DNA of 34,211 nt. It comes from Butyrivibrio sp. (lineage in GTDB: Bacteria; Bacillota; Clostridia; Lachnospirales; Lachnospiraceae). The stretch spans positions 1 through 34,211 of the forward strand of contig JAMPEU010000027.1 in the NCBI GenBank assembly GCA_023664865.1, written 5' to 3'. Each line of letters opens with the position of its first letter. Positions within the stretch are counted from its first letter, which is position 1. The position numbers and the translations under genes were made by a program. Below the pieces are notes generated by a model. It made no database searches, was not told the DNA's origin, and saw nothing but the letters and a program-made list of their open reading frames with translations. Shown piece after piece: positions 1 to 34,211 of the stretch.

Positions 1-215
1 TCGGCGCGCTTTACAACGCATTTCAATATGGCGCTCCGCCTCATGCGGGAATGGCGCCGGGAGTGGACCGTATGATAATGTTACTGCGTAATGAGGACAA
101 CATCAGGGAAGTTATAGCGTTTCCAATGAGCGGCACGGCGCAGGACTTCATGTGTGGCGCGCCTAATGATGTGACCGAGCAGCAGTTAAGGGAAGTGCAT
201 ATTAAGATAAGATAG
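1..215 (+). CDS. aspS: Aspartyl-tRNA synthetase, C-terminal end (partial)
   Basis: The window opens inside this gene; the frame runs from base 3 to the TAG at 213-215. The visible 70 residues match the class II motif 3 and C-terminus of bacterial-type Asp[17 protein letters not shown] (motif 3 arginine), then [10 protein letters not shown] and the closing [13 protein letters not shown]. The enzyme charges tRNA-Asp with aspartate in the cytoplasm. The stop is 13 bases before gatC, so it is very probably cotranscribed with gatCAB. That context suggests, but does not prove, a non-discriminating AspRS that also makes Asp-tRNA-Asn for GatCAB to amidate; the anticodon-binding domain that would decide this lies outside the window. 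Confidence 0.93.
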
Positions 216-228
216 GGGGGATTTTTCA

Positions 229-522
229 ATGTCCAATATAATAAGCGACGAAACCATAGAATATGTCGGCATACTTGCCAAGTTGGAACTCTCAGAAGCT
301 GAGAAGGAACAGGCAAAAAGTGATATGGGCAGAATGTTAGACTATATCGATAAACTCGGTGAACTGGATACGGAAGGCGTAGAACCCATGTCGCATGTAT
401 TTCCTGTGCAGAATGTTTTCAGAGAGGACATGGTGACAAACGGTGACACAAGAAGTCAGCTTCTTTCAAATGCGCCGGAATCAAAAGACGGCATGTTTGC
501 AGTTCCGCGCACATTTGACTAG
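229..522 (+). CDS. gatC: Asp/Glu-tRNA amidotransferase subunit C
   Basis: A protein of 97 residues, the normal size for GatC. It begins with the family pattern [20 protein letters not shown] and has the [26 protein letters not shown] segment that threads around GatA and GatB (read here in parts of the frame), ending FAVPRTFD as in homologues. GatC stabilises the GatA-GatB interface of the cytoplasmic GatCAB complex, which turns Asp-tRNA-Asn or Glu-tRNA-Gln into the correct amide form. A GGGGGG ribosome-binding site sits at 215-220 before ATG 229. It lies 13 bases after aspS and 95 bases before gatA, in one operon. Confidence 0.95.
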
Positions 523-533
523 CAGTTTTAGGA

Positions 534-558
534 GTAATTATCCGGTAGGTCTGCGCAT
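534..558 (+). repeat. 25-base dispersed repeat, copy 1
   Basis: The segment between gatC and gatA contains GTAATTA followed by four variable bases and GTAGGTCTGCGCAT. A second copy with the same spacing lies at 24111-24135, just upstream of the ABC exporter operon; 22 of 25 positions agree. The remaining gatC-gatA gap (559-605) has no other structure I can support. The function is unknown. Confidence 0.5.
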
Positions 559-617
559 CGAATAAGAGTTCGCAATCACCTGAATCAGCAATTTATAGAA
601 AGGAATAGGATTGATAG

Positions 618-2069
618 ATGAGTCTGCTTAATATGACTGCAACCGAGCTTGCAGCGGCAATCAAAGAAGGAAAGACAACGGCAATAGAGGCTGTAAAAGA
701 GAGCCTTGCCCGCATAGAAGAAAAAGACGCTCTGTATAACTGCTATGTGACTGTGGACAAGGAAGCGGCGCTTGCACAGGCGGAAATCGTGCAGAAAAAG
801 ATAGAGTCGGGAGAATTGGGCAGTCCGCTGGCGGGAGTGCCCGTGGCGATTAAGGATAATATGTGTACGGAAGGAATGTTGACGACATGCTCTTCCAAAA
901 TTCTCGGCAACTTTATTCCGACATATTCCGCCGAAGCGGTTCTCAATTTGAAAAAGGCGGGCGCCATAATTTTAGGTAAAACAAATATGGATGAGTTTGC
1001 GATGGGTTCCACAACCGAGACATCGGCATTTGGGGCGACTAAAAATCCGTGGAATACGGAGCATGTGCCGGGCGGTTCTTCGGGTGGCTCTGCGGCAGCG
1101 GTGGCGGCAGGAGAGTGCTTCTATGCGCTTGGCTCCGATACAGGCGGTTCCATCAGGCAGCCGGCGTCTTTCTGCGGAGTGGTGGGAATGAAACCGACTT
1201 ACGGAACAGTGTCGCGGTACGGACTTATTGCCTACGGTTCTTCACTGGACCAGATAGGACCGCTTACGAAGAATGTAGCGGACTGCGCGGCGGTTCTTGA
1301 GGCGATTACATCCCACGATACGAAGGATTCCACTTCCATTGAAAGACAGGATACAGATTTTACATCGGCGCTTATCGATGATGTGAAAGGTATACGCATC
1401 GGTATTCCCAATGATTATCTTGGTGAAGGTCTGGATATAGAAGTCAAAGACGCCATACTTAAAGCGGCGAAAGCATTGGAAGAAAAAGGCGCAATAGTGG
1501 AGCATTTTGATTTGAGTCTGGTTGACTATGCAATTCCGACTTATTATACGATAGCGGCTGCCGAGGCAAGCTCCAACCTTGAGCGCTTCGACGGAATCAA
1601 GTACGGATATAGGACCAAAGAGTATGCCGGACTCCACAATATGTATAAAAAATCCCGCTCGGAAGGTTTCGGGGAAGAGGTAAAGCGGCGCATAATGCTG
1701 GGTTCTTTCGTATTGAGTTCAGGATATTACGACGCATATTATTTGAAAGCATTGAAAGTAAAAGCGTTAATAAAAAAAGCATTCGATGAAGCGTTTGAAA
1801 AGTTTGACATAATACTTGGTCCCGCAGCTCCGACTACCGCGCCCAAACTCGGTTCAAGCCTTGCAGATCCTATTAAAATGTATCTAGGAGATATCTATAC
1901 GATTGCCGTGAACCTTGCCAGTCTGCCGGGCATATGCCTGCCGTGCGGTACAGATAAGAGCGGGCTTCCAATTGGCTTGCAGCTTATCGGCGACTGTTTT
2001 CAGGAGAAAAAACTTATTCGTACAGCTTACGCATATGAAAAAATCAGGGGTGCATTTCCGGTAGCGTAA
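618..2069 (+). CDS. gatA: Asp/Glu-tRNA amidotransferase subunit A (amidase)
   Basis: A full-length GatA of 483 residues. It is the amidase-signature subunit that releases ammonia from glutamine and passes it to GatB. The Ser-cisSer-Lys catalytic triad is intact and at canonical positions: Lys79 in VPVAIKDN, Ser154 in PGGSSGGS, and Ser178 in SDTGGSIRQPASFCG. The C-terminal NLASLPGICLPCG and GLPIGLQLIGD motifs are also present. The AAGGAATAGG at 600-609 is a plausible ribosome-binding site for ATG 618. It is the middle gene of the aspS-gatC-gatA-gatB cluster; the 109-base gap to gatB has no visible terminator, so cotranscription is likely. Confidence 0.97.
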   Translation: MSLLNMTATELAAAIKEGKTTAIEAVKESLARIEEKDALYNCYVTVDKEAALAQAEIVQKKIESGELGSPLAGVPVAIKDNMCTEGMLTTCSSKILGNFIPTYSAEAVLNLKKAGAIILGKTNMDEFAMGSTTETSAFGATKNPWNTEHVPGGSSGGSAAAVAAGECFYALGSDTGGSIRQPASFCGVVGMKPTYGTVSRYGLIAYGSSLDQIGPLTKNVADCAAVLEAITSHDTKDSTSIERQDTDFTSALIDDVKGIRIGIPNDYLGEGLDIEVKDAILKAAKALEEKGAIVEHFDLSLVDYAIPTYYTIAAAEASSNLERFDGIKYGYRTKEYAGLHNMYKKSRSEGFGEEVKRRIMLGSFVLSSGYYDAYYLKALKVKALIKKAFDEAFEKFDIILGPAAPTTAPKLGSSLADPIKMYLGDIYTIAVNLASLPGICLPCGTDKSGLPIGLQLIGDCFQEKKLIRTAYAYEKIRGAFPVA

Positions 2070-2178
2070 GCTGATGAAAAGGTTAGAAACTGATTTCCAG
2101 TGTTGGATGTATATGAAGAGGATGTGAATGAATTTCAGGTAACGGATGTGAAAATTGAGAAAGGAACATGGTTATTAT

Positions 2179-3612
2179 ATGGCGAAAGAATATGAAACAG
2201 TTATAGGTTTGGAAGTTCATGTGGAACTTGCCACAAAGACTAAGATTTTCTGCGGCTGCTCCACTGAGTTCGGCGGAGAGCCGAATACACATACATGCCC
2301 TGTATGTACGGGAATGCCCGGTTCGCTTCCTGTATTGAATAAGCAGGTGTTGGAATATGCGATTGCGGTCGGGCTTGCAACGAATTGCGATATCACAAGG
2401 TACGGAAAGTTTGACAGAAAGAACTATTTTTATCCCGATAATCCGCAGAATTATCAGATATCACAGCTTTATCTGCCGATTTGCCGAAATGGGGGAGTGG
2501 AAATAGAGACGCAAGACGGCGGAAAGAAAACCATCGGAATCCATGAAATCCATATGGAAGAAGACGCCGGCAAACTTATTCATGACGAGTGGGAAGACTG
2601 TTCCTTAGTGGATTATAACCGTTCAGGCATTCCGCTGATTGAGATAGTTTCAGAACCCGATATGCGAAGCGCGGAAGAGGTAATCGCATATCTGGAGAAA
2701 CTGCGCCTTATAATTCAGTATCTCGGAGCATCCGACTGCAAGCTTCAGGAAGGTTCAATGCGGGCTGACGTCAATCTGTCCGTGAGGGAAAAAGGAGCGC
2801 AGGAGTTCGGAACCAGAACCGAGATGAAAAACCTTAATTCCTTTAAGGCAATCGCAAGGGCTATCGAGGGAGAAAGAGAACGACAGATTGATTTGATAGA
2901 AGACGGCGAAGAGGTTATTCAGGAGACCAGAAGGTGGGACGATGCAAACGGTGAGTCCTATGCAATGCGCAGTAAGGAGGACGCGCAGGATTATCGTTAT
3001 TTTCCGGATCCTGACCTTACGCCGATTGTGGTGAGCGAGGAAATGCTTGCCGAGATAAAAAGCAGACAGCCTGAGTTCCGTACTGAGAAAATGGCACGGT
3101 ATAAGAAAGAGTATGACATTCCGGATTATGATATTGATATTATTACAGGCTCAAAGCATATGGCTGATTTATTCGAGGCGGCGACGGCAATATCAGGACA
3201 GCCTAAGAAGGTTTCCAACTGGCTGATGGGCGAGACTATGCGCCTGATGAAAGAAAAAGAGATTGAGACCGAGGACTTGTGTTTCTCGCCGGATAATCTT
3301 GCGAAGCTGATTGCGCTTGTAGATAGCAAGGTAATCAACAGTTCGGTAGCAAAAGAAGTCTTTGAGATTATGTTTGATAAAGATATCAACCCGGAGAAAT
3401 ATGTGGAAGAAAAAGGGTTAAAAACCGTCAATGACGAAGGCGCGCTCCGCAAGACGATAGAGACCGTTATTGCCGAAAATCCACAATCCGTAGAAGATTA
3501 CCATAACGGCAAAGAGAAAGCAATCGGTTATCTGGTGGGGCAGACGATGAAGGCGATGAAAGGAAAGGCTGATCCCGGCATGGTGAATCAGATTCTTAAG
3601 GAATTGTTGTAG
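2179..3612 (+). CDS. gatB: Asp/Glu-tRNA amidotransferase subunit B
   Basis: GatB binds the misacylated tRNA, phosphorylates the side-chain carboxylate with ATP and amidates it with ammonia from GatA. The protein is 477 residues from ATG 2179, matching the family length. Visible marks are GLEVHVEL near the N-terminus, the zinc-site cysteines in CGCSTEFGGEPNTHTCPVC, RKNYFYPDNPQNYQISQ, and DYNRSGIPLIEIVSEPD; the C-terminal third is the YqeY-like helical tRNA-binding tail. An in-frame TTG at 2155 would add eight residues but lies before the AAAGGAA ribosome-binding site at 2160-2166, so ATG 2179 is preferred. This is the last gene of the operon. Confidence 0.96.
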   Translation: MAKEYETVIGLEVHVELATKTKIFCGCSTEFGGEPNTHTCPVCTGMPGSLPVLNKQVLEYAIAVGLATNCDITRYGKFDRKNYFYPDNPQNYQISQLYLPICRNGGVEIETQDGGKKTIGIHEIHMEEDAGKLIHDEWEDCSLVDYNRSGIPLIEIVSEPDMRSAEEVIAYLEKLRLIIQYLGASDCKLQEGSMRADVNLSVREKGAQEFGTRTEMKNLNSFKAIARAIEGERERQIDLIEDGEEVIQETRRWDDANGESYAMRSKEDAQDYRYFPDPDLTPIVVSEEMLAEIKSRQPEFRTEKMARYKKEYDIPDYDIDIITGSKHMADLFEAATAISGQPKKVSNWLMGETMRLMKEKEIETEDLCFSPDNLAKLIALVDSKVINSSVAKEVFEIMFDKDINPEKYVEEKGLKTVNDEGALRKTIETVIAENPQSVEDYHNGKEKAIGYLVGQTMKAMKGKADPGMVNQILKELL

Positions 3613-3654
3613 AGCCTAAACTCATAACGGTGAATTGCTCGGCTATCCAATAAA

Positions 3655-3682
3655 AAGTCCCCCGACAAATGTCAGGGGACTT
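3655..3682. terminator. Intrinsic terminator between convergent genes
   Basis: An inverted repeat of AAGTCCCCCGACA and TGTCAGGGGACTT closes over a very short loop. It has A residues on the left (TAAAAAG), giving a T-run for minus-strand transcripts, so it best terminates the gene at 3697-4674; it can also end gatCAB transcripts although the plus-strand side has only a weak T-run. Confidence 0.85.
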
Positions 3683-3696
3683 AAGTCTGTTAAAAA

Positions 3697-4674
3697 TTAT
3701 TCGCTGTCGTTTTCTTTAATGACAGTCTTTGCCAGAGATTCAAAACCATTCGACGTGAAATCATCACTGGTGTATTTGGACTTATTACCGCCCAATACAG
3801 CGCGGTTTAAATTAACGTGAGCGCCTTTTTCAGCCAAATCCGTAATCTTTTCAAGAATATAGGCATCACTTATCACAGCTCCTGTCAAGTCGAGATAAGC
3901 GCCTTTGCCATTAAAATTTCCTTCATGTTCAATTCTTTTCGGATTTTCCTGCCACCACTGGGCATATGTATAGTCTTTAAGCTGGCTGTAAGCTTCAAGC
4001 TCCTTTGCGGGCATGATGGTTTCGACGAAATGATGGGCGTTAAAGATAAATGTAATCATACCGCTCTCGCCACTGTTAAATGGTATCTCGTAGACTCTCA
4101 GCATCACCAATCCATCGTCCGTTATCTTGCTCAGTATGGGCTTGAAACGGCTTTGCTCAAGCGGGTATTCCTGTCTGTTGTCCCAATCATTATCCTGCAT
4201 GATTATAAAGCGGGATTGACCGTCGCCCGTATCGTTCATGCCGCCCTGCAGTGCAAAGCGGAACACATAATCGGTACGCGGTTCAAGCTGTTTTTGACAC
4301 TTAATCTGAGACCATGTCCATAACCAGTCGCCAATTTCAAAAACCTGTACGCTTTCACCGTCAAAATCAGATATGAACAGTCTGCTGCCTGCGGATTCAC
4401 AATCCTCGTCTTCACAATCCATGTCTTCACAGTCCACATCGAATTTAAACTCTCCGGCGTTGAAATTAATAATATTATTCATTATATCACTCATTTTAAA
4501 ATCCTCCGTATTGTTATTGTTTGAGGACGGAGAATTTACGCCTTTGAGCAGCCTTATGCAGCAGTCAGAGACGTACTCCGCCCTGCCGTTTTTTACCAGT
4601 CCGCGCGCCCTTTTTGGGTACGTCAGACCGATTTCGTTATTAGAAATATCAGTAACAATAATGTTTTTTTCTAT
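3697..4674 (-). CDS. Uncharacterised protein with N-terminal YPKRARGLVKNGRA domain, probable AUA start
   Basis: I do not know its function. From AUA the protein has 325 residues. The first 45 contain IIVTDISNNEIGLTYPKRARGLVKNGRA, a short N-terminal domain I recognise as recurrent in uncharacterised Lachnospiraceae proteins. An Asn-rich linker follows, then a Cys/acidic stretch made of three DCED-type repeats, a central beta-rich region (FEIGDWLWTWSQIKCQ, YVFRFALQGG) and a C-terminal part resembling a pentapeptide-like or leucine-rich segment (AYLDLTGAVISDAYIL). No signal peptide or membrane segment is visible. No ATG, GTG or TTG lies between the strong AAAGGGGGAG site (about 4681-4690) and the conserved domain; ATA at 4674-4672 sits 8 bases downstream of it. 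The other in-frame choice is a TTG at 4785 with no ribosome-binding site, adding 37 unlikely residues. A consensus promoter lies at 4824-4852. Confidence 0.7.
   Translation of the reverse strand: MEKNIIVTDISNNEIGLTYPKRARGLVKNGRAEYVSDCCIRLLKGVNSPSSNNNNTEDFKMSDIMNNIINFNAGEFKFDVDCEDMDCEDEDCESAGSRLFISDFDGESVQVFEIGDWLWTWSQIKCQKQLEPRTDYVFRFALQGGMNDTGDGQSRFIIMQDNDWDNRQEYPLEQSRFKPILSKITDDGLVMLRVYEIPFNSGESGMITFIFNAHHFVETIMPAKELEAYSQLKDYTYAQWWQENPKRIEHEGNFNGKGAYLDLTGAVISDAYILEKITDLAEKGAHVNLNRAVLGGNKSKYTSDDFTSNGFESLAKTVIKENDSE
4396..4440 (-). repeat. Three tandem 15-base repeats inside the coding region
   Basis: On the plus strand three units begin TTCACAATCC, TTCACAATCC and TTCACAGTCC at 4396, 4411 and 4426. 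On the coding strand they give three copies of a DCED-type unit (VDCED, MDCED, EDCES), a Cys- and acid-rich run. The period is a multiple of three, so unit gain or loss would keep the frame. Confidence 0.8.
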
Positions 4675-4823
4675 GGGTTTCTCCCCCTTTGTTACTTTTA
4701 GAAGTAAGAATTTCAGAGATAAAAGCAGGAAATTTTCAACCGTCCCTCTGTTTGTTGTTATGGGTGTCGTCCCCGAACGCGGCAATTACTGCTCTTACGC
4801 AAATTGTTCTTTCTTCTGTGTGT

Positions 4824-4852
4824 ATTATAGCATATGTTTCTTTGTGGCGCAA
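4824..4852 (-). promoter_or_regulatory. Sigma-A-type promoter for the 3697-4674 gene
   Basis: On the minus strand TTGCGC (4852-4847) and TATAAT (4829-4824) are separated by 17 bases. The -10 box is a perfect consensus. It lies about 150 bases upstream of the proposed start, which leaves a long leader in which I see no further structure. Confidence 0.7.
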
Positions 4853-4875
4853 CTTTTTCCCAAATCCGGTCTTTA

Positions 4876-4904
4876 TTGACGTTATCATGTGTTTGTGATA
4901 TTTT
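4876..4904 (+). promoter_or_regulatory. Probable promoter of the split sulfatase-like gene
   Basis: TTGACG (4876-4881) and TATTTT (4899-4904) are 17 bases apart, 44 bases upstream of the GTG start. It is divergent from the minus-strand promoter at 4824-4852, so the two regions lie back to back. Confidence 0.5.
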
Positions 4905-4947
4905 AATATATGATTATTTTGAATGATAGCGGAGGCAGTGCATAAAA

Positions 4948-5514
4948 GTGGATAAAATAAAGAAAAAGGCGTCATATACATTTTGTGTTAATTTATTTCT
5001 GGCAGTTACGCTGCTTGTGTTCGGACCAATGGAAATTTTTATTTATAATTCTTCAGACTTTCAGTTCACTTTTTCTGATTTCTGGTATATTCTTGCTCTT
5101 TTTGCGCTTGGATATATTATCATTGCAACATTTTTCTTGTCATTATTGCCGGAAAAACTGTGTGAGATGTTTGCCATGTTCCTTTTTGCATTTACCGTAT
5201 GCTGCTACCTTCAGGCGATGTTTCTAAATGGCAAAATGCAGGTCATGGTCGGATATGAAATTGCATGGGGAACTTCGACCAAGCTTTTTAATCTTGCCAT
5301 TTGGCTGTGCATTTTTGGATTAATATTTGCTGCGAGGCATTATTTAAAAGAGAATTACAGAAAAACTGTGCAGTTTTTATCCCTTGCGCTTACAGCCGTT
5401 CAGCTTGTGGCGCTGATTTTCCTTTTGTTTACGACGGATGTTCTGACAGAAAAAAAGAATGGATATATATCTGACGAAAAGATGCTGGAGCTATCCGCGG
5501 GGGGGGCAACGTAA
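4948..5514 (+). CDS. Sulfatase/LTA-synthase-like protein, N-terminal membrane part (split by frameshift)
   Basis: This frame codes for 188 residues from GTG 4948, with GGAGG at 4931-4935. It contains about five hydrophobic segments (roughly residues 11-32, 45-68, 72-95, 110-128 and 141-162), the layout of the membrane domain that precedes the extracellular catalytic domain in LTA synthase and related membrane sulfatases. The frame ends at TAA 5512-5514, just after an 8-G tract. In the +1 frame the sequence continues without interruption as GNVIVFILDYFDG and the whole catalytic domain, so this is the first half of one gene of about 560 residues. Possible explanations are phase variation by tract length, a fixed mutation, or a sequencing error in the homopolymer. 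Confidence 0.75.
   Translation: MDKIKKKASYTFCVNLFLAVTLLVFGPMEIFIYNSSDFQFTFSDFWYILALFALGYIIIATFFLSLLPEKLCEMFAMFLFAFTVCCYLQAMFLNGKMQVMVGYEIAWGTSTKLFNLAIWLCIFGLIFAARHYLKENYRKTVQFLSLALTAVQLVALIFLLFTTDVLTEKKNGYISDEKMLELSAGGAT
5499..5506 (+). repeat. Poly-G tract at the frameshift
   Basis: Eight consecutive G bases lie inside the coding region. With 8 G the reading is S-A-G-G-A-T-stop; with 9 or 6 G it would be S-A-G-G-(G)-N-V-I-V-F-I-L-D, which joins the membrane and catalytic parts. A run of this length is a typical site of slipped-strand mispairing. Confidence 0.85.
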
Positions 5515-5549
5515 TAGTATTTATTCTGGATTATTTTGATGGCAGGACA

Positions 5550-6623
5550 ATGGATATGATTTTAGCCGAGGATGAAAATTTTCTGACGCCGCTTGACGGA
5601 TTTACGTATTATCCAAATGCAACCAGTGTGCATAGCAGGACTTATCCTTCTATAGCATATCTGCTAACCGGGAATATGTGTTATTTTGATCAAAAACCGC
5701 AGGAATATGTAAATATGGCATATAAAGACAGTAACTTTATTCCAACTTTATATGAAAACGGAATAGAAGTTGGATTATATACTTATTTATACCATATTGG
5801 AGACAGTGCAAAACCGCAATTATGTAATTATGTTTCCGAAAAGCATAAACTGGACTTCTCAGAAATCATAAAACTCAGTGTAAAAATGAATCTTTACAGG
5901 GATATGCCGTATCTTGTAAAAAGGCGTTTTGAGTATGATATTTCCGAGATTAATAACAGAGTCGTCGAAGGGCTTTATATTGAGGAAGCGGAAGAAGAAG
6001 GCTCGGCGGAGCCGTTTCGTATTTTTGATGATGAATGGTTTGCCGGGAGGCTTACAGAAAACGGACTTACGGCAAGTGAAGAAGACGGCTGCTTTCGTTT
6101 CTATCACCTTGCGTCTGCGCATGCTAATCTAAGTGATGCCATTCCACCTGCAATGAGAAGTTTTGAAATTGTGTATGAATATCTGGAACAGATGCGTAAA
6201 CTTGGTATTTATGATGACGCTATGGTTATTATTACGACCGATCACGGATATTCCGGCGGCGGAGACACACTGGATATGCCGCACCAGACCGCAGTGCCGA
6301 TATTGTTCGTGAAACCGTCTGGCGTATCAGGTAGTGAGATGCAGATTTCCGAGGCGCCTGTTTCCCATACAGAATTTATCCCGACGATACTGGATGGATT
6401 TTCTCTGGATTATGCGGATTATGGAATGGCGGTTTATGATATAGAAGAGATATCGAATAGAGACAGATTTTATTATTATTCTGCATTGTATACGGATGAA
6501 GAGGGTGAAGTAGAACTGCGCGAGTACAAGGTAAGCGGAGATGCGAGAATCCCGGATAGTTATCACTTTACAGGAAATAAATGGGATATTCGGTATTCTT
6601 ATAATATTGTGGCAAAGAAGTGA
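5550..6623 (+). CDS. Sulfatase/LTA-synthase-like protein, catalytic part (split by frameshift)
   Basis: Alkaline-phosphatase-superfamily (sulfatase-like) domain, 357 residues from the first in-frame ATG. The open frame itself starts at about 5505, and the upstream residues NVIVFILDYFDGRT carry the expected metal-binding Asp, so ATG 5550 is inside the true domain. Further marks are SVHSRTYPSIAYLLTGN, around the presumed catalytic Ser/Thr, and VIITTDHGYSGGGD with the metal-binding Asp-His. Such proteins usually face the outside and transfer or hydrolyse phospho- or sulfo-groups on cell-wall or lipid-linked polymers; the real substrate cannot be read from sequence. The domain is otherwise free of stops, which argues for a recent or reversible disruption. 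Confidence 0.78.
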   Translation: MDMILAEDENFLTPLDGFTYYPNATSVHSRTYPSIAYLLTGNMCYFDQKPQEYVNMAYKDSNFIPTLYENGIEVGLYTYLYHIGDSAKPQLCNYVSEKHKLDFSEIIKLSVKMNLYRDMPYLVKRRFEYDISEINNRVVEGLYIEEAEEEGSAEPFRIFDDEWFAGRLTENGLTASEEDGCFRFYHLASAHANLSDAIPPAMRSFEIVYEYLEQMRKLGIYDDAMVIITTDHGYSGGGDTLDMPHQTAVPILFVKPSGVSGSEMQISEAPVSHTEFIPTILDGFSLDYADYGMAVYDIEEISNRDRFYYYSALYTDEEGEVELREYKVSGDARIPDSYHFTGNKWDIRYSYNIVAKK

Positions 6624-6655
6624 TAGATATGCTTCTTTCATTATCAATCGGAATG

Positions 6656-6664
6656 TGATACAAT
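6656..6664 (+). promoter_or_regulatory. Extended -10 promoter upstream of the YhcH-family gene
   Basis: TGATACAAT (TG-N-TACAAT) lies 48 bases upstream of ATG 6713. The -35 position (TTTCAT, 6636-6641 region, 17-base spacing) is weak, as is common with extended -10 promoters. The same nonamer occurs before secA (13882-13890) and on the minus strand at 20018-20026. Confidence 0.55.
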
Positions 6665-6712
6665 ATAAGAGTCGTAAAAGAAAAACGATATTTTCAGAAA
6701 GGACGGATTACA

Positions 6713-7135
6713 ATGAAAGAATTAGACTCAAGAATAAGCGAAGCAATATCATATTTAAAGGAACAGGATTTGACGAACATGCCAGTAGGGAAATATCAGG
6801 TAAATGATAATTTTTACTACATGGTACAGGAATACACTACCAAAGCGGAAGCAGACTGCCGTCTCGAATCCCATAAAAATTACATAGACATACAGTGGAT
6901 TATAAGCGGTATGGAGAGAATCGACTGCGTGAGCGTAGGTGACTTATCCGTGAAAGAAGAGTACAATCCCGATAAGGACGTGGCTTTCTGGAATGAACCG
7001 TCTGACATGATGAAATGCGTGCTTACTGCTGGAAGCTATGTTGTATTGTACCCTAATGACGCGCACAAGCCATGTATTACAGTATCAACTCCCGAACAAG
7101 TCAGAAAGGTTGTTGCAAAAGTAAAGATGGTGTAG
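6713..7135 (+). CDS. YhcH/YjgK/YiaL family protein
   Basis: A protein of 140 residues, typical for this family of small double-stranded beta-helix (cupin-like) proteins. The family signature is clear: ESHKNYIDIQWIISGMERI in the middle and VVLYPNDAHKPCI near the C-terminus, which supply the conserved Glu/His metal ligands. Members are often linked to use of sialic acid or other sugars, possibly as sugar anomerases or isomerases, but no sugar gene is adjacent here, so the substrate is open. AGAAAGGA at 6696-6703 is the ribosome-binding site. It has its own extended -10 promoter and is probably monocistronic or cotranscribed with the next gene, 70 bases away. Confidence 0.88.
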   Translation: MKELDSRISEAISYLKEQDLTNMPVGKYQVNDNFYYMVQEYTTKAEADCRLESHKNYIDIQWIISGMERIDCVSVGDLSVKEEYNPDKDVAFWNEPSDMMKCVLTAGSYVVLYPNDAHKPCITVSTPEQVRKVVAKVKMV

Positions 7136-7205
7136 TATTATATTTTCATATCTAAAATTATTCGTTTAATCAGACGAGCCATAAGATGGGCTGACGGAGG
7201 GAAAA

Positions 7206-7712
7206 ATGGTAAGTGAAACATATGTAGAATGTCTTGTTGCAAAGAAATCATCTTTTTTTATACGTCTTTTGAAAACCGTGTTAATAACGCTTACAGTAGT
7301 ATTTTTTCTGCTGGCGATGGCTACTACGCTTTCCATTGTAGCGTTGATAATTGCCGTAGTGTTGGGCATAGGCGCATATTTTGCATATATGAACGCAGAT
7401 ATTGAGTATGAATATCTCTATCTGGATAAGGAAATCAGCGTTGACAGGGTAATGGCTAAGAGTCGTAGAAAAAGAATGGTTTCTTATGACGTAAATCGTA
7501 TGGAAATTCTTGCACCGATTAAGTCTTATCGTTTGGATTCATATAAAAACCGCACGATGAAAACGGTGGACTACAGTTCCGGAGTAGAGCAGCAGCCGGA
7601 TAAAAGATATATGATGGTCTACGAGGGCAACACGAAGATACTTTTAGAGCCAAGCATGGAAATGGTAAAGGCAATTCAGAATGTGGCGCCCCGCAAGGTA
7701 TTTACGGACTAA
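7206..7712 (+). CDS. Small membrane protein of unknown function (DUF6106-like)
   Basis: A protein of 168 residues with two adjacent hydrophobic segments at about 20-42 and 44-64, followed by a soluble beta-rich domain with YEYLYLDKEISVDRVMAKSRRKRM and a C-terminal KRYMMVYEGNTKILLEPS segment. The layout resembles PH-like or DUF6106-type proteins of Lachnospiraceae; the family name is from memory and is tentative. GGAGGG at 7197-7202 precedes ATG 7206. It stands directly upstream of guaB but a hairpin at 7723-7748 and a separate promoter at 7784-7811 divide the two. No function is proposed. Confidence 0.75.
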   Translation: MVSETYVECLVAKKSSFFIRLLKTVLITLTVVFFLLAMATTLSIVALIIAVVLGIGAYFAYMNADIEYEYLYLDKEISVDRVMAKSRRKRMVSYDVNRMEILAPIKSYRLDSYKNRTMKTVDYSSGVEQQPDKRYMMVYEGNTKILLEPSMEMVKAIQNVAPRKVFTD

Positions 7713-7722
7713 TGGAAAGTAT

Positions 7723-7754
7723 ACTGTCAGTGTTATATAGCTGGCAGTACTTTT
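7723..7754 (+). terminator. Probable weak intrinsic terminator upstream of guaB
   Basis: ACTGTCAG and CTGGCAGT pair (one G-U) around a 10-base loop, followed by ACTTTTATAT. The T-run is short, so termination may be partial. Confidence 0.5.
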
Positions 7755-7767
7755 ATATACAAATGTC

Positions 7768-7794
7768 GTAACTGTTCAGTAATTTTACAGTTAC
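7768..7794 (+). promoter_or_regulatory. Perfect inverted repeat overlapping the guaB -35 region
   Basis: GTAACTGT (7768-7775) and ACAGTTAC (7787-7794) form a perfect 8-base inverted repeat with an 11-base spacer. The right half overlaps TTTACA (7784-7789), the presumed -35 box. This is a good candidate operator for a dimeric regulator of guaB; the regulator is not identifiable here. Confidence 0.45.
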
Positions 7795-7811
7795 CAAATA
7801 TCTATTATATA
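7784..7811 (+). promoter_or_regulatory. Probable guaB promoter
   Basis: TTTACA (7784-7789) and TATATA (7806-7811) with a 16-base spacer, 20 bases before the start codon. The resulting leader is very short and contains the GGAGG ribosome-binding site. No purine riboswitch was seen in this leader. Confidence 0.5.
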
Positions 7812-7812
7812 A

Positions 7813-9285
<1,473 letters not shown>

Positions 9286-9307
9286 ATATACTAAATAGGA
9301 GACTTGT

Positions 9308-10021
9308 ATGAAAAAATTATCATTGGCACAGGAACTTGCAGCTAACCCGTATCCGGGACGCGGCATAGTCATCGGTAAATCTGCAGACGGAAAATATGCG
9401 GTAACGGCGTATTTTATTATGGGACGCAGCACAAACAGCAGAAACCGCATATTTGTAACAGATGGAGAAGGTATACGCACTCAGGCGCATGATCCTGCTA
9501 AATTAGAGGATCCAAGCCTTGTCATATATGCTCCGGTCAGGGTACTTGGAAATAAAACCATAGTGACTAACGGAGACCAGACCGATACCATCTATGAGCT
9601 TATGGATAAGCAGCAGACCTTTGAACAGTCGTTAAGGGGCAGGACATACGAGCCTGACGGGCCAAACTATACTCCGCGCATCTCGGGGATTATGCACATA
9701 GAAGACGGAAGGTATAATTATGCCATGTCCATCCTGAAAAGCAATAACGGCAATCCGGCAGCATGCAACCGATACACTTTTGCATATGAGAATCCGGTTG
9801 CGGGGGAAGGGCATTTCATACATACTTATATGGGCGACGGCAATCCGCTTCCAAGTTTCGAGGGTGAGCCTGAATGGGTTGGCATAGACGGAGATATAGA
9901 CGCCTTTACGAATATGATATGGGATAATCTGAACGAAGAGAATAAGGTTTCGCTGTTTGTAAGGTATATAGATATAAATACTGGGAAATATGAGACGCGT
10001 ATTGTTAATAAGAATGTATGA
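9308..10021 (+). CDS. purO: IMP cyclohydrolase, PurO-like
   Basis: A protein of 237 residues that I assign to the IMP_cyclohyd (archaeal PurO-like) family, which closes FAICAR to IMP. The N-terminus NPYPGRGIVIGKSADGKYAV and the segments FIMGRSTNSRNRIF and PRISGIMHIEDGRYNYAMSI (in part) are typical for the bacterial members of this family. The location between guaB and a stand-alone AICAR formyltransferase fits exactly the step missing from that protein. It starts 22 bases after guaB with TAGGAG as ribosome-binding site. The assignment rests on recognition of the fold family and on context; it replaces the cyclohydrolase half of the usual bifunctional PurH. Confidence 0.85.
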   Translation: MKKLSLAQELAANPYPGRGIVIGKSADGKYAVTAYFIMGRSTNSRNRIFVTDGEGIRTQAHDPAKLEDPSLVIYAPVRVLGNKTIVTNGDQTDTIYELMDKQQTFEQSLRGRTYEPDGPNYTPRISGIMHIEDGRYNYAMSILKSNNGNPAACNRYTFAYENPVAGEGHFIHTYMGDGNPLPSFEGEPEWVGIDGDIDAFTNMIWDNLNEENKVSLFVRYIDINTGKYETRIVNKNV

Positions 10022-10230
10022 TTTAGGTAATTGCGAAACTGTCTAAGTCTATTTATGGATTGTACAAAGTATACAATCCATCGAAGGCACGCTTTCGCTG
10101 CATTGCCGCTCGTAGCGGTACTAAGCTCGAAAGTGCCTCGCTAAGTACCGACGGCGGCACAGCACCTTCGAGTGATTGTATACTTTGCACAATCTTGTTT
10201 ATAAGATAGTGAGTTTCGCAATTACTTAAG
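10022..10230 (-). repeat. Long hairpin element A (core in minus orientation)
   Basis: An almost 205-base imperfect palindrome fills the gap between purO and the formyltransferase gene. Outer arms: 10024-10040 with 10212-10228 (16 of 17 bases pair). Second arm block: 10058-10078 with 10174-10194 (20 of 21), each half also self-complementary (GATTGTA/TACAATC). The inner core, 10082-10170, read on the minus strand, shares with elements B and C the CGGTACT...AGTACCG stem, and the side motif GCAGCGAAAGCGTGCCTT. The rest between blocks is unpaired and diverged. No reading frame is evident inside. It might also attenuate transcription between the two genes. Confidence 0.75.
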
Positions 10231-10263
10231 AATGTATGTTTCAGAGAAAGGAATAATAAATAT

Positions 10264-11445
10264 ATGAACGAATTAGAATTAAAATACGGCTGCAATCCTA
10301 ACCAGAAACCGTCCAGAATTTACATGGAAGACGGCGGCGAACTGCCGATTAAGGTATTGAACGGAAAGCCGGGATATATTAATTTTCTTGATGCTTTTAA
10401 CGGCTGGCAGCTCGTGAAAGAGTTAAAGGCGGCGACAGGACTTCCGGCGGCTGCCTCTTTCAAACATGTATCGCCTGCCGGGGCGGCGGTAGGACTTCCG
10501 CTTACGGATGTGGAGAAAAAGATTTACTGGGTAGATGACTTGGATATGGAATTTACGCCGCTTGCCAATGCGTATGCAAGGGCGCGCGGAGCTGACAGAA
10601 TGTCTTCTTTCGGCGATTTCATTTCGCTTTCAGATGTATGCGATGTCTCAACGGCAAAAATTATAAAAAGAGAGGTATCAGACGGAGTAATAGCGCCCGG
10701 ATATGAGCCGGAGGCGTTGGAGATTCTGAAAGCAAAGAAAAAGGGCGGATATAATGTTATAGAGATTGATCCGGACTATGTTCCCGCGCCGCTTGAGGTG
10801 AAACAGGTTTACGGCATTAGTTTTGAACAGGGCAGAAATGAATTGAAAATTGACGATAAGTTTTTTGATAACGTCGTGACGGAGAATAAGGTGATTCCGG
10901 AACAGGCAAAGGTAGATTTGGCAATCGCCATGATTACTTTAAAATATACGCAGTCCAATTCAGTATGTTATGTAAAAGGCGGTCAGGCAATCGGTATCGG
11001 CGCGGGGCAGCAGTCAAGAATACATTGTACCAGACTGGCAGGCTCAAAGGCGGACAACTGGTTCTTGCGTCAGTCGCCTAAAGTATTGGGCTTACAGTTT
11101 ATAGACGGAATAGGACGGGCGGACAGGGATAATGCCATTGATTTGTATATGGGCGATGATGATATGGATGTGCTGGCTGACGGCGCATGGCAGAAAATAT
11201 TCAAGGTAAAGCCTGAACGCTTTACCGGGGAAGAAAAGCGCGCATGGCTGGATACAATGAGCGACGTAACCCTCGGTTCAGATGCGTTCTTCCCCTTTGG
11301 CGACAATATAGAGCGGGCGCATAAGAGCGGAGTAAAATATGTGGCGCAGCCGGGCGGCTCCGTCAGGGACGATAATGTTATCGAGACCTGCAATAAGTAC
11401 GGTATGGCAATGTGCTTTACTGGGATAAGGCTGTTCCATCACTAG
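10264..11445 (+). CDS. purV: AICAR formyltransferase, stand-alone
   Basis: A 393-residue protein corresponding to the formyltransferase domain of PurH without the cyclohydrolase domain. It transfers a formyl group from 10-formyl-THF to AICAR, giving FAICAR. Visible family marks are LKYGCNPNQKPS at the N-terminus, the Lys-His pair in AASFKHVSPAGAAVG, GVIAPGYEPEALEIL, YTQSNSVCYVKGGQAIGIGAGQQSR and the C-terminal KYVAQPGGSVRDD. An AGAAAGGA site precedes ATG 10264. Together with the PurO-like gene upstream it makes a split form of the last two steps to IMP. The symbol purV has been used for such stand-alone formyltransferases; many annotations write purH. Confidence 0.93.
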   Translation: MNELELKYGCNPNQKPSRIYMEDGGELPIKVLNGKPGYINFLDAFNGWQLVKELKAATGLPAAASFKHVSPAGAAVGLPLTDVEKKIYWVDDLDMEFTPLANAYARARGADRMSSFGDFISLSDVCDVSTAKIIKREVSDGVIAPGYEPEALEILKAKKKGGYNVIEIDPDYVPAPLEVKQVYGISFEQGRNELKIDDKFFDNVVTENKVIPEQAKVDLAIAMITLKYTQSNSVCYVKGGQAIGIGAGQQSRIHCTRLAGSKADNWFLRQSPKVLGLQFIDGIGRADRDNAIDLYMGDDDMDVLADGAWQKIFKVKPERFTGEEKRAWLDTMSDVTLGSDAFFPFGDNIERAHKSGVKYVAQPGGSVRDDNVIETCNKYGMAMCFTGIRLFHH

Positions 11446-11460
11446 GTTAAATTAAGATAG

Positions 11461-11605
11461 GGAATATAAAACATGAACCCTTTGAAGGTCCTTGAAAAAC
11501 GCCGGTACTTAGTGAAAAAGCTGTTTTTGAGCTTTTGAACTTAGTACCGCTGCGATTTTTCACGGAGCGAGAGCGTACCTTCAAAGGGTTCATGTTTTAT
11601 ATTCC
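11461..11605 (+). repeat. Long hairpin element B, with perfect 29-base arms
   Basis: The arms 11461-11489 and 11577-11605 are perfectly complementary over 29 bases. The core (11490-11576) folds further: TGAAAAACGC with GCGATTTTTCA, CGGTACT with AGTACCG, and AAAAGCT with AGCTTTT; an unpaired side segment holds GGAGCGAGAGCGT. The element lies between the convergent purV and buk genes. The outer arms have an A-run on one side and a T-run on the other, so the whole can serve as a bidirectional terminator. The core is shared with elements A and C but the arms are not. Confidence 0.85.
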
Positions 11606-11655
11606 GTTATGGTTCTAATGACTTCATGCGTTTGATGATGTTCTGGCTAAACCGT

Positions 11656-12723
11656 TTAATATACCATAGCCTTCTCTTCCCCATTCAACACGCGCAGTCC
11701 GCCCTGGACAAGTGCAAGCAGCTCGTCTTCGCCGGGATATATTGTCATCGGGGCAATCCAGCCGGCTTTTTCTTTTAACCCTGCAACCACTACCTTGTCA
11801 TAGGCAATGCCGCCTGTGACAATTATTTGGTCGATTTTTCCCTTTAAGACACATGCCATTGAGCCGATATCCTTCGCAACCTGAGTAATAAAAGCTTCGC
11901 GTACTTCGGCAGCTTTAGCATCGCCGTTTTGCACCATTTTCTCCACGTCGCGCATATCGTTTGTTCCGCAGTATGCGTTAAAACCGCCGTTGCCGACGAA
12001 CATCTTATAAACTTCCTTTTCGGTATATTTGCCGGAGAAACACAATTTAATGAGCGCACCGCTTTGAACTGCTCCGGCTCTTTCAGGAGAAAACGCGCCG
12101 TCGCCGTCTAAGGCGTTGAACACGTCCACAACTTTACCCTGTCTGTGTGCGCCTACGGATACTCCGCCGCCCATATGAACAACTATAAGATTCATGGACT
12201 CGTAAGCTTTGCCGGCTTCTTTAGCATAACGCTTGGCAACCGCCTTCTGATTTAGGGCGTGGAATACGCTGGTTCTGGGTAATTCGGGTACTCCTGAATA
12301 TCTGGATACAGGTTCAAGTTCGTCAACTACTACAGGGTCCACAATATATGAAGGAACTCCGATTGAATCGGCAATTTCCTTGGCAAGAATGCCGCCTAGA
12401 TTGGAAGCATGCTGCCCCTGTTTACCGATTTTTAAGTCTTCAAGCAAATCGTCGCTTACTCCATATGTTCCGCCCGGAATCGGTTTCAACATACCGCCGC
12501 GTCCAACCACCATATTCAGTGAATTAATATCAAAGTTCTTTTCTTTTAACAGATTGACGATGATTTCTTTCCTAAAGTCCTTCTGGTCCACGATAGATGC
12601 GTATCCGGCAATTTCTTCCGTGGAGTGCCTTAATGTTTCCTCAAATAACAATGTTTCGTCCTCAAAAACTCCGATTTTGGTAGATGTGGAGCCGGGATTG
12701 ATAATTAAACTTTTAACAGACAT
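11656..12723 (-). CDS. buk: Butyrate kinase
   Basis: A member of the acetate/butyrate kinase (ASKHA) family of 355 residues, the normal length for Buk rather than the ~400 of acetate kinase. N-terminal phosphate-binding motif [16 protein letters not shown]; further [35 protein letters not shown] and the adenosine-binding [11 protein letters not shown]. It makes butyrate and ATP from butyryl phosphate; branched-chain acyl phosphates are a possible substrate too. It follows ptb by 38 bases with AAAGGCGG as ribosome-binding site, and shares its promoter. The downstream end is element B. Confidence 0.95.
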
Positions 12724-12761
12724 TTAGTTTTCCGCCTTTCATTTTGTTGTGTATAAATTTC

Positions 12762-13679
12762 TTATGATTTGGACATTGCTTCCGCCATAACTGCTCCAAG
12801 CGCGATGGAATTAACCTTAGTTTCAAAATCGTCTGAACGTGAAGTTAAAATAACAGGTGCTTTTGTACCGGTTAGAATATTTCCGTTCTTAACTTTAGCC
12901 GTATGGACAAGGCATTTGTATACAAGATTTCCTGCGTGGATGTCAGGGAAAAGAAGTATGTCAGCATCGCCTACAATCTTTCTGCCTTCTGCACCCTTAT
13001 GTTTAGCCGCCTCAGGATCAATGGCAAGGTCTAAGGAGAGCGGTCCGTCTACTACGCAGCCTGTGATTTTGCCTTCCTCGCACATTTTGGTAAGTTCCTC
13101 AGCCTCTAATGTAACCGGCATCTTGGGGTTTACGACCTCTACTGCGGCAAGCGGTGCCACCTTGGGATTAGGGATGCCGCAGGCGTGGCAGACTTCAACG
13201 GTATTTTCAATAATATGCACTTTTTCTTCCAAAGTAGGATAGGTCAGGAAAGCCACATCCGATAAGAATAAAAGATGGTTGATTCCCTCAACTTCAAATA
13301 CGCATACATGGGACAGGGTTTTTCCGGTTCTTAAGCCGACCTCCTTATCCAGCACGCTTTTTAAGAAAGATTTGGTATCGATAAGCCCTTTCATATACAT
13401 ATTTGCCTTGCCTGTATGTACCAGTTCAACAGCCTTAAGCGCGGCGGTATAGTTATCTTTCTCGTCAATGATTTCATATCCGCTTACGTCCATATTGATG
13501 GAAGCGGCCACTTCCTTAATCTTGTCCACGTCGCCGACAAGGATTGCCTCTGCGATATTACGCTCTTTAGCGGCTTTTACCGCCTCTAATACCGCGCTGT
13601 CCTGCGCTACGGCTACAGCGACTTTTTTGACGCTGCACTCAGATACTTTAGATAATAAGTCATCAAAACTCTTACTCAT
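12762..13679 (-). CDS. ptb: Phosphate butyryltransferase
   Basis: Converts butyryl-CoA and phosphate to butyryl phosphate, feeding Buk. From ATG 13679 it has 305 residues, the typical Ptb size; GGAGG stands just upstream. A longer frame to 13724 would start before this site and is not favoured. Features are the VAVAQDSAVLEAVKAAKERN start of the phosphotransacetylase fold, MYMKGLIDTKSFLKSVL, HVCVFEVEGINHLLFLSDVAF (in parts), VDGPLSLDLAIDPEAA and DILLFPDIHAGNLVYK. It is the first gene of a two-gene ptb-buk operon, divergent from secA. Confidence 0.94.
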   Translation of the reverse strand: MSKSFDDLLSKVSECSVKKVAVAVAQDSAVLEAVKAAKERNIAEAILVGDVDKIKEVAASINMDVSGYEIIDEKDNYTAALKAVELVHTGKANMYMKGLIDTKSFLKSVLDKEVGLRTGKTLSHVCVFEVEGINHLLFLSDVAFLTYPTLEEKVHIIENTVEVCHACGIPNPKVAPLAAVEVVNPKMPVTLEAEELTKMCEEGKITGCVVDGPLSLDLAIDPEAAKHKGAEGRKIVGDADILLFPDIHAGNLVYKCLVHTAKVKNGNILTGTKAPVILTSRSDDFETKVNSIALGAVMAEAMSKS

Positions 13680-13770
13680 TTTTCCTCCATTCCGAAGTAT
13701 TCTACATTTAACTTCTCTCTTCATATTTGCTATATGTTATTTTCATATGATTAATATAGCATACAAAAAA

Positions 13771-13799
13771 ATAGTATCACTTCTGCTGCTAAAAATCAA
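13771..13799 (-). promoter_or_regulatory. Promoter of ptb-buk
   Basis: On the minus strand TTGATT (13799-13794), 17 bases, then TACTAT (13776-13771) with an upstream TG giving an extended -10. It lies 91 bases before the ptb start. The remaining AT-rich segment 13800-13860 shows nothing else that I can support. Confidence 0.65.
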
Positions 13800-13861
13800 A
13801 TTTAGAATGACAAATGTTTGATTTTTTTATAAAATATTAACATATGCTCTAATGCGGAAGG

Positions 13862-13890
13862 TTGAATTTGTATAGTAAATCTGATACAAT
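13862..13890 (+). promoter_or_regulatory. Promoter of secA-prfB
   Basis: TTGAAT (13862-13867), 17 bases, TACAAT (13885-13890) with the extended TGA before it. The leader to secA ATG 14041 is about 145 bases and holds a small AATTG/CAATT hairpin near 13936-13950 and a second possible start (GTG 13972 with AAAGGAA). Confidence 0.7.
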
Positions 13891-14040
13891 ATATGTTGGT
13901 TTTTTATATATGAAAATTTTGCCAAAGAACTAGGATAATTGTGAAGCAATTTTCTTGTGTAAAAAGGAAATGTGGCTGCATTTGGACATGCTTTTACTCA
14001 AACAGAAGGCATGCGTAAGAATGCACAGATTGGAGTAAGA

Positions 14041-16611
14041 ATGAACGTAGTACAGAAAGTTTTCGGAACACACAGTGAAAGAGAGATAAAGAGAATTAAT
14101 TCGCTGGTAGATCAGATTGAGGCGCTCAGGGATTCTATGATGGCGCTAAGCGATGAGCAGTTAAAGGCTAAGACCGAAGAGTTTAAGAAACGCCTGGCAG
14201 ATGGAGAGACTCTTGATGATTTACTTGTAGACGCCTATGCGGTAGTCAGGGAAGCGGCAAGGCGGGTGCTGGGAACGGAGCATTACCGCGTGCAGCTGAT
14301 TGGTGGAATCATTCTTCATCAGGGGCGTATCGCGGAGATGAAAACCGGTGAAGGTAAGACTCAGACCTGTCTTTTGCCGGCATATCTGAATGCTTTGGAA
14401 GGAAAAGGAATACACGTCGTTACTGTAAACGATTATCTTGCTAAGCGTGATGCTGAGTGGATGGGACAGGTTCATGAAGCCTTAGGGCTGACTGTCGGCG
14501 TGGTTTTAAACAGCATGAAGCCCGAAGAGCGGAGAGAGGCATATAACTGCGATATTACCTATGTGACCAACAATGAACTTGGCTTTGATTATCTGCGTGA
14601 CAATATGGTTATATATAAGGAACAGCTTGTACTCAGGGATTTGCACTATGCCATTATCGATGAGGTTGACTCGGTTCTGATTGATGAGGCAAGGACGCCG
14701 CTTATTATTTCCGGACAGAGCGGTAAATCGACGAAACTCTATGAGGCATGTGATATTCTTGCGAAACAGCTCGTCCGTGGCGAAGATATGGCGGAATTAT
14801 CCAAAATGGATGCGATAATGGGCGTAGAGCGTGAAGAGACGGGCGATTTTATTGTTAATGAGAAGGATAAAGTAGTTAATCTGACCGCACAGGGCGTAGC
14901 TAAAGTGGAGCGTTTTTTCCAGATAGAGAATCTGGCGGATCCGGAAAATCTCGAAATCCAACACAATATCACCTTGGCTCTGAGGGCGCATAACCTGATG
15001 TTCAGGGATCAGGATTATGTGGTAAAAGACGACCAGGTGCTGATTGTAGATGAATTTACCGGACGTATTATGCCGGGGCGGCGTTATTCTGATGGTTTAC
15101 ATCAGGCGATTGAAGCGAAAGAACATGTAAAGGTAAAAAGGGAGAGTAAGACGCTTGCGACCATTACTTTCCAGAACTTTTTTAATAAATTTGAGAAAAA
15201 GGCGGGTATGACAGGTACGGCGCTGACAGAAGAAAAGGAGTTTCGCGATATTTATGGTATGGACGTTATTGAGATTCCGACTAATGAGCCGATTGCCAGA
15301 ATCGATAGACAGGATGCCGTATATAAGACCAGACGCGGGAAACTGAACGCTATCGTAGAGGCTATTATAGAGGCGCATGCGAAAGGGCAGCCCGTATTGG
15401 TTGGTACGATTACGATTGAGGCATCTGAAGAATTGAGCGCCCTTTTGAAAAAAAGAGGCTTAGAACATAAAGTATTGAACGCTAAATTTCATGAGATGGA
15501 GGCTGAAATTGTAGCGGATGCCGGTATTCATGGGGCGATAACGATTGCAACCAATATGGCGGGACGTGGTACGGATATCAAGCTGGACGATGAATCCAGA
15601 GCTGCCGGAGGACTTAAGATTATAGGCACGGAGAGGCATGAGTCGAGACGTATAGATAACCAGCTCCGCGGACGTTCAGGAAGACAGGGAGATCCCGGTG
15701 AATCGAAGTTTTATATTTCACTTGAGGACGACCTCATGAGACTGTTTGGTTCTGAGAGAATGATATCCATGTTTAATGCGCTGGGTATTCCCGAAGATCA
15801 GGAAATAGAGCATGGCGCACTGACTAAGGCGGTTGAATCTGCACAGAAGAAGATTGAAAACAATAACTTCGGAATCAGAAAAAATCTGCTTGAATACGAT
15901 CAGGTTATGAACGAGCAGAGGGAGATAATATACGAAGAGAGAAGGCGGGTACTTAACGGCGAGAGTATGCGCGACGCTATTTATAAGATGATTACGGATA
16001 CCGTCGAGAACTGCATTGATATATGTATAGGCGACGACAGCGATTTTGAGGATTGGAATTTTGCCGAGCTTAATTCGTTGCTCCTTCCCATTATACCTTT
16101 ACAGCCTTTGAAACCGGAGAGGGTGTTAAAGCCTAAGAAGAACAGCTTAAAACAGCAGTTAAAAGAAGAAGCAGTCAAACTGTATGAAAGTAAAGAGGCA
16201 GAATTTCCTGAGCCGGAAGCTATACGTGAGATTGAGCGCGTAATTTTGCTTAAGGCGATTGACAGGAAGTGGATGGACCATATCGACGATATGGATCAGC
16301 TGCGCCAAGGCGTGGGCTTACAGGCATATGGGCAGAGGGATCCGCTTGTGGAATATAAGATGAGCGGTTATGAGATGTTTGATGAAATGACGCAGAATAT
16401 TAAAGAAGAAACTGTCCGCCTATTGTTCCGTGTACGCATCGAGCAGAAGGTTGAAAGAGAGCAGGTGGCGAAGGTTACGGGAACAAATAAAGATGATTCA
16501 GCGCCCAAAGCTCCGGTTAAACGTATGGAATCCAAGGTATATCCTAATGACCCATGCCCGTGCGGTTCAGGGAAAAAGTATAAACAGTGCTGCGGCAGAG
16601 GCAGGGTATAA
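14041..16611 (+). CDS. secA: Preprotein translocase ATPase SecA
   Basis: Motor of the Sec export system at the inner face of the membrane. From ATG 14041 it is 856 residues and starts [19 protein letters not shown], like homologues; TTGGAG at 14026-14031 supports this start. Walker A is MKTGEGKTQ (residues 100-108), Walker B region [19 protein letters not shown], helicase motif [12 protein letters not shown], and [13 protein letters not shown]. The C-terminal zinc-binding tail is complete: [20 protein letters not shown], as needed for SecB or ribosome contact. A GTG at 13972 with its own AAAGGAA could add 23 residues that do not look like SecA. Followed by prfB 33 bases later. Confidence 0.96.
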
Positions 16612-16644
16612 GATTTTAGTTAAGTATGAAAGAGGGTGACGTTA

Positions 16645-17755
16645 TTGGTAGAGCTTGATAATATGAAATCAGAACTTCAGAGTTATGAAAGTCCATTAGC
16701 GGAAGTGAGGGATTCACTTTAACTTAGCGGCTAAGGAAAAGAGAATTGAAGAACTGGAGATGGAAATGCAGGAGCCGGGTTTCTGGGATGATCCGGAAAA
16801 GTCCAACCAGAAGATGAAAGAGTCCAAGAACCTTAAAGACATTGTGGATACGATGAAAGGGCTGGAAAACCGCTATGAAGATATACTAACGTTAATTGAA
16901 ATGGGATACGAGGACAATGATCCCGGCATTATTCCGGATATCAGTGAGGAACTTGAAACATTTAAAACGGAATTTGAAACAATCAGGATTAGCACACTCC
17001 TATCTGGCGAATATGATAAGAATAATGCGATTCTTAGGCTGAATGCGGGGGCAGGCGGGACTGAAAGCTGCGATTGGTGCAGCATGTTGTACCGTATGTA
17101 TACAAGATGGGCGGAAAGAAAGGGATTTTCGCTTGAGGTATTGGATTCCCTGGACGGTGATGAGGCTGGAATCAAGTCTGTTACATTTCAGATAAACGGC
17201 GAAAATGCTTACGGATATCTTAAATCAGAGAAAGGCGTACACCGACTGGTGCGTATTTCACCTTTTAATGCACAGGGCAAGCGTCAGACTTCATTTGTCT
17301 CTTTAGACGTCATGCCTGATATTGAGGAAGATTTGGATGTGGAGATAAAGGACGAAGATATAAGGGTGGATACTTACCGAAGCAGCGGCGCGGGCGGGCA
17401 GCATATAAATAAAACTTCATCTGCTATAAGAATTACGCACTTCCCGACGGGCATCGTGGTAACGTGCCAGAATGAGCGGAGCCAGCATATGAATAAGGAT
17501 AAGGCGATGCAGATGTTAAAAGCGAAGCTGTATATGCTCAAGCAGGAAGAAAATGCCGAAAAGTTGTCCGATATCCGCGGAGACGTAAAGGAAATCGGCT
17601 GGGGCAATCAAATCCGTTCATATGTCATGCAGCCATATACAATGGTTAAAGACCACAGGACGAACGAAGAATCGGGTAATGTAGATGCGGTTATGGACGG
17701 AGCAATAGACCCTTTTATAAATTCATATCTGAAATGGAAAAGTGTCGGGCATTAG
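16645..17755 (+). CDS. prfB: Peptide chain release factor 2 with programmed +1 frameshift
   Basis: RF2 reads UGA and UAA stop codons. Translation begins at TTG 16645 (GAGGGTGA just upstream) as VELDNMKSELQSYE (first residue fMet), runs 25 codons to CTT 16717-16719, meets TAA 16720-16722, and continues after a +1 shift at AAC 16721 for 344 more codons: 369 residues in all. The C-terminal part carries the stop-recognition tripeptide SPF (residues 205-207) and the catalytic GGQ (250-252), numbered exactly as in E. coli RF2. Conceptual location: join 16645..16719 and 16721..17755. A simple annotation would start inside the second part at about 16760. It follows secA in one operon and ends overlapping the convergent DUF975-like gene by 4 bases. 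Confidence 0.95.
16708..16723 (+). other. prfB frameshift site with UAA
   Basis: AGGG (Shine-Dalgarno-like stimulator, 16708-16711), five bases, then CTT TAA C. The usual site in bacterial prfB is CTT TGA C. Slippage of the peptidyl-tRNA from CUU to UUU moves the ribosome to the AAC frame. The residue decoded after the shift is Asn rather than Asp. Confidence 0.9.
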
Positions 17756-17765
17756 TCCGACACTT
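17740..17765. terminator. Bidirectional terminator made of two overlapping gene ends
   Basis: AAGTGTCGG (17740-17748) and CCGACACTT (17757-17765) form a perfect 9-bp stem with an 8-base loop that contains the prfB stop TAG and the stop of the minus-strand gene. A GGTTTTTCTT tail follows on the plus side and TTTCCATTTC on the minus side. Confidence 0.85.
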
Positions 17766-18489
17766 GGTTTTTCTTGATTAAGTCTAAGAAGAACTCAGTA
17801 TTGGCGGCATAAATATATGGCACAATCCAGAAACATGCGATTCCGCACGATAACAAACCAAGCAGCAATAATGGGAAGAAACTTACCATAAAATAAAATA
17901 ACCTGAATTTGTTGCCCTTCATAAGCTTCCTGCTCGTCGATAATATTTTACTGACGGAATATTCCGGAAAGTCATGCAACAGATAAAACGCCTGCGAATA
18001 AACAAGGAGAATTGCCACATACACCACATAATACAAAAGCAGCGACAGATAATAGAATAGTGAAATTGCGGCATTTTCAGGATATATCATTACAAAATAT
18101 GTGAAGATTAAATAAGGTATCATAGCTGCATAAATCCAAGCGGACATATACATCTGTATTAACACGGCTTTGTCAGGAAACATTTTAAAGCCATAAAAAA
18201 TATCGCTTACTACTACAGGCTGTTTGCAGGATATTTTTAAATAGAAATATATTAAGCCTGAATTGAGAAGGCCGGACAGGACGGATACAACGAAGGAGAT
18301 TACAAAGTACAGCACTATTCCGTAAATCGTACCCATATTAACGAATACTGTTGAAAAATTGCTGACGAATAAATTAATGGAACCGACAATGATGATGGCG
18401 CCTATAGCTGTACCGTATTTTCCGAACAGACGCTCTTTGGCGACAGACTTTAATTCTTCATTAGATTTATACCTATTTAAATTATCCAT
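17752..18489 (-). CDS. DUF975-like multi-spanning membrane protein
   Basis: A protein of 245 residues with about six hydrophobic segments and the DUF975 habit: an N-terminal KSNEELKSVAKERLFGKYGTAIGA, a central DIFYGFKMFPDKAV, and a C-terminal half with VSKILSTSRKLMKGNKFRLFYFMVSFFPL. These marks, including the short polar loop before the last helices, are typical of the Firmicutes DUF975 family; its function is unknown. It is the last of three minus-strand genes and ends over the prfB stop. The gap to the preceding HExxH gene is 36 bases, so the group could be one transcript. Confidence 0.82.
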   Translation of the reverse strand: MDNLNRYKSNEELKSVAKERLFGKYGTAIGAIIIVGSINLFVSNFSTVFVNMGTIYGIVLYFVISFVVSVLSGLLNSGLIYFYLKISCKQPVVVSDIFYGFKMFPDKAVLIQMYMSAWIYAAMIPYLIFTYFVMIYPENAAISLFYYLSLLLYYVVYVAILLVYSQAFYLLHDFPEYSVSKILSTSRKLMKGNKFRLFYFMVSFFPLLLLGLLSCGIACFWIVPYIYAANTEFFLDLIKKNQVSD

Positions 18490-18525
18490 AAACGTACTCC
18501 AATTAATACTTTTTATAATAGCTGC

Positions 18526-19017
18526 TTAACATGCAATATCGACATTCATTCCAAGGTACTTATTTGCCGCGTCTGAGGATTTTAATTCTTTTTGATAAGG
18601 ATTCTCCTCATTATAGTAGCGAATCTGCGTAGACGTGGTTCCGCCTGAAACAAAGGTGCGGCCACATTCCGGACATACGGAAGTATGGATTGCGACATTG
18701 CATGAGAGGACTTTTCCATTATTCTGCGCAGCTTTTCTGTAAGCGTTAGAAACATGTTCCTGTTCGTGGCTCCTGACTTTTGACGCAGCCGCATTCGGAG
18801 AAATATGCGATGCTGCCTTAAAAGAAACATTTTCGTCGGAACCGTCCTGATATTTACGGTTGCGGCAGGTTTCACACTCTGCGGGAGAAGACTCACGACC
18901 CGGAAGTTTCTCAGTTGACTGGCCGGGATTGCGGATTATCTGATAACTTTCATCAGCCTGCGATGGAAAATATGAACTTGCTAATGGATTAATACCGTTT
19001 ACCATACCGATAACCAT
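18526..19017 (-). CDS. Small HExxH-containing, Cys-rich protein of unknown function
   Basis: A protein of 163 residues without signal peptide or membrane segment. It has HEQEHV (residues about 84-89) in the context SKVRSHEQEHVSNAYRKA, the form of a zinc metallopeptidase active-site helix, preceded by a CETC pair (residues about 49-52) and followed by a CPEC pair in HTSVCPECGRTFVSGG. The two Cys pairs could form a zinc ribbon. It resembles SprA-related and similar small putative metalloproteases, but the third zinc ligand is not identified, so activity is a guess. The start is uncertain: AGGAAGG lies just 1 base before ATG 19017, and ATG 19005 is a possible alternative. Confidence 0.7.
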   Translation of the reverse strand: MVIGMVNGINPLASSYFPSQADESYQIIRNPGQSTEKLPGRESSPAECETCRNRKYQDGSDENVSFKAASHISPNAAASKVRSHEQEHVSNAYRKAAQNNGKVLSCNVAIHTSVCPECGRTFVSGGTTSTQIRYYNEENPYQKELKSSDAANKYLGMNVDIAC

Positions 19018-19035
19018 TCCTTCCTGAAATAAATA

Positions 19036-19956
19036 TTAATTAGTATAACCGCTTTCTTCCAGAATTTCTTCCAACATCTCATCGAAAGTCTGGCCGTATA
19101 TGCTCTCGAATGTTTCATTGGCTCTGGTTCTGACGGTATCATTTGTAAATAGCATTATAGTAAAGCTTATAAAAATTATCGCACTCAAAACTAATCCTAC
19201 TGTGCCGGTTATTATACCGTTTTTTGCCGTGCTTGGAAGTTTGGGACGCATGCCTTTGGAAAGCAGGGCAAGTACAATAGCCGTGGCTCCTGTCATAAGC
19301 GCCGGATATACAACACATTGTAAAGACATAATCATTGAAATTAAATCAATTAAACTCATGACAAGGGAGATGATGCCTAAAACCTTAGAGGCGGAAGCCA
19401 ACTTGTCTCCCGGCTCCTGGATGTTCTGCCGGTATATGGGACGCCCATAGTTATAACCGTTATTATTATAGCCATAGTTATAACCATTATTGCCATAACT
19501 ATTGTTATTGTTACCATATCCATTATTATAACTATTGTTATTATATCCGCTGTTGTTATTGTTGCTGCCGTTGTAGCTGTTATTGTAATTATTGATGTTA
19601 TTATAGCCGTTGTAGTTATTGTTGTTATAGCTGTTGCCACTGTTGTAAGGGTTGGTGCTATTGTGACCGTTATAGTTATTGACGCCATTATAGCTGTTAC
19701 TATTGTTGTAACCGTTATTGCCGGTATAGGTATTGCCGCTTGAATATGGCGTATTAGTCGGCTGCGTAGGGGTCGGACTGCCTTGATAAACATGCGCTGA
19801 TGTTTGTGCTGACTCCGAGACATTCATGTTGCTTCCGCTTTGCTCAGGAGTATTTTCAGCGGTATTATTCATACTCGCAGGATCTGTGTTTGGCATATCC
19901 GGCGTATTATTTATATTATTATTGTTATCCGGTTCAATATTGTGCTGAAAGTCCAT
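19036..19956 (-). CDS. Membrane protein with long Asn/Tyr/Gly-rich N-terminal region
   Basis: A protein of 306 residues. The first 75 are polar (Asn, Thr, Pro, Ser). About residues 75-175 form a low-complexity region built almost only of Asn, Tyr, Gly and Ser (NGYNNSNSYNGVNNYNG type repeats). The C-terminal 120 residues have a DUF4190-like layout: a short KLASASKVLGIISLVMSLIDL helix and two to three more hydrophobic helices, ending in an acidic tail (FDEMLEEILEESGYTN). GGGGGA precedes ATG 19956. On the minus strand TGATACAAT at 20026-20018 is a probable extended -10 promoter. Such proteins often accompany membrane-envelope functions, but no specific role can be assigned. Confidence 0.82.
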   Translation of the reverse strand: MDFQHNIEPDNNNNINNTPDMPNTDPASMNNTAENTPEQSGSNMNVSESAQTSAHVYQGSPTPTQPTNTPYSSGNTYTGNNGYNNSNSYNGVNNYNGHNSTNPYNSGNSYNNNNYNGYNNINNYNNSYNGSNNNNSGYNNNSYNNGYGNNNNSYGNNGYNYGYNNNGYNYGRPIYRQNIQEPGDKLASASKVLGIISLVMSLIDLISMIMSLQCVVYPALMTGATAIVLALLSKGMRPKLPSTAKNGIITGTVGLVLSAIIFISFTIMLFTNDTVRTRANETFESIYGQTFDEMLEEILEESGYTN

Positions 19957-20017
19957 GATAATCCCCCATTTTTACCCAGCCTGCGAATTTATACATCACG
20001 TTCAACTGATTAAGCCT

Positions 20018-20026
20018 ATTGTATCA
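20018..20026 (-). promoter_or_regulatory. Extended -10 promoter of the minus-strand membrane gene group
   Basis: On the minus strand TGATACAAT, 62 bases upstream of ATG 19956; the -35 position is weak (TGGATT at 17-base spacing). The rest of 20027-20110 is AT-rich and shows nothing else supportable. Confidence 0.5.
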
Positions 20027-20114
20027 TAGACAAATAAGAAAATCCACTTTAAATTGTAAAAATCCATTTACCCTAAAATTATTAATAATGTTCCATGCAG
20101 CGCATTTCAACCCG

Positions 20115-20143
20115 TTGCACATATCAAAAAAATCAAGTATAAT
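20115..20143 (+). promoter_or_regulatory. Promoter of tex
   Basis: TTGCAC (20115-20120), 17 bases, and a perfect TATAAT (20138-20143), 62 bases before the tex start. GGGAG at 20191-20195 is the ribosome-binding site. Confidence 0.7.
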
Positions 20144-20204
20144 GTATAGGTAGCTGCGCTGCGACATGGTGCAGCCACAAGAAAATGTCAGGGAGTTGTA
20201 ATAC

Positions 20205-22574
20205 ATGGATATTATTTTAAAACTAAAAGAAGAATTAAAAGTAGAAAAATGGCAGGTTGAGGCTGCCGTAAAGCTGATTGATGAAGGAAATACGATTCCT
20301 TTTATTTCAAGATACCGTAAGGAGGCTACAGGCGCATTGAACGATGAAGTGCTGCGTAATCTCCATGAGAGGCTTACATATCTGAGAAATCTTGAAGAGA
20401 AAAAGGAACAGGTTATAAAGAGCATTGAGGAACAGGGCAAGCTGACGGAAGAACTTAAAGAGAAAATTGCCTCAGCAGAGACTATGGTGGTTGTAGACGA
20501 TTTATACCGTCCTTATCGCCCGAAGAGAAAGACAAGGGCAAGCGTAGCTAAGGAGAAAGGCTTAGACGGACTGGCTGATTATATTATGGCGCAGGAAGGC
20601 GGCGCGCCTATTGAAGAAGAGGCTGCAAAATATGTCCATGACGATGAGGACGAGGCAAAGGCGGTAAAGACCGTGGAGGATGCCATTCAGGGCGCAAAAG
20701 ACATTATAGCCGAAATGATTTCCGACGAGGCTGATTACCGTATATATATAAGAAATATTACGATTGATGAAGGAAAACTTGTAAGTACGGCAAAGGACGA
20801 GAAAGCGCAGAGCGTATACGAGATGTACTATAATTATGAAGAACCGGTAAAAAGGGCGGCTGGACATCGTATTCTGGCGATTAACAGAGGGGAGAATGAA
20901 AAATTCCTGACAGTTAAGATTGCTGCACCGGAAGAGCGCATTTTGCAGTACCTTCGTAAAAAAGTCATTAAAAATGACAATAGTGTCACAACTCCGATTT
21001 TGGAAGAAGTCATTTCTGATAGTTATATCAGACTTATTGCTCCTGCAATAGAAAGGGAGATTAGGAATGATTTGACGGAAAAAGCGGAAGACGGCGCGAT
21101 AGCCGTATTTGGCAAGAACTTAGAGCAGCTCCTTTTACAGCCGCCGATTGCCGGCAAGGTAGTCCTTGGCTGGGATCCTGCATTCAGAACCGGCTGTAAG
21201 CTCGCAGTGGTAGACGCTACCGGCAAGGTGCTTGATACCAAGGTTATTTATCCGACTGCGCCCCAGAACAAAGTTGTAGAAGCTAAGGCGGAGTTAAAAA
21301 GGCTGATTAAGAAATACAACGTATCCCTTATTTCTGTAGGAAACGGCACTGCCTCAAGAGAATCGGAACAGGTCATTGTCGAGCTGCTTAAAGAGCTGGA
21401 TGTACCAGTGCAGTATGTTATTGTCAACGAGGCGGGCGCTTCTGTATATTCTGCAAGTAAACTTGCAACGGAGGAATTTCCTAACTTTGATGTGGGACAA
21501 AGAAGCGCGGCTTCTATTGCGAGAAGGCTTCAGGATCCGCTTGCGGAGCTTGTAAAAATCGATCCGAAATCCATAGGAGTCGGTCAGTACCAACACGATA
21601 TGAATCAGAAGAAACTCAGTGACGCGCTAAACGGCGTTGTGGAAGACAGCGTTAATAAAGTAGGAGTAGACCTTAATACGGCATCAGCGTCACTGCTTGA
21701 GTATGTTTCCGGCGTAACTAAGGTGATAGCCAGAAATATCGTAGATTACAGAGAGGCAAACGGGCGCTTTACTAACCGTAATCAGTTGCTCAAGGTGGGT
21801 AAGCTTGGTCCCAAGGCGTTTGAACAGTGTGCAGGCTTTATGAGGATTACGGATGGCGATAATCCGCTTGACGCTACCAGCGTACACCCTGAATCATATG
21901 AGGCGGCAAAAAAGCTTCTTGACAAGATGGGGCTTACCATGGCGGACGTCAAAGAGGCGCAGAAAAAGGCGGCGGCAGAGAAAGCGGCTGGTAAAAAGGC
22001 TCCCATAGTCAAGGAAAAACCTAAGAAACAGAAAGAAATCGTTATACGCAACACCAATACTGCTATGGGAAAAGCGCTGGCGGCGGCTATGGGCGGCGTG
22101 GCGCTTGATAATGCGGGCGCAGCGACACAGACCATGGAGAAACCAGATGTAACTGTAAGCAGTCTGGAGAAAAGAATAAAAGATAAAAAGAAACTTGCGG
22201 AGGAACTCGGCATCGGCGAGATTACCCTGACGGATATATTGAAGGAGCTTGAAAAACCTGCAAGAGATCCGCGTGACGATATGCCTGCTCCAATTTTAAG
22301 GAGCGATGTGCTTGATATGAAAGATTTAAAGCCCGGTATGGTTTTAAAAGGTACAGTGCGTAATGTTATCGATTTTGGCGCATTCGTGGATATCGGGGTG
22401 CATCAGGACGGTCTTGTGCATGTTTCCCAGATGACCGATAAATTTATCAAGCACCCGTTAGAGGCGGTAAGCGTCGGAGATGTGGTTGAAGTACAGGTGC
22501 TTTCCGTTGATTTGGAGAAAAAACGGATTGGTCTGACGATGAAGATAGGAAAAGATACTCAGGCGAAACAATAA
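20205..22574 (+). CDS. tex: Tex-family RNA-binding transcription accessory protein
   Basis: A protein of 789 residues. Its N-terminus (KVEKWQVEAAVKLIDEGNTIPFISRYRKEATG) and GWDPAFRTGCKLAVVDATGKVLDT of the YqgF-like domain identify Tex. The helix-hairpin-helix part follows (TKVIARNIVDYREANGRF), and the C-terminal S1 domain is MVLKGTVRNVIDFGAFVDIG...HVSQM. Tex/YhgF-type proteins bind nucleic acid and associate with transcription and RNA decay. It is longer than the 720-780 usual residues because of an Ala/Lys-rich insert at about residues 583-650 between the HhH and S1 parts. Monocistronic by appearance: promoter before, and the FMN riboswitch unit after. Confidence 0.95.
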   Translation: MDIILKLKEELKVEKWQVEAAVKLIDEGNTIPFISRYRKEATGALNDEVLRNLHERLTYLRNLEEKKEQVIKSIEEQGKLTEELKEKIASAETMVVVDDLYRPYRPKRKTRASVAKEKGLDGLADYIMAQEGGAPIEEEAAKYVHDDEDEAKAVKTVEDAIQGAKDIIAEMISDEADYRIYIRNITIDEGKLVSTAKDEKAQSVYEMYYNYEEPVKRAAGHRILAINRGENEKFLTVKIAAPEERILQYLRKKVIKNDNSVTTPILEEVISDSYIRLIAPAIEREIRNDLTEKAEDGAIAVFGKNLEQLLLQPPIAGKVVLGWDPAFRTGCKLAVVDATGKVLDTKVIYPTAPQNKVVEAKAELKRLIKKYNVSLISVGNGTASRESEQVIVELLKELDVPVQYVIVNEAGASVYSASKLATEEFPNFDVGQRSAASIARRLQDPLAELVKIDPKSIGVGQYQHDMNQKKLSDALNGVVEDSVNKVGVDLNTASASLLEYVSGVTKVIARNIVDYREANGRFTNRNQLLKVGKLGPKAFEQCAGFMRITDGDNPLDATSVHPESYEAAKKLLDKMGLTMADVKEAQKKAAAEKAAGKKAPIVKEKPKKQKEIVIRNTNTAMGKALAAAMGGVALDNAGAATQTMEKPDVTVSSLEKRIKDKKKLAEELGIGEITLTDILKELEKPARDPRDDMPAPILRSDVLDMKDLKPGMVLKGTVRNVIDFGAFVDIGVHQDGLVHVSQMTDKFIKHPLEAVSVGDVVEVQVLSVDLEKKRIGLTMKIGKDTQAKQ

Positions 22575-22640
22575 AAATTGTGTTTTCGTATTGATTTTTG
22601 CCTGCGTCAGTATTACAATAGCATAAATACATAAAGTTAA

Positions 22641-22786
22641 GTTCTTCGGGGTTGGGTGTAATTCCCTACTGGTGGTGATGTCTGTGAATAACAGGCGAGT
22701 CCACGACCTGATTATATTCACGGAAATATAATCAGCTGATACGGTCAGAATCCGTAACCAACAGTAAAGTCTGGATGAAAGAAGAA
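22641..22786 (+). promoter_or_regulatory. FMN riboswitch (RFN element)
   Basis: The conserved core is present in order: P1 TTCTTC (22642-22647) with GAAGAA (22781-22786), GGGTGTAATTCCCTACTGGTGGTGATG, the GAGTCCACGACCTG segment, a variable hairpin (CTGATTATATT / AATATAATCAG), and the 3-prime part ACAGTAAAGTCTGGATGAAAG. It binds FMN and turns off the downstream riboflavin-uptake gene. The expression platform is the terminator at 22821-22852. Confidence 0.95.
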
Positions 22787-22820
22787 ATAATATTTGTATG
22801 CTTTGTTTTGTATGCAATTT

Positions 22821-22852
22821 ACCCCGGATATTATATATGTCCGGGGATTTTT
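22821..22852 (+). terminator. Riboswitch terminator
   Basis: CCCCGGA and TCCGGGG form a stem over a loop of about 11 bases followed by ATTTTTTATTT. It is placed 35 bases after the aptamer, as expected for FMN-induced premature termination. Confidence 0.9.
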
Positions 22853-22872
22853 TATTTCCATTTCCATAACCA

Positions 22873-22957
22873 GAGTTCGGTCGGAATAAACAAAAGCGGA
22901 GCGACTTACCGCTTTTCAGGCATTGGAGCTTCGTTTTTGTTTATTCCGTCCGGACTC
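22873..22957 (+). repeat. 30-bp hairpin between the riboswitch terminator and ribU
   Basis: The arms 22873-22902 and 22928-22957 pair over 30 positions: 26 Watson-Crick, 3 G-U wobbles and 1 U-U mismatch as RNA. The 25-base interior contains GACTTACCGCTTTTCAGG and may be a shortened version of the conserved core of elements A-C (which have TTAGTACCGCTGCGATTTTTCA). It lies in the ribU leader, after the riboswitch terminator and just before the AAAGGAG site. The role is unknown. Confidence 0.7.
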
Positions 22958-22988
22958 GTAATAGCATGAAAGGAGCAAAAGAAGAATT

Positions 22989-23714
22989 ATGAACGGATTA
23001 TTTCAAAGTATCCAGGACAACGTACTGTTTGTCGTCGAGTTTATGGGGATTATCGTACTTATGACGATAATTGCTTATGCGGCGGAGAAGTGCATCAGGA
23101 AGAAAAATAGCGAGACCGGCAGGATTTTATCGACAGGAAAAATTGCGGTAATTGGAATGTTTTCAGCAATAGCGGCAATATTGCATATACTGGACTTTCC
23201 AGTTCCATTCGCACCGTTTTTCTATAAGCTGGATTTCAGTGAATTGCCGGCGTTGATTGGTACGTTTGCTTATGGACCGGTAGCAGGTGTTATGATTGAA
23301 TTTTGTAAAATAATACTCAAGCTGTTGTTTAAAAATACCTCTACGGCATTCGTAGGAGAGATGGCGAATTTCGTAATCGGCTGTTCATTCTTGGTTCCTG
23401 CGTCCATAATATATATGCTGCGCAAGAATAAAAAAACAGCCGTTATCGCATGTGCTGTCGGAACTTTGTGCATGACGATATTCGGCAGCGCTTTCAATGC
23501 AGTGTATCTTCTTCCGGCGTTTTCTAAGCTGTATGGTATGCCTCTTGAACAAATCGTAGAGATAGGGACGGCGATTAATCCGGCGATAAAAGATACAATA
23601 ACACTTGTAATCTTAGCGGTGGCGCCGCTGAATTTATTAAAAGGCGCTTCGGTATCGCTCATTACCATGTTGGTTTATAAAAAATTGAGCCCTATCTTAA
23701 AAAAGGCGGTATAA
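22989..23714 (+). CDS. ribU: Riboflavin ECF transporter substrate-binding subunit RibU
   Basis: A 241-residue membrane protein with an N-terminal extra helix (about 12-32) and then the five to six helices of an ECF S-component. The family motif around GMFSAIAAILHILDFPVPFAPFFYKLDFSELPALIG, read as parts, contains the riboflavin-type LDFSELPALIG, and VAGVMIEFCKIILKLL follows, where energy-coupling modules dock. It takes up riboflavin in combination with the shared EcfAT module, which is not in this window. The FMN riboswitch immediately upstream confirms the substrate. Start ATG 22989 with AAAGGAG at about 22968-22974. Confidence 0.94.
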   Translation: MNGLFQSIQDNVLFVVEFMGIIVLMTIIAYAAEKCIRKKNSETGRILSTGKIAVIGMFSAIAAILHILDFPVPFAPFFYKLDFSELPALIGTFAYGPVAGVMIEFCKIILKLLFKNTSTAFVGEMANFVIGCSFLVPASIIYMLRKNKKTAVIACAVGTLCMTIFGSAFNAVYLLPAFSKLYGMPLEQIVEIGTAINPAIKDTITLVILAVAPLNLLKGASVSLITMLVYKKLSPILKKAV

Positions 23715-23818
23715 ATGAAGATTATTAATTTAAGATAATGTTAAGGTTTGGGGAAGTTTGAATTAAGATATCAATGCTATATTCTTAATACAGGCTTCCT
23801 TTATTCACAGCCTTGAGC

Positions 23819-23985
23819 GGCATGGACTCATATGCTTCTTCTTGAGGCTCTTGGAAAACGTAGACCACTGAAAGTGGTCTTATACTTTGGTGAAAAAGCT
23901 GTTTTTTTAGCTTTTGAACCTAGTACCGCTACGATTTTCCACGAAGCGAGAGCGTGCCTCAGGGAGAAGCATATGAGTTCATGCC
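23819..23985 (+). repeat. Long hairpin element C
   Basis: Arms 23819-23848 and 23956-23985 pair over 30 positions: 27 Watson-Crick and 3 G-U as plus-strand RNA. The core (23849-23955) aligns with element B: GAAAACG, GGTGAAAAAGCTG, AGCTTTTGAAC, TAGTACCGCTACGATTTTCCACG, and GAAGCGAGAGCGTGCCT. It also carries an extra small hairpin, ACCACTGAAAGTGGT (23873-23887 area). It occupies the gap after ribU; no T-run follows the arm. The rest of 23715-23818 and 23986-24110 is AT-rich and I see nothing further except possible weak promoter elements near 24065-24100. Confidence 0.8.
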
Positions 23986-24110
23986 ATATACGATTGTGAA
24001 TAGTGACTACCTGTTGTATTTTAAGTAATTTGTTAGAAAAATTTATGAAAAGATTATAAAATACTTGAAGTTTTTTATGGTATATTAGCGTTATATATAG
24101 TATATTTATT

Positions 24111-24135
24111 GTAATTACTCAGTAGGTCTGCGCAT
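24111..24135 (+). repeat. 25-base dispersed repeat, copy 2, with adjacent hairpin
   Basis: The second copy of the repeat seen at 534-558: GTAATTA, four bases, GTAGGTCTGCGCAT. It is followed at 24146-24161 by the perfect hairpin GACCGT-AATA-ACGGTC, ending 10 bases before the AAAGGGAAA ribosome-binding site of the ABC operon. Confidence 0.5.
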
Positions 24136-24181
24136 TTACTGCGCTGACCGTAATAACGGTCGGAGAAAGAAAGGGAAATTT

Positions 24182-24868
24182 ATGAGTGCATTGGTAGAGG
24201 TGCAGGATATCTGTAAGGTATACAATCCCGGCGAAAACGAGGTAAGGGCGTTAGACCATGTCAGCCTTACGATTGGTGAAAAAGAATTTGTGGCTATTAT
24301 AGGACAGTCGGGTTCTGGTAAATCTACTTTAATGAATATGCTGGGCTGTCTGGACGTGCCTACCAGCGGCAATTATTTTCTGCATGGACAGGATGTATCC
24401 CATATGAGCGATAACGAGCTGTCAGATGTGCGAAATAAGGAAATCGGCTTTATTTTTCAGGGATTTAATCTGATTGCGGGACTGACTGCACTGGAAAACG
24501 TAGAACTGCCGCTTATATATAGAGGGGTTGGGAAACGCGAGCGTCTTAAGCTGGCGGAAGTGGCTCTTAAGAAGGTAGGATTGGAAAACAGAAAAAGCCA
24601 TAAACCTGCGGAAATGTCAGGCGGACAACAGCAGCGTGTGGCAATCGCCCGCGCCATTGCGCAGGCGCCGCCGATTATTCTTGCCGACGAGCCGACTGGA
24701 AATCTGGATTCGGGTTCCAGCAAAGAGATTATGGGAATATTAAGAACTTTGAATGAAGAAGGCAGGACAGTTATCCTCATTACGCATGACAATGAAATAG
24801 CCGCGCAGGCAAATCGTGTGATTAAGATTATGGACGGAAAGATTGTACATGATTCCAATGAGTCATAG
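24182..24868 (+). CDS. ABC transporter ATPase, MacB/LolD type
   Basis: A 228-residue ATPase of the LolD/MacB class that drives a two-partner exporter. Walker [10 protein letters not shown] at residues 41-49, Q-loop in [25 protein letters not shown] (as family), signature [13 protein letters not shown] at 146-158, Walker B IILADE ending with Glu170, then [10 protein letters not shown] and the H-loop TH in [10 protein letters not shown]. It is the first gene of a three-gene set with the membrane fusion protein and the permease; the gaps are 59 and 47 bases. The exported substrate is unknown; similar sets in Gram-positive bacteria export peptides or antimicrobials. Confidence 0.95.
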
Positions 24869-24927
24869 CTTTTACAATATAGATAGCGGAATTTATGAAA
24901 AATAAGAGAAAAGAGGAGAGAACTTCA

Positions 24928-26328
24928 ATGGAAAAGTCAAAGAAAGGAAAAATAATCAGAAGGGTTATTATCGGAATAGTCTGCGCTGCCGTAGTTGCAT
25001 TTATGGCGTTTAATTCCATTATGGAGAAGAACACGCCCGAAATCGTGTATGTCACTCCGGTAGAGACAGGCGATGTTGAGCAGCAACTTAGCATAAGCGG
25101 AACGGTAAAAACGCAGGAGAGCAAGACATACTTTTCACCGATTGCGATTGAAATTGACAGTATAGACGTAGAGCTTGGGGATAGCGTGAAGGAAGGGCAG
25201 ACGCTTTTGTCATATAATGCAGATGAGATGGAGAATGAGAAACTGCTGGCACAGTTGCGTATCAAGGCTAACGAGAGCGGATACGCAAGCACAATTTCCA
25301 AGGATAACAATTATATAAATGAGCTTGGAGAGGCGACTTTTAATTTGGATATATTGGAACTGCAGATTGCATATGCCGAAAACAATATAAAAATACTTGA
25401 GAAAAAGATTAGCGACAAACAGGACAGTCTGGCTAAGGAAGGGACGAATCTGCAGATTGAACTTATAGACTGGTCCGATGAGCCGGATTCAGAGGAATAT
25501 CAGGATTTGCAGAAACTGATTCAGCGCAATTCCTATGAACAGCAGCACAATAAGGACATTGCGGCATGGCAGAGTGAGATTGAAACATATCAGGATACGG
25601 TTACTGCATGTAATGAATATAAGGCGGAGATGGAGAGCCAGAAGAACACTTCGGAGAACAGTATTCTTGACGGCAACAGTAAGGAACAGTTGTCAGCCAA
25701 CAGGCAGATAGAGAATATAAGCGCAAATGAGACACTGACGGCGTTAGAGACAATAGAAAACGGCATAGCTGCAGATTTTAACGGGGTTATAACTGAACTA
25801 CATGTGGTGGAAGGTGATATTCCTGCAAAAGGAACGCCGATGCTTGTGATAGAAAGCACAGAGAAGGTCAAGGTCGAGATTTCCGTATCCAAGTACGATT
25901 TGGAGAAGATAGCGGTAGGGCAGGAAGCGGAAATTACCATTGCGGGCAATACATATAACGGAAAAGTATCCAAGATAAACGGCATGGCTACGGTAAATAA
26001 CAGTGGCGCAGCGGTAGTGAGCGCGGAGATAGAGATTAAAAATCCTGACGCTAATATTTTCCTTGGAGTTGAGGCAAAAGTAAAGATTAATACGGCTTTT
26101 GCAAGCGGGGTGCCGATAGTGCCTATAGAAGTGATTAACAGTGATAAAGAGGGCGATTTTGTCTATGTCGTGGAAGAGGGAATATTGCAGAAAAGGCGGA
26201 TTGTTACAGGTATTTCTTCCGACAACTACTCTGAGATTAAGGAAGGCTTGAGCGAGGGTGAACAGGTTGTACACAGTGTTTCGGCGGATATGGTTGAAGG
26301 AATGATAGTAACACCTGTTATTGAATAA
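24928..26328 (+). CDS. Membrane fusion protein (HlyD/MacA-like) of the ABC exporter
   Basis: A protein of 466 residues from ATG 24928, with GAGGAGAG at 24911-24918; an earlier ATG 24895 lacks a good site. One N-terminal membrane helix (about residues 11-31, IIRRVIIGIVCAAVVAFMAF) is followed by the split lipoyl-like parts (EQQLSISGTVKTQESKTYFSP ... EVELGDSVKEGQTLLSYN as family, and GVITELHVVEGDIPAKGTPMLVI) around a long helical hairpin (about 130-260), and a beta-barrel and membrane-proximal domain. It joins the permease to the outer surface of the cell envelope. In a monoderm the hairpin may contact the cell wall or the substrate. Confidence 0.9.
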   Translation: MEKSKKGKIIRRVIIGIVCAAVVAFMAFNSIMEKNTPEIVYVTPVETGDVEQQLSISGTVKTQESKTYFSPIAIEIDSIDVELGDSVKEGQTLLSYNADEMENEKLLAQLRIKANESGYASTISKDNNYINELGEATFNLDILELQIAYAENNIKILEKKISDKQDSLAKEGTNLQIELIDWSDEPDSEEYQDLQKLIQRNSYEQQHNKDIAAWQSEIETYQDTVTACNEYKAEMESQKNTSENSILDGNSKEQLSANRQIENISANETLTALETIENGIAADFNGVITELHVVEGDIPAKGTPMLVIESTEKVKVEISVSKYDLEKIAVGQEAEITIAGNTYNGKVSKINGMATVNNSGAAVVSAEIEIKNPDANIFLGVEAKVKINTAFASGVPIVPIEVINSDKEGDFVYVVEEGILQKRRIVTGISSDNYSEIKEGLSEGEQVVHSVSADMVEGMIVTPVIE

Positions 26329-26375
26329 CGCCCTTTCCTTAGGTAAAGTTAAGAGACAAAAAGGGAGCAGAGTAT

Positions 26376-27596
26376 ATGTCACAGATATGGGAATATATTA
26401 AGATAGCCTTGATGAATATTAAAAGCAATAAAGGACGTTCTGTTCTTACTATGCTTGGCATTATTATCGGCATCATGTCGGTAATTATGATTATGGCGGT
26501 AGGAAACGGCGTAAGAGGGCAGATTAACGATGAACTGGAAAGCATCGGAAGCGGTTTGATAGAACTTTATGTGGATAGCACTCTTGAGAGTACAACAATG
26601 CGTTTTGCATATGAAGACTGTGAACTGATTCAGGAAAAGGTAGAACATGTCAAGGGGGCAACTCCTTCTATGGGCGGCTGGGGAACCGTAGACGGACCGA
26701 AAGGAAATTTCGAGGCGATGGCAACGGCAGGAAGTGAAAGCCTTCAGTATTATTCAGGCAACGGCGGTAAAGTTATTAAAGGGAGATATTTTACCAAGGC
26801 GGAGGCGGAGAGCGGTAATAGAGTATGCGTTATTCCCGAAAGCAGCGCCATTAATTTATTTGGCACAACCGATGTGGTAGGGCTTGATATTGAACTGACG
26901 CTTTATGGCGATTCACAGGAATTGACGATAGTAGGCGTGCGCGAAGATACGGCGACGAGTTTTGTCAACAGCGGCACCAATCTGACAATAAATGTGGAAC
27001 TGCCAATATCGGTAATGGGAAATGACTTTTACTTCTATATTGACGAATTTACCGATATGATAATCTTTGCAGAGTCTACCGAATATTGCACGGAGGTGGC
27101 ACAGAATGCCGTAAGAGTTTTGGAAAATAAGTATCAGGTGCGTGGCGAAAATCAGATTATGGTGCAGAGCATCACGGATATGTCGGAACAATTCGACAGC
27201 ATTTTAGGGATTGTTACGGTATTTATCTCACTGGTTGCGGCAATATCGCTGCTGGTTGGCGGAATTGGCGTTATGAACATCATGCTGGTATCCGTGACAG
27301 AGCGTACAAGGGAGATAGGCATACGCAAAGCCTTGGGTGCAAGGACGGGTTCAATTTTGCTGCAGTTTCTTGCCGAAGCCGGAATTATAACCATGCTGGG
27401 CGGCATCATAGGGATTGTGCTTGGCATATTATCGGGCAATCTGCTATGCTCCGCGTTAGATTTGACTGCAAGGACTGAAGTGTCCACGATTATCGGCGCG
27501 ACCTTGTTTTCTTCCGCAGTCGGTATTTTCTTCGGAATATATCCGGCAAAAAAGGCGGCGAAGTTAAGCCCGATAGAAGCGCTTAGACATGAATAG
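26376..27596 (+). CDS. ABC transporter permease, MacB/FtsX type
   Basis: A protein of 406 residues. The N-terminal helix (KSNKGRSVLTMLGIIIGIMSVIMIMAVGNG) and a MacB periplasmic-type core domain of about 200 residues (residues ~60-270) are followed by three helices with the FtsX motif: FISLVAAISLLVGGIGVMNIMLVSVTERTREIGIRKALGAR, then FLAEAGIITMLGGIIGIVLG and SAVGIFFGIYPAKKAAKLSPIEALRHE. All of these are as in MacB. The extracellular domain is well conserved. It is the third gene of the exporter operon, ending with the AAKLSPIEALRHE tail typical of the family. Confidence 0.95.
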   Translation: MSQIWEYIKIALMNIKSNKGRSVLTMLGIIIGIMSVIMIMAVGNGVRGQINDELESIGSGLIELYVDSTLESTTMRFAYEDCELIQEKVEHVKGATPSMGGWGTVDGPKGNFEAMATAGSESLQYYSGNGGKVIKGRYFTKAEAESGNRVCVIPESSAINLFGTTDVVGLDIELTLYGDSQELTIVGVREDTATSFVNSGTNLTINVELPISVMGNDFYFYIDEFTDMIIFAESTEYCTEVAQNAVRVLENKYQVRGENQIMVQSITDMSEQFDSILGIVTVFISLVAAISLLVGGIGVMNIMLVSVTERTREIGIRKALGARTGSILLQFLAEAGIITMLGGIIGIVLGILSGNLLCSALDLTARTEVSTIIGATLFSSAVGIFFGIYPAKKAAKLSPIEALRHE

Positions 27597-27690
27597 CAGC
27601 TATGAATAAAGTTTTATCTACTTGCGCTTTGCCCGAAATTTATTATAATAATATAGTAACAAAAGAAAGAGAAAGGCTTAATAATAAGTT

Positions 27691-28170
27691 ATGGAAGTCG
27701 AATTTGATGTAAAAATGAATTCCGGAATTTTATATGATTATATGATGCACCATACGTTCAGCAGTTTTTCGGGCATATTCGGAACTGTTGTCGGCGCGTT
27801 AATGATTATCGTCGCTTATTCAAACAAGCAGTTTCTCCTATTGGCGGCGGGACTCATTATCCTTGTTTACCAGCCGTGGACTCTTTTTCTGCGCTCTAAA
27901 AAGCAGATGCTTAATAATCCGGCGTTTAAAAAGCCGCTGCATTATAAGCTGACGGAAGAGGGTATTGAGGTATCGCAGGAAGAGGCTGTTGAAAGCCAGA
28001 AATGGGAGGACATGTATAAGGCGGTCTCTACAGGCAGCAGCATTATTGTATATACTTCGCGCGTGAACGCTTGTATTTTTCCTAAGAAGGATATCGGAGA
28101 GGATAAATATAAAGTAATAGAAATGATTTCAACGCATATGCCGGCTAAAAAAGTAAAGATTAGAAGCTGA
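27691..28170 (+). CDS. YcxB-like membrane protein
   Basis: A 159-residue protein with two hydrophobic segments (about 31-48 and 49-66), an N-terminal strand MEVEFDVKMNSGILYDYMMHHT and a C-terminal PH-like domain with HYKLTEEGIEVSQEEAVESQKWEDMYKAV and IIVYTSRVNACIFPKKDI. This matches the YcxB-like family, whose function is unknown. GAAAGAGAAAGG upstream is the ribosome-binding site. It stands 94 bases after the exporter and 80 before tsaE; a link to either is not evident. Confidence 0.82.
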   Translation: MEVEFDVKMNSGILYDYMMHHTFSSFSGIFGTVVGALMIIVAYSNKQFLLLAAGLIILVYQPWTLFLRSKKQMLNNPAFKKPLHYKLTEEGIEVSQEEAVESQKWEDMYKAVSTGSSIIVYTSRVNACIFPKKDIGEDKYKVIEMISTHMPAKKVKIRS

Positions 28171-28250
28171 AAATGGCGTGTGCCACAAGCGGAAGAATAT
28201 GAGTCCATGTTAATAAAGACTGAACTTTGAATACTGGCAGGGATATAGGA

Positions 28251-28676
28251 ATGAAGCAGATTATTGAGACTTACGGTACACAGGAAACATATGAACTTGG
28301 AAAAAAGCTTGGAGCGCGCGCAAAGGCAGGGGACGTCTATGCGCTGCTTGGAGATTTGGGAGTCGGCAAGACTGTTTTTACGCAGGGAGTAGCGGAAGGA
28401 CTTGGAATTGCCGAATCCGTGAACAGTCCGACTTTTACAATTATTCAGGTATATGACGACGGAAGGCTGCCGCTTTATCATTTCGATGTATATCGAATCG
28501 GAGATGTAGAAGAGATGGACGAGATAGGTTATGACGAATACTTCTATGGAGATGGCGTATGTCTGATTGAATGGGCGGATTTGATTGAAGAAATAATGCC
28601 GGAAAAATATACGAAAATTACCATTGAGAAAAATCTTGAAAAGAGTTTTGATTACCGTATTATCAGTATTGAATGA
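28251..28676 (+). CDS. tsaE: tRNA threonylcarbamoyladenosine biosynthesis ATPase TsaE
   Basis: TsaE, together with TsaB and TsaD, adds threonylcarbamoyl to A37 of tRNAs that read ANN codons. The protein is 141 residues from ATG 28251; a longer frame from 28227 is disfavoured by lack of a site. Walker A GDLGVGKT is at residues 34-41, with the NSPTFTIIQVY and PLYHFDVYRI signatures and the C-terminal VCLIEWADLIEEIMPE. It is the first of the t6A genes, 84 bases before tsaB; a G-U rich hairpin lies in the gap (28691-28733). Confidence 0.95.
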   Translation: MKQIIETYGTQETYELGKKLGARAKAGDVYALLGDLGVGKTVFTQGVAEGLGIAESVNSPTFTIIQVYDDGRLPLYHFDVYRIGDVEEMDEIGYDEYFYGDGVCLIEWADLIEEIMPEKYTKITIEKNLEKSFDYRIISIE

Positions 28677-28760
28677 TGATAGGCATAAGCACTTGTGAAA
28701 CTGTAAAAAAGGTTTCGCAGTCGCTTGTTATAGTCAGTAAGAGAGGGGCATGGTATCGTA

Positions 28761-29471
28761 ATGAGGCTTGTCGCATTAGATAGTTCGGGTTTGGTCGCTT
28801 CCGTAGCCGTGGTGGAAGACGATACGCTTATAGCGGAATACACTATTCAATATAAGAAAACACATTCGCAGACCTTACTGCCGATGCTCGATGCAGTCCG
28901 CAATATGATTGAGCTGGATTTTGATAAGGTAGACGGAATCGCGGTTGCAGCGGGACCGGGTTCATTTACAGGGCTTCGTATTGGCTCCGCTACGGCAAAA
29001 GGGCTGTCGTTTGCCACAAACGTACCGATTGTGTCGGTTCCCACCGTGGAAGGATTGGCATATAATTTATATGGAACCGACAAAATAGTCTGCCCTATCA
29101 TGGACGCCAAAAGAAATCAGGTCTATACGGGCATATATGAGTTTATTCGGGATGGAAATTCATATGCTTTACATAGCATAGAGGAGCAATGTGCGACAGC
29201 GTTTGATGAGATAGTTCAGAAGCTTAATGAAATAGGAAGAGAAGTAATCTTTTTAGGAGACGGTGTTCCTGTCTACAAGGATAGAATAACAGAAGTTATG
29301 AAAACTGCATATTCTTTTGCACCGGTCCATCTGAACAGGCAGCGCGCAGCAAGCATAGGGGCGCTTGGCTGCATTTATTATGCAATGGGGCGTATTCAGA
29401 GCGGGGCGGAACATTCACCGGAATACTTAAGGCTGTCTCAGGCGGAGCGCGAGCGGAAAGAACGGGAATGA
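28761..29471 (+). CDS. tsaB: tRNA threonylcarbamoyladenosine biosynthesis protein TsaB
   Basis: A 236-residue ASKHA-fold partner of TsaD. It shows MRLVALDSSGLVASVAVVEDD at the N-terminus, THSQTLLPMLDAV and the GIAVAAGPGSFTGLRIG motif that defines TsaB, then AKGLSFATNVPIVSV. It scaffolds TsaD and TsaE. The stop is 3 bases before rimI, so the two are coupled in translation. Confidence 0.95.
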   Translation: MRLVALDSSGLVASVAVVEDDTLIAEYTIQYKKTHSQTLLPMLDAVRNMIELDFDKVDGIAVAAGPGSFTGLRIGSATAKGLSFATNVPIVSVPTVEGLAYNLYGTDKIVCPIMDAKRNQVYTGIYEFIRDGNSYALHSIEEQCATAFDEIVQKLNEIGREVIFLGDGVPVYKDRITEVMKTAYSFAPVHLNRQRAASIGALGCIYYAMGRIQSGAEHSPEYLRLSQAERERKERE

Positions 29472-29474
29472 AAT

Positions 29475-29921
29475 ATGGATATGGACGGCTTGCAGATTAG
29501 AATGATGAAGCGTGATGATGTGGAGCGCATATGCGAGCTGGAAGAGGAAACCTTTTCCATGCCGTGGTCGCGCGACGCTTTTATCGAAATGATTGAAAAT
29601 AAAGACGCAAGATATTATGTGGCGGAACTTGACGGTCACATCGTCGGCGGCTGCGGAGTGCTGCTCATAGCAGGCGAGGGGAACATAACCAATATAGTAA
29701 TAGATGAAAAAGCAAGAAACCGCGGTATCGGAACCAGACTTCTGCAATTTCTCATAGAAGACGGATATCGCAACGGTCTTGATGCTTTTACCCTGGAAGT
29801 GCGTGTGAGCAATGCGGCGGCAATCCATGTTTATGAAAAATTGGGATTTTTTTCCGCAGGAATTCGTCCTAACTTCTATGAAAAGCCCAAAGAAGATGCT
29901 ATGATAATGTGGAAGAGATAG
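29475..29921 (+). CDS. rimI: Ribosomal-protein-alanine N-acetyltransferase RimI
   Basis: A GNAT acetyltransferase of 148 residues; the family acetylates the N-terminus of ribosomal protein S18. The acetyl-CoA site is ARNRGIGTRLL (R-x-x-G-x-G), preceded by GNITNIVIDEKARNRG as in RimI, and the C-terminal NAAAIHVYEKLGFFSAGIRPNFYEKPKEDAMIM is almost a standard RimI tail. It follows tsaB without a clear ribosome-binding site; the order tsaE-tsaB-rimI is common in Firmicutes. Confidence 0.93.
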   Translation: MDMDGLQIRMMKRDDVERICELEEETFSMPWSRDAFIEMIENKDARYYVAELDGHIVGGCGVLLIAGEGNITNIVIDEKARNRGIGTRLLQFLIEDGYRNGLDAFTLEVRVSNAAAIHVYEKLGFFSAGIRPNFYEKPKEDAMIMWKR

Positions 29922-29964
29922 GCAGGAAATAAAGTATTTACCACTATTTTTGCATACTGCGAGT

Positions 29965-29973
29965 TGTTATAAT
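29965..29973 (+). promoter_or_regulatory. Extended -10 promoter before the small Cys protein gene
   Basis: TGTTATAAT, with TG spaced one base from a perfect TATAAT. TTGCAT at 29950 is too close to be the -35 (12 bases). It would serve the small Cys protein, rnz and the genes beyond. Confidence 0.5.
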
Positions 29974-30032
29974 AGAGTCAGATACACAAAAGGAAACAAT
30001 CTTTTAATATGCAGGAATAGGGGAGAATGAAT

Positions 30033-30281
30033 ATGAGGACTTATCTTAATAAAAAAGAAACAAAACTTACGGCGGTTATCTGTAACTGCTGCAAAAAAGA
30101 ATTATTGGTAGAAAATGGAATTTTAAAAGACGAATGTATCCATATTTCACATGATTTCGGATATTTCAGTAAAAAAGACGGTGAAACGCAAAGCTTTGAT
30201 TTGTGCGAGGACTGTTATGAAAAAATAACGGAAAAATTTATAATTCCTGTAGAAACTAAAGACAGGCAGGAATTAATATAG
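30033..30281 (+). CDS. Small Cys-pair protein of unknown function
   Basis: A protein of 82 residues from ATG 30033; GGGGAG at 30020-30025 is 7 bases away, while the in-frame ATG 30027 is only 1 base from it. It has CNCCKK near residue 20 and CEDCYEK near residue 62, pairs that could bind zinc, with a central HDFGYFSKKDGE segment. Proteins of this kind are common next to tRNA-processing genes in Lachnospiraceae, but I do not recognise a named family or a function. Confidence 0.65.
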   Translation: MRTYLNKKETKLTAVICNCCKKELLVENGILKDECIHISHDFGYFSKKDGETQSFDLCEDCYEKITEKFIIPVETKDRQELI

Positions 30282-30353
30282 TCTGTATGCGGATAAGGAC
30301 ACACTGGTTCAGATGCCGATGTTTGCAGGCTTATGGAAAGGTATGGTATTAGT

Positions 30354-31262
30354 GTGTTAGAGATTTGTTTGCTTGGAACCGGGGGCATGATGCCCCTGCC
30401 ATACAGATGGCTTACTTCACTTATGGCAAGGTATAACGGAAAAAGTATATTGATTGATTGTGGCGAGGGCACGCAGATTGCCATGAAGGAAAAAGGCTGG
30501 AGCCCTAAACCTATTGATATCGTATGCTTTACGCATTTTCATGCGGACCATATAAGCGGACTGCCGGGACTGCTTCTGACGATGGGCAATGCAGAACGGA
30601 CAGAGCCGCTTCTTATGATTGGACCAAAAGGGCTTACGAAGGTGGTATCGGCGCTGCGTATAATTGCGCCGGAGCTGCCGTTTGATATAGAATGTCTGGA
30701 ACTGACGGAAGCAGAACAGGTATTGCAATTTGACGGTTTCAGGATAGAGGCATTTAAAGTCAATCACAATACGATCTGCTACGGATATAATATAGTCGTC
30801 GAAAGAATAGGAAAATTCGATGTTGAACGCGCCAAGGAGCTTGGAATTGAAAAAATATACTGGAATAGGCTGCAAAAAGGTGAAATCATTGAGACCGAAC
30901 AGGGTACTCTTATGCCTGACATGGTGGTTGGAGCTCCCAGAAAAGGAATAAAACTCACATATTGTACTGATACAAGACCAACTGACAGTATTGTCAGAAA
31001 TGCTAAAGGCGCGGACTTATTTATATGCGAGGGCATGTATGGGGAGCCGGATAAGAAGCAGAAGGCAATAGAGCACAAGCATATGACGTTCTATGAGGCG
31101 GCGGATATGGCGAAAAAGGCGGAAGTATGCGAGTTGTGGCTTACACATTACAGCCCTTCGCTTGTACGGCCGGAAGATTATATGGACGATGTAAGGAAAA
31201 TTTTTCCAAATTCACTTGCAGGGAAAGACGGAAAGAGTGTAGACTTATTATATAAAGATTGA
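30354..31262 (+). CDS. rnz: Ribonuclease Z
   Basis: Metallo-beta-lactamase-fold endonuclease that cuts the 3-prime trailer of tRNA precursors without CCA; both tRNAs in this window lack an encoded CCA, which fits. The zinc motif HFHADH is at residues 61-66, with LIDCGEGTQIAMKEKG and the C-terminal HMTFYEAADMAKKA and LTHYSPSLVRPEDY motifs. The start is uncertain: GTG 30354 gives MLEICLLGTGGMMPLP like homologues (302 residues), while ATG 30333 adds seven residues. Confidence 0.9.
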   Translation: MLEICLLGTGGMMPLPYRWLTSLMARYNGKSILIDCGEGTQIAMKEKGWSPKPIDIVCFTHFHADHISGLPGLLLTMGNAERTEPLLMIGPKGLTKVVSALRIIAPELPFDIECLELTEAEQVLQFDGFRIEAFKVNHNTICYGYNIVVERIGKFDVERAKELGIEKIYWNRLQKGEIIETEQGTLMPDMVVGAPRKGIKLTYCTDTRPTDSIVRNAKGADLFICEGMYGEPDKKQKAIEHKHMTFYEAADMAKKAEVCELWLTHYSPSLVRPEDYMDDVRKIFPNSLAGKDGKSVDLLYKD

Positions 31263-31280
31263 AAAATTAGGGGGAGGGGT

Positions 31281-31850
31281 ATGATGAAGAAGTCCAGCGG
31301 AGTAAAGATTGTAATTATAGGCGTTGTTATAGCGGCGCTTGTCGTCGGCTATTTCTATCATTTGGCTAATAAGACGAAGGAAACGAAAGAGGAAGATGTA
31401 GAATCTACATTAGTACAAACTACGCTTCTGCGCGATTTGGACAAAAATTATCCGCCTTCACCGAAGGAAGTTGTCAGGTACTTTAACGAACTTGCCAGAT
31501 GCCTGTACAATGAAAAATATACCGAGGATGAGTTTGATGCGCTGGCATTAAAGGCGATGGGCATTTATGATGAGGAGTTGAATGCTAATAAGCCTGTAGA
31601 CCAGTATCTGGAAGATTTAAAAAGCGATATTGAGGGATTTAAGGCATTAGACCAGTCGATTTCGGCATATCAGCTGCCTGCAAGCACAGATGTTGAATTT
31701 TACGAAGAAAACGAAAGCTCCTGCGCCAGACTTTATTGTAATTATAACATCAGGAAGGGAACGCAGAAGTTTTCAAGCGATGTAGTGTTTATACTGCGTC
31801 AGGACGAGAATAAACGCTGGAAAATTCTCGGCTGGGCTGAGAGTAAATAA
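31281..31850 (+). CDS. Membrane-anchored protein of unknown function (DUF6715-like)
   Basis: A 189-residue protein with an N-terminal membrane anchor (residues about 8-28, VKIVIIGVVIAALVVGYFY) and a soluble domain with LLRDLDKNYPPSPKEVVRYFNELARC, ELNANKPVDQYLEDLKSD and a C-terminal strand-rich part ending DENKRWKILGWAESK, close to an NTF2-like or related fold. The family name is tentative and from memory. GGGGGAGGGG is the ribosome-binding site. It sits between rnz and tsaD with gaps of 18 and 33 bases, so it belongs to the same transcript. Confidence 0.72.
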   Translation: MMKKSSGVKIVIIGVVIAALVVGYFYHLANKTKETKEEDVESTLVQTTLLRDLDKNYPPSPKEVVRYFNELARCLYNEKYTEDEFDALALKAMGIYDEELNANKPVDQYLEDLKSDIEGFKALDQSISAYQLPASTDVEFYEENESSCARLYCNYNIRKGTQKFSSDVVFILRQDENKRWKILGWAESK

Positions 31851-31883
31851 TAGCTGTATATTATAAAGGGTTAGGAATTTGAA

Positions 31884-32903
31884 ATGGAAAAAGAAGACGT
31901 GCTGATTCTGGCAATCGAAAGCTCATGCGACGAAACAGCGGCTGCGGTTGTGAAAAACGGCAGAGAAGTTTTATCAAATATTATATCTTCGCAGATTGAT
32001 TTACATACCGTATACGGCGGCGTTGTTCCAGAAATCGCATCAAGAAAACATATTGAGAAAATCAATCAGGTTATTGAAGCGGCGTTGCAGGAAGCCGGCG
32101 TTACACTAAAGGACATTACTGCCATAGCAGTAACTTATGGACCGGGGCTTGTGGGAGCGCTGTTAGTCGGAGTATCTACGGCGAAGGCAATTAGTTTTGC
32201 GTCAGGACTTCCGTTAATCGGAGTTCATCATATAGAAGGACACATAAACGCTAATTATATTGAAAATAAAGAGTTAGAGCCGCCTTTCATATGTCTGGTA
32301 GCGTCAGGCGGACATTCACATCTGGTTATAGTCAAAGACTATGGGGAATATGAAATCCTTGGCAAGACAAGAGACGATGCGGCGGGGGAAGCGTTCGACA
32401 AGGTAGCAAGAGCAATCGGACTCGGTTATCCCGGCGGACCTAAGATAGATAAGATATCTAAGGAGGGCAGCGCAGACGCGATTCATTTTCCGCGTGCTAA
32501 AGTAGTGGACGCAGTATATGATTTTAGTTTCAGCGGCTTGAAATCAGCGGTTCTCAATTACCTTAATTCTTGTGAGATGAAGGGTATTGCAATCTGCCAG
32601 GCGGATGTGGCGGCGTCATTCCAGAAAGCGGTAGTGGATGTGCTGGTGGAACATTCCATGGCAGCGGTAGAGGAATATGGACTACGGAAATTCGCCATTG
32701 CAGGCGGAGTGGCATCGAATACTTCTTTGCGGGAGGCTTTTATAGAGGAGTGTGCAGATAGAAAGATAGAATTTTTCCGTCCCTCGCCTATATTCTGTAC
32801 GGACAATGCCGCGATGATAGGCACGGCGGGGTATTATGAATATTGCAGGGGAGTTCGGCATGGCTATGACTTGAATGCTGTTCCGAATCTGCGGCTTGGA
32901 TAG
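31884..32903 (+). CDS. tsaD: tRNA N6-adenosine threonylcarbamoyltransferase TsaD
   Basis: The catalytic enzyme of t6A synthesis, 339 residues, ASKHA fold. Its N-terminus [16 protein letters not shown], the metal ligands His116 and His120 in [21 protein letters not shown], the [25 protein letters not shown] segment and the C-terminal [20 protein letters not shown] are all typical. It works with TsaB and TsaE, whose genes are nearby, and with TsaC, not seen here. Next gene ispD starts 65 bases on. Confidence 0.96.
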
Positions 32904-32968
32904 GCGCGCAAAGTAGTGCAGATATTGTACCGCCTTGGAATATAGATTTACAGACAGGGTAAGAATGG

Positions 32969-33703
32969 ATGATTAGTATGAATATGAAGGATAAGACAAC
33001 GGCCGTGGTGCTGGCAGCAGGTCAGGGCAGGCGTATGCACAGCAGTGTGCAGAAGCAGTATATGCTGTTACAGGATAAACCGGTCATTTATTATGCGCTG
33101 AAAACATTTCAGGAGAGCTTTATTGATGAAATCATCCTTGTAACGGGCGAAGGTGAGGAAGATTTCTGTCAGAATGTAATAGTAGATAAATATAATTTGT
33201 CCAAAGTGAAGAAAATAGTAGCAGGAGGCGCAGAACGGTATCATTCTGTAGCTAATGGGCTTAAAGTGGCAGATAACAGTGGTTATGTTTTTATACATGA
33301 CGGGGCAAGACCTTTTTTGACGCAGGAAATATTGCATAGGGCATATAATGCGGTAAAAGAATATCATGCGTGCGTAGTGGGAATGCCTGTAAAGGATACA
33401 ATTAAAATAGCCGACGATAATGGGCTTATTAAGCGTACTCCGGACAGAAAGAGTATGTGGCAGATACAGACGCCGCAGGTTTTTGACTTAAAACTTGCAA
33501 AAGAAGCTTATGGAAGTCTGCTTGAGAGGGAAGAAGAACTTAAGGCTGAGGGGATAAATATTACCGATGACGCTATGGTAGTCGAAACATTATTACACCA
33601 TCCTGTTAAATTAATAGAGGGTTCATATGACAATATTAAATTAACGACTCAGGAAGATTTGGATATCGCATGTTATATAATGAAACGGCATATAATTTCT
33701 TAA
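32969..33703 (+). CDS. ispD: 2-C-methyl-D-erythritol 4-phosphate cytidylyltransferase
   Basis: Third step of the non-mevalonate isoprenoid pathway: MEP and CTP to CDP-ME. The 244-residue protein has the nucleotidyl-transferase start VVLAAGQGRRMHSSVQKQY, the VFIHDGARPFL, MPVKDTIKIAD and TPDRKSMWQIQTPQVF motifs, and ends EGSYDNIKLTTQEDLDIA. AGGG at 32956-32959 is 9 bases before ATG 32969; two later ATGs in frame are less well placed. No other pathway gene is in the window. A strong tRNA promoter follows its stop at once. Confidence 0.93.
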   Translation: MISMNMKDKTTAVVLAAGQGRRMHSSVQKQYMLLQDKPVIYYALKTFQESFIDEIILVTGEGEEDFCQNVIVDKYNLSKVKKIVAGGAERYHSVANGLKVADNSGYVFIHDGARPFLTQEILHRAYNAVKEYHACVVGMPVKDTIKIADDNGLIKRTPDRKSMWQIQTPQVFDLKLAKEAYGSLLEREEELKAEGINITDDAMVVETLLHHPVKLIEGSYDNIKLTTQEDLDIACYIMKRHIIS

Positions 33704-33712
33704 AAAAAGCTG

Positions 33713-33741
33713 TTGACACTAATATTCTTTTTTGCTACAAT
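33713..33741 (+). promoter_or_regulatory. Strong promoter of the tRNA-Ser genes
   Basis: TTGACA (33713-33718), 17 bases, TACAAT (33736-33741), 38 bases before the first tRNA. It is the closest match to consensus in the window. Confidence 0.8.
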
Positions 33742-33779
33742 ATTCATTGCGCTGACTGGAAAGTCAGTAAAAACGATAT

Positions 33780-33865
33780 GGAGAGGTATCGAAGTGGTCA
33801 TAACGAGGCGGTCTTGAAAACCGTTTGTCCGCAAGGGCGCGTGGGTTCGAATCCCACCCTCTCCG
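33780..33865 (+). tRNA. tRNA-Ser (UGA)
   Basis: A class II tRNA of 86 bases: acceptor GGAGAGG with CCTCTCC and G discriminator, anticodon loop CTTGAAA with TGA, long variable arm (TTGTCCGCAAGGGCGC area), and T-arm GTGGG TTCGAAT CCCAC. The CCA end is not encoded. Confidence 0.95.
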
Positions 33866-34018
33866 CTGGAGATGCTTTCTCCATCAGGAATGACTGTATT
33901 TACAGACATTGCCATTATTAATTTAATTTCGTATTGACACAGCTTTATTCCCACGAGCAATGAGAAAAATAGCCATGCCTGCATGGATATTTGACGAATG
34001 CCGCGAGGTTATTTACTT

Positions 34019-34108
34019 GGAGAAGTACCCAAGATGGCTGAAGGGACACCCCTGGAAAGGGTGCAGGTCGTTAATAGCGGCGCGAGGGTTCAAATCCCTC
34101 CTTCTCCG
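34019..34108 (+). tRNA. tRNA-Ser (GGA)
   Basis: A class II tRNA of 90 bases: acceptor GGAGAAG with CTTCTCC and G discriminator, anticodon stem CACCC/GGGTG with loop CTGGAAA (anticodon GGA), long variable arm GCAGGTCGTTAATAGCGGCG, and T-arm GAGGG TTCAAAT CCCTC. CCA is not encoded. A TTGACA at 33934 without a good -10 lies before it, so it may depend on the upstream promoter. Confidence 0.94.
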
Positions 34109-34211
34109 TTCGGACCGTTCTTTATGTCGGTACGAGGACATTAGTAAGAATGTACTAGCACCTTGACAAACAAACAGCAATGCAACCCTGAAAATTCGAA
34201 GAGAATTATTC
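34109..34211 (+). other. Unassigned spacer at the window end
   Basis: No gene is recognised. It holds TTGACA at 34163-34168 with no good -10 box at 16-18 bases, and CCTGAAAATTCG at 34187 that recalls leader or spacer motifs near rRNA operons in Clostridia. The sequence past the window would decide this. Confidence 0.25.

Follow-up and report, generated by a model that had tools for sequence, protein, structure and literature searches.

Long intergenic DNA hairpins with a conserved centre form an apparently undescribed repeat family in Lachnospiraceae

The stretch of Butyrivibrio sp. DNA analysed here (the window, 34,211 nucleotides) is contig C100 of genome G000, an assembly of 3.82 Mb in 180 contigs. 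It carries three long hairpins, copies A, B and C, for which an initial annotation proposed a constant core lying in arms that are unrelated between copies and paired within each copy. The locus raises the question of how a shared centre comes to sit between arms that match only each other.

The coordinates and the pairing proposed for the three copies hold (Table 1). Copy A folds at -98.3 kcal/mol (z -13.3), a value equalled by 0 of 200 shuffles. In copy B, 25/25 inner bases paired in the arm-matching computation, and its outer stem ends in TTTTATATT. Own-arm matches in A, B and C are 0.88, 1.00 and 0.88, whereas arms swapped among the three score 0.36–0.52. The shared core was likewise borne out: AGCGARAGCGTRCCT, allowing up to two mismatches, occurs in the window exactly three times, at A, B and C, where 0.15 matches are expected. 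The pairing of these copies is thus far beyond chance, as judged by the motif matches, the fold statistics and the arm-swap scores. A scan of the window copies for terminator patterns (a GC-rich hairpin followed by a T run) flagged small inner pieces only. Two structured RNAs reach the Rfam gathering score in the window, an FMN riboswitch (RF00050, 22638–22790, plus strand) and a tRNA (RF00005, 33780–33865, plus strand). Beside the riboswitch, at about 22880–22960 on the minus strand, lies another dispersed hairpin repeat, built around TGCCTGAAAAGCGGTAAGTCGC and with some 20 matches in the fetched loci.

Table 1. Positions of the hairpin copies and their parts in the window.
Feature	Position	Strand	Basis or remark
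Copy A, whole long hairpin, A-type arms	10024..10228	-	fold; model R2 match C100:10074-10178, minus
Core of copy A (GG..GTGCC)	10086..10166	-	alignment A2; boundaries read off the sequence
Copy B, whole hairpin; arms 29/29 complementary, in no other local copy	11461..11605	+	
Core of copy B	11487..11579	+	alignments A1 and A2
Left half of terminator-like hairpin AAAACATGAACC, coreless in relative G020	11468..11479	.	right half at about 11587-11598
Copy C, whole hairpin, common CATATG-type arms	23819..23985	+	
Core of copy C	23846..23958	+	alignment A1
Extra small hairpin AGACCACTGAAAGTGGTCT within core of C	23862..23880	+	similar insert in L225

The three copies belong to a real and apparently undescribed family of long intergenic DNA hairpins with a conserved centre in Lachnospiraceae. 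The search of the genome and its relatives with core models, as the initial annotation had suggested, returned at least 150 copies in G000 (profile search of the contigs). Inside the window, the matches listed for both models are A, B and C. Model R1, built from the 32 copies of alignment A1, was run under stricter filters in a survey of 61 genomes and matched 34 of them: 34 of the 37 in the genus, the genome itself counted, and 0 of the 24 from other families of the order. Model R2 (alignment A2) gave at least 150 matches in G000, 86 in G020, 9 in G061, 26 in G062, 33 in G063, 5 in G064, 18 in G065 and 48 in G066. Among cultured carriers, Pseudobutyrivibrio xylanivorans MZ8 has 9 copies by this search. 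A pattern for the 3′-half of the core matched at least 108 stretches of GTDB genomes; those listed are mainly titled Lachnospiraceae, Butyrivibrio, Pseudobutyrivibrio, Blautia, Roseburia or similar, and a few, on metagenome bins, are titled otherwise, for instance Muribaculaceae. Neither the core pattern nor copy B matched viral contigs, plasmids or phage records. None of 74 C-type copies is spanned by an open reading frame as called by a simple script, which identifies the element as a high-copy intergenic palindrome. G000 copies often form inverted pairs a few hundred bases apart, like paired REP units (C44:10143/10335, C44:81160/81375, C94:34153/34346, C114:129175/129339 and C37:3449/3771). 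The suggestion that no described family shows this pattern stands in the material covered: Rfam holds no match to the element at its gathering score (13 sources in all), and the family was not found in the literature on Lachnospiraceae MITEs and RNA motifs, Butyrivibrio palindromes and Firmicutes REPs, which lay largely outside subscription journals.

The core has the consensus GGYNCT...CGYCGGYACTT, a variable apical hairpin, and then AGTACCGCTRCG...AGCGARAGCGTRCC. It folds into a stem with a two-base CT bulge and a side mini-hairpin closed on GARA. Across the 30 diverse copies of alignment A2, GG-C-T, CGGNNCTT, GTACCGCTNC and GCGARAGCGTRCC are invariant around the apical hairpin, and columns 30 and 81 pair as C-G in 16 copies and U-A in 14, the pair being broken in none. 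Two-sided changes occur at 39 of 57 pairs in A1 and at 10 of 21 in A2. An alternative fold, CGCTRC with GYAGCG, was rejected on finding that its R and Y letters covary with columns 30 and 81 instead. At L208, L202, L152, L150 and L296, long unrelated hairpins stand in place of the apical one. A version with a gene inside the core, as expected of an autonomous element, was sought in the fetched loci and none was seen.

On either side of the core lie the arms, which belong to the element. The claim that they differ completely between copies is true among A, B and C and in genomes G062 and G063, but not in G000. There, 88 cores were collected from about 0.63 Mb fetched around known copies, so that the fractions may favour copies resembling the model. 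C-type arms flank 77 of them (72 labelled CATATG-type by script and 5 variants assigned by eye), A-type arms flank 9, copy A being the most divergent, and only in B and C44:24092 are the arms individual. With just these two among 88, the contrast seen in the window is largely a sampling effect. Other copies do therefore carry the arms of A and of C, though not those of B.

In G062 and G063, the proposed pattern, with one core throughout and arms that pair within each copy but are unrelated between copies, is stronger than had been claimed. Arms of G062 (16 of the 18 copies among the matches listed) are Watson-Crick paired at 382 of 387 columns, with 3 G-U, 2 other and 0 A-C combinations and 8 gaps, while the outer arms of different copies are only 37% alike. 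The corresponding counts are 204/220 in G063 (9 copies) and 121/133 in G065 (8 rows); in this counting, L266 was mis-anchored (7 columns). An arm matches its own partner best in 15/15 copies of G062 and 9/9 of G063, in 47/83 of G000 and in 0/7 of G065. Arms are thus copy-specific in some genomes (24/24 scored copies in G062 and G063) and common to copies in others (G065). Certain arm ends, GTTG among them, turn up in different copies, which makes the arms look homologous rather than local.

The history of individual sites was read by comparing G000 with G020. Both flanks lie within the fetched G020 stretches for 20 of the 88 copies, whose sites were classed by eye from alignments as 7 occupied, 3 coreless hairpins, 4 relics, 5 empty and 1 unclear (C44:55635). 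Coreless hairpins occur at B, C125:104005 and C44:53891, and an arm or outer ends persist at window copy A, C114:187392, C114:194292 and C114:170091. The five empty copies represent four sites (C44:81190 and C44:81402 share one), with neither element nor visible hairpin in G020 and no clear target-site duplication. Some of these absences may be deletions, and the direction of change is not proven. The core is inverted between near-identical arms at 2 of the 7 occupied sites. Among the 175 arm columns of these seven (25 each, counted between G000 and G020 with the G062 rows left out), 151 are identical across the four arms, 12 show paired changes, 11 are changed one-sided or more and 1 is a shared mismatch. 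At some sites (C114:171995, C44:35392) the apical hairpin has been swapped while the site itself is unchanged.

These patterns can best be accounted for if A, B and C are copies of a single foldback repeat, old, dispersed and non-coding, in which template switching during replication homogenises the arms and flips the core, with frequent core loss; this reading is on balance probably correct. Replication would stall at the hairpin, switch template and re-copy one arm from the other, leaving the arms as exact inverted copies, and the same switch could flip the core. Arms would then drift freely in sequence but never apart, so that a constant core would seem to sit in local arms. Copies would also exchange cores by recombination and decay by central deletion to coreless hairpins or single arms. 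The exact but drifting arms, the in-place inversion of the core and the coreless remnants are together what template switching predicts. Homogenised arms and inverted spacers have been named as the products and signature of template switching (PMC8604942), and it is described as creating and mending perfect stems (PMC8794818). The 12 paired against 11 one-sided-or-more changes and the two inverted cores support it, as do the G062 arms, nearly perfect within copies and dissimilar between them. It is weakened by the low share of own-partner matches in G000 and G065.

A different explanation is that the core is a guest which enters existing hairpins, terminators for instance, at their tips, as the initial annotation had envisaged. 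Copy B gives this idea its strongest case: at B's place, G020 has AAAACATGAACC-loop-GGTTCATGTTTT, a terminator-like hairpin without a core, and G010 has a different, unrelated one; the coreless state there could be ancestral or derived. Arms without a core were found at five orthologous sites in all (the three in G020, pgsA in G077 and folD in G095). The position of C-type copies in G000 also speaks for it: of the 58 lying between tandem genes, 45 have a stop codon and 15 a start codon no more than 90 nt away. As a general account it lacks support, however, in view of the two common arm types (77 and 9 of the 88 local copies), of the five compared copies at element-free G020 sites, and of the folD, pgsA and E1 sites, which have no hairpin in several relatives. 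Empty sites without a hairpin, together with the shared arms of the A and C types, indicate that the arms are as a rule gained and lost along with the core. Central deletion explains coreless hairpins as well as insertion into hairpins does: in some the right arm is the longer of the two and in others the spacer is missing, as central deletions predict. Insertion into ready-made hairpins is therefore distinctly unlikely.

Sites compared between G062 and its relatives show the intermediate states in more variety. At folD, both G062 and G094 carry the element, between arms that differ clearly; in G095 the two arms are left without a core as an almost spacerless palindrome, G077 has one arm, G067 has one arm and a core end, and G075 and G078 have nothing. 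At pgsA, the element is again present in G062 and G094, between which the arms show one paired change and the apical part is swapped; G077 has a coreless hairpin, G075 a 14-base palindrome-like remnant, and G067, G078 and G095 nothing. Given the 14-base remnant in G075 and the palindrome in G095, loss of the core explains the coreless hairpins equally well, and where the remnant is almost spacerless, as at folD in G095, central deletion is the better explanation. At site E2, the element is present in G062, G095 and G094, right-hand pieces remain in G067, G075 and G078, and a short fragment in G063; the arms of the G094 copy are unpaired, which weakens the case for template switching. At a third site, E3, G062 and G095 carry the element, and a short outer end remains in G094 and G075.

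Site E1 bears on another proposal of the initial annotation, that the element makes its own inverted flank at insertion. At this site G062 and G094 carry the element with arms in common but cores that differ, the apical part being swapped; G063 and G078 lack it, and in G067, G075, G077 and G095 other sequence takes its place. A weak single-copy look-alike of the E1 left arm occurs in G077, where the right arm is missing; with the single folD arm of the same genome, likewise aligned by eye, it gives the proposal ambiguous support, to which the truly copy-specific, perfect arms of G062 and G063 may be added. The folD state of G077 can be a deletion between TTAAATCAATC and TTTAATCAATC, the recurring arm ends point to homology, and the seven occupied G000/G020 sites show drift and no new flanks, making this origin of the arms quite improbable.

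The placement of copies relative to genes, for which open reading frames came from a simple script rather than a gene finder, is not random in its distances to stop and start codons. Sense copies between tandem genes in G062 and G063 have a start codon 50–58 nt after the core in 15/15 cases; 8 further copies are antisense and 2 stand in divergent contexts. Elements are kept before the same genes across genomes, for example ahead of folD in L147 and L206, and in G062 and G063 ahead of the genes whose products begin MKEFKPVKEG and MTKKPVVLMI. Cores occur in both orientations relative to genes. On this reading the repeat would be tolerated, and perhaps used as a transcript-end or intercistronic RNA hairpin, beside stop codons or ribosome-binding sites.

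The constant start-codon spacing and the persistence before the same genes would be expected of a cis-acting functional RNA, and the folding of the arms could alternatively be kept by selection on transcripts. Such selection is also hinted at by an excess of G-U over A-C in the inner arms (49:25 in 75 G000 copies and 43:31 in 69 copies of the diverse set, 28 poorly paired copies being skipped), which counts against template switching. In a wider arm window the ratios are 93:54 and, reversed, 105:131, so that inner and wider windows disagree for the diverse set. The excess does not switch sides with gene direction (++ 29:15, -- 35:19), the 387 G062 columns hold just three G-U, cores are inverted at orthologous sites and face either way relative to genes, and Rfam has no match. 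A cis-acting RNA is accordingly a credible but doubtful explanation. A further, unlikely possibility is that the core is a hairpin parasite at palindrome tips, entering and leaving hairpins or writing a fresh exact inverted flank on landing, possibly through an RNA or single strand of the core strand, which the G-U excess follows rather than the gene strand.

Under the template-switching explanation, new copies would spread as a non-autonomous element; a search for the mobilising enzyme among Y1 transposases gave none in four of five genomes, and no gene was seen inside the cores of the fetched loci. The family would add a large, apparently undescribed repeat to a dominant group of gut and rumen bacteria. 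Its hundreds of orthologous and paralogous perfect hairpins offer a natural experiment in how hairpins evolve, for which the predictions of template switching, of selection on RNA and of structure-targeted insertion differ. They also carry a warning: DNA replication alone may produce covariation, which is commonly taken to prove RNA structure. Should the core be a hairpin parasite, it would be a mobile element targeting structure rather than sequence.

Bacterial MITEs are short, non-coding, many-copy foldback elements with one shared terminal repeat. The hairpin family resembles them in all but the last respect, and in the presence or absence of whole elements between close relatives (for 5 of 20 copies the G020 site is empty). 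Its terminal arms are the same within the two arm types of G000, but not across the family nor inside G062 or G063, and neither a parent transposase nor, at the empty sites, a clear target duplication was found. Like REP/REPIN sequences with their RAYT transposases, the family is dispersed, intergenic and palindromic, exceeds 100 copies and often forms inverted pairs, and mobilisation by a Y1 (RAYT) enzyme might be supposed. The hairpins are, however, much longer, with a conserved centre and variable arms, and no Y1 was found in 4 of 5 genomes: in these incomplete assemblies, Y1_Tnp at E ≤ 1e-4 gave 0 hits in G000, G020, G016 and G006 and 1 in G010, with 5 of 14 control genomes positive. A REP/REPIN-like origin is thus highly improbable. 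The lone Y1 transposase gene of G010 lies at G010:C52:1279-1605. Bacterial stem-loop-containing sequence families are similarly dispersed and found from genome sequence; the copy-specific exact arms and the core inversion appear to be the new points of the hairpin family. The closest parallel in process is the template-switch homogenisation of inverted repeats, with the same arm homogenisation and spacer inversion; it has been described for yeast genes and RNA genes (PMC8604942; PMC8794818), whereas here a whole bacterial repeat family would be shaped by it.
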